Below, piece by piece: positions 1-56,299 of a DNA stretch of 56,299 nt. The position numbers were made by a program, and so were the translations under genes. The notes below the pieces were generated by a model. The model had not been told where the DNA came from. It made no database searches and was given only the letters and a program-made list of their open reading frames with translations. This DNA is from Gammaproteobacteria bacterium (GTDB lineage Bacteria; Pseudomonadota; Gammaproteobacteria; Xanthomonadales; Marinicellaceae): contig JAJRQG010000006.1 in NCBI GenBank assembly GCA_024280395.1, forward strand, positions 1-56,299, in the 5' to 3' direction. Every line of letters starts with the position of its first letter. Position 1 is the stretch's first letter.

Positions 1-1
1 A

Positions 2-187
2 GCAGAAAAGAAATGCGGAGATTCTAAAGCAGAAAAGAAATGCGGAGATTCTAAAGCAGAAAAGAAATGCGGAGATTCTAAAGCAGAAAAGAAATGCGGA
101 GATTCTAAAGCAGAAAAGAAATGCGGAGATTCTAAAGCAGAGAAAAAATGCGGAGATTCTAAAGCAGAGAAAAAATGCGGAGAAATG
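2..187 (+). repeat. 27-bp in-frame tandem repeat encoding AEKKCGDSK
   Basis: Unit starts lie at 2, 29, 56, 83, 110, 137 and 164, exactly 27 bp apart. The first five are identical, the sixth has two synonymous-type changes (gaaaag to gagaaa), and the seventh diverges after GGA. Every unit encodes one Cys in the context EKKCG. The array may extend upstream of the window. There are no spacers, so it is not CRISPR. Confidence 0.95.
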
Positions 188-1870
188 AAAGCTGCTTCTA
201 AGGTAGCTGACGATACTGCTGCCAAAGCCAAAGCTGCTAAAGTAGCTGAACAAGCTGCCGCTGCTGCCAAAGCCGAAGCTGCCAAAGTAGCTGAACAAGC
301 TGCCGCTGCTGCCAAAGCCGAAGCTGCCAAAGTAGCTGAACAAGCTGCCGCTGCTGCCAAAGCCGAAGCTGCCAAGGTAGCTGAACAAGCTGCCGCTACT
401 GCCAAGGCCAAAGCCGCTAAAGTAGCTGAGCAAGCTGCCGCTGATGCCAAGATCGAAACTGCTAGAATGGCAAAAGAAGCTGAAGCTGAAGCTGTTAGAA
501 TGGCAAAAGAAGCGGAAGTTGAAGCTGCTAAATTAGCAGAAGAAACAGCAGCAAAAGCAAGTGCTGCAATAGTTGCTGCTCCCTCATTTGATATGTCTAA
601 TGTTGATTTAGGTGATAAAACACCAGTTGGAGCTCAAAAAAGTGGTAACGCAGCCGGAACAATTCCTGCATGGACTGGAGGGATAACAAAACCACCTGCT
701 GGTTATAAACAAGGAGATCATCACCAAGACCCTTTTGCATCTGATAAGGTGTTGTTTACTATAGATGCCAGTAACTATAAAGAATATGCAGATAGTTTGT
801 CTGTAGGTCAAAAAGCCATGTTTGACAAGTATCCTGATACATATAAGATGAATGTCTATAAAACAAGACGTTCCGCTTCATTTCCTCAAAGAATATATCA
901 GAAAACTATTGAAAATGGAAAGACTGGCAAATTGATAGCAGATGGTGAAGGTGTTGAGAATGTAGCTGAAGGTTTTCCATTTCCAAATCCTCAAAATGCT
1001 TATGAGTTAATGCTAAATCATAAACTTAAGTACAAGGGGTCAGGTGGCGTTAGATATAATAATCAAGTTGCTCCAACTGCTTCTGGTAGATATACAGTTG
1101 TAAAATTGAAAGAAGAACTTTTAGGTAAATACTATACTGAGGGCAATACAGTTGCAGATATAAACAATATTTTATTGTATTTTTATCAAGTTGTTGAATC
1201 TCCTGCGCGATTAGCTGGTCGTATATTATTGGTACATGAAACAATGAACCAAAAAGAAACTCCAAGACAAGCTTGGATTTATAACCCGGGTCAAAGACGT
1301 GTACGCAGAGCACCAAATGTTGCCTATGATAATCCAGGTACAGCATCAGATGGATTAAGAACCAATGATATGACAGACATGTTTAATGGTGCAATGGATA
1401 GATTCGACTGGAAAGTTGTGGGTAAGAAAGAAATGTATGTACCCTATAACTCATATAAAGTTCACAGCGGGGATTTAGATTATTCAGATATCGTTCGTCC
1501 AGGTCATCTAAATCCTGATTTGATGCGCTATGAGCTACACAGAATGTGGGTTGTTGAAGCCACTTTAAAAGAAGGTGTTAGACACATTAACTCAAGAAGA
1601 ACTTATTATTTAGATGAAGATAGCTATCAAATCATGTTAACTGATCATTATGATAAGCGCGGTAATATTTGGAGATTCTCCGAAGCACATTCTATTAATT
1701 ACTATGATGTACCAACATTTTGGTCTACAGTTGAGTCTCATCATGACTTGAGATCTGGACGATATGTTGCTGTTGGTTTAGACAATAAGGATCCAGTGAA
1801 TACATTTAATGTTCCTTTAAGTGAAGCCAACTATACACCTCAAGCATTGAGAAAACGTGGCCGTAGATAA
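2..1870 (+). CDS. DUF1329 protein with N-terminal Cys-repeat and Ala-rich repeat regions (5' partial)
   Basis: The reading frame is open from the first bases of the window, so the gene starts upstream and at least 623 codons are visible. An ATG at 185 is in frame but has no well-spaced ribosome site and sits inside a repeat, so it is unlikely to be the start. Order of parts: six exact 9-residue repeats (AEKKCGDSK) plus a degenerate seventh; five 15-residue Ala-rich repeats (AAKVAEQAAAAAKAE type); a further Ala/Glu/Lys stretch likely to be helical; then a DUF1329 domain of about 400 residues (from about DLGDKTPVGAQ to the C-terminus). DUF1329 proteins are periplasmic or outer-membrane-associated, related to LolB/LppX-type folds, and often lie beside RND exporters, as here. 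A signal peptide would be outside the window. The repeats are not normal for the family. The domain call is firm; the substrate is unknown. Confidence 0.85.
   Translation, partial: AEKKCGDSKAEKKCGDSKAEKKCGDSKAEKKCGDSKAEKKCGDSKAEKKCGDSKAEKKCGEMKAASKVADDTAAKAKAAKVAEQAAAAAKAEAAKVAEQAAAAAKAEAAKVAEQAAAAAKAEAAKVAEQAAATAKAKAAKVAEQAAADAKIETARMAKEAEAEAVRMAKEAEVEAAKLAEETAAKASAAIVAAPSFDMSNVDLGDKTPVGAQKSGNAAGTIPAWTGGITKPPAGYKQGDHHQDPFASDKVLFTIDASNYKEYADSLSVGQKAMFDKYPDTYKMNVYKTRRSASFPQRIYQKTIENGKTGKLIADGEGVENVAEGFPFPNPQNAYELMLNHKLKYKGSGGVRYNNQVAPTASGRYTVVKLKEELLGKYYTEGNTVADINNILLYFYQVVESPARLAGRILLVHETMNQKETPRQAWIYNPGQRRVRRAPNVAYDNPGTASDGLRTNDMTDMFNGAMDRFDWKVVGKKEMYVPYNSYKVHSGDLDYSDIVRPGHLNPDLMRYELHRMWVVEATLKEGVRHINSRRTYYLDEDSYQIMLTDHYDKRGNIWRFSEAHSINYYDVPTFWSTVESHHDLRSGRYVAVGLDNKDPVNTFNVPLSEANYTPQALRKRGRR
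233..457 (+). repeat. 45-bp in-frame tandem repeat encoding an Ala-rich 15-mer
   Basis: Five units start at 233, 278, 323, 368 and 413. Units two and three are nearly identical and units four and five are more diverged. The encoded unit, AAKVAEQAAAAAKAE with small variations, is low-complexity and strongly helix-prone, probably forming an extended spacer or coiled stalk between the Cys repeats and the DUF1329 domain. Confidence 0.9.
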
Positions 1871-1900
1871 TTTGTTAAATGTAAAATAATGATGATTAAC

Positions 1901-1930
1901 AAAAGGCTGATTTTTTTTCAGCCTTTTTTT
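1901..1930 (+). terminator. Intrinsic terminator-like hairpin after the DUF1329 gene
   Basis: AAAAGGCTGA (1901-1910) pairs with TCAGCCTTTT (1918-1927) around a T-rich loop, and a T run follows. It lies 30 bp after the DUF1329 stop and before the YCF48-like gene, so it may reduce read-through into the next two genes rather than end the operon. Confidence 0.7.
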
Positions 1931-2038
1931 ATTTAAAAAATCTATATTTTTATGTAAAAGAATTATTCAATTAATCAGCGTAACTGTAAATTTTGATGAG
2001 TTCCATATAACATAAAGAAAAAATGAAAGAGAAAAAAT

Positions 2039-2959
2039 ATGAATAAAATATTATTAATATGTTTAATGTTTTTATCTGTAAATGCTTTGGCTGAGAATCA
2101 AAAATCAGAAGTAATGGAGAAATTCCTACATTCTTTGTATCTTGATGTGAAAACAAATAATAAGTCTATTATAGCTGTTGGCGAACGTGGTCACGTTGCT
2201 ATAAGTACAGATTATGGTATTACGTGGGAACAATCATCAAATGTTCCAACAAGAACAACATTAACAGCATTGTCTATGATAAACACTAATGTATGGGCAG
2301 TAGGACATGATACTACAATAATTCATAGCTCTGATTCTGGAAAGAATTGGGATGTTCAATTTGTTGATGTAGAAAGACAAATGCCCCTTTTGGATGTATT
2401 GTTTATTAATGAAAGCGAAGGTTTTGCAATTGGTGCTTACGGTACTTATTTAACAACTTTTGATGGTGGTAAAAATTGGAATGACTCGTTGATTTCGCCA
2501 GATGAAGATTACCATTTAAATAAGATTATTAAAATTGACCAGTTTAAGCTTTTTGTTGTTGCTGAAGCAGGTCATGCGTATAGAAGCTTCGATGCAGGGA
2601 AAAATTGGGAGAGTATGAAACTGCCATATTCAGGATCAATGTTTGGGGCGGCCTATTATAAAGAACAATTAATCCTTTATGGATTAAGAGGAAATGTATT
2701 GGTTTCCAATGATTTTGGAGATACATTTGAACAAATTAAGTCCCCAGTTCAAGACAGTTTATTTGGTTCAGTTCACACATTTAATAATAAGTTAATTATT
2801 GTTGGGGCAAATGGGGCTGTATTGCAATATAAAAACAATGCTTTGAATAGAATTAATTTACCTAATAATGATGGTGATTATACAGAAGTTCTATCAATCA
2901 AGAATAATCAATTGGTCTTTGTTGGTGAATCTGGCATAAGTAAAAAACAATTAAGGTAA
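2039..2959 (+). CDS. YCF48-like beta-propeller protein, exported
   Basis: A 306-residue protein with an N-terminal signal peptide (hydrophobic core about residues 3-18, cleavage likely after NALA). The rest is made of repeated blades with BNR/Asp-box-like patterns such as STDYGITWE, SSDSGKNW, TFDGGKNWN, SFDAGKNWE and SNDFGDTFE, matching the YCF48/photosystem II stability factor (HCF136) family. In non-photosynthetic bacteria these proteins recur beside DUF1329 proteins and RND/MMPL exporters, and the same arrangement is seen here: the stop is 6 bp before the exporter start. It probably works in the periplasm with the exporter, as an assembly factor or substrate adaptor. That role is inferred. 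No strong Shine-Dalgarno is visible, only a purine-rich stretch. Confidence 0.85.
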   Translation: MNKILLICLMFLSVNALAENQKSEVMEKFLHSLYLDVKTNNKSIIAVGERGHVAISTDYGITWEQSSNVPTRTTLTALSMINTNVWAVGHDTTIIHSSDSGKNWDVQFVDVERQMPLLDVLFINESEGFAIGAYGTYLTTFDGGKNWNDSLISPDEDYHLNKIIKIDQFKLFVVAEAGHAYRSFDAGKNWESMKLPYSGSMFGAAYYKEQLILYGLRGNVLVSNDFGDTFEQIKSPVQDSLFGSVHTFNNKLIIVGANGAVLQYKNNALNRINLPNNDGDYTEVLSIKNNQLVFVGESGISKKQLR

Positions 2960-2965
2960 AGAATT

Positions 2966-5578
2966 ATGAGTAACAAAAATTCATCTATGGTCAACTTTTT
3001 ACAAAATTTAATTTTTAACAATAAAAAAATCATACTTTTTATAATCCTGCTAATTACTGTCGGCATGTTGTATTTTGCGAGTCAACTTAGAGTTGATGCT
3101 GGATTTAAGAAGCAACTTCCTTTGCAACACGAATACATGAAAACTTTCATGGATTATGAAACAGAGTTTGGAGGTGCCAACAGGTTGCTAATTGCAGTAA
3201 TGACAAAAGAAGGAGATATGTTTAATCCAAGTTTTTTTAAAACATTGGAAGCTGTCACTGATGATGTTTTTGCAATTAAGGGCGTGAGCCCCGCAAGTGT
3301 TACCTCAATATTTACTCCAAATGTCAGGTTCGTTGAAGTCGTTGAAGATGGTTTTGCAGGAGGCAATGTAATACCTTCTGACTTTCAAGCCAGTCCAGAA
3401 ATGTTTGAAGTTGTTAGAGGAAATATTGTAAAAGCTGGTGTGGTTGGTCGTTTGGTTGCTGAGAATTTTAATGGAGCAATGGTTTGGGCTGAATTACTTG
3501 AAGAAGACCCAGTCTCTCACAAGAAAATAAACTATCAAGATGTCGCGGATCAACTAGAAAATATTAGACTTAAACATGAACAGGGCAATGAACAAGTATT
3601 ACATGTTATCGGTTTTGCAAAAATAGTTGGTGACATATCAAACGGTGCTAAATCAGTTGTGTATTTCTTTGGTTTAGCATTATTTATTACAGCTATTTTA
3701 CTGTATCTTTATTCAGGTAATATTAAGTTGACTATTTACCCTCTAATTTGTTCAGTTGTTGCTGTAATTTGGCAATTGGGTACTTTGAAGATATTGGGCT
3801 TTGGTATTGACCCAATGAATATCCTGACACCTTTTTTGATATTTGCGATTGGAGTAAGCCATGGTGTGCAAATGATATCTACTTGGACGGATGAAATTAG
3901 TACCCATAAACATGGAAAATGGGATGGAGAAAAAGCTGCTAAATTTACTTTCGCAGTTCTATTGGCACCAGGTATTATCGCTTTATTAAGTGATACGATT
4001 GGTTTTGCTACTATATATTTTATTGATATACGTATTATTCAAGAATTAGCCATAACTGCTACCATAGGTGTGGCATTAATTATTATCACTAATCTAATAT
4101 TGTTGCCCATTCTTTTGTCAACGATAAACACCTCTAATTTGGGTGATTTTTGTGAAAGATGCAAACTTAAAAAGGACAAAGACTCTAAATTTTGGAGAGC
4201 TATTGCTGGTTTCATAAAAAATCCACTAGCAAGTATAGCAGTACTTGTGCTAATAGGGCTGTTTGGATTTGGTTATATCAAATCTCAAGAAATGCAAATC
4301 GGGGATTCTCAAACTGGAGTTCCTGAGTTGAGACCAGATGCACAGTACAATGTTGATGCGAAAACAATCAGTTCACAGTTTTCATTGGGTGTAGATATGA
4401 TAAGCGTTATTGCAGAGTCAAGTGCAAATGCTTGCACTGAAAGCTATAAAGCAATGAGCAATATAGATCGTTTTGCTTGGCACATGGAGAATATACCAGG
4501 AGTACAAAAAGTGATTACATTGTCACAGTATGCGAAAGTAATTACTTCGGGTTGGAATGAAGGCAATCCAAAATGGCGTGCATTGTCTAGAAATAACTAT
4601 GTAATGCGCCAAAGTTTATCTAGCATTGAAACTGATACAGGTTTGTTGAACAAGGATTGTAGTACGATGCCAATTATGATTTTTACAGAAGATCACAAAG
4701 CAAGTACCATTAACAATGTAGTGGCGGCAGTTAACAAATACAGGGTTGATAATCCACCAAAAATGGATGCAAATTTAACAAAATTAGTCAGTGCAATATA
4801 TGCTTTTGATGATTCTGATTTGGCTTCAATTAAAGTATTGGTACAAGCTGCTCGTTTACTGAGTGAAAACCCCGCTGAAAAGTACAGTCAAATAGTAAAT
4901 TTCACAGATGGTATGGATATTAATAATTCAGAAGATATAAAGACACTAAATGATGAAGTAAACACATACAAATTAAACAACCCGCATAAACTTACTCAGT
5001 TAGATGAGTTAGCAGAAGGAGAGGTTAGATTTAGATTAGCAACAGGCAATGTTGGCGTGATGGCCGCGACTAACGATGTTGTTAAAAAAGCTCAGATGCC
5101 TATGTTGATAATGGTCTATGCAGCAATTGTTGTACTGTGTTTGCTTACATTTAGAACATTATTGGGTACCTTGGCTATCGTTATACCATTGGCATTAGTT
5201 TCATTTCTTGCTTATGCACTAATGGCCTTTATGGGAATTGGATTAAAGGTAAATACATTACCTGTAGTAGCGTTGGGAGTTGGTATTGGTGTTGATTATG
5301 GAATCTATATATTCAGCAAGATGCAGGAGTTCTTGAAACAAGGAAGGAGTTTATATGATGCTTACTATGATACTTTGAGATTAACGGGTAAAGCCGTATT
5401 CTTTACCGCAGTTACATTGGCAGTGGGTGTTGGAACATGGATGTTCAGCGACTTACAGTTCCAAGCTGATATGGGTGTATTACTTGCATTTATGTTTGTA
5501 TTGAATATGTTAGGAGCATTACTAATTCTACCCGCATTGGCATTTTGGTTAATGCCAAAATATAGAAACCCATCTTAA
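2966..5578 (+). CDS. RND/MMPL-family exporter
   Basis: An 870-residue inner-membrane protein with the RND/MMPL layout: a first membrane segment at about 22-40, a large periplasmic loop, five clustered membrane helices at about 225-390, a short cytoplasmic linker, another helix at about 418-436, a second large periplasmic loop, and a final cluster at about 710-865. Family motifs include GIDPMNILTPFLIFAIGVSHG in the first half and the matching GVGIGVDYGIY in the second, showing the internal duplication. It is probably a proton-driven exporter of lipidic or hydrophobic compounds, working with the DUF1329 and YCF48-like proteins just upstream. It is the last gene of that set. The substrate cannot be read from sequence. 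Confidence 0.88.
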   Translation: MSNKNSSMVNFLQNLIFNNKKIILFIILLITVGMLYFASQLRVDAGFKKQLPLQHEYMKTFMDYETEFGGANRLLIAVMTKEGDMFNPSFFKTLEAVTDDVFAIKGVSPASVTSIFTPNVRFVEVVEDGFAGGNVIPSDFQASPEMFEVVRGNIVKAGVVGRLVAENFNGAMVWAELLEEDPVSHKKINYQDVADQLENIRLKHEQGNEQVLHVIGFAKIVGDISNGAKSVVYFFGLALFITAILLYLYSGNIKLTIYPLICSVVAVIWQLGTLKILGFGIDPMNILTPFLIFAIGVSHGVQMISTWTDEISTHKHGKWDGEKAAKFTFAVLLAPGIIALLSDTIGFATIYFIDIRIIQELAITATIGVALIIITNLILLPILLSTINTSNLGDFCERCKLKKDKDSKFWRAIAGFIKNPLASIAVLVLIGLFGFGYIKSQEMQIGDSQTGVPELRPDAQYNVDAKTISSQFSLGVDMISVIAESSANACTESYKAMSNIDRFAWHMENIPGVQKVITLSQYAKVITSGWNEGNPKWRALSRNNYVMRQSLSSIETDTGLLNKDCSTMPIMIFTEDHKASTINNVVAAVNKYRVDNPPKMDANLTKLVSAIYAFDDSDLASIKVLVQAARLLSENPAEKYSQIVNFTDGMDINNSEDIKTLNDEVNTYKLNNPHKLTQLDELAEGEVRFRLATGNVGVMAATNDVVKKAQMPMLIMVYAAIVVLCLLTFRTLLGTLAIVIPLALVSFLAYALMAFMGIGLKVNTLPVVALGVGIGVDYGIYIFSKMQEFLKQGRSLYDAYYDTLRLTGKAVFFTAVTLAVGVGTWMFSDLQFQADMGVLLAFMFVLNMLGALLILPALAFWLMPKYRNPS

Positions 5579-5582
5579 ACCC

Positions 5583-5625
5583 AAAAAACTCTCTAGCAAT
5601 ACAAACAATTTGTATTGCTAGAGAG
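5583..5625 (-). terminator. Perfect 17-bp hairpin whose T run lies on the minus strand
   Basis: The arm at 5589-5605 is the exact reverse complement of 5609-5625, with a 3-nt loop. On the plus strand it is preceded by six A and followed by TATAATAATG, so the U-tract typical of an intrinsic terminator appears only for leftward transcription. It sits between two plus-strand genes (exporter and gspL). It may stop antisense transcripts, or protect the 3' end of the exporter mRNA. Confidence 0.6.
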
Positions 5626-5658
5626 TATAATAATGCCTTTCATCATTGAATAAAATAA

Positions 5659-6840
5659 ATGTCTGACACTGTTATTGTGAGAATTAATGAAAAATTAATT
5701 CCAGAATTACAAATTAATTACAACGCAGATACTAATGTTGCGAGCTATCGCGACATTTCCGACTGGTCTGATATTGCTGTCGAATCACAACAACAATTAA
5801 TTCTAATAGTTGCTGCGAATTTAGTATTGTCCAAACAAGTAAGAATCCCCAGCAAAAATGAAGAAATAATTAGGCAATCTATACCATTTACACTCGAAGA
5901 ATTTATTGCCAATGATATTGATAAAAATCATTATGCTTACAGGCAATTGTCAGAACAAAACTTATTGGTTGCTGTGATTCAAAGATCTATGATAGAAAAG
6001 ATACAACTTGAATTAAAGAATAATGGTTTAGAATGTAAAAAAATGCTGTCGGAACTTTTCACTGTTCCATATCATTTGGGTAAACTATCAATAGTGTCTA
6101 TTAAAAATCATTACATAGTTAGGGATGGTCATACGGGTACTGTTGTTTCTGAAAATCTGTTAAAAACTTATATTCAATCATCTAGTACAGATGATCAGAT
6201 TATTTACACACAGCAAGAATTAGACCAGTCTGAATTTCCGAATGCTGAAATAAAAAGAATAGACATTCCAATGCTACAAGCCATGACAGTGACTTCGCAA
6301 GAGAGCGTGAATTTATTTCAAGCTCAGTATTCTCAACAGGATGATAAATCCAAGTCGAAAAGTCCATTATTGAAGATATTGGTATTATTTTCTGTGTTGG
6401 TTGTTAGTTGGTTGGCGATTAACGGTTATAACTTATGGAAAATTTCTGGTCAAATTAATGCAATAAAAGAAAAGCAAGCCAAGTTGTTAATGGAATTAAT
6501 TCCAAATGCTAGCCAAACAGAAAAAAAAGACCCTTATTCAGCCATCCAATCAAGATTGAAAATTTCTCAAAACAGCCAATCGAATTACAGAAATGTGGGT
6601 TTTATCCAATCCATGTATTATGTTGGTCAAACTTTGCTAGATCATCCGACTATTCAAGTAGAATCGTTGAGACAAAGAGAGGCAAAACTAGAGGTATCTG
6701 TCAGAGCACCAGACACGGGTAAATTAAACTCTTTTCAATCGAGTCTAGAGAACAATGTATTGGCGATGAAAGTAAAAACAGGAACCAGAGAAGTCAATAA
6801 TAACGGCGTAAACTCAGTAATAACCATGGAGTCATTGTAA
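5659..6840 (+). CDS. gspL: Type II secretion system protein GspL
   Basis: A 393-residue protein with the GspL plan: a cytoplasmic actin-like domain (about 1-225), one membrane helix at about 237-256 (LLKILVLFSVLVVSW), and a periplasmic ferredoxin-like domain at about 310-393. GspL anchors the GspE ATPase to the inner-membrane platform and pairs with GspM. Its stop codon shares one base with the gspM start (TAATG), so L, M and N are translationally coupled. The usual upstream genes gspC to gspK are not here; G-K are 14 kb away. Sequence identity within GspL is low in general, but membrane topology plus the M and N neighbours make the call strong. Confidence 0.85.
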   Translation: MSDTVIVRINEKLIPELQINYNADTNVASYRDISDWSDIAVESQQQLILIVAANLVLSKQVRIPSKNEEIIRQSIPFTLEEFIANDIDKNHYAYRQLSEQNLLVAVIQRSMIEKIQLELKNNGLECKKMLSELFTVPYHLGKLSIVSIKNHYIVRDGHTGTVVSENLLKTYIQSSSTDDQIIYTQQELDQSEFPNAEIKRIDIPMLQAMTVTSQESVNLFQAQYSQQDDKSKSKSPLLKILVLFSVLVVSWLAINGYNLWKISGQINAIKEKQAKLLMELIPNASQTEKKDPYSAIQSRLKISQNSQSNYRNVGFIQSMYYVGQTLLDHPTIQVESLRQREAKLEVSVRAPDTGKLNSFQSSLENNVLAMKVKTGTREVNNNGVNSVITMESL

Positions 6841-7322
6841 TGAAATGGTTTGATGAACTCACTTCTCAAGAACAGAAATTAATCAAAATTGGCTTGATTA
6901 TTTTGCTGCCAGTGATTTTATGGAAATTTATCTATATGCCGATTACAGTGTCCTATCAATCTAAGCAAAAACAGTTAATTAAATTGCTTGGCCAATACGA
7001 AGAAATGGAGTTATCCAAAGGTGAGTTAAAAGTTCAAGGAAACATAAGTCAAAGATCTCAAAGAGACAACAATGTACCTTTTATTGCTTGGATTGATGAA
7101 CAATTAACCAAGAATGGATTGGCTCAATTTGTGATTCGTTCAGAACCCAAAGACAATCAAACACTTATTTTAACTTTTGAAAGTGTTGTGTTCGATGAAT
7201 TGGTGGTCTGGTTAGAACCATTGGAAAAGAATTATTCCATTAGAATTTCAGAAGTGGATATTAACCTAACCGATAAAAATAATGGTTTGTGTAATGCAAG
7301 AATAACCTTGGAAGAAAATTAA
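6840..7322 (+). CDS. gspM: Type II secretion system protein GspM
   Basis: A 160-residue bitopic protein: short cytoplasmic N-terminus, one membrane helix at about 16-34 (IKIGLIILLPVILW), then a periplasmic domain with the GspM ferredoxin-like pattern, including an SQRSQRDNNVPFIAWIDEQL segment followed by beta strands. GspM binds GspL in the inner-membrane platform. It overlaps gspL and gspN by one base on each side. Confidence 0.82.
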   Translation: MKWFDELTSQEQKLIKIGLIILLPVILWKFIYMPITVSYQSKQKQLIKLLGQYEEMELSKGELKVQGNISQRSQRDNNVPFIAWIDEQLTKNGLAQFVIRSEPKDNQTLILTFESVVFDELVVWLEPLEKNYSIRISEVDINLTDKNNGLCNARITLEEN

Positions 7323-8056
7323 TGAAATTATTTAAATATCTAATCTATTTAATTATCCTATCTATTTTGGTGGTTAGCTTTACTCCATTAAAGTTATATT
7401 ACTCTAAAGTTTCAAAAAATTTAAAACCCCTTCAATTGGAAGGTATCAGTGGTTCAGTGGTAAAAGGCTCTGCGCAAAGCCTTAAATATCTGGGATTAGA
7501 TGTTGGCCAAGCCAATTGGCTAATGTATCCAAGCTCATACAATCAAATGACATTAAACTTAAATGTTCGAGATGAACTATATGATTTTAAAGGTGATTTT
7601 ATCATAGATACAAACAATGAAAGTTTGAACAATGTGTTGGGGACATTGGATTGGTCGCTTATTCAAAAAGCCATCAATTTTAATCGAGGTGAAATGTCTG
7701 GTTATGTACAATTCGATTTTCAATACATAGAATTTAAAAATAGAGTTCCTGAAAGAATTATTGGCAAGGCTGTGACCAAAGATTTAAAAATCCTCAAGCC
7801 GATAAACAAAGAAATTGGTGAAATTGAAGTAGAATTTGTTTCAGATAATCCATCAATTATTGTTGGGCAAGTCAACAGTAAATCCAATGTCATCAATGTA
7901 TCAGGTGCTATATATATTCACAAAAATCACCGTTGGGAAGTAAAACTCACCTTAATCCCAATGCCAGGCGAATACGAAATAGCCTATGCCATACAAAATA
8001 TAGGTGACCCCAGAAGAGGCGGTGGCCGTTCATTAAATATGGCAGGATTTTATTAG
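7322..8056 (+). CDS. gspN: Type II secretion system protein GspN
   Basis: A 244-residue protein with an N-terminal membrane anchor at about 5-24, then a beta-rich periplasmic domain resembling GspN (an LEGISGSVVKGSA segment near residue 40 and a conserved tail ending in GRSLNMAGF). GspN is an accessory T2SS component absent from some systems; its role is poorly defined and its fold is related to AsmA/YhdP-type lipid-handling proteins. It is the last gene of the LMN unit and is followed by a bidirectional terminator facing fabI. Confidence 0.78.
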   Translation: MKLFKYLIYLIILSILVVSFTPLKLYYSKVSKNLKPLQLEGISGSVVKGSAQSLKYLGLDVGQANWLMYPSSYNQMTLNLNVRDELYDFKGDFIIDTNNESLNNVLGTLDWSLIQKAINFNRGEMSGYVQFDFQYIEFKNRVPERIIGKAVTKDLKILKPINKEIGEIEVEFVSDNPSIIVGQVNSKSNVINVSGAIYIHKNHRWEVKLTLIPMPGEYEIAYAIQNIGDPRRGGGRSLNMAGFY

Positions 8057-8063
8057 TCACACA

Positions 8064-8092
8064 AAAAAAGCGGAAATATCTCCCGCTTTTTT
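8064..8092. terminator. Bidirectional terminator between gspN and fabI
   Basis: AAAAAAGCGG (8064-8073) pairs with CCGCTTTTTT (8083-8092). It has a T run on the plus strand and, because of the A run, also on the minus strand. It lies 8 bp after the gspN stop and 24 bp from the fabI stop and serves both convergent genes. Confidence 0.85.
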
Positions 8093-8115
8093 GATTAACA
8101 ATTAATCCTTAGTAA

Positions 8116-8907
8116 TTAATCTGCGTCTAACCCCGTCATACCCATAATATTATACCCAGCATCTACATAAGTAATTTCACCAGTAATGCCTTTGGCCCAA
8201 TCAGAACACATAAAAGTTGCAGCATTGGCTACATCCTCTTGTGACACTGTGGTACGTAAAGGAGATTTTTCTGCCACATGATCCAACATCTTTTTGAAAT
8301 TGCCGATACCAGATGCAGCTAAGGTTTTAATCGGCCCTGCTGAAATGGCATTTACACGAGTTCCTTCAGCACCCAAAGAGTAAGCCATGTATCTTACATT
8401 GGCTTCTAGTGCGGCTTTAGCTACACCCATCACATTGTAATTGCTCATGGCTTTTACTGCGCCCAAATAACTCAAGGTTAACATAGAACCATTTCTTCCT
8501 TTCATCAAGTCACGCCCAGCTTTGGCCAGTGCAGCATAAGAATACGAGCTAATATCCATTGCTGTCTGATAACCTTCACGGGTTAAATTCTGTAAATAAT
8601 CACCTTGTAACAATTCACGTGGCGCAAAGCCAACTGAGTGAACAATAATGTCAATACCATCCCATTGTTTTGCAATTTCTGAGAATACATTGTCGATTTC
8701 TTCATCGCTTTGAACATCACAAGGCAGCATAATACTTGAACCTGTGATGGCTGCGATTTTCTGAACACGCTTTAATAATTTTTCGTTCTGATAAGTGTAT
8801 GCGATTTCAGCACCTTCGCGGTGAAATGCTTCTGCAATTGACCATGCAATTGAACGATTGCTGGCTACACCAACGATTAAGGCTTTTTTGCCTTAAAGTA
8901 AACCCAT
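8116..8907 (-). pseudogene. fabI: fabI, enoyl-[acyl-carrier-protein] reductase, with in-frame stop at codon 5
   Basis: From the ATG at 8907 (preceded on the minus strand by a good AGGGGA ribosome site) the frame reads MGLL[21 protein letters not shown] and then continues intact to 8116, giving 263 codons, the normal FabI length of about 262. The stop is TAA at 8893-8895. All FabI hallmarks are present after it: the NAD-binding [10 protein letters not shown] loop, HSVGFAP, and the catalytic Tyr and Lys in SYLGA and [11 protein letters not shown]. The next usable start (ATG at 8730) would delete the dinucleotide-binding segment. FabI reduces enoyl-ACP to acyl-ACP in fatty-acid synthesis and is normally essential unless FabV, FabK or FabL is present. 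A single base change would explain the stop. It could be a sequencing error, a fresh mutation or a read-through case. Confidence 0.85.
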
Positions 8908-9023
8908 AGTTGTCCCCTAAGATTTGAATTGATTAAGGAGTGTAATCATACGTTAGTTAAAATTAAAATTCATCTTTTTACACTCTTAATCTATAATATC
9001 ACGTTTTATTCAATCAAACTTTA

Positions 9024-9482
9024 ATGCCAAAAGCAAAAATATATATTTATACAGATGGATCATGTTTGGGAAATCCTGGGCCAGGTGGATGGGCAGCTTT
9101 GATGCGCTATAAATCTACCGAAAAAATGTTTAGTGGTGGACAGCTCGATACCACCAATAATCAAATGGAATTAATGGCAGTGATCGAAAGTTTAAAAGCA
9201 CTGACAAAACCTTGTGATATAGAATTATTTACGGATTCAAAATATGTATTGGAAGGATATACCAAGTGGATGGATGGTTGGAAGAGAAGAGGCTGGAAAA
9301 AATCTGATAAGAAACCTGTTTTAAACAAAGAGTTATGGATGGAACTTGATCAACAAGGTCAGCAACATGAAATTGAATGGCACTGGGTAAAAGGGCACAG
9401 TGGCCACGAAGAAAATGAACGTGTTGATCAATTGGCTCGATTGGAAGCAGAAAAAATAAAGGATATTCATGGCGATAAATAA
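9024..9482 (+). CDS. rnhA: Ribonuclease HI
   Basis: A 152-residue protein matching RNase HI along its whole length. It starts with [18 protein letters not shown], and the four acidic catalytic residues are D11, E49, D71 and D135, with the helper His at H125 in [14 protein letters not shown]. It cleaves the RNA strand of RNA-DNA hybrids (Okazaki primers, R-loops). Divergent from fabI, and overlapping dnaQ by 14 bp, the same rnhA-dnaQ pairing common in gammaproteobacteria. A TATAAT at 8992-8997 lies about 26 bp before the start. Confidence 0.96.
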
Positions 9483-10188
9483 TTCAACCAGACAAATTTG
9501 TTTAGATACAGAAACAACAGGTATTGGTCACAACATTGGCCATCGGATACTTGAAATTGGTGCCGTTGAAGTCTTCAATCGTGAAATTACAGGCAATCAA
9601 TATCAGCAGTACATCAACCCAGAACGAGAAAGTGATCCTGGTGCGTTAGAAGTTCATGGTATAACCACACAATTTCTCAGTGATAAGCCAGCCTTTGCTC
9701 GTATAGTTGATGAATTTATTGCTTATGTTAAAGGTGCAGAGTTGATTATTCACAATGCGCCGTTTGACGTGGGCTTCATTAATATGGAACTTATGTTGTG
9801 TGGCAAAGATTTCAAAATCCAAGATGTTTGCACAATTACAGACTCACTAGATTATGCTCGCAATAAACACCCTGGTGCAAGAAATTCATTGGATGCCTTA
9901 TGTAAACGATATGGTGTGATCAATGAACACCGTACATTACATGGTGCATTGTTAGATTCACAGATATTGGCTGAAGTTTACCTGATGATGACAGGTGGGC
10001 AAACCAAGTTAAATTTAGATGCTGGTAACTCAGGAAACTCTGCTGGTGGTTTTACCTTAAATTTAAAAGATTTACCGCCTTTAACTTTGGTAAAAGCGAC
10101 AATAGTGGAAGAACAAGCTCACCAAGACTGGTTGGACAAATTGTCAGAAAAAGAAAAAAAAGAATTCATCTACCAAATAGATGAATAA
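9469..10188 (+). CDS. dnaQ: DNA polymerase III epsilon subunit (3'-5' proofreading exonuclease)
   Basis: A 239-residue DEDDh exonuclease. Exo I is DTETTG with D13 and E15; Exo II includes HNAPFD with D100; Exo III is HGALLDSQ with H158 and D163. After the catalytic domain a QTKLNL segment (about residue 176) resembles the beta-clamp-binding motif of epsilon, and the C-terminal tail would bind the alpha subunit. The start ATG lies inside the end of rnhA, 14 bp before its stop, so the two are translationally coupled. Confidence 0.95.
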
Positions 10189-10193
10189 TTTTA

Positions 10194-10221
10194 TTACAAA
10201 ACAGACCTAAAACGCTACAAT
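10194..10221 (+). promoter_or_regulatory. Candidate sigma-70 promoter for serS
   Basis: TTACAA (10194-10199) and TACAAT (10216-10221) are separated by 16 bp and lie about 38 bp before the serS start, in the only gap between dnaQ and serS. This is a match by eye to -35/-10 consensus; no expression evidence. Confidence 0.4.
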
Positions 10222-10258
10222 ACACCCTATTCACAACAATAAAAAATAGAACAAAACC

Positions 10259-11527
10259 ATGTTAGATCCTCAATTACTTAGAAACGACATCGAAGCAACA
10301 GCAAAAGCCTTGGCAACCCGTGGTTACCATTTGGATGTTGAAGCGTGGAATGAACTAGAGAAAAACCGCAAACACTTTCAGGTGCTGCAAGAAAAATTGC
10401 AAAACCAACGCACAGTCGTTTCCAAGTCGATAGGGCAAGCAAAAGCCAAAGGTGAAGATGCACAACCATTTTTTGACCAAGTCAAAGAGATAGGGCAAGA
10501 ACTGGACGAAGCAAAAAAACAATTTGAAGCCATACAAAAAGAAGTGGCAAAAATCACCTTGTATACACCAAACTTAGCGCAATCTGATGTGCCTGTTGGT
10601 AAAGACGAGGAAGACAATGTTGAAGTAAGAAAGTGGGGCACACCAACAGAATTTTCATTCAAGCCCAAAGACCATGTAGATTTAGGCATTAAAAATTCAT
10701 GGTTAGATTCTGAAAGCGCAGCCAAATTATCAGGTTCTAGGTTTACTGTATTGGGTGGATCTATTGCAAAATTACAGCGTGTTTTGGCACAATTTATGTT
10801 GAATACACACACTGAAAAAAATGGTTATCATGAACATTACGTGCCTTTTCTCGTCAATGATGTTGCAATGACAGGAAGCGGGCAATTGCCCAAGTTTGCA
10901 GACGATGCATTTATCACAACAGATGATAAGTATCTAATTCCAACCGCTGAAGTTCCATTAACAAACTTATATGCAGGAACGATTCTTAAAGACAGTGATC
11001 TGCCCATAAAGATGACCGCGCATACACCTTGTTTTCGTAAAGAAGCAGGCAGTTATGGCAAAGACACCCGTGGCATGATTCGCCAACACCAATTTGAAAA
11101 AGTTGAAATGGTACAAATTGTTCATCCCAATGAATCAAACCAAGCATTGGAAGACATGACCGCTTGTGCTGAAGGCATATTGAAAGCTTTGGAAATTCCA
11201 TTTAGAACCATTGTATTATGTACTGGTGATATGGGATTCGGCGCAGCCAAGACCTATGATATCGAAGTATGGTTACCTGGTGAAAACCAATACCGTGAAA
11301 TTTCCTCATGCAGCAACTGCGAAGATTTCCAAGCCCGCAGAATGCAGACTCGTTTCCGCGAAGAAGGCGTGAAAAAGCCCCAACTGTGCCACACACTGAA
11401 TGGCTCTGGTTTAGCCGTTGGCAGATGCTTAATCGCCGTTATGGAAAACTACCAAAACGAACATGGCTCAATCCGTATTCCAAAAATTTTACAACCTTAT
11501 TTTGGTGGTTTGGAAGTGTTGTCATAA
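10259..11527 (+). CDS. serS: Serine--tRNA ligase
   Basis: A 422-residue class II aminoacyl-tRNA synthetase, normal SerRS length. The N-terminal coiled-coil arm that grips the long tRNA-Ser variable arm is at about 30-100. Motif 2 lies around [16 protein letters not shown] (about 258-273) and motif 3 around NGSGLAVGR (about 382-390). TAEVPLTN and [14 protein letters not shown] are typical SerRS signatures. It charges tRNA-Ser with serine in the cytoplasm. No strong Shine-Dalgarno precedes the ATG. Confidence 0.97.
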
Positions 11528-11645
11528 CTTTTTACTACCATGAAGGAATTGAAGAACATGAAGGAAAAGAACCAAAAATCATGGGTAAACTGGTATCGGG
11601 TAGTTGGCTTTAGTCAACACTTGTCAATTTAAAAGTGTATATTGC

Positions 11646-11981
11646 TTAATGTATAGTAACTCTTAATTCGCGAATCCAGCCTAAATTATTCATACAAAAG
11701 ATGTAGTTATTCTTTATATCTTTACCTGTTAATTCATAATGGTTTTGGGTTGATTTTAATTTTTTAACACAATAATTAAGATCACTATGGTAATTGATGT
11801 TATATATTCGTTCATTATTAGAATCGACTCTTACCCAATAGAAATTACTAAGGGCATTATCTGTCAAATTCATTGACTCGCTAATATTATAAAATTTCTT
11901 GTTGCATGAAGTAAGCAATAATAAAATTAGTCCAAAGAAATAAACAGTGTTTCTTGTGTTTTTAACCTTCAAGCTCTTCAT
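11646..11981 (-). CDS. Small hypothetical lipoprotein
   Basis: A 111-residue protein with a lipoprotein signal: positively charged start, hydrophobic core at about 13-23, and lipobox LLTSC with Cys at about 26. The remaining 85 residues have no motif I recognise. Its ATG overlaps the stop of the VanY-like gene by 4 bp (ATGA), so it is the last gene of a coupled three-gene minus-strand unit. It probably sits in the periplasm on a membrane lipid anchor. Function unknown. Confidence 0.65.
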   Translation of the reverse strand: MKSLKVKNTRNTVYFFGLILLLLTSCNKKFYNISESMNLTDNALSNFYWVRVDSNNERIYNINYHSDLNYCVKKLKSTQNHYELTGKDIKNNYIFCMNNLGWIRELRVTIH

Positions 11982-12703
11982 GGTAAACCAGTCTTTTCAA
12001 GTTTAAAACACCAATGCCAAGGTTCATAACAAATACCAGTGGTGTTTCCTTTGGGATAAGTCATATAAAAATCGAACTTGTTGGCATTGTTTTCTAGCCA
12101 TTTGAAAGCAGGGGATTGGTCAAATTCTTCTTCAAGAATGGCGGCATCTTTGCTGCCGATGTCAATGGCGCATCCTGTGTGGTGTTCACTGTAACCAGGC
12201 AGGGTATTGACTTTTAATATATTTTCAATCTTTTCGTCTTTGTCTAATTTTGCTTGAATCAATTCTTTTTGGTACTCCATGCTGCGGAATGCAGAGATGA
12301 TTTGTAAGTTGATACCATCAATTTTTGCAAATTTCTGCATGCGCTGCCATGCTAGCTTGGCGCGTGGGTGGAGAAATACCTCTCTATTAAACATATCTTT
12401 ATTGCATGAATCTAACCGACAGGCTTCCGAAAAATGTGGAAAGTCATAGTCTTCAAGGTCATAATCAATAAAATCCATGTTGTAAAATCCGATGAAATCA
12501 TGCCAATAATTAGCCCAGCCACTGTCACCTGAACTTAAAATAAGTTTGGCTTCTGTATTGATGTTTTGATGGTGATATTTTTCTTTAATGATGTATTGAG
12601 TTTTGTTATTGATGATTTTTATTTCACCCAGTCGTTTGTCATCTAACAAATCTTTAATCCAGTATAGGTGTTGACTTCGTTTGCTTAAATAAATTCTATT
12701 CAT
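11978..12703 (-). CDS. VanY-type D-alanyl-D-alanine carboxypeptidase (peptidase M15B)
   Basis: A 241-residue protein. The C-terminal half is a VanY/M15 zinc peptidase domain: SAFRS (about 137-141), the SxHxxGxAxD signature with H174 and D181 as zinc ligands, and EPWHW with catalytic E227 and zinc ligand H230. Such enzymes remove the terminal D-Ala from peptidoglycan stem peptides. Unusually, no signal peptide or membrane anchor is visible at the N-terminus, and the first 100 residues are of unknown function, so export is unclear. Coupled by 4-bp overlaps to the GFA gene upstream and the lipoprotein gene downstream. Confidence 0.85.
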   Translation of the reverse strand: MNRIYLSKRSQHLYWIKDLLDDKRLGEIKIINNKTQYIIKEKYHHQNINTEAKLILSSGDSGWANYWHDFIGFYNMDFIDYDLEDYDFPHFSEACRLDSCNKDMFNREVFLHPRAKLAWQRMQKFAKIDGINLQIISAFRSMEYQKELIQAKLDKDEKIENILKVNTLPGYSEHHTGCAIDIGSKDAAILEEEFDQSPAFKWLENNANKFDFYMTYPKGNTTGICYEPWHWCFKLEKTGLP

Positions 12704-13086
12704 CTAATTTTCTCAATATTCTGTTCCCAGTTTTTTCCGTCAAAGGTATCAAATTTTAAATCAAACGTTGAATAGTCATCTAAACACCGAACATTAACAC
12801 TCCAACAATCAGGGTGTGAACGGGGCTGATAGAATGATTTTACACCACAGTGTTTACAAAAATAGTGTTGTGCAATTTTTTTATTGAATTGGTATTTACT
12901 TAAATTGTTCCAATCGCTTGTTAGTTGAAACTGGTCTTTTGCAATAATTAAGTGAATGTAGGCGAGTTTTTCACACATGCTACAGTTACAAGCAGTCATA
13001 TCACTGGATTCTATTGGGTTTTCTAGGTTAATTGTGAAACGGACATCTTGACAATGACAACCGCCTTTATATTCATGTGTGCTCAT
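12700..13086 (-). CDS. GFA-family (DUF636) zinc-binding protein
   Basis: A 128-residue protein from the ATG at 13086 (an ATG 13 codons upstream at 13125 is possible but would add a tail not typical of the family). It has the Cys pattern of the Gfa/CENP-V fold: GGCHCQDVRF, CNCSMC and FCKHCGVKSFY, binding two zinc ions. The family includes glutathione-dependent formaldehyde-activating enzyme, but most small members have no proven activity, so no specific reaction is assigned. First gene of the coupled trio with the VanY-like peptidase. Confidence 0.82.
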   Translation of the reverse strand: MSTHEYKGGCHCQDVRFTINLENPIESSDMTACNCSMCEKLAYIHLIIAKDQFQLTSDWNNLSKYQFNKKIAQHYFCKHCGVKSFYQPRSHPDCWSVNVRCLDDYSTFDLKFDTFDGKNWEQNIEKIR

Positions 13087-13221
13087 GTTATAAATGATAC
13101 TTGATTTGTACAATTGTTCAATCATATATTATCAATTGCCTACAAAATATGCGATAATCCCGCGGCTTAAAAACACACAATTGTCAATTTAGACAACCAT
13201 CAAAATTTTTGGAGAACAAAT

Positions 13222-13557
13222 ATGAGTTTTTTAATTTCTGACGCAGCAGCACAAACAGCAGGAGCAGCACCATCAGGAGGTGGATTGGCTTCATTAATTC
13301 CTTTGGTTCTAATATTTGGAGCCATGTATTTCTTAATGATTCGGCCCCAACAGAAAAAAATGAAAATGCACCAAGCTATGGTAGAAGCTTTAGGCAAAGG
13401 CGATGAAGTGACAACCAATGGCGGCATATTGGGAAAGATTATTTCTTTGGATGATTCATTCGTCAGTGTTGAAATTGCGCAAAATGTCACCATAAAGATA
13501 CAACGCGGGGCCATTGCTGCTGTTCTTCCTAAGGGAACCATCAAGGCAATTAAATAA
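13222..13557 (+). CDS. yajC: Preprotein translocase subunit YajC
   Basis: A 111-residue single-pass membrane protein with a helix at about 23-41 (LIPLVLIFGAMYFLMIRPQ) followed by the family signature MIRPQQKKMKMHQAM and a cytoplasmic domain with DEVTTNGGILGKI. YajC associates with SecDF in the Sec translocon. It is the first gene of yajC-secD-secF and has a GGAGA ribosome site 7 bp upstream. The tgt/queA genes often found before yajC are not here. Confidence 0.95.
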   Translation: MSFLISDAAAQTAGAAPSGGGLASLIPLVLIFGAMYFLMIRPQQKKMKMHQAMVEALGKGDEVTTNGGILGKIISLDDSFVSVEIAQNVTIKIQRGAIAAVLPKGTIKAIK

Positions 13558-13578
13558 AAATAACTAACAGGACCAATC

Positions 13579-15435
13579 ATGAATCATTATCCATTGTGGA
13601 AAAATTTGCTAATCGTTGTGGTATTAGCACTGGGCATTTTTTATGCCCTGCCCAATATTTATGGGCGCAGTGAAGTTGTTCAAACCAGTGCAATCAAAGA
13701 TCAGGTAGTTGATGAAACACTTATTGCCATTATTTCTGATAAATTGAAAGCGGGAAATCTTTCGGATTTTGAATCATCTATCGAGAAAGACACAGTAATC
13801 ACTAAATTTTCAAGTATTGAAGAACAGTTTAAAGGCAAAGAGATTCTTGATGGTTTATCTGGTTATAAATCTGCATTGAATTTAAAGCCCAATGTTCCAG
13901 AGTGGTTATCTGATGCTGGTGGTAAAGCGATGAATTTAGGCCTTGACTTAAAAGGCGGTGTGTATTTCTTAATTGAAGTAGACATGGAGGAAGCTTTGGC
14001 TATTAAATTTAATCAATTGCGTGGAGATTCCATTCGAATTTTGTCTAAAGCTAAAATCTCAAAAAAGAGTTTAAAGTGGGTTAATGATAGATTGGTGATA
14101 AAGTTTAAATCGGAAGAATTGGCAGATAGAGCCTTTGAAAAACTGCGCAAACAAATCAATGAGGTGGGTTTTAAGCGCAGAGAAGTAGATGGCATGGAAG
14201 CTTTGGTCGGTACCATTCGTGATAAGGCTATTTCTGATATAAAAATCAAAGCAATAGAGCAAAACATTACGACGATTCGTTCACGCGTTAATGAGTACGG
14301 TGTGGCAGAACCTATCGTACAAAAACAAGGTGCGGAAAGAATTATTGTTCAATTACCCGGCGTTCAAGATTCATCAGAAATCAAAGAAACACTGGCTTCA
14401 GTGGCTACACTAGAATACCGTGCAGTGGATATGAGCCCTAATCACAATGCACTCGCTATTCAACAATCTGGAAAACCAGCACCGTTGGGTTATAAAATGT
14501 ACATGCATGAAGATGGGTATCCAATACTGTTGAGTAAACGTGTGATTGTTTCGGGCGATCAATTGGTGGATGCCAGCGCTTCAACCGATCAGAATGGGCG
14601 TCCTTCTGTAAGTGTTCGATTAAACAAAGTGGGTGCTAAACGCATGTTAGATTTTACCCGTGAAAATGAAGGCAATAATATGGCCGTTGTTTTTAAAGAC
14701 AGAGAATTTATTGGCAAAGACCCTGAAACTAAAAAGAACTTATACAAACCCAGAGAACTAGTGATCAGCAATGCAACTATTAATGGTGTTTTTAGTGGCC
14801 GTTTTGAAACAACTGGTAATTTTACGACCAAATTTACCACTAAACTTGCCTTGCAATTGCGTTCAGGTGCATTGTCTGCTCCAATTGAAATTGTCCGTGA
14901 AAAAACCATCGGACCATCCTTGGGTAAGGACAACATTGATAAAGGTTTTAAATCAGTAATGATTGGATTTGTATTGGTGTTGTTATTTATGCTTATATAC
15001 TACAGAATGTTTGGTGTGGTAGCGAATATTGCATTGATGTTCAATGTCGTGTTGATTGTAGCTGTGTTGTCAATGTTTGGAGCAACTTTAACCTTGCCAG
15101 GTATTGCTGGAATTGTATTGACGGTGGGTATGGCAGTTGATGCAAATGTGTTGATCTTTGAACGCATAAAAGAAGAATTGGCTTTGGGCAATACGCCTCA
15201 AGGCAGTATTAAAGCCGGATATGACAAAGCATTGTCAACCATTGCTGATGCAAATATTACCACTTTTATCGCTGCCATTGTATTGTTTGCTTTTGGTACT
15301 GGTCCCATCAAGGGCTTTGCGGTTACATTAAGTATAGGTATCATGACTTCTATGTTTACAGCCATCATGGTAACTCGTGCTATTGTCAATAAGATTTATG
15401 GCAGTAAGACTAAACTTAAATCACTTTCAATCTAA
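13579..15435 (+). CDS. secD: Protein translocase subunit SecD
   Basis: A 618-residue protein, normal SecD length. First membrane helix at about 9-25, a large periplasmic P1 region containing the GLDLKGGVYFLIEVDM signature (about 115-130), and five C-terminal helices at about 455-610 including GIVLTVGMAVDANVLIFERIKEE with the conserved Asp used in proton coupling. SecDF pulls exported proteins through SecYEG using the proton gradient. 21 bp after yajC and 10 bp before secF. Confidence 0.97.
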   Translation: MNHYPLWKNLLIVVVLALGIFYALPNIYGRSEVVQTSAIKDQVVDETLIAIISDKLKAGNLSDFESSIEKDTVITKFSSIEEQFKGKEILDGLSGYKSALNLKPNVPEWLSDAGGKAMNLGLDLKGGVYFLIEVDMEEALAIKFNQLRGDSIRILSKAKISKKSLKWVNDRLVIKFKSEELADRAFEKLRKQINEVGFKRREVDGMEALVGTIRDKAISDIKIKAIEQNITTIRSRVNEYGVAEPIVQKQGAERIIVQLPGVQDSSEIKETLASVATLEYRAVDMSPNHNALAIQQSGKPAPLGYKMYMHEDGYPILLSKRVIVSGDQLVDASASTDQNGRPSVSVRLNKVGAKRMLDFTRENEGNNMAVVFKDREFIGKDPETKKNLYKPRELVISNATINGVFSGRFETTGNFTTKFTTKLALQLRSGALSAPIEIVREKTIGPSLGKDNIDKGFKSVMIGFVLVLLFMLIYYRMFGVVANIALMFNVVLIVAVLSMFGATLTLPGIAGIVLTVGMAVDANVLIFERIKEELALGNTPQGSIKAGYDKALSTIADANITTFIAAIVLFAFGTGPIKGFAVTLSIGIMTSMFTAIMVTRAIVNKIYGSKTKLKSLSI

Positions 15436-15445
15436 GGAGAATTAC

Positions 15446-16378
15446 ATGAATTTATTGGGAAAAATTAAATTTGATTTCATGGGTAAACGCAAGTTTGCGA
15501 TGATTTTCTCTTTGACATTAATTGTTATTTCTATCGCTTCAATTGCTACTCGTGGTTTAAATTTTGGTTTGGATTTTACGGGTGGAACGACAGTAGTTGT
15601 AGACTTTGATAAAGATGTTGGCTTAGATACCATACGTGAAGCTTTAGAAGACAACAGCTTTATAGATGCATCGGTGCAAAATTTTGGTTCATCTAAATCT
15701 GTTCAAGTCAGGTTTCAATCTGAAAGTGATGCTCAGTCGCAACAATTAAGAGACCATTTGGACGAAATTATCCAGCCCTTAGATTCATCTGCCAAAGTTG
15801 GTAAGGGTGAATTTATTGGCCCACAAGTTGGAGAGGAGTTGGTCGATCAAGGTTCTTTGGCAATATTGTATGCCATCATTGGTATATTGTTGTACGTAAC
15901 AATGCGTTTTGAATGGCGTTTTTCTGTAGGTTCAGTGGTCGCTCTGGTACACGATGTGATTATTACTGTGGGTGTTTTTTCAATTATACAAATGGAATTT
16001 GATTTGACCATACTGGCAGCTTTGCTGGCAGTAATCGGTTACTCATTAAATGATACAATTGTGGTATTTGATCGTGTTCGTGAAAATTTTAAAGGACTAA
16101 GAAAAAAAACGCCCAGCGAAGTATTTAATATCTCGATTGCTCAAACCTTGTCTAGAACAGTGATTACTTCTATGACTACATTATTGGTGTTGTTGGCATT
16201 GTTCGTTGTTGGAGGCGCCATGATTCATGGTTTTGCCTTTGCATTGATTGTGGGTGTAGTGATTGGTACTTATTCTTCTATTTTTGTGGCATCAACTGCG
16301 ACACTGTCTTTGGGTATTTCTAGAGAAGATTTGATGCCCGTAGAAAAAGAAGGTGCAAATTTAGATCATATTCCATAA
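15446..16378 (+). CDS. secF: Protein translocase subunit SecF
   Basis: A 310-residue protein. I start it at the ATG at 15446, which has a strong AAGGAGA site 5 bp upstream; a longer frame from 15377 would overlap secD and add unrelated residues. SecF signatures: GLDFTGGT near residue 40, then six helices with SLNDTIVVFDRVREN (about 205-219) carrying the conserved Asp. Partner of SecD in the export motor. Confidence 0.96.
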   Translation: MNLLGKIKFDFMGKRKFAMIFSLTLIVISIASIATRGLNFGLDFTGGTTVVVDFDKDVGLDTIREALEDNSFIDASVQNFGSSKSVQVRFQSESDAQSQQLRDHLDEIIQPLDSSAKVGKGEFIGPQVGEELVDQGSLAILYAIIGILLYVTMRFEWRFSVGSVVALVHDVIITVGVFSIIQMEFDLTILAALLAVIGYSLNDTIVVFDRVRENFKGLRKKTPSEVFNISIAQTLSRTVITSMTTLLVLLALFVVGGAMIHGFAFALIVGVVIGTYSSIFVASTATLSLGISREDLMPVEKEGANLDHIP

Positions 16379-16394
16379 TTGAATTGTTCAATTC

Positions 16395-17324
16395 ATGAAA
16401 ATATGGGATGAAATAAAATATTTACTGGAACAAGGACGTTCTCTTTATCTCTTAACTGTTGTTGAGTCTTCAGGCAGTGCGCCAGGTAGAGTGGGTTTTA
16501 AAATGTTGGTTTCTGATTCTGGTTATCTGCTTGGATCAATTGGCGGCGGTATCATGGAGTTCAACTTGGTTGAAAAGGCCAAGCAATTACTTAAGGACAA
16601 CATTGTAGATCACCATATTGTCTATCAAGATCACCTAGGTTCTTCCCAATCTAGTTCAGGTATGATTTGTTCAGGCTCACAAACAATTGCATTCAACTGT
16701 CTTTCTCGTGATGATTTGATGTTGGTGTCTGCATGTACGCAAGCTCCTAATATGGTTGAATTTAGTCCAGAAGGAATTCGTTCTGTCGCACAGGATATTC
16801 CTGAACAATTTTCAGTGAACTTTTCTGATGTTTGGAGTTATACCGAATTAATCAATACAAATGTCAAGCGTGTGGCTCATATTTTTGGAGCAGGGCATGT
16901 GAGCATTCCAACATCCGAACTATTATCATCAATAGGTTTTGATGTACGTTTGTATGATAATCGAGAAGAGTTGAATACATTACAGGGCAACAACTTTGTA
17001 TCAGTTAAAAAAATTATTGACTATCAAGATGTCTTAAATCAGGTGGAGATAGGAGAACAAGACTTTATTTTGCTGATGACTCATAAATTCACTGAAGACA
17101 AATTAATCTTAACGCAGTTGCTAGATATTCAATGTGAGTATATTGGCGTGTTGGGCAGTCAGAACAAAATTAAAGTGATGTTTGATGCTTTGTTAAAAGC
17201 TGGTGTAGAAAAAAAACTACTGGACAACATTTATGCGCCTATTGGTTTAGATATAAACAGTAGAACCGTTCAAGAAATTGCAGTTAGTATTGTTGCAGAA
17301 ATTATTAAAGTAAGAAATATATAA
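16395..17324 (+). CDS. XdhC/CoxI family protein
   Basis: A 309-residue protein with both XdhC parts: N-terminal segment with SSGSAPGRVGFKMLV and GSIGGGIME (about 25-57) and a C-terminal Rossmann-like domain with HIFGAGHVSIP (about 157-167), GVLGSQNK and IGLDI. Family members sulfurate or insert molybdenum cofactor for xanthine dehydrogenase-type enzymes. No molybdenum hydroxylase gene is nearby. It starts 16 bp after secF and is probably co-transcribed with it, with no obvious functional link. Its stop lies 1 bp from the end of the convergent kinase gene. Confidence 0.85.
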   Translation: MKIWDEIKYLLEQGRSLYLLTVVESSGSAPGRVGFKMLVSDSGYLLGSIGGGIMEFNLVEKAKQLLKDNIVDHHIVYQDHLGSSQSSSGMICSGSQTIAFNCLSRDDLMLVSACTQAPNMVEFSPEGIRSVAQDIPEQFSVNFSDVWSYTELINTNVKRVAHIFGAGHVSIPTSELLSSIGFDVRLYDNREELNTLQGNNFVSVKKIIDYQDVLNQVEIGEQDFILLMTHKFTEDKLILTQLLDIQCEYIGVLGSQNKIKVMFDALLKAGVEKKLLDNIYAPIGLDINSRTVQEIAVSIVAEIIKVRNI

Positions 17325-17325
17325 T

Positions 17326-18510
17326 TTATTCTTCGTTAGTGCAAACTTTTAATACTTTTTGTAAATACTCCGGATCAAAATCTTTCATAAAACTTCTAGC
17401 ATCTTCATCCTTACAATCGTAATCGGTTAATATCGATTTGAAATTGATGGCAGCACCATCATAATTTTCCATTCTTAAGAAAGTATTAGCAGCTTTTCTT
17501 TTGGTGTTTAATTCTAGTTTTTGGGCAGGTGTTAAGTTCTGATTTTTTAACTCAACTTTTTCACGGGTAATGTACCAGCCTCCAAAACCAACTACACCCA
17601 AAGCAATAACAGCAGATAAAATATAAATAATCAACTGCATGGATTTAGAGCGTCCATCAGAAATCGGCATAAAGCCTTGAGTGGCTGTTGAGTCACTGCT
17701 TTCTAGTTTTCTGATCCATTTCTCAAGAATGCTGGTCAGTTGATCCGCTGATTGATAACGGTCATCAGGAGATTTGGCTAATAATTTGTCTAAAATGGGT
17801 TGTAGAGCAGACTTTTCTTCTGGTAAATTTGGTGGAGGTTCATGTACATGTGCATAACTGATGGCGAAAGTATCATCGCCTTCAAATAATTTTTTGCCGA
17901 TTAACATTTCATACATGACAACGCCTAACGCATACAAATCAGAGCGCTCATCAATCTCTTTGCCCAGTGCACGTTCAGGACTCATATAATGTGGGGTACC
18001 TACAACTGCTCCAATGCGGGTAAACTCAGAAACCTTGCCCTGAGCTTTTGCAATACCAAAATCTAACAGTACGGCTTGTCCTTCTTCATTAAACATGATG
18101 TTTTCAGGTTTAATGTCACGATGCAATGTTTTTCTGTGGTGAGAGTGAGCCAGTGCGCTGCTCATTTCTTTCATGATTTTCAGAACTTCAGCGTCTTCGA
18201 GCGTACTTTTTTCAAGTTTCTGTTTTAAATCACCACCAGGCAAAATTTCCATTGCAAGGTAATAATGTTTCTCAACGACACCACAAGCAAAAACTGTGAC
18301 AATATTGGGGTGATTGAATTGTGCTACTGTATTGCCTTCTTGTTGTAGGTCCTCAAGAATTTTTGGATCGTTACTGCTGGGAGAAACAATTTTAACTGCA
18401 ACTTGACGTGTTGGTTCTAATTGTTCACCAAGATAGACTTTGGCCATTCCACCTTGGCCTATTTCTTTGATTAGTTTAAAATTCGGTATTTTTAGAAGTT
18501 CTTCGGACAC
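17326..18510 (-). CDS. Membrane-anchored Ser/Thr protein kinase (Hanks type)
   Basis: A 394-residue protein. The kinase domain (about 10-270) is complete: Gly loop GQGGMAKVYLG, ATP-binding K40 in VAVKI, catalytic loop HRDIKPEN with D132, DFG with D150, and APE-like SPE in HYMSPERALG. A membrane helix at about 292-313 (LIIYILSAVIALGVVGFGGW) leads to an approximately 80-residue extracytoplasmic tail, helical and TPR-like (NTFLRMENYDGAAINFKSIL). There are no PASTA repeats. No phosphatase gene is adjacent. It probably links an envelope signal to cytoplasmic phosphorylation; targets are unknown. Confidence 0.92.
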   Translation of the reverse strand: MSEELLKIPNFKLIKEIGQGGMAKVYLGEQLEPTRQVAVKIVSPSSNDPKILEDLQQEGNTVAQFNHPNIVTVFACGVVEKHYYLAMEILPGGDLKQKLEKSTLEDAEVLKIMKEMSSALAHSHHRKTLHRDIKPENIMFNEEGQAVLLDFGIAKAQGKVSEFTRIGAVVGTPHYMSPERALGKEIDERSDLYALGVVMYEMLIGKKLFEGDDTFAISYAHVHEPPPNLPEEKSALQPILDKLLAKSPDDRYQSADQLTSILEKWIRKLESSDSTATQGFMPISDGRSKSMQLIIYILSAVIALGVVGFGGWYITREKVELKNQNLTPAQKLELNTKRKAANTFLRMENYDGAAINFKSILTDYDCKDEDARSFMKDFDPEYLQKVLKVCTNEE

Positions 18511-18647
18511 AGCTAAGCTCTTATTTATGTAAATGTTATTCTAACTAAAATAGAAGATAATTAAATCAAATTTGTAAACAATATTCACAATTAACGCCAA
18601 AATTTGACTTTCATCTTTATTAAATTCCATTATTCACTCGAGCTGCA

Positions 18648-18656
18648 TGCTAGAAT
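18648..18656 (+). promoter_or_regulatory. Candidate extended -10 promoter for the wax-ester synthase gene
   Basis: TGCTAGAAT fits the extended -10 form TGnTAnnnT and lies 33 bp before the start codon. No good -35 is seen, as is usual with an extended -10. Read by eye only. Confidence 0.35.
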
Positions 18657-18689
18657 AACTTTTTTCTATAAACAAATCTTTCGTTGCCT

Positions 18690-20135
18690 ATGTTTAATTA
18701 CTTTGATAATCACAAAGAATCCATGAGAAAAGTCGATACAGCGTGGTTGAGAATGGAATCTCCTTCAAATTTAATGATGATTACAGGTTTGATGTTTTTA
18801 GATAAGTTGCCAGATTATCAGAATTTTTTGCAGATGATTGAGAAGAACTTCCTTAGCTATCGCAGATTTAAACAGAAAGCCGTTATTTCAACAGGTGGAA
18901 CTTATTGGCAAGACGATGAATTTTTCGATATCAAAGGACATGTTAGAAGGGTGGCATTGCCAGGAAAAGCCGATTATGCAGAGTTACAAGACTTTGTTAG
19001 TGATTTGGCATCAACCCCATTGGATAAAGCAAAACCCCTGTGGCAATTCCACATCGTTGAAAACTATGACAAAGGCCCTGTTTTAGTTTCAAGAATTCAC
19101 CACTGTTATGCAGATGGCATCGCCTTGATTCAAGTGCTATTATCAATGACCAGTGCCGATAGGAAAAAAAGCTTAGAATTAACACCTGAAAGTAATAACA
19201 AAGAACATCACCGTAAACTGGGCATGTTGAAATCTGTGATTAATCCAGCCAAAAAACAGTTCAATAATTCTTTAAAAATTGCCAATCAAATCAAAGAATT
19301 GGGTGCAGAAGCTTTTGCAAACCCTGCATTGATCGAAAAAGGTGTTTCGGAAATTGCTGATATTGCAGGAGAGTTATTCAATGCATTAACGCTTCCCGAT
19401 GATCCTCCAACGGTATTCAAGGCAAAACTCAGTGTTAGAAAAAATGCGGCGTGGGCAGAATCTATCGAATTGGGGAAAGTTAAAGCCATCGCTTATGCAA
19501 CAGGAACAACCGTAAATGATGTGTTGATTTCAAATTTGGCAGGTGCTTTGCGAAAATACATGTTGAAAGTTGGTGAAAACCCCGATGATATTGTTATTAA
19601 TGCAACGGTTCCTGTAAATTTAAGACCGCTAGAACATGCCAAGAATTTGGGTAATCATTTTGGTTTGGTTTTTTTGAAGTTGCCCATTTTTGAAAGTAAT
19701 CCACTAAAAAGGTTAAGCTATATTCATGATGAAATGAATGAGTTGAAAAAATCTAAACAAGCGATTGTTTCGTTTGGGTTGTTGAGTGCTATAGGTATGG
19801 CTCCAGCAGCTGTCCAAACCATGCTTTTGGATCAGTTTTCACAAAAAGCTACTACGGTGTTGACCAATGTTCCTGGACCGCAAGTTCCTTTATATATTTC
19901 GGGTACTCGAGTAGAGAAAATCATGTTTTGGGTTCCACAAAATGGCACAATTGGCATGGGAATTAGTATTTTATCCTACAATGGGAAAGTTGAATTTGGC
20001 CTAATTGTGGACAAAAATTTGGTCTCAGACCCTGAAAATGTGATTAAAGAATTCCCCAATCAATTTGAACACCTGATGGATTGCCTGATGATGCACCCTT
20101 GGGATGGGCAAATTCATGCAGATATTCTTGATTAG
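18690..20135 (+). CDS. Wax ester synthase / diacylglycerol O-acyltransferase (WS/DGAT)
   Basis: A 481-residue protein from the ATG at 18690 (a TTG two codons upstream is also possible). The active-site motif HHxxxDG is present as HHCYADG (H137, H138, D142). The family-typical C-terminal region is complete, with TVNDVLISNLAGALRKYM (about 273-290), LPIFESNPLKRL and TNVPGPQVPLYISG (about 396-409). It transfers acyl-CoA to fatty alcohols or diacylglycerol, making storage wax esters or triacylglycerol at the membrane. The next gene, an exported alpha/beta hydrolase, starts 9 bp later. Confidence 0.93.
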   Translation: MFNYFDNHKESMRKVDTAWLRMESPSNLMMITGLMFLDKLPDYQNFLQMIEKNFLSYRRFKQKAVISTGGTYWQDDEFFDIKGHVRRVALPGKADYAELQDFVSDLASTPLDKAKPLWQFHIVENYDKGPVLVSRIHHCYADGIALIQVLLSMTSADRKKSLELTPESNNKEHHRKLGMLKSVINPAKKQFNNSLKIANQIKELGAEAFANPALIEKGVSEIADIAGELFNALTLPDDPPTVFKAKLSVRKNAAWAESIELGKVKAIAYATGTTVNDVLISNLAGALRKYMLKVGENPDDIVINATVPVNLRPLEHAKNLGNHFGLVFLKLPIFESNPLKRLSYIHDEMNELKKSKQAIVSFGLLSAIGMAPAAVQTMLLDQFSQKATTVLTNVPGPQVPLYISGTRVEKIMFWVPQNGTIGMGISILSYNGKVEFGLIVDKNLVSDPENVIKEFPNQFEHLMDCLMMHPWDGQIHADILD

Positions 20136-20144
20136 GAACTATCT

Positions 20145-20804
20145 ATGAAAAATAAATTTTTGATATTGTTGTTGGTTAGTTGCGTTTTAAATGCGGGAGT
20201 AATTTTCGAATCGGTTCCTGGCAGTATTGATTCGAGTAAACAGTATGTGATTTATTTGCACGGAGCCATTATTGAACGCGGCGATAAGAAACCCATTCAC
20301 CCCAGATTCGGCCTGTATGATTTTCCTGCTATTCAACAAGCATTCGCTGATAAAGATCTGGTTTTGATCTCAGAACAAAGAAAACCAAGGACAGTTCCCA
20401 AAGTATATGTTGAGAAAATTAAAAACCAAGTCGATTTGTTGATAAAAAAAGGTGTGCCAGCTAAAAACATTACCATTGTCGGGTTTTCAAAAGGAGCAGG
20501 CATTACAATCATTGCTTCTGACAGAATAAAAAATACTGAATTGAACTATGTAATAATGGCCAATTGCGGTGATTGGTATGAACAGTCAGAAATATTAATG
20601 AAATTACAATTAACCGGACATGTTTTGTCGATTTTCGAAGAGTCAGATGCTCCTGGAACTTGCAGAAAAATAGTCGGTAGATCTAAAAACATACAATCTT
20701 TTAAAGAAATTAAAACCCAAACAGGCAAAGCACATGGTACATTTTTTCTTCCCAGAGATGTGTGGATGCAGCCAGTATTCGATTGGATATTTCGAAAAAA
20801 ATAA
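20145..20804 (+). CDS. Exported alpha/beta-hydrolase-like protein
   Basis: A 219-residue protein with a signal peptide (about 1-17). YVIYLHGAIIERG near residue 30 fits the oxyanion region, and GFSKGAG (about 107-113) is a GxSxG nucleophile elbow. A late His in KAHGTFF could complete the triad. No close family is recognised, and it is shorter than typical lipases. It lies 9 bp behind the WS/DGAT gene, so a role in lipid or ester turnover is possible but only inferred from position. Confidence 0.7.
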   Translation: MKNKFLILLLVSCVLNAGVIFESVPGSIDSSKQYVIYLHGAIIERGDKKPIHPRFGLYDFPAIQQAFADKDLVLISEQRKPRTVPKVYVEKIKNQVDLLIKKGVPAKNITIVGFSKGAGITIIASDRIKNTELNYVIMANCGDWYEQSEILMKLQLTGHVLSIFEESDAPGTCRKIVGRSKNIQSFKEIKTQTGKAHGTFFLPRDVWMQPVFDWIFRKK

Positions 20805-20835
20805 TTACCGAAATTTTCTATTTTTCAGATAATAG

Positions 20836-21564
20836 TTAAGTAAAATCACCCCACAAACTGTGGATAGCTGCCAAAATTGCAGGAGCCATGGTTTCAGTTC
20901 TTAATATTCTTTGTCCAAATTGAATACCAGTTAAGCCAGTATTTTTTAATAATTTTAAATCGTTGACTGACCAACCTCCTTCTGGGCCAATAACAATCTC
21001 AAACTCTTGCCATTTATGCTTAGATACTTGTCCAATGGTTTGATTTTCTTCTGGCTCTAACAATAGCCCTAAGTGTTTGAGCAGAGAATAATCTTGAATA
21101 GAGATTGGAGACAATATTTCAGGAATGTCAGCGCGAAAACTTTGTTCACAAGCGCTGATAGAAATATTTCTCCAGTGTGTCATTTTTTTTTCTAGTCGAG
21201 AGCTTTTTAACTTTACTTCGCAGTATTCACTGATGATGGGTTGAATGGTGGAAATGCCCAGTTCAGTGGCTTTTTGCACGGTATAATCCATGCGCTCACC
21301 TTTGCTCAGTGACTGAACCAGCGTGATGTTCAATTTAGATGGTGCGATGGTTTGAATGGCTTCGATTAAATTAATTTCTAGATTCTTTTTATTATTGGTC
21401 ACAATTTCGGCGAGGAATTCTAGTCTTTGATGGTTGAATATTTTTAAGGTGTTGCCAATTTTTAGTCTTAGGACATTGCGCAAATAGTGAGCCCGTTCGT
21501 TCTCAATAAGAACGTTTTGTCCTACTTCTGCAATAAATGGATAATAAATTCTGTGTAATCTCAT
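20836..21564 (-). CDS. rsmE: 16S rRNA (uracil1498-N3)-methyltransferase RsmE
   Basis: A 242-residue SPOUT methyltransferase. It has an N-terminal PUA-like domain (HYLRNVLRLKIGN) and a C-terminal knotted SAM domain with VQSLSKGERMDYTVQKATELG, EPEENQ, the cofactor loop IGPEGGWS (about 193-200) and LRTETMAPAIL. It methylates U1498 of 16S rRNA. Its start is only 29 bp from that of the divergent lipoprotein gene. Confidence 0.95.
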   Translation of the reverse strand: MRLHRIYYPFIAEVGQNVLIENERAHYLRNVLRLKIGNTLKIFNHQRLEFLAEIVTNNKKNLEINLIEAIQTIAPSKLNITLVQSLSKGERMDYTVQKATELGISTIQPIISEYCEVKLKSSRLEKKMTHWRNISISACEQSFRADIPEILSPISIQDYSLLKHLGLLLEPEENQTIGQVSKHKWQEFEIVIGPEGGWSVNDLKLLKNTGLTGIQFGQRILRTETMAPAILAAIHSLWGDFT

Positions 21565-21593
21565 GGCTTATATTATAATCACATTACTTGATT

Positions 21594-22376
21594 ATGAGAA
21601 AACAATTGCAACAACGAATTACAAATTTTTTATTAATCCTTTTTTCGATTATTTTTTTACAGGCTTGTGCACCCACAAATTATGTATATGTGAAAAAGAC
21701 CAATCCAGATATACATAAAATAAATCAAGTGATGATTATGGTGGAATATTTGTCTATTAAGGATGATTTGAAAGGTTTTTGGAATTTTGATGAAAACAGT
21801 AATTTAGAAAACCAAGATAAACTATATGATATTGCAGCCAATATGCTAAAGTCAAAGGATTATAAATTAGCAGACAAAGTCTTGAAAAGCAGTGGCTTGA
21901 TCATTGATAGAGGATATTTGGTGGATCATTTGATAGATAAAAAGAGACAATCTCAACCCATTGAGCCCCCTTATATTCTAAGAAGTGTCAATTTGGATAA
22001 TACCACTATCCAAGGCTTGGAGGAGTTACTGCTTGAACTCAATGCCCCTGTCAGTAATGTGATGTCAGATATGCGCAGTTTTGTTAAGAATAATTTCGTT
22101 AAACAAACTAAAACACTTGGTTTGTCCTCCGAAACTGCAATTTTGATTATTCAGAGCTACAAACCTCGCGTATCTATATTTGCTGACATACAAGTAGATT
22201 TAGTTTCTTCTGCAAGTGGCAATGGTGCTTTTATCAATTTAAATGGTCGCACTAGGCCAAGCACCTATGCATATATGATTCACGTAGATACTGGTGACTT
22301 GTTGTGGTCAAATAAAACCACGTTGATAACCGATAAAAATCATGAAAAGTTCTTTTTTGAACTGCCGTTGAATTAA
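21594..22376 (+). CDS. Hypothetical lipoprotein upstream of gspG
   Basis: A 260-residue protein from the ATG at 21594. The signal has a hydrophobic core at about 13-24 and lipobox LQAC with Cys at about 25. The remainder is mixed alpha/beta with no recognised domain (there is a short hydrophobic RPSTYAYMIHVDTGDLLWSN segment late in the protein, typical of outer-membrane-directed periplasmic proteins). It directly precedes the pseudopilin operon by 56 bp, so a link to the T2SS is conceivable but unproven. A TATAAT at 21574-21579 lies so close to the ATG that the mRNA could be nearly leaderless. Confidence 0.65.
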   Translation: MRKQLQQRITNFLLILFSIIFLQACAPTNYVYVKKTNPDIHKINQVMIMVEYLSIKDDLKGFWNFDENSNLENQDKLYDIAANMLKSKDYKLADKVLKSSGLIIDRGYLVDHLIDKKRQSQPIEPPYILRSVNLDNTTIQGLEELLLELNAPVSNVMSDMRSFVKNNFVKQTKTLGLSSETAILIIQSYKPRVSIFADIQVDLVSSASGNGAFINLNGRTRPSTYAYMIHVDTGDLLWSNKTTLITDKNHEKFFFELPLN

Positions 22377-22406
22377 TTGTCTAATCTATCAACTATCGGT
22401 TATAAT
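22377..22406 (+). promoter_or_regulatory. Candidate sigma-70 promoter for gspGHIJK
   Basis: TTGTCT (22377-22382) and TATAAT (22401-22406) have an 18-bp spacer and lie 26 bp before the gspG start. It would make gspG-K a separate transcription unit. Confidence 0.5.
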
Positions 22407-22432
22407 TTATTTTTTATTTCAGTTATACCATT

Positions 22433-22855
22433 ATGAAAATCAATCAATCCCGAGGCTTTACCCTAATTGAAATCTTAATTGTAGTTGTTATATTGAGTAT
22501 CTTAGCCATTACAGTTGTACCACAATTTCTTGAAGAGCCAGGAAAGGCTAGGGTAGCTCGTGCAAAATCTGACATCCAGAGTCTAAAAACAGCCCTAAGC
22601 ATGTATAAATTGGATAATTATCAATACCCTTCTACTTCTCAAGGCTTACAAGCTTTGGTTTCTAAGCCCAGTGGCCAACCCTTGGCAAAAAACTGGAAAC
22701 CTGGTGGCTATATCGAAAATATGATTAAAGATCCATGGGGCAATGAGTATCAATTTCTAAATCCAGGCAATCATGGAGCGATAGATATCTATTCATTGGG
22801 TGCAGATGGCCAACCTGGTGGTGAAGATCAAAATACCGATGTAGGTAATTGGTAG
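22433..22855 (+). CDS. gspG: T2SS major pseudopilin GspG
   Basis: A 140-residue protein with a class III prepilin signal: cleavage between G8 and F9 by PilD, Glu at +5 (E13), and a hydrophobic N-methylated helix. The globular part has the GspG signature DPWGNEYQFLNPG and a C-terminal calcium loop region (SLGADGQPGGEDQNTD). It is the main subunit of the pseudopilus that pushes folded substrates through GspD. First gene of gspGHIJK. Confidence 0.97.
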   Translation: MKINQSRGFTLIEILIVVVILSILAITVVPQFLEEPGKARVARAKSDIQSLKTALSMYKLDNYQYPSTSQGLQALVSKPSGQPLAKNWKPGGYIENMIKDPWGNEYQFLNPGNHGAIDIYSLGADGQPGGEDQNTDVGNW

Positions 22856-22879
22856 CGCCACTTGTTATATGATAGTTGA

Positions 22880-23395
22880 ATGAAAAATAAATCTAGCCAT
22901 GGATTTACGCTAATAGAGATATTGGTGGTTGTGGTTATTGTTTCCATACTTACTGTATTGGGTGTTCAAATGATTAGCTCTGGTTCTGTTGAAAGGAATC
23001 TACAACAGCACGGAAAAATTTTACAGGCATCTATGGAATTTTCTTGTGATCAAGCAATTTTACAAAATATTCCCTATGGATTGATCGTTTCACAAACAGC
23101 TTATGGATTCTCTATATTGAACAACCAAAATTGGCAACAAGCCATTTATCAAGAAAATGTCCTTGGAAAAACATTAAATGATGGCAGTCAATTTTCCTTG
23201 ATACTAGAGGGGCAAACTATTGTTCTGGAAGAAGAGGAGTTGGGTGAGGTGCCACAAATTATTTGTGATACAACAGGAGAGATATCACCTTTTATCTTAA
23301 CACTATCTGATGCAACTGGGCAGCATCATTATCAATTAAAAACAACCGATTTTTGGCAAATTCAAGGGCAGTGGTTAGATGAAAAGAATCAATAA
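22880..23395 (+). CDS. gspH: T2SS minor pseudopilin GspH
   Basis: A 171-residue protein with a prepilin signal cleaved after G8 (GFTLIEILVVVVIVS, Glu at +5), followed by a beta-rich domain of the GspH/FimT type. It is part of the pseudopilus tip and assembles with I, J and K. It overlaps gspI by 17 bp. Confidence 0.9.
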   Translation: MKNKSSHGFTLIEILVVVVIVSILTVLGVQMISSGSVERNLQQHGKILQASMEFSCDQAILQNIPYGLIVSQTAYGFSILNNQNWQQAIYQENVLGKTLNDGSQFSLILEGQTIVLEEEELGEVPQIICDTTGEISPFILTLSDATGQHHYQLKTTDFWQIQGQWLDEKNQ

Positions 23396-23750
23396 GCTTG
23401 CTGGATTTACTTTACTTGAAATAATGGTGAGTTTGTTAATATTAACGGTTGCTTTGTCTGCAATTATTACTGTTGGCTCATCACGAGCTGAAACATTAAT
23501 TGAATTAAGACTGCAAAATAGGGCGTTGATTGTTGCCAACAATGTTTTGGAAAAATATACAGATTTTCAACAACAAGTTTCAGTAGGAGTGATTGATGGT
23601 AAACAAGCCAATGGTAATGTTGATTGGAATTGGCAATTAACGGTTGCTCCAACCAATAACGATAGTATCTTGCGACTGGATGTTAAAGTCAGTAAAGACA
23701 ATACCTTTGATTATTCTTTTGCGCAATTGGTGGGTTTCAAATGGCATTGA
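23379..23750 (+). CDS. gspI: T2SS minor pseudopilin GspI
   Basis: A 123-residue protein with a prepilin cleavage site after G9 (GFTLLEIMVSLLILTVALSA) and the GspI-type NRALIVANNVLEKY segment. Normal length for GspI, which nucleates the tip complex with J and K. Start codon lies within the end of gspH, and its stop overlaps the gspJ start by 10 bp. Confidence 0.93.
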   Translation: MKRINKLAGFTLLEIMVSLLILTVALSAIITVGSSRAETLIELRLQNRALIVANNVLEKYTDFQQQVSVGVIDGKQANGNVDWNWQLTVAPTNNDSILRLDVKVSKDNTFDYSFAQLVGFKWH

Positions 23751-24331
23751 AAAAAGAAAATCTACGGGGAATGACTCTACTGGAATTGTTAATAGCAATG
23801 ACTTTGATGGTGGTGATTTCTGCTATAGCTTTCGCCAGCTTAAATGGTTTGATTGATGCTAAAAATCACACCGATCTAGTAGCCAAAAACTTGCGACAAG
23901 AATTACTGACCTCTCAACAATTAAACAAAGACTTTCATGCCATGATTGATCGAAAAGTCAGAGATGGTTTTGGTTCTTTCAAAGCCTCAATATTGGGTCG
24001 CTACTCTTCCATTGAATTCAGCAAAAATAGCCACAGCAACCCGTTAAAGAAAAACCGATCTGAATTACAAAGAGTTCAATGGTTCTTGAAAGGCAATGAA
24101 TTGGTCAGAGGAAACATGGATCAAATTGATCCAGGTTCATCAAACCGATGGCGTTTGCGCACATACATGGACAATATTGATGAGTTGAATATTAATTATA
24201 TCAACAGAACAGGGCAGCAATCTCGTTCTTGGCCTATTGCCAATAATAACAATCCTTTGCGCTATATAGAATTTAACCTGACGTTAACAGATGGCACAAG
24301 ACTAAAATATTTACTGAGGCCATTGTTGTGA
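23741..24331 (+). CDS. gspJ: T2SS minor pseudopilin GspJ
   Basis: A 196-residue protein with prepilin cleavage after G10 (GMTLLELLIAMTLMVVISA; Met rather than Phe at +1), then the GspJ globular domain (QQLNKDFHAMIDRKVRD, a region for the tip interface, and the VQWFLKGNELVR strand). Overlaps both neighbours. Part of the I-J-K tip complex. Confidence 0.92.
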   Translation: MALKKENLRGMTLLELLIAMTLMVVISAIAFASLNGLIDAKNHTDLVAKNLRQELLTSQQLNKDFHAMIDRKVRDGFGSFKASILGRYSSIEFSKNSHSNPLKKNRSELQRVQWFLKGNELVRGNMDQIDPGSSNRWRLRTYMDNIDELNINYINRTGQQSRSWPIANNNNPLRYIEFNLTLTDGTRLKYLLRPLL

Positions 24332-25281
24332 TGAAATCAAGAAAAAAACAAAAAGGAGTAGCGTTATTTGTGGCTTTGTTGGTGGTTGCTATCGGTACAT
24401 TGTTGGCAACAGAAATTTGGTTCAATAATAATTTGGATATTTCTCGACAACAAAATAATCGTGCGGCTTATCAAGCACAACACTATGCCAATGGCATGGT
24501 GTTGTGGGCATTTGATGTATTGAAACAAGACTATGAGGAGGATGCTAATTTTGATAATCACTCTGAACCTTGGAATCAAACCATTGCTGGTATTCAATTA
24601 GAAGACGCTATTTTGTCAGGAAAATTAACCGACATGGACGGTAAATTTAACCTCAACAACCTTGTGATTAATGGTGTTGTGAATGAAATAAGCTATCAAT
24701 ACTTTATAAGAATTTTGATCAACTTAGAATTGGATATTGGTTTGGCCGATAAAATCATCGATTGGATGGATGCAGACCAACTTCCTAGACCATTGGGTGC
24801 TGAAGATTCGGTTTATTTGTCTAGAAATCCATCCTATAGAACAGCTGGGCAAGCGTTTGTTCACATCAGTGAATTGAGATTAATTTCTGGCATAGATGAA
24901 AATACATATCAACGTTTGAAGTCTTTTGTGACGGTGTTGCCTGTGTTGGGGAATTCACCTGTAAAACTTAATGTTAACACAGCATCTTCTTTGTTGTTAA
25001 AGTCACTGGATAGTGCAATTACAGCCAAACAGGCGTTGGTTCTATACAATGAAGGGAATGCGTCTAATAGATCAATTGGTGATTTTTTTAAACAACGGGT
25101 TATTTTTTACTACAATTTACGTGAGAAAAACTTACAAACATTAATTTCAACTCGAAGTACTTGGTATCAAGCTGAAATCAATGTCAAGATGGACCAAGCC
25201 ATCTTTCGAAAATATGCCTTGGTACAAAGAAACTCAAGTTTGGCAACGGTTAAACAATGGTCTGATACAGCGTATCAATAA
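24331..25281 (+). CDS. gspK: T2SS minor pseudopilin GspK
   Basis: A 316-residue protein, the large pseudopilin at the tip. The prepilin-like segment KGVALFVALLVVAIGTLLATE lacks Glu at +5, as is normal for GspK. DWMDADQLPRPLGAEDSVY (calcium-binding helical region) and LNVNTASSLLLKSL are family signatures. A GTG one codon upstream (24328) is an alternative start with better spacing from the GAGG site. Its stop is 9 bp from that of the convergent barrel-protein gene, with no terminator between them. Confidence 0.93.
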   Translation: MKSRKKQKGVALFVALLVVAIGTLLATEIWFNNNLDISRQQNNRAAYQAQHYANGMVLWAFDVLKQDYEEDANFDNHSEPWNQTIAGIQLEDAILSGKLTDMDGKFNLNNLVINGVVNEISYQYFIRILINLELDIGLADKIIDWMDADQLPRPLGAEDSVYLSRNPSYRTAGQAFVHISELRLISGIDENTYQRLKSFVTVLPVLGNSPVKLNVNTASSLLLKSLDSAITAKQALVLYNEGNASNRSIGDFFKQRVIFYYNLREKNLQTLISTRSTWYQAEINVKMDQAIFRKYALVQRNSSLATVKQWSDTAYQ

Positions 25282-25290
25282 AAAGTGCTA

Positions 25291-26649
25291 TTAAAACTCA
25301 AATCTTGCACCAAGATTGATGGTGCTTCTATCAAAACCTTCCCAACCAATGGCTTTAGAGTATTGAATAAATCCCTGTTTACCATTGGAGGCGATAAAAG
25401 ATAGCCCGGCATCCATTCTGCTGTAATCGCTGTCATTAAAATTGGTTGCAGATTCGAAAAATTCGCCAGCAGGCATGCCAGAGACTCGCATAAATACCGA
25501 TTGATCACCTCTTTGATTTTCACGAACCAGTGTATAACCGAAAGATGGTATTAAGACACCATTGCGTAAGCTGATGGCTTTGCTGGTTTGAAATCCTAAT
25601 GTAAAGCGGGTTGTTTCAAAGTTTTGTTCACTAAAACCAACATTATAGGAACCTGTTCCTGTCTCAACAAATGCATCAATCTTGGATTTATAAAATTCTA
25701 CGCTGGCAGAAGGAGTAAATTGCCAACCATTTTTATTAAACTGATAACCACTGGTAATGATATAAGATTGCTGAGAACCTTCTGTTGAGCCAACTGCAAC
25801 TTGGTCAATTTTATTTTCTTGTAAGGTGAAATCAACAGACCTTCTTTGTTTATAATCGGGATTACCGAAACTGGTTCTTGCATCAATATAAAAATTGTCG
25901 GTAACATTAAAAGAACCATATGCAGAAAAGGTCATGGCGCTTGATTCAACTTTTGCTCCAATATCTACAGTTGAATCAAAGTTTGCATAACCAACAGCAA
26001 CGCCAATGACCACTTTTGAACTAAATCGGTAATCTACTCCTGTGGTTATTCCCTTAGTATCAAAATCAAAACCTTCATCTTTAGCATCTGAATATCGGTA
26101 GTCACCTGATGTGATTTGGCCATTGATAAAGAATCCCCAAGGAGAAAACAATTGATCATAATTGGCCGGATCATCAGGATCATTGGTTTGTGATAGATAG
26201 CCTAGCATCTCAATGGGTAAATCTTTACCGTTTGCAGAAAAACTCAATCCTGCAATGCTATTAACCATTCCAGCACGCACTTGAGACATTCTTGAACCAA
26301 TATTGGCTTGTTGGGTGGACATGATTTCATCAGAGGTACGTGATTGTTGAACTACTTCTCTTGGTCGCAACCTTCTTAATAGGCGTTTAATAGCCTCTCC
26401 TTCACCTGCTAAAGCAGCAAAATATAGACGGTCACAATTGCCACCTAGTCCTGTAAAAAAGAACTCTTCTGTCCCACAATAGGCAGCCAATGCTCCAATC
26501 GTTTGTCTGAATCGCGGTCCATCAGAACCCAGTGCTGATATTAGGGCTTGGGCATATTGCATTCTTGTAGGCACCGTTGGATTGGGTTGTGCAAGAATGG
26601 AATTAATTGAAATTAGCAGTGAAAAAATTAACAGTAGTTTAACTTTCAT
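25291..26649 (-). CDS. Autotransporter-type outer-membrane beta-barrel protein without passenger
   Basis: A 452-residue protein: signal peptide about 1-20, a short two-Cys module at about 55-110 (Cys 58 and 72, then a RPREVVQQSRTSDEI segment), a linker, and a barrel of about 283 residues (170-452) that opens with FSPWGFFINGQ and ends with RFEF, the terminal Phe recognised by the BAM complex. The two-Cys module and barrel are clearly homologous to the C-termini of the two giant DUF11 proteins at 30553 and 36906, but there is no DUF11 passenger. Function unknown; it may be an outer-membrane porter or anchor. It lies 37 bp behind the CPBP gene and may be co-transcribed with it. Confidence 0.85.
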   Translation of the reverse strand: MKVKLLLIFSLLISINSILAQPNPTVPTRMQYAQALISALGSDGPRFRQTIGALAAYCGTEEFFFTGLGGNCDRLYFAALAGEGEAIKRLLRRLRPREVVQQSRTSDEIMSTQQANIGSRMSQVRAGMVNSIAGLSFSANGKDLPIEMLGYLSQTNDPDDPANYDQLFSPWGFFINGQITSGDYRYSDAKDEGFDFDTKGITTGVDYRFSSKVVIGVAVGYANFDSTVDIGAKVESSAMTFSAYGSFNVTDNFYIDARTSFGNPDYKQRRSVDFTLQENKIDQVAVGSTEGSQQSYIITSGYQFNKNGWQFTPSASVEFYKSKIDAFVETGTGSYNVGFSEQNFETTRFTLGFQTSKAISLRNGVLIPSFGYTLVRENQRGDQSVFMRVSGMPAGEFFESATNFNDSDYSRMDAGLSFIASNGKQGFIQYSKAIGWEGFDRSTINLGARFEF

Positions 26650-26686
26650 GAGTGTGCTTTCCGAATAAATCTCATCAAATTATAAC

Positions 26687-27346
26687 CTATATTACTTTGA
26701 TTAAAAGTAAATAATAAATAAAAGTGAAGCAATTATTGAGAATATGGGCAATGATAGCTGGGACAATACTGTTTGACTTAAATCTCAACCAAGCATAGAA
26801 CATAGAAGCCATAAACAAAGGGACAGCATCAACCCAAGAGAGGTGTACTGCGGCAAATATCAGTGAAATGATAAAGGCAGACCAGAATTTACTAAGGTAT
26901 TGATTCGCAGTTTGTAGGAAAATCCCTCTTAATAGCATTTCTTCAATAATAGGTGCAAAAACGACTGTCGAGATAAAGGCAATGGTTAGATTGTTATTTT
27001 TCCCCCTCCAACCATATGCATCAATAGACAAGTCATTGACCAAAAACTGAGACTGATAAAAATAATCGAATGCCCAAATACTGATACTTGCGAGCACAGC
27101 GATATAAATGTATTTTAACTTAAATGACCGGAAACCAATTTGTTGGTGTATAAACATGAGATTGGTGTTCTTAAATACGGCGACAGTTATGGAAACCATA
27201 ATCAGATAAATAAGCAGAATAGAATAGCTTTCAACGCTAGGAAATGGTTCAGGTACATAAGTTTGAAAAAACCACAGAAGGCTGATTCCTAGAGTAAATA
27301 TTAGTGCTATGATAAGCAATAAATGAATAAACTTAAATTGAGTCAT
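26687..27346 (-). CDS. CPBP-family intramembrane metalloprotease (Abi/CaaX-type)
   Basis: A 219-residue polytopic membrane protein, about six helices. The CPBP/Rce1 motifs are complete: EEMLLRGIF (paired Glu and Arg, about 146-154), the helix with AAVHLSW (conserved His), and HILNN near the C-terminus (conserved His and Asn). Members cleave membrane substrates or prenylated proteins; bacterial substrates are mostly unknown. It is upstream of, and in line with, the barrel-protein gene. Confidence 0.9.
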   Translation of the reverse strand: MTQFKFIHLLLIIALIFTLGISLLWFFQTYVPEPFPSVESYSILLIYLIMVSITVAVFKNTNLMFIHQQIGFRSFKLKYIYIAVLASISIWAFDYFYQSQFLVNDLSIDAYGWRGKNNNLTIAFISTVVFAPIIEEMLLRGIFLQTANQYLSKFWSAFIISLIFAAVHLSWVDAVPLFMASMFYAWLRFKSNSIVPAIIAHILNNCFTFIYYLLLIKVI

Positions 27347-27366
27347 TTAAAATATTTTGCGACCTT

Positions 27367-27394
27367 TTGACTATTGCGTGAGTCTTACTATTAA
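27367..27394 (+). promoter_or_regulatory. Candidate promoter of the sigma-factor operon
   Basis: TTGACT (27367-27372) and TATTAA (27389-27394) with a 16-bp spacer lie 23 bp upstream of the sigma-factor start codon and 20 bp beyond the start of the divergent CPBP gene. The sequence fits housekeeping sigma-70; an autoregulatory site for the encoded sigma factor is not obvious. Confidence 0.45.
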
Positions 27395-27416
27395 CACAAA
27401 CAAATAATAAATAATT

Positions 27417-27965
27417 TTGAGCCATTTTAACCAAGCTATCGACGAACTAACTTTTAAAGCAGCCTGTAAAAATAAAACGGCTGCACAAAAGAAAATCTAT
27501 GAACTGTATTCAACATCCGTTTATAACTTGGTATTTAGAATAACACACAACCAAGCTGATGCGCTAGATATATCACAAGATGTGTTTGTCAAAGTGTTTA
27601 CAAAGATATCTCAAAATAAAACACATGATTTGTTGGGTTTTTGGATAAGGAAGATTTCCTTGAATACAACCTTGTCGTACATCAAAAAAAATGCCAGGTT
27701 GATTACCAATGTCAATTTTAAGGAAAAAACCATAGACAAGGATATCAATGAAACTCTGTCTAGTTTGGAGTTTTCATTGAGTAAATTGTCTCCAGTTTCG
27801 AGAAGTATTTTGTGGATGTATGAAGTGGAAGGATTAACTCATCAGGAAATTGCTGATTTTCATGGCAAAACAGTCAGTTTTTCAAAAACCCAATTGTCCA
27901 GAGCCAAACAAATAGCACAACAATATTTAACCCAAAAAGGTGGTGGTTATGAAGCAGTCAAATAA
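27417..27965 (+). CDS. RNA polymerase sigma factor, sigma-70 family (ECF-like)
   Basis: A 182-residue protein with a region 2 (about 25-90: YSTSVYNLVFRITHNQADALDISQDVFVKVF pattern) and a region 4 helix-turn-helix (about 118-165: LSPVSRSILWMYEVEGLTHQEIADFHG). The start is probably TTG at 27417, because an in-frame stop (TAA at 27408) lies just upstream and no ATG is available before the conserved region. It overlaps the next gene by 17 bp, a typical sigma/anti-sigma arrangement. It should direct polymerase to a small regulon, perhaps envelope stress genes. Confidence 0.9.
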   Translation: MSHFNQAIDELTFKAACKNKTAAQKKIYELYSTSVYNLVFRITHNQADALDISQDVFVKVFTKISQNKTHDLLGFWIRKISLNTTLSYIKKNARLITNVNFKEKTIDKDINETLSSLEFSLSKLSPVSRSILWMYEVEGLTHQEIADFHGKTVSFSKTQLSRAKQIAQQYLTQKGGGYEAVK

Positions 27966-28449
27966 ACAAAAAAGTAGTCTGAGTGTGCAATTAAATGAAT
28001 TGCCACAGTTTGAAATCCCTGTCGATATTTTCGACAATATACAGTCAGCCATATACAAACATAACTATATAAAAAAGCATAAGTTTCTTAGTTTCTCTTC
28101 AATTGCAGCGGTGTTGTTTATGTCTGTTATCTATTTCCAACAAATGAATCATATCGATGAGAAAGACAATTTTATTGAAGAATTGGTTAAACGTACAATT
28201 CAGTTAGAACAGCTTTTGATTGCTGAAACACCAACTACAACTGTTCCTGGTTCACAAATTACAGAGAGAATAGTAAACATGGAAACATGGTTGGTCAAAT
28301 TAGATAAAGATATTAAACAAACAAAAGACAAACGCAGGGTGTCAGAGTTAATGGCTGTGAAGCTTGATATATTGGGTGATTTGGTTATGTTGCAGCGAAA
28401 AATAAACCAAAAACCAGATTATCAGAAAGTAAAACCCTATATTATTTAA
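27949..28449 (+). CDS. Single-pass membrane protein, putative anti-sigma factor
   Basis: A 166-residue protein from the ATG at 27949. A cytoplasmic N-terminus of about 40 residues, one membrane helix at about 42-60 (FLSFSSIAAVLFMSVIYFQQ), then a helical, probably coiled-coil periplasmic part (about 65-150). No zinc-binding anti-sigma motif is seen. The anti-sigma role is inferred from topology and the 17-bp overlap with the sigma gene. Confidence 0.65.
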   Translation: MKQSNKQKSSLSVQLNELPQFEIPVDIFDNIQSAIYKHNYIKKHKFLSFSSIAAVLFMSVIYFQQMNHIDEKDNFIEELVKRTIQLEQLLIAETPTTTVPGSQITERIVNMETWLVKLDKDIKQTKDKRRVSELMAVKLDILGDLVMLQRKINQKPDYQKVKPYII

Positions 28450-28476
28450 ACCCTATATTAAAAAAATGGTGAAATC

Positions 28477-30096
28477 ATGAAAATCTATAAAAGAATACTA
28501 ACAGCAATAATGCTCGCTGGTTTAACTACCGCAATACTAGCAGAAGAAAAAGAAATCAAAGTGATGGTTGAAGATGTTAACGGCGTCATCACCAAAACTG
28601 TAACGGTCAATGGCAAAGAGCTCACTGATGAAGAAGTCGCAGAGATGGAAGCCAGTGGTGACCTAGAGGCTCTTCATCTTGATAGTTCTCACGGAAAAAA
28701 GATGATGTTTATGAAATCAGGTGATTCAGATGGTGAATTGCATGAAAATATTGAAATTATGGTTGATGCTGATGGAGACAATCTCACAAAAAAAGTCTTT
28801 ATGAACGGCAAAGAGTTAACTGATGAGGAAGTCTCTGAATTGGAATCACAGGGTAAGTTGAAGACTTTACATGTAGATACAAGTGGCTCAGGAGCTATGC
28901 ACAAAGTGATGTTTATTGATACAGATAAAAATGTAAGTTCAGATGGTGTAACTGAAATGGTTGTACAGACTCAATTCGTCCAAGCTGATGATGACAATGC
29001 AACCCTTGGTTTTATGGCAAATATTGCTGATGATGGCTGGCATGTGATTTCAGTAATCGAAAGTAGTGGTGCAGAAGAGTCAGGATTGAAAGCAGGTGAT
29101 GTCATTAAGTTTATGGGTGATCAGGACTTATCTCAAGGTAAAAAAGAACTATCAGAAACGTTGGATTTGGTATCGTACAACGAAGGAGATATGGTTGATT
29201 TAGAAGTTTTAAGGGGTAACCAGTTGGTTTATATGTCTATAGAAGCAAGAAAAAATAATGCTTTTGATATGGTCATGGATGTTAAATCTGATGATTTTTC
29301 ATGGAATAATCAATCGCAAATAGGTTTTCTTAATGGTGAGAAAAAGGTGAGTTTGGGGTTCTTGACAATGCAACATAAGGATGGTTTGCATGTGGGTTAT
29401 ATGTTTGAAAATAGTGGTGCACAGGCTTCTGGCCTTGAAGAAAATGACATCATTAAAAAAATTGGAGATGTGGATTTTTCCAATAATTCTGTTGAAAGTA
29501 GCATAAACTTAAGTGACCTTCCTCAATATAAAGAAGGACAAATTGTTTCAATAGACATTGAAAGGAATGGTGTTCCCATGCATTTTTCAGTTGAAGCAAA
29601 AGAGTTAAATATTCCGAATATGCCACATACGCAAAATCCACAAAAGTTTTTTGGTTGGCTGGAACGGGTTAAAGATTACAGCGACAATGAAGATAGTCAT
29701 ATAGAAGTTATGGTTATGAATGGTAATAAAGTTGGCAAATCTATAAATATTGATAATATAGATGTGAATTTGCCTGAAATGATTGGCAACATGAATATTT
29801 TTATCACCGATGGTAATAGTACTTCAAAACTGCTAGGGAAAGATCATGAAATGAGTGTTTTAACTGATGGGCTGAGTAGATATTTTGGTACTAAAGGTGG
29901 TGTTCTGATGATGAATGTTAGCCAAGACAATGTTTTTGGCTTAGAGGATGGAGATGTTGTTAAAAGTATTGATGGTGTAGGAGTCGAAACTCCCAAAGAT
30001 GTAATCAAACAATTGTTAAAAGCGGACAAACAAGAAGACATTAAATTAAAAATTGTCCGCCATAAAAGGAACAAAACACTTAAGTACAATAAATAG
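28477..30096 (+). CDS. Exported protein with three PDZ domains
   Basis: A 539-residue protein with a signal peptide (about 1-22). After it comes a duplicated motif, NGKELTDEEVAEME then NGKELTDEEVSELE (about 47 and 110), followed by three PDZ-like domains at about 170-255, 275-375 and 460-535, each with the GL-xx-GD/ND-I core (SGLKAGDVIKFMG, SGLEENDIIKKIG, FGLEDGDVVKSIDG). No protease domain is present, unlike DegP/DegS. It has a good GGTGA ribosome site 4 bp before the ATG and closes the sigma operon. It could present peptides or act as a periplasmic sensor for the sigma/anti-sigma pair; this is inference. Confidence 0.82.
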   Translation: MKIYKRILTAIMLAGLTTAILAEEKEIKVMVEDVNGVITKTVTVNGKELTDEEVAEMEASGDLEALHLDSSHGKKMMFMKSGDSDGELHENIEIMVDADGDNLTKKVFMNGKELTDEEVSELESQGKLKTLHVDTSGSGAMHKVMFIDTDKNVSSDGVTEMVVQTQFVQADDDNATLGFMANIADDGWHVISVIESSGAEESGLKAGDVIKFMGDQDLSQGKKELSETLDLVSYNEGDMVDLEVLRGNQLVYMSIEARKNNAFDMVMDVKSDDFSWNNQSQIGFLNGEKKVSLGFLTMQHKDGLHVGYMFENSGAQASGLEENDIIKKIGDVDFSNNSVESSINLSDLPQYKEGQIVSIDIERNGVPMHFSVEAKELNIPNMPHTQNPQKFFGWLERVKDYSDNEDSHIEVMVMNGNKVGKSINIDNIDVNLPEMIGNMNIFITDGNSTSKLLGKDHEMSVLTDGLSRYFGTKGGVLMMNVSQDNVFGLEDGDVVKSIDGVGVETPKDVIKQLLKADKQEDIKLKIVRHKRNKTLKYNK

Positions 30097-30130
30097 CTTG
30101 AAATAAATTTTTCAAAAAGCTAATATACGC

Positions 30131-30164
30131 AACCTCGAAATCACCTCCGATTTCGGGGTTTTTT
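30131..30164 (+). terminator. Intrinsic terminator of the sigma/PDZ operon
   Basis: AACCTCGAAATC (30131-30142) pairs with GATTTCGGGGTT (30149-30160), with one G-U pair and a 6-nt loop, and a T run follows. It lies 35 bp after the PDZ-gene stop and before tRNA-Val. Confidence 0.88.
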
Positions 30165-30207
30165 AATTGTCAATTATTCATGATAGATTGTCAGTTGTTC
30201 TATTTTG

Positions 30208-30282
30208 GGGCTCGTAGCTCAGGGGGAGAGCACCTCGTTGACATCGAGGGGGTCGGCAGTTCGATCCTGCCCGAGCCCACCA
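30208..30282 (+). tRNA. tRNA-Val (anticodon GAC)
   Basis: A 75-nt cloverleaf: acceptor GGGCTCG pairs with CGAGCCC, D-loop AGCTCAGGGGGAGAGC, anticodon stem CCTCG/CGAGG with loop TTGACAT (anticodon GAC), T-arm GCAGTTCGATCCTGC, discriminator A and an encoded CCA. It reads GUC and GUU valine codons. Confidence 0.96.
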
Positions 30283-30325
30283 TTTTTTTCTACTTACTAA
30301 CACAATCTAAACAGTAAAATCACAA

Positions 30326-30398
30326 CAACCTGAGTCATTCCGACCGAGTCTTAGCGAGAGCAAGAATCTTTAGAGCTGAAAAATCACTATCGACTCAG
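30326..30398. repeat. Candidate interspersed intergenic repeat with a CTGAGTC/GACTCAG dyad
   Basis: CTGAGTC (30330-30336) and GACTCAG (30392-30398) are exact inverted copies flanking a sequence that includes ATTCCGACCGAGTC and GAGAGCAAGAATC, of the kind seen in dispersed REP-like repeats of many proteobacteria. It lies in the 270-bp gap between tRNA-Val and the first DUF11 giant. Otherwise that gap holds only AT-rich sequence and no gene. Only one copy is evident here, so the repeat status is unproven. Confidence 0.35.
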
Positions 30399-30552
30399 CC
30401 TAAAGTACAAGAAACCAAGGCATTTAATTTTTTACTTTCAATTTTCCATTAGAATAGTTTTCCATTGGTAAAGTTTCTAATTATATAAATAGTATTTAGG
30501 ACGTCTTGGGTGTATTATATTTCTATAAAAATAACTATTGAGGGTGGCTATT

Positions 30553-33500
30553 ATGAAAATTCGTTTGAGTTTTTCTGTTTTTATCATTTTTCTTTTAATC
30601 AGTATCAGTTCAGTTTCATTTTCAAAGCCAGTGGATATTTCACCAAAAGGGGTAATCGTATTAGACTTGTCAATGACAAAAGATGTTAATGATATCAATG
30701 GAAATCCGATAACAGCTGTTACTGTATTTGATGTTTTTAAATATAAGCTTTTTGTCATGAATTCCGGTACAAATGATGCCACTGCCGGAAATGTTGAAGT
30801 ACAAGATTTCTTACCAGCGGAAGTGGTATTTGATTTGCCATTCATTGACCCTATTGGTTGGGCGTGTAATGTATCGGGTAATATGCTTTCATGTATTAAT
30901 AATTCGCCAATTGTTGCTGGTGGGACACAAGTTATAGAGTTCCCAGTTGTTGCACAGACAGCAGGAGTGAGTGTCATAAATACAGCAACGGTCATTGCGA
31001 ATCCTAGCTTTCTATTTGATACAGACGCCTCGAATGATTCTGATATGGCTATCATTAATATAAACAATGTGGCGGGTGAATTAAGTATATCTAAAATCAT
31101 CTCTGGTGGAATTCCAATCAGCGGTGCCAGTGGCGCGACCAATGAATTTGCTATCGGCGATGCAATGAGTTATGAAATATCGGTGACCAACAATTCAGCT
31201 TCATTGGTTTATTCTGATATACTCATAGGGGACCCTTTACCACCAGAATTTAGTTTTATTGGTGTGAATGCAACTGCTGGTTTTATCTGTAATTATGATA
31301 CGGGTTTTCACGATGTGGTCTGTACAAATGACCTGAATAGTCAACTGTCTCCTGGCCAAACCGTAAATATAATGATTCAAGGTACTGCTATTGCCAGTGG
31401 TTTTGGTATTCCTAATATCGCCACCACATTGAGTGCAGAATTTGGAGATGACATAGATTCGAATCTAACCCTAGTTGATATTGTGAATCCTGTTGTGCCC
31501 ATGACAATATTAGAAGTTTCAAGTGAATCTTTTATTGATGGTGTCGCAGTTTCTTCAATACAAAAAGGTTCTGCATTTACTTATCAAGTAACTGTTAAGA
31601 ATGCAGGCAATGAAGATGCAGGTGATGTTGTGTTACGTGATGTGCTGCCTCAAGAAGTTAGGCTGGATAATGTCAGTGCCATTGGTTGGAATTGCAATGC
31701 ATTAACATCCCAAGAGTATTCATGTTCATTAACCGCTCCTTTGTTAGCGGGTTCTAGCGCTATTATTGAATTTGATGTGACCGATGTATCAGACCCTACG
31801 TTTGAACTATTGACAAATTTTGCAGAAGTTACTGCAAGCAATGCTGATACGCAATCAACCAGTAATACCGTAGACTTTAACCAAGCCTCCTTTAATGTTG
31901 ATATCAGTTATGTACCTGGTCTAATTGAGCCAAATTCAGCTTTCGATATTGTTGTTGATGTGGTGAATACGGGCTCTTTGGAGTTATCTGGAATTGAAGT
32001 GGTTAATACCATCCCCGATGGCTTTAGTTATATTGCATTGGCTAAAAACACTTCAACTTGTTCGGTGAGTGGGCAAGTGATGACTTGTACTATTGATTCG
32101 CCGGTAGCAGTTGGGGTAACTGATACGATAACTATTCCAGTTATGTCGATCGCTGTAGTTGATGAAACTGTTGTCTATACCAATTTAACGGAAATAAATA
32201 GCCCTGATTTAACTATTCCATTGAGTATTAGTACCGTGCTTGATTTTGTGGTTCCTGCACAAGTATTTGATGTCGAAATTGTGAAATCGTTAGATGTTAG
32301 TGAGGTTTTAGTCAATGGTACTTTTGAATATTTACTAACGGTAACCAATGTTGGTGAGAATGATGTCACAGGAATTACCGTGACTGATAACGTGCCTGTT
32401 GGCTTGCAATTTAATTCAGCAATTGCCGCTGATTGGTCGTGTTCTGGTGTGTCCCAAGTTGTTTGTGTTAAAGATAGCTTGGCTGTAGGCTCTCAATCCA
32501 ATATTATACTTAATGTTAGTGCACCTGCACAAGTTGGAATCATTAATAATGTGGCACAAGTAACTATCAATGAAGTTGACTCAAACACCACTAATGACAG
32601 TTCACAAGTAACGGTTTCAGTTGTTACAGAACTGACCATAGATGCAGATTTGTCGGTGAGTGTTAATAGCAATGATGACATCTATCAAGGTGATGCATTG
32701 AATTTTGAAATTCAGGCAAAGAATAATGGTCCTGATGTGGCGAACAAACCGCAGTTGAATATAGCAGTAACGGGCTTGATTGAAAGTATAACTGTAGCTG
32801 ATGGTTCAGATTGGACTTGTCAGGTACAATCATTAGCAATAAGTTGCCTATTTAATGATAATGTGATGAGCGTAGGACAGTTGTCGCCTTTGAATATCAT
32901 GGTAGCTACCACTGAAGTATTAATGGATTCACAAGATGTAAATGTTTCCGTTTCAATCAGCTCAGTAACCAATGATTCAGATATAAGTAATAATGTAGCA
33001 TCTTCAATTGTTGGAGTTGTTGATACGCCTGACGAGGGAGAGTTAATAGATGTGATTGAAGGTGTTATTGGGTCATCCGGTAATGAACAAACTTCGGCTG
33101 CTGTTGAGAATATTTCAAGTTTCTGCGAAGACAGTTTTTTTACTGCTTTAGATGGCTTATGTGGTGATTTATACCAAGCTGCATTGTCAGGTGATCGTGA
33201 TGCGGTGACTAATTTTATTAAAGAGGTGACACCCAATGAAGTGATAGGCCAATCTACATCAGTTGTAGAAATAGCCACCACACAGTTTAGAAATATTGGA
33301 TCAAGACTTTCACAGCTAAGAAGTGGTGGAGGTAGTGGTTTTAGTTCCGCAGGATTGAATGCACGTTATGGCAATGGCAGTATCCCTTTAGGTATGCTTG
33401 CTTACTTAAATAAAACCGATGACGAAATCAATAAGATTGATACCAACAATGATTTTATCTCTCCTTGGGGTTTCTTTGTTAATGGTTCTATTTCTATGGG

Positions 33501-34311
33501 CAAAAAAGATTCAACTGGCAAGGAGCTGGGTTTTGATTTTGATACATTTGGGTTGACTGCAGGTTTCGATTATAGAATTAATGCCAAAAAAGTTGTAGGA
33601 ATCGCCTTGGGTTATGCCAATTTCGAATCGACTATAGGCAATTCGGCTGAACTAAAATCAACAGGTGTTACTCTTAGTGGGTACGGATCTTTTTATATTA
33701 CCGATAACCTTTATGTAGATACCAGAGTTAGTTATGGCAACCCTGAATTCAAACAGTCAAGAAATATTGATTTTACCTTAGGGAGTAGGCGTGTGCAGAA
33801 AACAGCTGTTAGTAATACCGATGCAGATCAATATAGTGTTTCTATGAGTTCTGGTTACAGTTTTTATAAGAACGCTTGGAATATCACTCCCAATGCTTCT
33901 TTTAGTTATGTTAGTACAACAATTAATGGCTTTACTGAAACAGGTGCTGGTGATTTTAGTTTTATTTTCGATAAACAAAAGTTAGATTCATTGGTGTGGT
34001 CCACAGGTATCATGATTTCCAAAGCCATCAGTATGAAGAAAGGTGTATTAACTCCTCAGTTTGATTTTAATTATAACTATGAGAGTAAAAACAATGCCCA
34101 AGATATCGTAGCAAGATTTGTCAATGCGCCAGCGGATCAATTATTCATTATTAAGACCGATTCTCCAGACCGAAGTTTTGCTTCTGCGGGTATAGGCTTC
34201 GTTTATATTTCCGCCAATGGTAAACAGGCTTATATTAATTACAGAAGTATATTGTCCCTTAAAGACTTTAGTCGAGATACTATTAACGTTGGTATGAGGT
34301 TTGAATTTTAA
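30553..34311 (+). CDS. Giant DUF11-repeat surface protein with autotransporter-type barrel
   Basis: A 1252-residue protein from the ATG at 30553 (preceded by a GGGTG site); upstream in-frame TTG/GTG codons are less likely. Signal peptide about 1-26. About six Ig-like DUF11 repeats follow (about 30-820), each with a pattern like TVKNAGNEDAGDVVLRDVLP then a WxCN/WSC strand. Near 856-902 is the two-Cys module (FCEDSFFTALDGLCGDLY, then TPNEVIGQSTS), and the C-terminal 283 residues form a barrel opening with SPWGFFVNG and ending RFEF. DUF11 repeats are common in surface adhesins and in fibrous envelope proteins. It is probably an outer-membrane anchored adhesin; whether the passenger is inside or outside the cell is not shown. 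Confidence 0.85.
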   Translation: MKIRLSFSVFIIFLLISISSVSFSKPVDISPKGVIVLDLSMTKDVNDINGNPITAVTVFDVFKYKLFVMNSGTNDATAGNVEVQDFLPAEVVFDLPFIDPIGWACNVSGNMLSCINNSPIVAGGTQVIEFPVVAQTAGVSVINTATVIANPSFLFDTDASNDSDMAIININNVAGELSISKIISGGIPISGASGATNEFAIGDAMSYEISVTNNSASLVYSDILIGDPLPPEFSFIGVNATAGFICNYDTGFHDVVCTNDLNSQLSPGQTVNIMIQGTAIASGFGIPNIATTLSAEFGDDIDSNLTLVDIVNPVVPMTILEVSSESFIDGVAVSSIQKGSAFTYQVTVKNAGNEDAGDVVLRDVLPQEVRLDNVSAIGWNCNALTSQEYSCSLTAPLLAGSSAIIEFDVTDVSDPTFELLTNFAEVTASNADTQSTSNTVDFNQASFNVDISYVPGLIEPNSAFDIVVDVVNTGSLELSGIEVVNTIPDGFSYIALAKNTSTCSVSGQVMTCTIDSPVAVGVTDTITIPVMSIAVVDETVVYTNLTEINSPDLTIPLSISTVLDFVVPAQVFDVEIVKSLDVSEVLVNGTFEYLLTVTNVGENDVTGITVTDNVPVGLQFNSAIAADWSCSGVSQVVCVKDSLAVGSQSNIILNVSAPAQVGIINNVAQVTINEVDSNTTNDSSQVTVSVVTELTIDADLSVSVNSNDDIYQGDALNFEIQAKNNGPDVANKPQLNIAVTGLIESITVADGSDWTCQVQSLAISCLFNDNVMSVGQLSPLNIMVATTEVLMDSQDVNVSVSISSVTNDSDISNNVASSIVGVVDTPDEGELIDVIEGVIGSSGNEQTSAAVENISSFCEDSFFTALDGLCGDLYQAALSGDRDAVTNFIKEVTPNEVIGQSTSVVEIATTQFRNIGSRLSQLRSGGGSGFSSAGLNARYGNGSIPLGMLAYLNKTDDEINKIDTNNDFISPWGFFVNGSISMGKKDSTGKELGFDFDTFGLTAGFDYRINAKKVVGIALGYANFESTIGNSAELKSTGVTLSGYGSFYITDNLYVDTRVSYGNPEFKQSRNIDFTLGSRRVQKTAVSNTDADQYSVSMSSGYSFYKNAWNITPNASFSYVSTTINGFTETGAGDFSFIFDKQKLDSLVWSTGIMISKAISMKKGVLTPQFDFNYNYESKNNAQDIVARFVNAPADQLFIIKTDSPDRSFASAGIGFVYISANGKQAYINYRSILSLKDFSRDTINVGMRFEF

Positions 34312-34371
34312 AAGATATCTATAAATTCAATTAGTCTAATGATGTCTAAATTTGGCACTGATTAATATTGA

Positions 34372-34400
34372 TTGAAATTAATGAGCATAAAGCATACAAT
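34372..34400 (+). promoter_or_regulatory. Candidate sigma-70 promoter of hppA
   Basis: TTGAAA (34372-34377) and TACAAT (34395-34400) with an ideal 17-bp spacer, about 75 bp upstream of the hppA start. The hairpin at 34416-34438 falls inside the resulting leader. Confidence 0.5.
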
Positions 34401-34415
34401 GTTTCGTTGAAAAAG

Positions 34416-34445
34416 AGGCCTACTTTAATTGTAGGCCTTATTCTG
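34416..34445 (+). terminator. Terminator-like hairpin in the hppA leader
   Basis: AGGCCTAC (34416-34423) is the exact inverse of GTAGGCCT (34431-34438), with a 7-nt loop and a modest T-rich tail (TATTCTGT). It may end the upstream DUF11 gene, but because the best promoter for hppA is upstream of it, it could act as an attenuator. Confidence 0.6.
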
Positions 34446-34475
34446 TATCATTAATCAAAAGAGAGAGTAGAAATT

Positions 34476-36518
34476 ATGAGTTTAGAGCTTATACCAATAG
34501 TTCTGGGAGTTGCAGGGTTAATTATTGCATTATTAATCTTTGCCATGCTTTCAAAAATGCCATCGGGAAGTGGCAAAGTCAAAGAAATTGCTGATGACAT
34601 CCATAATGGTGCCATGGTGTTTATGAAACGTGAGTATACAATACTAATCGGATTTGTGATTATGTTATTTATCGCGCTATATGTTGGTTTTGGAACTTGG
34701 CAAACACCTGTTTCCTTTTTAACGGGTGCTATTAGTTCAGGCATTGCTGGATATTTCGGTATGTTTTCTGCAACCAAAGCCAATGTAAGAACAACAGTTG
34801 CAGCCAATGAAAAAGGTGCAGCAGCAGCATTGTCAGTTGCATTCTACGGCGGTTCCATTATGGGATTGACGGTTGCATCAATGGGTCTAGTGGGTTTGGG
34901 CTCTCTTTATTATATATTTGGAAGCGATCCTACACATGTGCATGCCATCCATGGATTTGGCATGGGAGCTTCAACTGTAGCATTGTTTTCTCGTGTTGGA
35001 GGTGGTATTTTTACTAAGTCAGCTGATGTTGGTGCAGATTTAGTGGGTAAAATTGAAGCAGGAATTCCCGAAGATGACCCACGAAATCCAGGTGTGATAG
35101 CTGATAATGTTGGTGACAATGTGGGTGATGTTGCTGGTATGGGTTCTGATATTTTTGAATCATATTGTGGAGCAATGATTGCTTGTATTGCTATCGCATC
35201 AACTATGACTGCAACTACAATTGCAATTATGGGCGGTTCCCAAAGTAATTTAATGTTTTTACCTTTGGCGTTGGCTTCTGTTGGATTGATTTGTTCTATT
35301 CTAGGAATCTTTATTGTTAAAATGTTTTCAAATAAACCTGCTGATGTTGCCCTTAGAGCAGGCACAATTGGTGCCGCTTTGTTATTTATCATGGCAGCTT
35401 ATGTGATTGTGGGTAAATTAGGTATCTCTGCAGCTGTATGGTGGTGTGTTGTTGCCGGTGCAGTTGGTGGCATTATTATAGGCTTGGTTACAGAATATTA
35501 TACAGGTGGTAAGCCTGTACGTGATTTGGCGAAAAGTGGTGAAACAGGCCCTGCTACCGTGATGATTTCAGGATTGGCATTGGGTATGGAGTCAGTTGTT
35601 GTCCCAGTGATAACTTTGGCAGCTATTATTATGTTAACTTCAATATTATTGCCTGAGGGTGCTGGCATCTATGGTGTGGGTATTGCAGCAGTTGGTATGC
35701 TTGCTACAGTGGGTATCACTATGGCAATTGATGCCTATGGTCCTGTTGCTGATAATGCTGGTGGTATTGCAGAAATGGCTGGACTTGGAGAAGAAACACG
35801 TAAAATTACCGATGGTTTAGATGAAGTGGGCAATACCACGGCTGCTATTGGTAAAGGATTTGCTATTGGAGCAGCAGGTCTTGCAGCTCTAGCATTGATT
35901 GCTGCATTTATCGAAACTATTTCAGTAAGTGTTCCTGATTTTTCACTCGATATCGGTAATCCTAAAGTGTTAATGGGTATGTTCTTAGGTGGTATATTTC
36001 CATTTTTAGTCAGTGCCATGACTATGCGAGCTGTGGGTGATGCAGCATTTGATTTAATCAAAGAAATTCGCAGGCAATTTAAAGAAATCCCAGGGCTTAT
36101 GGAAGGAACTGCAAAACCTGATAGCAATAAATGTATTGATATAGCCACTACAGCGGCATTGAAACGTATGATTGCTCCTGGTTTACTGGCTGTATTATCT
36201 CCAGTGGTCATTGGTTTTGTTTTAGGAGCTGCAGCCCTTGGTGGTATGTTAGGTGGAGCATTGATTACTTGTGTATTGATGGCGTTAATGATGGCCAATG
36301 CCGGTGGTGCTTGGGATAACGCCAAAAAATATGTAGAAAAAGGCAATTTTGGAGGCAAAGGTACTGATACCCATGCGGCAGTTGTTGTGGGCGATACTGT
36401 TGGTGATCCATTCAAAGATACTTCGGGTCCTGCAATGAATATCTTAATTAATGTCATGGCAATTGTTTCATTGGTGATTGCGCCATTGTTGGCTAAAATG
36501 CCCAATGGCATTTTCTAA
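34476..36518 (+). CDS. hppA: Membrane-bound ion-translocating pyrophosphatase
   Basis: A 680-residue protein of about 16 membrane helices. Active-site signature with [23 protein letters not shown] (about 185-207) and [19 protein letters not shown], a second acidic cluster [12 protein letters not shown] (about 418-429), and a third [13 protein letters not shown] near the C-terminus. It hydrolyses pyrophosphate in the cytoplasm while pumping H+ or Na+ out. The [10 protein letters not shown] segment has Ala where K+-independent pumps have Lys, so it should be a K+-dependent type. Ion choice cannot be fixed by eye. It separates the two giant DUF11 genes and is its own unit. Confidence 0.97.
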
Positions 36519-36543
36519 AACACCATAATTTTTTTTGTAAGCA

Positions 36544-36576
36544 AACCCGATAGAAATACTTTATCGGGTTTTTTTT
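36544..36576 (+). terminator. Intrinsic terminator after hppA
   Basis: AACCCGATA (36544-36552) pairs with TATCGGGTT (36562-36570), followed by a run of eight T. It lies 26 bp after the hppA stop. Confidence 0.9.
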
Positions 36577-36905
36577 GCCTATTTAACTATTTCTTGTCCT
36601 CTTTTGCCATTAATTAACGTATATATATAATGAGAGCTTATATTGTATTCAATGAGATTTCTATTTCAGATATGCGACAATAAAAAAGAGAACATCGTCA
36701 CAGAAATTGTAAACATGTTGTTTTATGGTATTTTAGTGACATTAATTTTGCTAAAGTAAAGAATGAAAGTGATTTTGTTACTTTTTCTGTGTTTTTTGTT
36801 CACTATTTGATATGAGACGTAAATTTGTAGGAAATTTGCCATAGCAACAAAAAATATATAAGTGTATAATTGTAGCAATATTTAAAATCTTGATGGGGAA
36901 TATCA
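36577..36905. other. AT-rich 329-bp intergenic leader before the second DUF11 giant
   Basis: No gene is seen. A TATAAT at 36865-36870 could be a -10 for the downstream gene, but no -35 is well spaced, and a GGGGA ribosome site lies at about 36895. The length and AT bias would suit regulated expression of a surface protein; nothing else can be supported. Confidence 0.4.
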
Positions 36906-39900
36906 ATGAAACTAACTAAATTTAGAATAATTTGGTCGATAATTACAACAGTACTATTTTCAACAAATCTATATGCAATAGATATTAGTGTTTCGAATCC
37001 AGCTATTTCTTTGGATCCAATTGCAGCTTCTAGCACCTATACTATTTCATTTGATATTAATAATCAATCTAGTCCAGCTGCCGTAACACCAGAAGATGCA
37101 GTCTTCATTGTGGCGGGCTTGTCAGGGTTTAATATGGGAAATGTGGCCAGTGTGGTTACACAAACTGCAGGTTGGAACTGTGCTTTAAATACAGGGGCAG
37201 TAGATTGTGATAGGAGCTTCTCAATTGGTCAATTTTCTCCAGGTACTACCCAAACTTTGGTTATAACGTTAACTTCAGGGGTTGCAGTACTTAACCCTGA
37301 TACTTTTACAATACTGTCTACTGAAGAAGGTGGAGCAAACGAAGACAATTTTGCAGATAACACAACTTCCATTTCTACAACAGGTGCTGCTGGCCCAGAC
37401 TTGGATTTCGTAGATTCGGCAACACCTCTTACATATCAAATAGTGCAAGGAGTAGATCCTCTTGTTTCACTGGATTTTCAAGTAACAAACTTGGGTGCCA
37501 ATACAAGTAACGGCGCAAGTTTTTCACTTTTTTATGATGGTCAGGTTTTTTCTTACAATGCAGCTTCTAGTACAATTCCTGGAACATGGAGTTGTTTTGA
37601 AAGCACCGGTTCTGTTGATTGCAATGCTGCTACAGGTATACAAGTAGGTAGCGGAACATTTACAGATTTTACAATAGCATTTAACACATCAGGGTTCAAT
37701 GGAAATGCAACAGCCGCAGGAGGTCCTTATACTTTTACTTCAACTCTGTTTACAACGGGTGATACAAACAGTTTAAATGATTCAATTAGTACTGATGTGG
37801 TGGTTTCTTTACCAGCACCGCCAGATTTTTCGGCAATCCTGATTGATATCGACGGAGATACATTTCAAACCAGTTTAGATTTCCCAGAAGGGTCATTCAC
37901 TTCTCAAACAGCCCGCTACCAGGTTAGAAACAATGGTGGAGACACCCCCAATGGAGCTAAAGTGTCTTTCTTTTATGACGACACTAATTTTAATCTATCA
38001 AATAGTACTACTCCTTTAGGCTGGAGTTGTGCTTTGATAGCTATGGGACAAGTAGACTGTACCAATAGCAGTGTTATTGTGAATGGTGCTGTGTTTGATT
38101 TTTTTGTTAATTTCGTTCCTTCACAACCTTTGCTTGCGAGTGCTTATGCTTCTTTAGATACATTCGTTACAGATTTGAGTGGCGCCGAGACAAATACGAC
38201 AGACAATATGATTAGCACTCCAGTTTCTGTTGTTCTGGCTGTGGTATTGGATATTCAATTTGATGATGTTGTTAATACCCCAACATATTTACCGATTTCA
38301 TTTGGAGATTTAGCAACTCAGAATGTGCCGTATCAAATTGTTAATAATGGCCCTGACTCTCCAAGTGGTGTTGAAGTTTATCTTGCTTTTGATGATACTA
38401 AATTTTCTTTGGTGGCTTCTACTAGTTCACCTGGGTGGAATTGTCTTGCTCAGACTTTTGGCGTTTTTGTATGCGATACTTTTAATAATTTTCCAAGTGG
38501 TTCAACTGCTAACTTTAATGTACAGTTTGCAGCTTTACCCGCAGCGACTGCGGGACTATATATATCGGCAATTATTGCCGATGTTTATCCTGTTTTAGGT
38601 GGCCTGAAAAGAGCCCCTGGTAAACCAGTAACTAAGGCGCTGATAGGTTCTCAAATAGTAACAGATGTTGAGTTAATACAGTTGCCTGACCCTGATATTG
38701 TTGTCGACAAAGCCTTTGGTAATGGTTTTTTTACGAACACCATTACCCAGGCTGCAGCTGGATCATTAGTGACTTATAAAATATTGGCAAATGCCATTGA
38801 TCCATGTTTAGGACCACCAGCAGCTAAATCTAATCAATCAATTAAGGGTTGTCTTCCGGTTGTTCCTGGTAGCAATGTTCAAATTTCAGATATATTACCC
38901 GGAGGTTTGAGTTTTGATTCGTTCAATATATTGGGACCAAACTTCAATTGCTCAGAATCTGCTGGTACAATCAATTGTACTGCATCATCATTACCTGTTA
39001 CTACTGCAGAAGATGGTGTGGAGATCACTCTATTAGTGACGGGCAATGTTGGAGACATAATTACAAACACTGCGACAGTCACTGCAGATAATGATGTGGA
39101 TATTAATAACAACAGTTCAAATCCTGGGAGTTTCACGGTTACCAATATTTTGCCTACTACTCTTTCTATAAACAAAGTAACTATAGTTGATGGTGTAACT
39201 GTTTCTTCTGTACCTAAAGGCGCTTCATTTAAATACCGTGTATTTGTAAAGAATACAGGAAATTTCAATGCAAATAATTTACTCCTAGTTGATGCTATGC
39301 CTGCTGGGGTTTCTATCAATTCAGTATTTGGTAGTGGTTGGAGTTGTACTAATTCTGGGCAACAATACAGTTGTAATTATCCTGGGTTTCTGGCTCCTGG
39401 AGTTACAAATATTCTTGACTTTGATGTTACTGATATATCTACGGCTGTTGTGACACAGTTGATAAATAATGTTAGAGTTGGTGCGGACAACGCTCCAGTT
39501 GTCTCTGATTTCTCTGTAACTCAATTAACCGATGTCTCATTTGATTTGGTGGTTAGACAAAATCCAAATCCAATTGAAGAAAATAAGCCATTCGAGTTTA
39601 TTGTTGAAATAACCAATACGGGAACCGAAGACATTCTTGGAGCAGAAGTATTGAATATGCTGCCTGATGGATTTAGTTATAGTCCAATCGCTAAGAGCAC
39701 CAGTTGTGCCATCAATGGGCCAGAAATGTTATGCACTGTTGACACCCCCATTCTTGTTGGGGAAACGGAGCTCATTAATATCTCAGTACAATCGATACAA
39801 GTTGTCGATGTCAATGCGACTTACACCAATGTTACAACTATTTCTGGTGGAAATATTCAAGCTCCGATCTCCATTAATACAGTAACCAATGTGAACGTTA

Positions 39901-41975
39901 CAGGTGCTGGAGCCGGAGGTTATAACTACAATATCTTTTTGACCAGTGATATAGTTGATACTGTAGAAACAGAAACTCCGTATACCTATACTGTTAATTT
40001 AGAAAATACAGGGAGTTTAGATATTACATTCATGGATGTAGCTATAAACCTGCCATCAGACTTAACAATATTATCAATAATGACAAATGGTTTTAGCTGT
40101 TCACCAACATCATTTGGACTAGATTGTAGTGCTGATCCTGGTTACAACTTGGCCCCTAACATGAATTCAGATATTATCTCACTTGAAGTACAATCTGCCA
40201 GTTTCACAGGGGATGTTATGGTTGACTTAACTTCTAATATTGGTACAGTTTTAGAAAGAAATACTGAGACTGTTACCAATATTGTCAATGGCACCTTAAT
40301 TGCAGATTTATCTGTAGAAGTTTTATCAGGTGTAGCTATTGATCAGGGAGATATGTCAGAGTTTGAAGTGCAAATTGTAAATATTGGCCCACAAGAGGCA
40401 CAGAATGTGTCAGTCAGTATGGCTATAACAGGTATTTTGGATGATGTAGTAGCAACTCCAGGAAATGATTGGGAATGCCAAGTGAACAGTTTAACTATTG
40501 ATTGTCAGTACAATAATGTATTTATGCCAGAAGGGGCTCATTCTAGTATTTTTGTGAAGGCCAATACTACACGAGTAGTGATAGATGCTGAGGATTTGGT
40601 ATTAACAGCCACAGTCGAAGCAAATTCTACTGATCCGGAATTAAGTAACAACACTGCTTCTTCATCTGTTGGAGTGACAGGTACACCAACAGAGGGAGAT
40701 ATTGGAGATGCTTTGAGAGATGCATTGGGCGGTTCTGGTGATGGGCAAACAGGCGGAGCAATTGATGCAGTGGCAGGTTATTGTGAAATAGAGTATTTTA
40801 CGGCATTAGAGGAATTATGCGACGACATATATGCTGCAGCATTGTCAGGTGATCGAGATGCAATCGCTAAATTTTTGAAAGAAATTACCCCCAATGAAGT
40901 AATAGGTCAATCGACATCACTTAACGAAATTTCGTTAGCACAGTTTAGAAACGTTGGTGCAAGGTTGAATCAGTTGCGTGGCGGTGGTGGAAGCGGTTTT
41001 AGTTCGGCTGGTCTAAATGCGAGATATGGCAATGGCAGTATTCCACTGGGAATGTTGGCTTATTTAAACCAAACGGAAGAAGAAGCCAATTCAGCTAATA
41101 TTGATACCAATAATGACTTTATCTCTCCGTGGGGTTTCTTTGTTAACGGTACAGTATCTATGGGTAAAAGAGATGCAACAGGTCGTGAGCTAGGGTTTGA
41201 TTTTGATACTTATGGATTAACAGCAGGATTGGATTACCGAATTGATTCCAAAAAAGTAGTCGGCATTGCAGTTGGTTATGCCAACTTCGATTCAACAATT
41301 GAGGGTTCTGCGGAACTAAATTCAACAGGCATCACTCTAACTGGTTATGGTTCGTTTTATGTGAATGACAATTTTTATCTTGATGCAAGAATAAGTCTAG
41401 CAAAACCAGATTTCGAACAATCTAGAAAAATAGACTTTACTCTTGGCACTACTCGTTTTAATAGAACTGCTGTTGGCGATACCAGTTCAAATCAGTACAG
41501 TGTATCAATGAGTGGAGGATATAGTTTTTATAAAAACGCATGGAACATTACTCCAAATGCATCATTTACATACACGAGTACCAATATTGATAGCTTTACA
41601 GAGTCGGGTGCAGGTGATTTTAATATTGTCTACTTAGAACAAAATTTAGAGTCGTTGGTTTGGTCGGCAGGGCTTCGTGTTTCAAAAGCAGTAAGTCTCA
41701 AGAATGGTGTGATTACCCCTCAATTGGATTTTGACTATAATTATCAAGGTTTGAATGATGATAGTACAGTTGAAGCAAGGTTTATCAATGCACCAATAGA
41801 TCAAATGTTTATACTGCAAACAGATACGCCCGATAGATCTTATGGTTCTGCTGGATTAGGTTTGGTTTATATTTCGGCCAATGGAAAACAGGCATATTTT
41901 AATTACAGAAGCATTTTAGGACTAGAAGGATTTAGTCGAGGTACTTTTAATGTAGGTGCAAGATTCGAGTTCTAA
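36906..41975 (+). CDS. Giant DUF11-repeat surface protein with autotransporter-type barrel (1689 aa)
   Basis: The largest gene in the window. Signal peptide about 1-24 (IIWSIITTVLFSTNLYA). Around nine Ig-like repeats follow: the first four (about 25-575) are a CARDB/DUF11-like variant with W-x-C strands such as GWNCALNTGAVDC, and the rest (about 590-1255) are closer to the DUF11 form of the 30553 protein. The two-Cys module lies at about 1292-1338 (YCEIEYFTALEELCDDIY, TPNEVIGQSTS). The final 283 residues form the barrel ending RFEF, strongly similar to the 30553 barrel. Repeats often hold paired Cys, suggesting disulfides after export. It ends 23 bp before the caspase-like gene, which is probably in the same unit. 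Likely a surface structure; ligand unknown. Confidence 0.85.
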   Translation: MKLTKFRIIWSIITTVLFSTNLYAIDISVSNPAISLDPIAASSTYTISFDINNQSSPAAVTPEDAVFIVAGLSGFNMGNVASVVTQTAGWNCALNTGAVDCDRSFSIGQFSPGTTQTLVITLTSGVAVLNPDTFTILSTEEGGANEDNFADNTTSISTTGAAGPDLDFVDSATPLTYQIVQGVDPLVSLDFQVTNLGANTSNGASFSLFYDGQVFSYNAASSTIPGTWSCFESTGSVDCNAATGIQVGSGTFTDFTIAFNTSGFNGNATAAGGPYTFTSTLFTTGDTNSLNDSISTDVVVSLPAPPDFSAILIDIDGDTFQTSLDFPEGSFTSQTARYQVRNNGGDTPNGAKVSFFYDDTNFNLSNSTTPLGWSCALIAMGQVDCTNSSVIVNGAVFDFFVNFVPSQPLLASAYASLDTFVTDLSGAETNTTDNMISTPVSVVLAVVLDIQFDDVVNTPTYLPISFGDLATQNVPYQIVNNGPDSPSGVEVYLAFDDTKFSLVASTSSPGWNCLAQTFGVFVCDTFNNFPSGSTANFNVQFAALPAATAGLYISAIIADVYPVLGGLKRAPGKPVTKALIGSQIVTDVELIQLPDPDIVVDKAFGNGFFTNTITQAAAGSLVTYKILANAIDPCLGPPAAKSNQSIKGCLPVVPGSNVQISDILPGGLSFDSFNILGPNFNCSESAGTINCTASSLPVTTAEDGVEITLLVTGNVGDIITNTATVTADNDVDINNNSSNPGSFTVTNILPTTLSINKVTIVDGVTVSSVPKGASFKYRVFVKNTGNFNANNLLLVDAMPAGVSINSVFGSGWSCTNSGQQYSCNYPGFLAPGVTNILDFDVTDISTAVVTQLINNVRVGADNAPVVSDFSVTQLTDVSFDLVVRQNPNPIEENKPFEFIVEITNTGTEDILGAEVLNMLPDGFSYSPIAKSTSCAINGPEMLCTVDTPILVGETELINISVQSIQVVDVNATYTNVTTISGGNIQAPISINTVTNVNVTGAGAGGYNYNIFLTSDIVDTVETETPYTYTVNLENTGSLDITFMDVAINLPSDLTILSIMTNGFSCSPTSFGLDCSADPGYNLAPNMNSDIISLEVQSASFTGDVMVDLTSNIGTVLERNTETVTNIVNGTLIADLSVEVLSGVAIDQGDMSEFEVQIVNIGPQEAQNVSVSMAITGILDDVVATPGNDWECQVNSLTIDCQYNNVFMPEGAHSSIFVKANTTRVVIDAEDLVLTATVEANSTDPELSNNTASSSVGVTGTPTEGDIGDALRDALGGSGDGQTGGAIDAVAGYCEIEYFTALEELCDDIYAAALSGDRDAIAKFLKEITPNEVIGQSTSLNEISLAQFRNVGARLNQLRGGGGSGFSSAGLNARYGNGSIPLGMLAYLNQTEEEANSANIDTNNDFISPWGFFVNGTVSMGKRDATGRELGFDFDTYGLTAGLDYRIDSKKVVGIAVGYANFDSTIEGSAELNSTGITLTGYGSFYVNDNFYLDARISLAKPDFEQSRKIDFTLGTTRFNRTAVGDTSSNQYSVSMSGGYSFYKNAWNITPNASFTYTSTNIDSFTESGAGDFNIVYLEQNLESLVWSAGLRVSKAVSLKNGVITPQLDFDYNYQGLNDDSTVEARFINAPIDQMFILQTDTPDRSYGSAGLGLVYISANGKQAYFNYRSILGLEGFSRGTFNVGARFEF

Positions 41976-41998
41976 GAAACTTAATTATGGTGAATATT

Positions 41999-43960
41999 AT
42001 GAAAACAAAACTTTATATAAACAGCAGTAAAGTATCAATAGTCAGTGTGGTATTTATATTAACATTGGTGTGTGGTACAGCAACTGCAAAAAGGAAACCC
42101 AAGGGGCAAATTACGCCCGATCAATTGTATATTGTTGATTGTTTATTGCCACCTCAAGTTAGGCAGTTAGGCCGAAACTATACTTATATGGCGCCGCGTA
42201 AACCTGCTAGGTTAAGTGCACATGATTGTGCATTGCGTGGTGGTGAATATGTGGCTTATGATAAGGCAAGTTTTTCAAGCGTGGCCAAAATGTGGCTACC
42301 TGAAGCTCAAGGTGGCAACCCTAAAGCACAGGCTTATATGGGAGAAATTTATGAAAAAGGTGTCAATGGAACACCTGACTATCAATCAGCAGTACACTGG
42401 TATCAAAAAGCCGTAGATCAAGGTTATACACCTGCCATGTTGAATTTAGGTAATCTATATGAGCAAGGTCTGGGAGTTGAACAAGATTCGACTAAGGCTA
42501 TTAATTTATATAGAATGGCTTCAGGCATTACCGACTCAAAAATTGAAATAGTAACAGAGCAAGATTTGAGGCAAAGAAGGGCCAAGGAACATCAAAGAGT
42601 TAAATTGTTAAAACAAGTAACCGATTTAAGACAACAATTGTCTGAGGTAAAAAAAGATTATGACCTCACCAAAAAATATGTAGCTGCATCGGACAAAAAA
42701 TTAAAGTCATTAGAAAAACAATTAGTAGCCAATAAAAATGACGAAAACATTTTAAAGAAAATTGCAGAATTGAAAACGGAAATCAAGGCTAAGAATGTTG
42801 AATTGGCCAATCAAAACAAAGTGATTGATACGCTTGTTACTAAGGTCACAGATACAACAACCACAACAGTTGCAGATAATTCTACAACAGGCATTAACTT
42901 GTTGTCTCCAGATGTTGTTTTGACAAGAGGTATTAAAACGATACCCATGCAACCCAATGATTTGAGAATTGGTGTAATGGGAAAAGTTACAGCACCAGAG
43001 AGTGTTATTGGTCTAAAATTGAATAATAAAGATATATTTTCATCTATGACCGAAAGTGGCGTCTTTGAAGATGAAATGGATTTATTGTCAGGAGATACTC
43101 CAGTAAGTATTGTTGCCATTAGAGAAGATGGTAAAAAATCTATTGAACAATTTGTTGCTGTAAGAAATAAACTGGATCCTATAAAAGCAAGGCAGTTAGA
43201 TGAGTTGTTTACCCGGAGATTTCGTGATGACTTAGGCGATTATCATGCTTTGGTTATTGGCAATAACAACTACAGCAAACTAGAAAACCTAAAAACAGCA
43301 GTTGATGATGCAAAAGAAGTAGCCAGTGTGTTAAAGAAAAAATATGGCTATAAAGTTAAATTATTGATTAATGCAGATCAAATAACCATGTTGAAAGCAT
43401 TGACTGATTATAAAGATAAATTGGGCAAGTATGATAATCTAATGGTTTACTATGCAGGTCATGGTTTGCTAGATGAACAAGAAAATGGTTATTGGATCCC
43501 AACAGATGCAGATGCAAAAGATAAATCAAAGTGGATATCTAATAAAGCAATTAGTGATTTTATGGCAGAAATGAAAGCCAAACACGTAATGGTAGTAGCT
43601 GATTCATGTTACTCAGGAACCCTTACTGGTTCATCCATTTCGCCATTACCTGAAAATGTTGACAACGAAGATATTTTGTTTACATCACGTGTTAAAGCAA
43701 GAACAGTACTGACATCTGGCGGTTTACAACCCGTGTTAGACAGCGGTGGCAATGGCCACTCAATTTTTGCATCAGCTTTCTTAGATGTGCTTAATGAGAA
43801 TGATGGAGTAATGGAAGGCTATAGATTGTACAAAGCCATGAGTCAGCAAGTCAGCTTGCGTTCATCATTGGCAGGTTTCAAACAAGTGCCTGAATACAGC
43901 GCAATCAAACATGCTGGACATGAAGGAAGTGAATATTATTTCTTACCAACTAAGATCTAG
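41999..43960 (+). CDS. Exported caspase-family (C14) protein with Sel1 repeats
   Basis: A 653-residue protein from the ATG at 41999 (GGTGA site 5 bp upstream; an in-frame ATG at 41987 is possible). Signal-peptide-like segment about 12-31, two Sel1 repeats at about 100-170 (NPKAQAYMGEIYEKG; TPAMLNLGNLYEQG), a long coiled coil at about 185-280, a beta-rich region at about 305-395, and a caspase-like domain at about 410-645. The catalytic dyad is present: H488 in YYAGHG and C537 in DSCYSG. The fold is that of bacterial metacaspase/orthocaspase-type peptidases. It follows the DUF11 giant by 23 bp and ends at a strong terminator. An exported location is notable for a C14 peptidase. Substrate unknown. 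Confidence 0.87.
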   Translation: MKTKLYINSSKVSIVSVVFILTLVCGTATAKRKPKGQITPDQLYIVDCLLPPQVRQLGRNYTYMAPRKPARLSAHDCALRGGEYVAYDKASFSSVAKMWLPEAQGGNPKAQAYMGEIYEKGVNGTPDYQSAVHWYQKAVDQGYTPAMLNLGNLYEQGLGVEQDSTKAINLYRMASGITDSKIEIVTEQDLRQRRAKEHQRVKLLKQVTDLRQQLSEVKKDYDLTKKYVAASDKKLKSLEKQLVANKNDENILKKIAELKTEIKAKNVELANQNKVIDTLVTKVTDTTTTTVADNSTTGINLLSPDVVLTRGIKTIPMQPNDLRIGVMGKVTAPESVIGLKLNNKDIFSSMTESGVFEDEMDLLSGDTPVSIVAIREDGKKSIEQFVAVRNKLDPIKARQLDELFTRRFRDDLGDYHALVIGNNNYSKLENLKTAVDDAKEVASVLKKKYGYKVKLLINADQITMLKALTDYKDKLGKYDNLMVYYAGHGLLDEQENGYWIPTDADAKDKSKWISNKAISDFMAEMKAKHVMVVADSCYSGTLTGSSISPLPENVDNEDILFTSRVKARTVLTSGGLQPVLDSGGNGHSIFASAFLDVLNENDGVMEGYRLYKAMSQQVSLRSSLAGFKQVPEYSAIKHAGHEGSEYYFLPTKI

Positions 43961-43985
43961 TATAAATAAAAATACAAATTTTATT

Positions 43986-44015
43986 AAAAGGTTGGCCAGT
44001 CCAACCTTTTTTTTT
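43986..44015 (+). terminator. Intrinsic terminator after the caspase-like gene
   Basis: AAAAGGTTGG (43986-43995), 5-nt loop, CCAACC (44001-44006), then nine T. It separates the DUF11/caspase unit from recC. Confidence 0.92.
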
Positions 44016-44031
44016 GTTAAAATATTCAGTG

Positions 44032-44048
44032 TTCTCAATAAATGAGAA
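44032..44048. promoter_or_regulatory. Dyad TTCTC-N7-GAGAA upstream of recC
   Basis: TTCTC (44032-44036), seven bases, GAGAA (44044-44048), followed by TC. A possible -10 TATTAT lies at 44056-44061, so the dyad would cover the -35 region. The same dyad with the same spacing stands before recB. Candidate operator or activator site. Confidence 0.45.
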
Positions 44049-44090
44049 TCCAATTTATTATCCTGAGCGCACCAAACAAAGTAAAAGCAA

Positions 44091-47000
44091 TTGATAAATT
44101 TACACACTGACATATCCTATAAATACTTATATAAAAAGTTACTGAACCTGTTGGCTGAAGATTCTGATGTGTTTGCAGAAACATGGATTGTTGTTCCCAA
44201 TCATTCAGCCAAACAATGGCTGCAAAAATCTATAGCCAGAGATTTAGGTGTTTGTGCACAGGTGAAATTCATCATGCCACTGAGTTTTAACTGGGAAATA
44301 ATTAAAAACGTAGCCAGTCAGGAACATGAAATCAATATTTTCACCAAAGATGTATTGCGTTGGCAGGTTTATGACTTAATATTAAAAAACCATAGGTTTG
44401 ATTTTTTAAAACAAGATTCAGACTTGAAAAACTTTAACTTTGCTGAAAAAATTGCTCAAACTTTACTTACATACAACGATGAACATCCAGAAGTCATAGT
44501 CAAATGGGATGGAAGTGTGTATGAGGTATCAGAGCACAACCAATGGCAAGTGGAGATATGGCAAGAACTTCAAGATAACTTGCCAACTAAGTCACCCGTT
44601 GAATTATTGGATTTGTTTGATGCAAAGAAAGACTTCCAGCAACAACCAGCCAACATTGTCCTATTCGCAACTGAACAACTTAGTAGCTTACAAAAGGCAA
44701 CCATTATAAAACTGGCAACAACCCAAGATATAGTCCTATATTTAACCAATCCCTGTCCCAATGACTATTGGTTTGATTTGAAGCCAGAGGCAAGCAAGGC
44801 ACGCAGTAATATTTTAAATACAGATGTTGCAGATGTCATTGATATTGGAAATCCGTTATTGTCTAGTCTAGGGTACAATAAAATGGCCGTATTTGATGCT
44901 TTCTTACAAGAAGACATCGACCACATAGAAAGTGATAACCATTATTTTGGAGGTGGTTTACTTCAAAGTCTTAAACAAGATATTTTTCATCTTCTTGAAG
45001 AACCACTAAAATGCAAGGTCGATAACAGTATATCAATACACAGTTGTCATAGCCGAAAACGTGAAGCAGAAGTGATTAAAGATGAAATTCTTAGTAGTCT
45101 TGAAAGTAACAAAAATCTAAACCCAGAAGATATTATAGTAATAGCCACCGATATAAATGACTATGTTCAGTGTATTAAAGAAGTTTTTAATAAAGAAGAC
45201 AGTCAGTATCTGCCTTTTCATATTGATCGAGTTCAATTGGTCGATAATCAATACATAACAGCGTTAATGAAGCTGTTAGAAAGCTTTAATCAAGAAATGA
45301 CAGCTTCTGTTATATATGAATTGCTCAGTCAAAACTCTATACTTCAAAAATTCAGCATAAGAGAAAACGACTTGCCGCGGATTAAAAACTGGATATTGAA
45401 TTCAAATATACGAAATTTCTATTCGAAACAACACAAGTCACAATTAAAATTTGAAGAAAAGTCTGGTAATACTTGGCAATTTGGTAAAAACCGTTGGATA
45501 GCAGGTTATTTATCAGGAGATGTTGATGACACAGAGTTTCTTTCAACCTATGGTGACGTAGCAGGTCAAGAGGATATATTTTCTCAATTTTTTGATTTTT
45601 TAGATCTTTGGTATCTGTATTATCAACAAGCAAAAGAAACACAAACACCAAAAAAATGGCATGATTTTATTGTTCAGATTTGTCAAAAGTTTTTATACAA
45701 TGATTTGTCAGATGATTATGAAAAAAGAATCCTTGATGAATTAGAAAACAAATTCATAACGCAAACTTTAAACAGTCGACAAGCAATCCCTTTGGTCGTT
45801 GTAAATACAATTGTAGAAACAGTCATTTCTGAGAATAATTATCGAAGTGAAGGACAAATAGGTGTCCGTTTCCAGTCTTGGGAAAATGCTTTTGTTGTTG
45901 ATGCTAAGCTATTGATAATAATGGGTTTGAATAATAATGAATTTCCTAAAAAACAAGTTAAAAATGATTTAGATATCTTCAGTAAAACACCGGCTAGATT
46001 AAACAAGTCAACAAGACAACGCGATAAAAACTTAATGTTAACAGCTTTGACAGAAAATACCCAAAAGTTAATCATGACCTATATTGGTTTTGATACAAAG
46101 AGCAATGAACCTCTGCCACCTTCGGTTATTCTAGATGAGTTAATCAGTTATTTACAGCAAAAAACTGACCATGAATTTATGGTTGAACAACACAAAATGC
46201 ATGGCTACAATAAAAAATATTACAGCCACAATCAGAAAAGTTATGATCAAAAGAATTACCAGTTAGCCAAGAGTTTTTATAATCCAGAAGAATCAGAAAT
46301 TAGTAAAGATGTGATTTTAAATAAACAAGTTCAATACCAACTCAGTATCAATGAATTAATGAATTTCTTTGTTGACCCATTGCAGTTTTTTCTAAAGAAC
46401 AATGCAGAAATAAATCACTCAATCTATGAAGAGGTATTTCAAGACACGGAGACCTATCATCCAAATGGATTAGAGTCATGGCAATTGAATCAAGAGATAT
46501 TTGCTCATGGAAAATCTACTGCTGCTAAAACGGGTATAATCAGTGACAACAAATCAGGGCAAAACTTGCTCAATAAATTCGAAAATTCTTTGGCAACATT
46601 GCGCAAACTTTTGAATGATACAAAACTACAAACCAAAACAATAGAGTTGTCATTGGGTAAGTATAAAGTATTTGGCCATATAGAAGTTGATGAAAAACAA
46701 AGACTTATCTCTGTTTTCCCCAGTAAATTATCGGCTAAAAATTTGTGTAAACATTGGATAAAACACCTTTGTTATCAAGCAACCGAATCAGAACAGGAGA
46801 GTTATGCCTATTTTGAAGACAAAAGTATGGTATTCAAAGCGCTTGAAAACAGCAAAGAACTACTGAGTAGAATTTTTGATAGATGGCAACAATCTTTTAA
46901 GCAACCTTGGCTATTTTGCCCCAATAAAATCATCAATACAAAAAACAAAAATCTAGCTGTGTTAACAAGAGCAGCCTATCTGAAAAATTTTACTGATACC

Positions 47001-47120
47001 AACAATAATTTTCCCAGCGAAGGACAGAAATACCTCATTCTTCAAGTTGAAGAATACAATGAAGAAGCGGACATAGGTCAATTTATTGATCCACTTATTG
47101 CTGAAATTGAACTGCTGTAA
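44091..47120 (+). CDS. recC: Exodeoxyribonuclease V subunit gamma (RecC)
   Basis: A 1009-residue protein, somewhat shorter than E. coli RecC (1122). The N-terminal inactive helicase-like part has WIVVPNHSAKQWLQKSIA and PLSFNWEII (about 32-70), then HSCHSRKREAEVIKDEIL (about 320-337) and LLIIMGLNNNEFPK (about 608-621), which are RecC family features. No Walker motifs, as expected. It scans for Chi and splits the strands in RecBCD. The start is probably TTG at 44091; there is no in-frame ATG close by. recB and recD follow, but a serine-hydrolase gene lies between. Confidence 0.92.
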   Translation: MINLHTDISYKYLYKKLLNLLAEDSDVFAETWIVVPNHSAKQWLQKSIARDLGVCAQVKFIMPLSFNWEIIKNVASQEHEINIFTKDVLRWQVYDLILKNHRFDFLKQDSDLKNFNFAEKIAQTLLTYNDEHPEVIVKWDGSVYEVSEHNQWQVEIWQELQDNLPTKSPVELLDLFDAKKDFQQQPANIVLFATEQLSSLQKATIIKLATTQDIVLYLTNPCPNDYWFDLKPEASKARSNILNTDVADVIDIGNPLLSSLGYNKMAVFDAFLQEDIDHIESDNHYFGGGLLQSLKQDIFHLLEEPLKCKVDNSISIHSCHSRKREAEVIKDEILSSLESNKNLNPEDIIVIATDINDYVQCIKEVFNKEDSQYLPFHIDRVQLVDNQYITALMKLLESFNQEMTASVIYELLSQNSILQKFSIRENDLPRIKNWILNSNIRNFYSKQHKSQLKFEEKSGNTWQFGKNRWIAGYLSGDVDDTEFLSTYGDVAGQEDIFSQFFDFLDLWYLYYQQAKETQTPKKWHDFIVQICQKFLYNDLSDDYEKRILDELENKFITQTLNSRQAIPLVVVNTIVETVISENNYRSEGQIGVRFQSWENAFVVDAKLLIIMGLNNNEFPKKQVKNDLDIFSKTPARLNKSTRQRDKNLMLTALTENTQKLIMTYIGFDTKSNEPLPPSVILDELISYLQQKTDHEFMVEQHKMHGYNKKYYSHNQKSYDQKNYQLAKSFYNPEESEISKDVILNKQVQYQLSINELMNFFVDPLQFFLKNNAEINHSIYEEVFQDTETYHPNGLESWQLNQEIFAHGKSTAAKTGIISDNKSGQNLLNKFENSLATLRKLLNDTKLQTKTIELSLGKYKVFGHIEVDEKQRLISVFPSKLSAKNLCKHWIKHLCYQATESEQESYAYFEDKSMVFKALENSKELLSRIFDRWQQSFKQPWLFCPNKIINTKNKNLAVLTRAAYLKNFTDTNNNFPSEGQKYLILQVEEYNEEADIGQFIDPLIAEIELL

Positions 47121-47248
47121 CATAGAACTGCCCTACATAATATCAAATCAGCAAGCTAAGAATTTACCAACAGTAATAACGATTCAAATAATAAATTCAT
47201 TGTGTTAAAATTAACTTAATCAACCAATCAACCGAGAATTGCATAAAA

Positions 47249-48757
47249 ATGAGAAAAATTCTATTCACGATACTGGCTACAACACTTTGTTTGTCAACAG
47301 CATTTGCCTTAACTAATCACTCAAAAATCAATAAATTAGACGCAATGATAGTTGCAGGTATGAAGGATTGGAAAGTTCCAGGTCTTGCAGCTGTGGTTGT
47401 TAAAGATGGCAAAGTCGTATTTAAAAAGACTTATGGAGTTAAAGACATTGATACAAAAGAACCTGTCGATGAAGATACTTTATTCAATATGGCCTCAACA
47501 ACCAAAGCACTTATTGCCATCTCATTAGGCATCTTAGTTGACCAGGGCAAGATAAATTGGGAGGACAAGGTCGTTAATCACTTTGCATCGTTCAAACTTT
47601 CTGATTCATACATTACTGCTGATGCACGTGTAAAAGACTTGTTGTCTCACAATTTAGGCATTGGCAATGCAGACCTGTTATGGGTAATAAATAACTTAAC
47701 CACAGCGGAGATAATAAATAAGTTTCAATACGCTGAAAAAAAATACCCTTTACGTGGTGGTTTCCAATACCAAAATATTATGTATGTTGTCGCTGGTGAG
47801 CTGATTGAATCGGTTAGTGGACAACATTGGACGAGGTTTGTAGGTGAAAATATCCTAAAGCCACTGGGGATGACACGTACCCAAACCAAATCAAAGAATA
47901 TCAAAAAAATGGGCAATTATGTTACTCCGCATGTTAATGATTTTGAAGATGGTGTGGTTAAAGTAGGTTACACATTCACTGATCAAATGGGTGCTGCAGG
48001 AATGATTTGGTCTAGCCTTAACGATATCAGTAAATACTTGATATTCCTTGTAAATGATGGAGTGAATCAGTCTGAAACTCTTCTTAAACCAGAAACATTC
48101 CAGTATCTATTCAAGCCTCACTCCCTTTTAACAGACGGAACTGTATACCCCACCAATGTTTTAACCAAACCAAAATGGAATACCTATGGTTTGGGTTGGT
48201 TTCAACAAGACTACCGAGACAGCAAACTTGATTTTCATACCGGAAGTATTTCTGGATTAGTGGCCATTGCAGGGGTAATGCGCGAACATGATATGGCTGT
48301 TTATGTTTTTGCCAACCTTGATCATGCTGAGTTGCGACATGCGATTATGTATAAGGCAATTGATCTTTTTGCTTTCAATGATAATAGCAGGGACTGGCAT
48401 CAAGAAGTGTTTGATTTGTATTCAGGTTTTAAGGAGAAGGCGATTGCATTACTGAACAAACGAAATGAAGATCGTGTTTTGGACACCGAAACTTCATTGT
48501 CATTGGAACAATATGCAGGCAGTTATCAAAATGAAATGTTGGGTGAAATTGAAATAAATGTAAATGATGGGCAGCTGCAAATTGATGTTAACAATTACTT
48601 GTCTTTTGTCGCCAAACATTGGCACTATGATACATTTATAACAAACAAAGACCCCAAGTGGAGGGTTAAATTAATGCTCCAATTTAATTTAAATGAATTG
48701 GGAAAAACAGCTGACCTTAAAATGTTTGGCGAAACGTTTGTAAAAATTGAACAATAA
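47249..48757 (+). CDS. Class C beta-lactamase-family serine hydrolase, exported
   Basis: A 502-residue protein with a signal peptide (about 1-20, TAFA cleavage). The serine-hydrolase fold has the SxxK motif with S83 and K86 (ASTTKA), YxN as Y174-Q-N176, and an HTG in place of KTG near residue 330 (HTGSISG). A C-terminal extension (about 400-502) has a lipocalin-like region typical of the family (SLEQYAGSYQNEMLGEIEI). Such proteins include esterases, D-aminopeptidases and penicillin-binding-protein relatives, so beta-lactam hydrolysis should not be assumed. It sits between recC and recB with gaps of 128 and 121 bp, unrelated to them in function. Confidence 0.9.
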   Translation: MRKILFTILATTLCLSTAFALTNHSKINKLDAMIVAGMKDWKVPGLAAVVVKDGKVVFKKTYGVKDIDTKEPVDEDTLFNMASTTKALIAISLGILVDQGKINWEDKVVNHFASFKLSDSYITADARVKDLLSHNLGIGNADLLWVINNLTTAEIINKFQYAEKKYPLRGGFQYQNIMYVVAGELIESVSGQHWTRFVGENILKPLGMTRTQTKSKNIKKMGNYVTPHVNDFEDGVVKVGYTFTDQMGAAGMIWSSLNDISKYLIFLVNDGVNQSETLLKPETFQYLFKPHSLLTDGTVYPTNVLTKPKWNTYGLGWFQQDYRDSKLDFHTGSISGLVAIAGVMREHDMAVYVFANLDHAELRHAIMYKAIDLFAFNDNSRDWHQEVFDLYSGFKEKAIALLNKRNEDRVLDTETSLSLEQYAGSYQNEMLGEIEINVNDGQLQIDVNNYLSFVAKHWHYDTFITNKDPKWRVKLMLQFNLNELGKTADLKMFGETFVKIEQ

Positions 48758-48838
48758 AACAGACAATAAATAATGCCTATATTTCAAGAATGTTCGTTTG
48801 AAAAGCCTTTTATGAAGAATACTTTCATCCCAAGCCCA

Positions 48839-48855
48839 TTCTCGTATTCTGAGAA
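48839..48855. promoter_or_regulatory. Dyad TTCTC-N7-GAGAA upstream of recB
   Basis: TTCTC (48839-48843), seven bases, GAGAA (48851-48855), followed by TC. It ends 10 bp before TATAAT, covering the -35 region. It matches the recC dyad in arms, spacing and position. Confidence 0.45.
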
Positions 48856-48862
48856 TCTACTC

Positions 48863-48871
48863 TGATATAAT
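48863..48871 (+). promoter_or_regulatory. Extended -10 promoter directly before recB
   Basis: TGATATAAT is a perfect extended -10 (TGnTATAAT). The ATG of recB starts 7 bp after it, so transcription would begin about at the start codon and the mRNA would be leaderless or nearly so. There is no Shine-Dalgarno. Confidence 0.55.
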
Positions 48872-48878
48872 CCAATTA

Positions 48879-51800
48879 ATGAAAATATTTGATTTATATA
48901 CCGCAAACTTAAATGGCACCAAGCTGATTGAAGCCAGTGCAGGCACAGGTAAGACATTTACCTTGTCTGGCTTGTATATCCGTTATATTGTTGAAAAAAA
49001 ATTGCTACCAGAAAATATATTGGTACTGACCTTTACTAAGGCTGCTACAGCAGAACTAAAAACCCGGTTGCGTGAGCAATTAATAGAGTGTAAAAACCAT
49101 TTGTTGGATATTGAATCGGTTAACAGCGATAACAAGCAACTCTATGAATTGTACGAAAGCTATAAATCACAATCATCTGCGCTTAAATACATTGAACTGG
49201 CGCTTATTTGCTTTGATCAAGCTTCTATCTATACCATTAATGGGTTTTGTCAAAAAGTGATTGACGATTATAATAGCGATTGTGGTTCACCTGTTTTTCA
49301 AGAATTGATCAATAAAAAAGCCATGGTCAAAAAATTTGTCTATGAGTTTTGGAGAATACAACAAAAGAATGTTCATATCGAGTTTCTTACCTGTATCCCT
49401 TCGATAGATGATGTGATCAAGAAAATAGATGGTCTGCTTAATAAAAGTCATTATCAGCAAGTAGTGCCTGAGATTGATTGGTCAGATACAGGAAACCTAC
49501 ACAAAGAACATTGGAATTTAGCCAAAAAATGGGAACTACATAAAAATGAATTACTAGACTATATGCTTTCTGGTGACTTTAATGGTACTGTTTATAAGGC
49601 ATCAAAAAGGCAAGTATATCATGATGACATGAAGCAATTTTTCATGGGTTATGAGGGCAGTGTATTAAAGTTCTGTGCAAGCTATATCGAAAGCAAACTT
49701 GGCAAGAAAAATACCTTAAAACCCATGCCACAATTTTTTGTGGACTTTGAATTGTTCTACAATAAAATATTCTATGCCTATGATTCTGGTAAACCCGGTA
49801 ACAATTTGGTCGTCAGCTATATGTATGAATGTTTCAACTATGTCCAACATCAATTGGCGAAGTTACTGAACCAACAGGGCATGTATGATTATTCTGATCA
49901 AATAAAAGTGGTTCACCGTGGCATTAACAACCACCCAAATCTTGTGGATAAAATTGCCAGTCAATGGCAATGCGTTATGGTTGATGAGTTTCAAGATACC
50001 GACAGTATGCAGCTTGAAATATTTGATCGGTGTTTTAATGATGGCAAACATGATTTGATTTATGTCGGTGATCCCAAGCAGGCAATTTATGATTTTAGAG
50101 GTGCGGATGTTTTTGTTTATAATCAAGCCAAACAATTGGTTCAAGAACAGTTCAACCTTGCGACAAACTGGAGAAGCAGTGATAAGCTATTGGCAGCGAC
50201 CAATGGAATGTTTGATTTCGATAATTCCTTCACGTTTCCCTGGTTGACATTTTGCCCTTCATCGCCCAAATCTGATCAAGAAAAGCAACTGCAAGATATT
50301 TATTCTCCAGTTGTATTGATCGATTGTGTGCAACAAGACAGAAATCAATCACTTGCGAATGAAATTAAACGATTTCTAGTGGAAGCCAAGGTTAACCAAG
50401 AAGCAATAAAGGCTGAAAATTGTGTGATACTGGTCAATAGCAATAATATGGCCGTCGAATTGTATGAGTTTCTTCTGTCTCAAGACATTGGTGTAAGTTT
50501 GTGGAGTGATTCAGGTGTTTTTTCTACAACAAGTGCCAAACAATTGTACTACCTCATTCGCGCCATTAACTACCCCAGTCGAAGCAATATTTTTACCACA
50601 TTGCATGGCCTGTTTTTTTCTATAGGTTTGGATCAATTGCAACAACTTGACAGCGAAGAATATGTGGCTCAGTTTGTAAACTACCGACTACAAAGTCACA
50701 ACAGCAGTATTATCTATGTTATACAAAGCTTATTGAATGAAAAGCAAGTGGCTAACAAACTATTACAACGCCTTGATGGAGAGAGGCATTACACCGATTT
50801 GCAGCATTTATTGGAGCTTCTACAACAGCAAGTTGACTTGGGTAGCAATAGCAATCAATTAGAGCAATGGCTGGCTTTACAAGTACAGCAAGTTGAATAT
50901 TTAGAAGAAGACGATCAACGCAAAAGACGCGTCGAAAGTGATGGCAAGAAAATTTCCATCATGACTGTTCACAAGTCCAAAGGGCTAGAGTTTGACCATG
51001 TTTTTATTCCTTATGCTGACAAAATAAACGACAATACTCCACGCAACAATATTAACTTGCGAGCTTGTTTGGCCACGCATGATGACAACAATCTGGGAAA
51101 ACTTTATTGGAAACACAGTCAAACAGCACAAAACAGTTATCTAAAGGAAAAAAGGGCCGAGAATATCCGCAACTTATATGTTGCCATTACCCGTGCCAAA
51201 TACCGTGTCTATTTGGGCATTGATAGAAGCAATGAAAAAGCATATGCAAAATTGCCCATTGCAAAACTAATCAACCACTTTGAATCAAATCAAAATGCAT
51301 GTTCGATTGTGAGCAATCAAAAGGTTTGTACTCAATCGATACAGCAGCCAGAAGTTAAGTTAGAAAACCCAGCAGTATTTCATAGAAGATTAGATAAACC
51401 TCAATCTATTTACAGTTTCTCAGCTTTAAGCAAAAAACAAAACGTTTCATATGAGAGCCCAGATGAAAATTTAGAAGATCAACCTGTTGAACTGGATTAC
51501 AACAATTATTTTCAATTCCCCAAAGGCGCAAAAAGTGGCACCATGCAACATGAAATATTGGAAAACCTCAATTTCAATGCCAATATTACAGAGATTGAAA
51601 CAGAAGTGAAGATTCAACTCAAGCGCAATAACTATGATATCAAGTGGCAAGATTGTTTAAGCCAACAAATCCATAGAATTCTAAATACTCAGTTATGGCT
51701 AAATGGCGCAAAATTATCTGAGATCACGAACCACGTAGATGAAATGGAGTTTATGTTGCCGGTGGGTTCAATTAATAACCTTAATATCTCACAATGGTTG

Positions 51801-52196
51801 TCAATACACAGAGCCAGGCCAACAGAATTTCTGCAAGACAACTTGCATGGCTATCTAACAGGTTTTATTGATTTGGTATTTGAGTTTAACGATAAGTTCT
51901 ATGTTGTTGATTATAAAAGCAACTATTTGGGCATGGAGTACCAAAACTATGACAACCAAGGATTGCAAGAAGCAATAGAACACCACTACTATGATCTACA
52001 GTATTTGCTTTACAGCGTCGCTTTGGTTAAATACCTGAGAAATAAGTTTAATAATTTTGACTATGACCAGCATTTTGGTGGAATTGCTTATGTCTTCACC
52101 CGTGGCATAAATTCCGAAGCAGGACAGGGCATATATACCAATAAACCCAACAGAGAACTCATTGAAGCCATGATGGAGAAGTTTGATGTTAGTTGA
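48879..52196 (+). CDS. recB: Exodeoxyribonuclease V subunit beta (RecB)
   Basis: A 1105-residue SF1 helicase-nuclease. Walker A EASAGTGKT (about 18-26), helicase motif II VDEFQDTD (about 368-375), motif III GDPKQAIYDFRGAD, motif V/VI with MTVHKSKGLEFDHVFIP (about 690-706) and NLYVAITRAKYRVYLG (about 766-781). The C-terminal nuclease has GFIDLVFEFNDKFYVVDYKSN (about 990-1010) with the D-x(n)-DYK catalytic set. It unwinds and digests duplex ends in RecBCD. recD overlaps it by 11 bp. Confidence 0.96.
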   Translation: MKIFDLYTANLNGTKLIEASAGTGKTFTLSGLYIRYIVEKKLLPENILVLTFTKAATAELKTRLREQLIECKNHLLDIESVNSDNKQLYELYESYKSQSSALKYIELALICFDQASIYTINGFCQKVIDDYNSDCGSPVFQELINKKAMVKKFVYEFWRIQQKNVHIEFLTCIPSIDDVIKKIDGLLNKSHYQQVVPEIDWSDTGNLHKEHWNLAKKWELHKNELLDYMLSGDFNGTVYKASKRQVYHDDMKQFFMGYEGSVLKFCASYIESKLGKKNTLKPMPQFFVDFELFYNKIFYAYDSGKPGNNLVVSYMYECFNYVQHQLAKLLNQQGMYDYSDQIKVVHRGINNHPNLVDKIASQWQCVMVDEFQDTDSMQLEIFDRCFNDGKHDLIYVGDPKQAIYDFRGADVFVYNQAKQLVQEQFNLATNWRSSDKLLAATNGMFDFDNSFTFPWLTFCPSSPKSDQEKQLQDIYSPVVLIDCVQQDRNQSLANEIKRFLVEAKVNQEAIKAENCVILVNSNNMAVELYEFLLSQDIGVSLWSDSGVFSTTSAKQLYYLIRAINYPSRSNIFTTLHGLFFSIGLDQLQQLDSEEYVAQFVNYRLQSHNSSIIYVIQSLLNEKQVANKLLQRLDGERHYTDLQHLLELLQQQVDLGSNSNQLEQWLALQVQQVEYLEEDDQRKRRVESDGKKISIMTVHKSKGLEFDHVFIPYADKINDNTPRNNINLRACLATHDDNNLGKLYWKHSQTAQNSYLKEKRAENIRNLYVAITRAKYRVYLGIDRSNEKAYAKLPIAKLINHFESNQNACSIVSNQKVCTQSIQQPEVKLENPAVFHRRLDKPQSIYSFSALSKKQNVSYESPDENLEDQPVELDYNNYFQFPKGAKSGTMQHEILENLNFNANITEIETEVKIQLKRNNYDIKWQDCLSQQIHRILNTQLWLNGAKLSEITNHVDEMEFMLPVGSINNLNISQWLSIHRARPTEFLQDNLHGYLTGFIDLVFEFNDKFYVVDYKSNYLGMEYQNYDNQGLQEAIEHHYYDLQYLLYSVALVKYLRNKFNNFDYDQHFGGIAYVFTRGINSEAGQGIYTNKPNRELIEAMMEKFDVS

Positions 52197-53661
52197 ACAA
52201 ATCAGAACCTTCATTCAATCGTTGACCTCCAATCCCAAAGTTGTAGAACTGGTCTTGCAAGTTCAACAACAATTGGAAAAAGGACATACTGCAATCCAAT
52301 TCAATGAAACCCTAGAAGATGAATTAATCAGTTCTGATGGTGACCATGGTTATATTGTCCAACAGGGTAAGTTAGCTGGATTCAGACGTTTCTTTAATCA
52401 GGAAAAAGCAATAGCAGCTGATTTTAACAACTCTCAATCAATAGAAAATAATCCAGATGAGATAAAAAAAGCCATAGAATATGTTTGTCAGACTTTGGAA
52501 TTGCCTGTGATTGAAGCACAACAAAATGAACAAGACAAACAATGGCAAGCAAGTTTAGAGTTTTTAGCACACAGTCGATACATACTCAGCGGTGGACCAG
52601 GTACCGGAAAAACAACCACAGTTGTTCGCATGTTAATGATGTTTAGCTATTTAAACCCCGATGCAAAAATTGCACTGGCCGCTCCAACAGGAAAAGCCGC
52701 CAACCGCATGATGCAAAGCATCAATAACCTCTTGCCCAAAGACAAACCACAAACTGCCCAAACACTGCACCGATTATTGGGATTCAATCAACAAAAAAAT
52801 ACTGTTAAATACAACAAAAACAACCCATTGCCTTATGATTTAATCATCATTGATGAAGCATCCATGCTAGATGTGACTATCGCCTATCGCATCATACAGG
52901 CATTGAAACCCTCTGCCCAATTGTTACTCATCGGTGACAGAAACCAGCTACCATCGGTAGAACCTGGCAATGTTTTTGCCGATTTATGCGGCATGGCCAA
53001 ATTAAATTACAAAGAACTTATTGAAAATTTCCGTTTCAGTCAAGATTCAATCATTTCTATGTTATGCGTGAGTTTAATCAATCAAGATTTGGAAACATTT
53101 AATCAGTATCATCAACACAAAAATCCACAATCAAGAGATGAAAAACACAAAGCCATGCAAGACTGGACGGATATGACTGGAACAGAATCTGCCATTATTT
53201 TATCCCCGATAAAATACGGCAGAGATTCGGTAACAGAATTGAATGAATTGGTCATGCAGATTTTATACAAAAACAACAAACTTAACCAAGGCATGCCAAT
53301 TATAGTCAGTAAAAATGATTATGCTCTCAATGTATTTAACGGAGACATTGGACACCTACACCTAAAGAATAACCAATGGTTTGCCAATTTCAATATCCAA
53401 GGTAGCCAAAAGAGTATAAACCTAGACGCGATAAATGGCTGGCAAGCAGCCCACGCCATAACCATACATAAATCACAAGGATCCGAATACGATCATGTAT
53501 TAATCGTATTGCCCAATGATCTAGAGCTTGAAATATTAACTTCATCATTATTATACACAGCAATTAGCCGTGCCAGAAAGTCCATAACCATCTGGTCAAG
53601 TCAAAGAATTATCGCCAAAATATTGGCCACAAATGAAAACCGAATGACTTTTTTAATTTAA
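52186..53661 (+). CDS. recD: Exodeoxyribonuclease V subunit alpha (RecD)
   Basis: A 491-residue SF1B helicase. Walker A SGGPGTGKTTT (about 135-144), APTGKAANRM (motif Ia), Walker B IIDEASMLD (about 223-231), motif III GDRNQLPSVEPG, and the C-terminal ITIHKSQGSEYDHVLIVLP and YTAISRARKSITIW. It is shorter than E. coli RecD (608), mainly at the N-terminus, but all motor motifs are present. The ATG at 52186 lies inside the end of recB, so the two are coupled. The stop codon falls within the left arm of the palindromic element that follows. Confidence 0.95.
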   Translation: MLVEQIRTFIQSLTSNPKVVELVLQVQQQLEKGHTAIQFNETLEDELISSDGDHGYIVQQGKLAGFRRFFNQEKAIAADFNNSQSIENNPDEIKKAIEYVCQTLELPVIEAQQNEQDKQWQASLEFLAHSRYILSGGPGTGKTTTVVRMLMMFSYLNPDAKIALAAPTGKAANRMMQSINNLLPKDKPQTAQTLHRLLGFNQQKNTVKYNKNNPLPYDLIIIDEASMLDVTIAYRIIQALKPSAQLLLIGDRNQLPSVEPGNVFADLCGMAKLNYKELIENFRFSQDSIISMLCVSLINQDLETFNQYHQHKNPQSRDEKHKAMQDWTDMTGTESAIILSPIKYGRDSVTELNELVMQILYKNNKLNQGMPIIVSKNDYALNVFNGDIGHLHLKNNQWFANFNIQGSQKSINLDAINGWQAAHAITIHKSQGSEYDHVLIVLPNDLELEILTSSLLYTAISRARKSITIWSSQRIIAKILATNENRMTFLI

Positions 53662-53831
53662 ACCTAAATTCCGATATAGAAAATACGATGATTGCACAAG
53701 CCCTTGATGCACCTAGCAAATCCAGAAAAAACTTCATCATCAATAAGGTGATTTTAGTTTTTCTTGATTTCCCATGCACATCAGTTATTTGCACTCTCAA
53801 ACGCATTTCTATTTCTGGATTTAGGTTAAAT
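53656..53831. mobile_element. MITE-like palindromic element, about 176 bp
   Basis: The left end (53656-53687, ATTTAAACCTAAAT then TCCGATATAGAAAATACG) is an imperfect inverted copy of the right end (53802-53831), about 30 bp with few differences. The interior is itself an imperfect palindrome (AAATCCAGAAAAAAC at 53717-53731 against the reverse complement of AGTTTTTCTTGATTT), so the whole segment folds into one long hairpin. It has no transposase. It abuts recD and precedes the tRNA operon. A degraded insertion sequence or a MITE is the best fit; a single copy is visible. Confidence 0.55.
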
Positions 53832-53862
53832 ACAAATTATTTAAAATAATTAAAAAAAACAG

Positions 53863-53891
53863 TTGACGAGCAGGGGTCAAATCAGCATAAT
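53863..53891 (+). promoter_or_regulatory. Promoter of the tRNA-Ala/tRNA-Glu operon
   Basis: TTGACG (53863-53868) and CATAAT (53886-53891) have a 17-bp spacer, and a GC-containing discriminator follows. It lies 15 bp before tRNA-Ala. A good stable-RNA promoter by eye. Confidence 0.7.
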
Positions 53892-53905
53892 GCTCATTCT
53901 TTCGA

Positions 53906-53981
53906 GGGGCTATAGCTCAGCTGGGAGAGCGCAACACTGGCAGTGTTGAGGTCAGCGGTTCGATCCCGCTTAGCTCCACCA
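53906..53981 (+). tRNA. tRNA-Ala (anticodon GGC)
   Basis: A 76-nt cloverleaf: acceptor GGGGCTA with TAGCTCC, D-arm AGCTCAGCTGGGAGAGC, anticodon stem CAACA/TGTTG with loop CTGGCAG (anticodon GGC), T-arm GCGGTTCGATCCCGC, discriminator A and encoded CCA. It is followed after 46 bp by tRNA-Glu. Confidence 0.95.
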
Positions 53982-54027
53982 ACTTCCCGGCATTAAAAAC
54001 GGGCTAAACTCGAAAAGAAACTGTTGC

Positions 54028-54103
54028 GTCCCCTTCGTCTAGTGGCCTAGGACTCCGCCCTTTCACGGCGGCAACAGGGGTTCGAACCCCCTAGGGGACG
54101 CCA
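54028..54103 (+). tRNA. tRNA-Glu (anticodon TTC)
   Basis: A 76-nt cloverleaf: acceptor GTCCCCT with AGGGGAC, anticodon stem CCGCC/GGCGG with loop CTTTCAC (anticodon TTC), T-arm GGGGTTCGAACCCCC, discriminator G and encoded CCA. The gene is intact, but its 3' half is also the antisense of the end of the recombinase gene, showing it is an integration target. Confidence 0.95.
54063..54103. other. Probable attachment site (attL or attR) in the 3' part of tRNA-Glu
   Basis: The 3' half of tRNA-Glu from about the anticodon to CCA overlaps the last 13 codons of the recombinase gene. In such elements the att core lies in this part of the tRNA and is duplicated at the far end, which is outside the window. 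The exact crossover base cannot be set without that copy. Confidence 0.6.
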
Positions 54104-55616
54104 TCTCTTTTACACCGTCTTTTATAGTATCTAACACCTTGAAAGGTAAGGATATCTTAGGTGTTCGAAAACCCTCATATCGATGGTAAGTTAAAGGGTC
54201 GGCAAAGACCAATTTTAACGCAGTTCTCTTGTCTTCCAACCTCTTGGAAACCCATAGTTTATAAGGGTTTGAGAGGAAGTTTATAGCGAGTTCGAACATT
54301 GTCTCGTAGGTACGTTGAGGTTTTGACCGTAATTCAGCTTTTTCAGCGATCAAAAGCTTTTCTCTCTCAAGCTTAGTAATCTTTTTTTCATACGCATCAA
54401 TCACACTTTGATTTTCCGAATCGACAATTCTATCAATAAGAAGATTAATTTTACTTTCAGTTGTCTTAATTTGTTTATGCATAGTTTTCACCTGTTCCTT
54501 TGCTTGTGCCCAACGATTTTGCCAAGCATGTTTAAATAAAATAGATGCAACATTAACCAACCCTCTGGATGGTTTCAGTGTTTGAAGCATTTCACCAAAG
54601 TCCTCTTCAATTTTTCTTTTAGGTACAGACTTTCTGTAACTACTGCATTTCTTAGTGTAACAAAGATAGTAAGGGTAGAGCTTCGTTTTACCCTTTGACC
54701 AACAAGCGGTAAGAGGCTTATTACAATCGCCACAATTAACAAAACCACGTAATGGAAAGTCTTCTGATAAATTTCTACGAGCAACGGTTCTAACTGTGTT
54801 ATGGAGACGTTGTTGAATTCGCTCATAAGTTTCAAAACTGATTATTCCTTCATGCTGAGCTTTTTGAAGTGGAATATCCCAGTTAGGCACTTCAATCATT
54901 CCTGCATAGAGTGATTGTTCGAGCAATATTTTAACAAGTTGATGTCTTACTCGTCCAGTTGAAGGATTTTTTGGAAAGTCGGGATGAGTGTCTAAAAATC
55001 GTTTAATTTCAACCTGAGAGTCAAAACGACCAGAAGCAAAACCTTCTAGTGCTTCTTGTAGAATAGAAGCGGCAGGTTCATCTCGAACCAAAACTTTGCC
55101 TCGGCCTCTAACTTGTTCGAAACGGTAGCCTACAGGTTTACGGAACACCCAATATCCATTCATACTTCTTGCGCGCATTCGGTTTACTGTTTGTTCTGCA
55201 TTCTTTTGACGTTGATGTTGAGAAACGCTTGCAAGTAGATTTTCAACCAACACTGAATCGGAATCATCACCAAAATCTACAGATGGAGATTTTAATATGC
55301 CACTGGCACGATCTATGTCACTACGAAGTTGTAAATGTGCTTCAATGCTCCTAGCAAGCCGTGAGATGTCATCAATGATAACTATATGAGGATTTGTCTT
55401 GCGTTTTCTTAGATAGGCAAGCATGGACTTCATAGCGGGTCTAGTGGCTAGTGCGCCAGTAATATCGTCACTGAATACTTCAACAACTTCATATTTCATA
55501 AGTTTAGCATATTCTCGACATCTGGTTTGTTGAGAATTAAGACCATCACCTTTTGAAGTCTGTTTTGCACTTGATACCCGACAATAAATGACGGCTTTTT
55601 GAATATTATCGTTCAT
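54063..55616 (-). CDS. Large serine recombinase (site-specific integrase) at tRNA-Glu
   Basis: A 517-residue protein with all large serine recombinase parts: resolvase catalytic domain (about 7-155) with YCRVSSAKQ and nucleophile S15, plus DDISRLARS; a recombinase domain (about 165-275, GYRFEQVRGRGKV); a zinc ribbon with CGDCNKPL and a C-x(n)-C pair (about 302-335); a coiled coil (about 375-445); and a C-terminal tail. The last 13 residues, MASPRGFEPLLPP, are translated from the antisense of tRNA-Glu, so the stop codon is supplied by the target gene. It overlaps the upstream small gene by 4 bp and is the leftmost gene of the inserted element. Confidence 0.92.
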   Translation of the reverse strand: MNDNIQKAVIYCRVSSAKQTSKGDGLNSQQTRCREYAKLMKYEVVEVFSDDITGALATRPAMKSMLAYLRKRKTNPHIVIIDDISRLARSIEAHLQLRSDIDRASGILKSPSVDFGDDSDSVLVENLLASVSQHQRQKNAEQTVNRMRARSMNGYWVFRKPVGYRFEQVRGRGKVLVRDEPAASILQEALEGFASGRFDSQVEIKRFLDTHPDFPKNPSTGRVRHQLVKILLEQSLYAGMIEVPNWDIPLQKAQHEGIISFETYERIQQRLHNTVRTVARRNLSEDFPLRGFVNCGDCNKPLTACWSKGKTKLYPYYLCYTKKCSSYRKSVPKRKIEEDFGEMLQTLKPSRGLVNVASILFKHAWQNRWAQAKEQVKTMHKQIKTTESKINLLIDRIVDSENQSVIDAYEKKITKLEREKLLIAEKAELRSKPQRTYETMFELAINFLSNPYKLWVSKRLEDKRTALKLVFADPLTYHRYEGFRTPKISLPFKVLDTIKDGVKEMASPRGFEPLLPP

Positions 55617-55873
55617 AGGTCAAAACCTCTTTTTTTACGTTTTTTAACATGGCTCATTTTTTGATTGAATTCGAATCTTAGCGAGTCTTTGGCTTGTTTA
55701 CTAGGATTCATTTGATTTTCCAACAATACAAGCTGGGTAGCCTCGATACCAAAACCTAAATCAACAAAGATTTCAATGACTTTCCAAAGCTCGATTAGTA
55801 GCTCTCGTTTTTGATTAGAAGATAAATTAAACTCTTCTAAGTGTGTCATATATTGATCTAAATTTGGTTTCAT
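55613..55873 (-). CDS. Small protein coupled to the recombinase
   Basis: An 86-residue protein from the ATG at 55873 (a TTG seven codons upstream is less likely). Helical and charged, with a very basic C-terminus (HVKKRKKRGF). It shares an ATGA overlap with the recombinase start, so the two are made together. I do not recognise the family. Position suggests an accessory or directionality factor, but this is inference. Confidence 0.65.
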   Translation of the reverse strand: MKPNLDQYMTHLEEFNLSSNQKRELLIELWKVIEIFVDLGFGIEATQLVLLENQMNPSKQAKDSLRFEFNQKMSHVKKRKKRGFDL

Positions 55874-55962
55874 TTTTATTTCTCTGTTTACCAATTGTTA
55901 ATTCGCTACATCTACCAGTCTATAAGGGATTGGTTAAGTTTCAGTCATTTTTAAGCAGGATT

Positions 55963-55980
55963 AATCTCAAATTTAAGATT
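55963..55980. promoter_or_regulatory. Near-palindrome AATCTCAAATTTAAGATT
   Basis: An 18-bp palindrome centred on AAATTT with one mismatched pair, in the divergent gap between the recombinase unit and the plus-strand partial gene. Candidate operator controlling the element. Confidence 0.3.
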
Positions 55981-56088
55981 GATTTAATCTTTCTATGCTT
56001 AGAAGCATTTTTTGCATTCCCGATTTATCGTTTTAGTAAAGCATGTGCTAAGATTAGCATTTCCACTATTGGTGACACCACGAGGCAT

Positions 56089-56112
56089 TTGTAATATTCT
56101 GGAATGTTACAA
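56089..56112. promoter_or_regulatory. Inverted repeat just upstream of the partial gene
   Basis: TTGTAATATTC (56089-56099), two bases, GAATGTTACAA (56102-56112): 11-bp arms with one mismatch. It ends 13 bp before the ATG at 56126, a usual place for a repressor site. Confidence 0.4.
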
Positions 56113-56125
56113 ACGATGAAAAAAT

Positions 56126-56299
56126 ATGACAGAATTTGATCCTACTTATTTGGGGCTTGAATCTCATTACAACGAAGTGCAACAGCACAAGATTAGACGG
56201 TTAATTTTAGAGGACTGGAAAAAATCTGATGCCAAGTTGCCAACCTATATGAATCTATTATCGCTTTATATCAGAACCGAAGACATTCCTAATGATTGG
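56126..56299 (+). CDS. Hypothetical protein of the integrated element (3' partial)
   Basis: An open frame starts at ATG 56126 and runs off the window after 58 codons (starts MTEFDPTYLGLESHYNEVQQ). No family is recognised from the visible part; it is charged and probably helical. Divergent from the recombinase pair, with an inverted repeat before its start, so it may be a regulator or first cargo gene. Confidence 0.55.
   Translation, partial: MTEFDPTYLGLESHYNEVQQHKIRRLILEDWKKSDAKLPTYMNLLSLYIRTEDIPNDW

Follow-up and report, generated by a model that had tools for sequence, protein, structure and literature searches.

An early in-frame TAA in fabI of a draft gammaproteobacterial genome is most likely an error or a passing mutation

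How can a gene for enoyl-ACP reductase, fabI, carry a stop at its fifth codon when the rest of its reading frame is intact? The question is raised by a stretch of 56,299 nucleotides (the window), which is contig 22 of a 3.77 Mb draft genome in 158 contigs, 99.31% complete. The fabI frame lies on the minus strand (8116-8907) and runs from a start codon to a terminal TAA with a single interruption, starting ATG GGT TTA CTT TAA GGC AAA AAA GCC. The preliminary description had reported four codons reading MGLL and then a stop, and both the sequence and the genus comparison confirmed this TAA, codon 5, at 8895-8893 on the minus strand. The strong ribosome site that it had placed at ATG 8907 was also found, as a Shine-Dalgarno AGGGGA (8913-8918, minus strand) which aligned, together with the start codon, with those of genus-mates. 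In these the upstream sequence is AGGGGACAACT-ATG or nearly so, and the MGLL N-terminus, described as typical of FabI, is the same. If the TAA is real, the ribosome would translate a five-codon MGLL-stop frame (8893-8907, minus strand). Past codon 5, 258 open codons are followed by the terminal TAA, with no second lesion.

Possible ways to start behind the stop were examined. Direct reading of the frame showed no in-frame ATG, GTG or TTG between the stop and 8730, in agreement with the earlier claim. The next start is the ATG of codon 60 (8728-8730, minus strand), and a product from there would lack the first 59 residues, presumably the N-terminal nucleotide-binding part of the fold. Before codon 60, only the near-cognate codons ATC and ATT were present, at codons 11, 20, 24, 35, 51, 54 and 59. 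Three frames were read across the start, and no useful upstream start in another frame was observed. The mechanical ORF list gave instead a 204-aa ORF from ATG 8730 (8116-8730, minus strand). As a caution, one premature stop in a single draft assembly can be enough for gene-calling software to shorten an essential gene or to miss it altogether.

The protein encoded downstream of the stop was compared with solved structures and family models. The best structure was 4nqz, matched over the whole length (E 5.7e-100). The 12 best NCBIfam models were all FabI equivalogs, scoring 208-366 bits, with curated cut-offs of 299-477 bits that were reached by none. The segment YNVMGVAK aligned with YNVMGMAK of 4nqz and contains Tyr-x6-Lys, the active-site motif of FabI. 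The open codons, the end-to-end match and this motif support the earlier statement that the remainder of the gene is undamaged; the accompanying remark on FabI as a drug target has no bearing on the locus. The gene is like other genes for FabI, the NADH-dependent enoyl-ACP reductase, in its full-length match and in a Shine-Dalgarno, start and MGLL shared with genus-mates, but unlike theirs its frame, as assembled, contains a TAA at codon 5.

In order to place the stop among relatives, 11 genomes of the genus including this one, one per species, were searched with the FabI protein. A close fabI without a stop was present in nine of the ten others, with a match covering only residues 1-230 in one of them (G003), and no stop at codon 5 was seen in any of the relatives' fabI genes read. 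The stop is thus absent from close relatives, as sampled by one genome per species, and the conservation between species that would point to functional read-through was not observed. The tenth genome (G008; 87% complete, 680 contigs) gave no close fabI, probably because of a missing contig. Among the genus sequences the fifth codon specifies K, S, E or D, and no other of the first 20 aligned positions varies as much; of the four codons that occur there, two differ from TAA by one substitution. The codons AAA AAA GCC that follow in the window are also present in genus-mates' fabI without the stop. Loci related to the window were found in bins named Lysobacterales or Alcanivoracaceae as well as in members of Marinicella.

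The selection acting on the rest of the gene was estimated by the NG86 method with the stop codon left out. Compared with eight distinct sequences of the genus, dN was 0.035-0.116 and dS 1.6-2.7, the latter being saturated; the values against L010 were 0.035 and 1.62. Apart from the stop, the window's copy has six private residues. At columns invariant in the other members it has two, both mild (L78I and M134L), while the same count was 0 in five other members and 4, 5 and 18 in three. The codons of fabI other than the stop are under tight selection. A decaying pseudogene was rejected, since neither relaxed selection nor further lesions were found. The lack of decay in the rest of fabI indicates that the stop, if real, is very young.

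Whether the cell could live without fabI depends on backup enoyl-ACP reductases, and the search for fabV, fabK, fabL or a second fabI suggested in the preliminary description was carried out. The FabV model (PF12241) matched none of the 11 genus genomes, and none of the 14 named control genomes either. Because no control had matched, the search was repeated with 61 genomes of the order; 13 of these matched, 10 strongly, which served as a positive control, whereas this genome did not match. In this genome, the FabK model (TIGR03151) scored 20 bits (cut-off 453) and the NMO model (PF03060) 24.5 bits (cut-off 28); both sub-threshold matches fell in one 421-aa frame on contig C113. Two SDR family searches of the genome gave 14 and 20 matches, fabI counted in both. 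The six best other SDRs of the search with 14 matches, all ranked above C94:2630-3199, were compared with NCBIfam, and none of the six was FabI or FabL; FabG, pteridine reductase and general SDR models were matched instead. A search with the DNA of the fabI N-terminus, allowing up to two mismatches, gave a single site in the genome. Protein, family and N-terminal DNA searches of the 99.31%-complete draft found no second fabI. None of the four was found in these searches, which weakens the backup-enzyme option.

A FabG on contig C37 adjoins a gene read as FabD, and from these sequences type II fatty acid synthesis seems to be present. Within a 99.31%-complete draft and the known families, no enoyl-ACP reductase gene other than fabI was detected. 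Given a single-copy fabI, no FabV, FabK or FabL found, and FabG and, by this reading, FabD present, a genuine null would be expected to kill the cell unless fatty acid came from outside.

We were also interested in whether such stops are frequent in this assembly. A reference-free scan covered 456,299 bases of this genome (the window and 20 stretches) and 459,972 bases of the genome G001. Coding signal reaching at least 20 codons upstream of the first usable start was found in 2 of 339 coding ORFs here, fabI being one of the two and having the higher score, compared with 9 of 348 in the G001 sample. Then 515 ORFs of relatives, some of them antisense frames, were used as queries; 195 gave matches, covering about 97 stretches of the sample from this genome, including that of fabI. 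The fabI stop was the only clear internal stop of a sense gene in these stretches, and no split frames were seen in them. Stops were also flagged in ten further rows, but on visual inspection these were antisense frames or fell beyond one end of the conserved gene. Comparison of the window with the stretches of seven relatives (161 ORFs, 34 matching) gave the same picture. A two-sided coding-potential scan yielded 17 stops in the sample of this genome and 29 in that of G001, most of them, by eye, antisense frames or adjacent genes, so that these counts give no usable rate. The samples do not support an error-prone assembly as a blanket cause. One more TAA-interrupted frame came up in the SDR family search, at a contig end (C36:5-343, minus strand), where a short-chain dehydrogenase frame, which we take to be DltE-like, has one TAA just before its LNVLINNAG motif.

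Decoding of UAA as sense was considered as well. Rfam gave 36 tRNA matches from 150 of 263 candidates scored, a list that may be incomplete, and no TTA anticodon, which would read UAA, was present among the 35 tRNAs with an anticodon read by ARAGORN. Reassignment of UAA was rejected, because no UAA-decoding tRNA was seen and no other clear in-frame stop occurred in the about 97 stretches, although the SDR frame at the end of C36 carries a further TAA. The one Rfam match that ARAGORN did not call, at 40 bits, is a second, damaged tRNA-Asp (C77:7533-7614), which lies 140 bases after an intact copy and has a D-arm insertion and the anticodon GUA instead of GUC. It was dismissed as a suppressor, since a GUA anticodon should not read UAA.

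Taking these results together, we favour, at a probability of roughly 60%, the reading that the living population has an undamaged, working fabI and that the codon-5 TAA stems from a miscall of one base or from a minority allele in the draft consensus. The cells would then carry a sense codon at position 5, and the miscall or minority allele would have been taken into the 158-contig consensus as TAA. This weight reflects the expectation that, with no other enoyl reductase detected, a null in fabI would not last. The presence of the stop in the assembly, its absence from the relatives read, the variable position and the lack of decay in fabI all support such an origin; against a miscall, the sampled assembly is mostly clean, so that no high error rate would compel an error exactly at fabI. 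That base miscalls create artefactual internal stops in draft bacterial assemblies is documented (PMC11017572). The spurious pseudogenes treated there resemble fabI, a conserved gene in a draft genome that is whole apart from one internal stop, but the sampled genome here is without an excess of such stops. On the other hand, the TAA could be real and either very recent or polymorphic, its carriers living on leaky read-through, near-cognate initiation or outside fatty acids, or forming a dying subpopulation. We consider this a possible but distinctly less probable account. The assembly does say TAA while its sampled remainder is mostly clean, and the tight dN/dS allows a mutation too young to have left other marks. 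However, fabI is the sole detected enoyl reductase and no in-frame ATG, GTG or TTG stands before codon 60. UAA followed by G is not known as a leaky stop, and a translated MGLL-stop minigene with a strong Shine-Dalgarno might itself be harmful. The study of short-lived in-frame stops in bacterial genes in PMC7918605 kept stops common to at least two species; the fabI stop likewise lies within a gene under purifying selection, but it is in no relative read and the dN/dS of fabI is far lower. That fabI has become dispensable through a second enoyl-ACP reductase, either missing from the assembly or of a type not recognised, appears unlikely. Some room for it is given by the draft state of the genome and by an SDR comparison that covered the six best others and known reductase families, but it sits poorly with FabV at 0/11 in the genus against 10/61 strong matches in the order, with FabK and NMO scores (20 and 24.5 bits) below cut-off, with the NCBIfam assignment of the six SDRs to neither FabI nor FabL, and with the absence of decay in the remaining fabI frame.

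Passage of ribosomes through the stop was weighed in the same way. The sequence CTT-TAA (8893-8898) is followed by GGC AAA AAA G, and a formal path restores the frame: tRNA-Leu would slip +1 at CTT-TAA into AAG GCA and then −1 at a heptamer A AAA AAG in the +1 frame (8883-8889, minus strand), the use of which is speculative. The arithmetic works, and the predicted product, MGLLKAKKALIVG..., has normal length and the right lysines. In E. coli, A AAA AAG strongly promotes −1 slipping, but here the heptamer is explained by the AAA AAA GCC kept in genus-mates without the stop. CTT directly before a stop is the slip site of prfB (RF2), for which PMC12421855 gives AGGGGG three bases before CTTT and a TGA followed by C. 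fabI shares with the programmed +1 frameshift of prfB the CTT before an early in-frame stop, but lacks AGGGGG at the right spacing, has TAA-G instead of TGA-C, and would need a second, −1 slip. Moreover, two consecutive rare slips should yield little product, and the stop is in no relative's fabI read; a programmed bypass by this path is hardly credible. That the TAA is genuine and fixed, with FabI made at a low, regulated level via UAA read-through or via +1 then −1 slips four codons apart, is very improbable. If it were so, fabI would offer a rare example from nature in which an essential gene, one for which no backup was detected, is expressed through a stop codon. The efficiency of termination would then limit the output of an essential lipid-synthesis gene, in a manner resembling prfB. 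The fabI stop is most likely an error or a passing mutation rather than a novel mode of decoding. The three options of the preliminary description (an error, a recent loss with a backup, or read-through) were thus the right set, with the backup now weakened and read-through left without positive support.

Stops in fabI were looked for across the class. Among 274 genomes searched with FabI, 225 gave matches, and 150 matches were listed, the window's included. In the 149 other gammaproteobacterial matches listed, nine were flagged with a stop, of which eight were terminal and one internal and at a different position, so a conserved early fabI stop elsewhere was rejected. Titles and the openings of abstracts gave no literature on an early stop in fabI. 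With one interrupted frame in these 149, wide gene scans will keep meeting such cases. The internal stop, in a gammaproteobacterial draft (G323, contig C180), is a TAG at codon 14 in a fabI that is complete apart from it, where, by eye, a one-base loss and a one-base gain a few bases apart seem to form compensating small indels.
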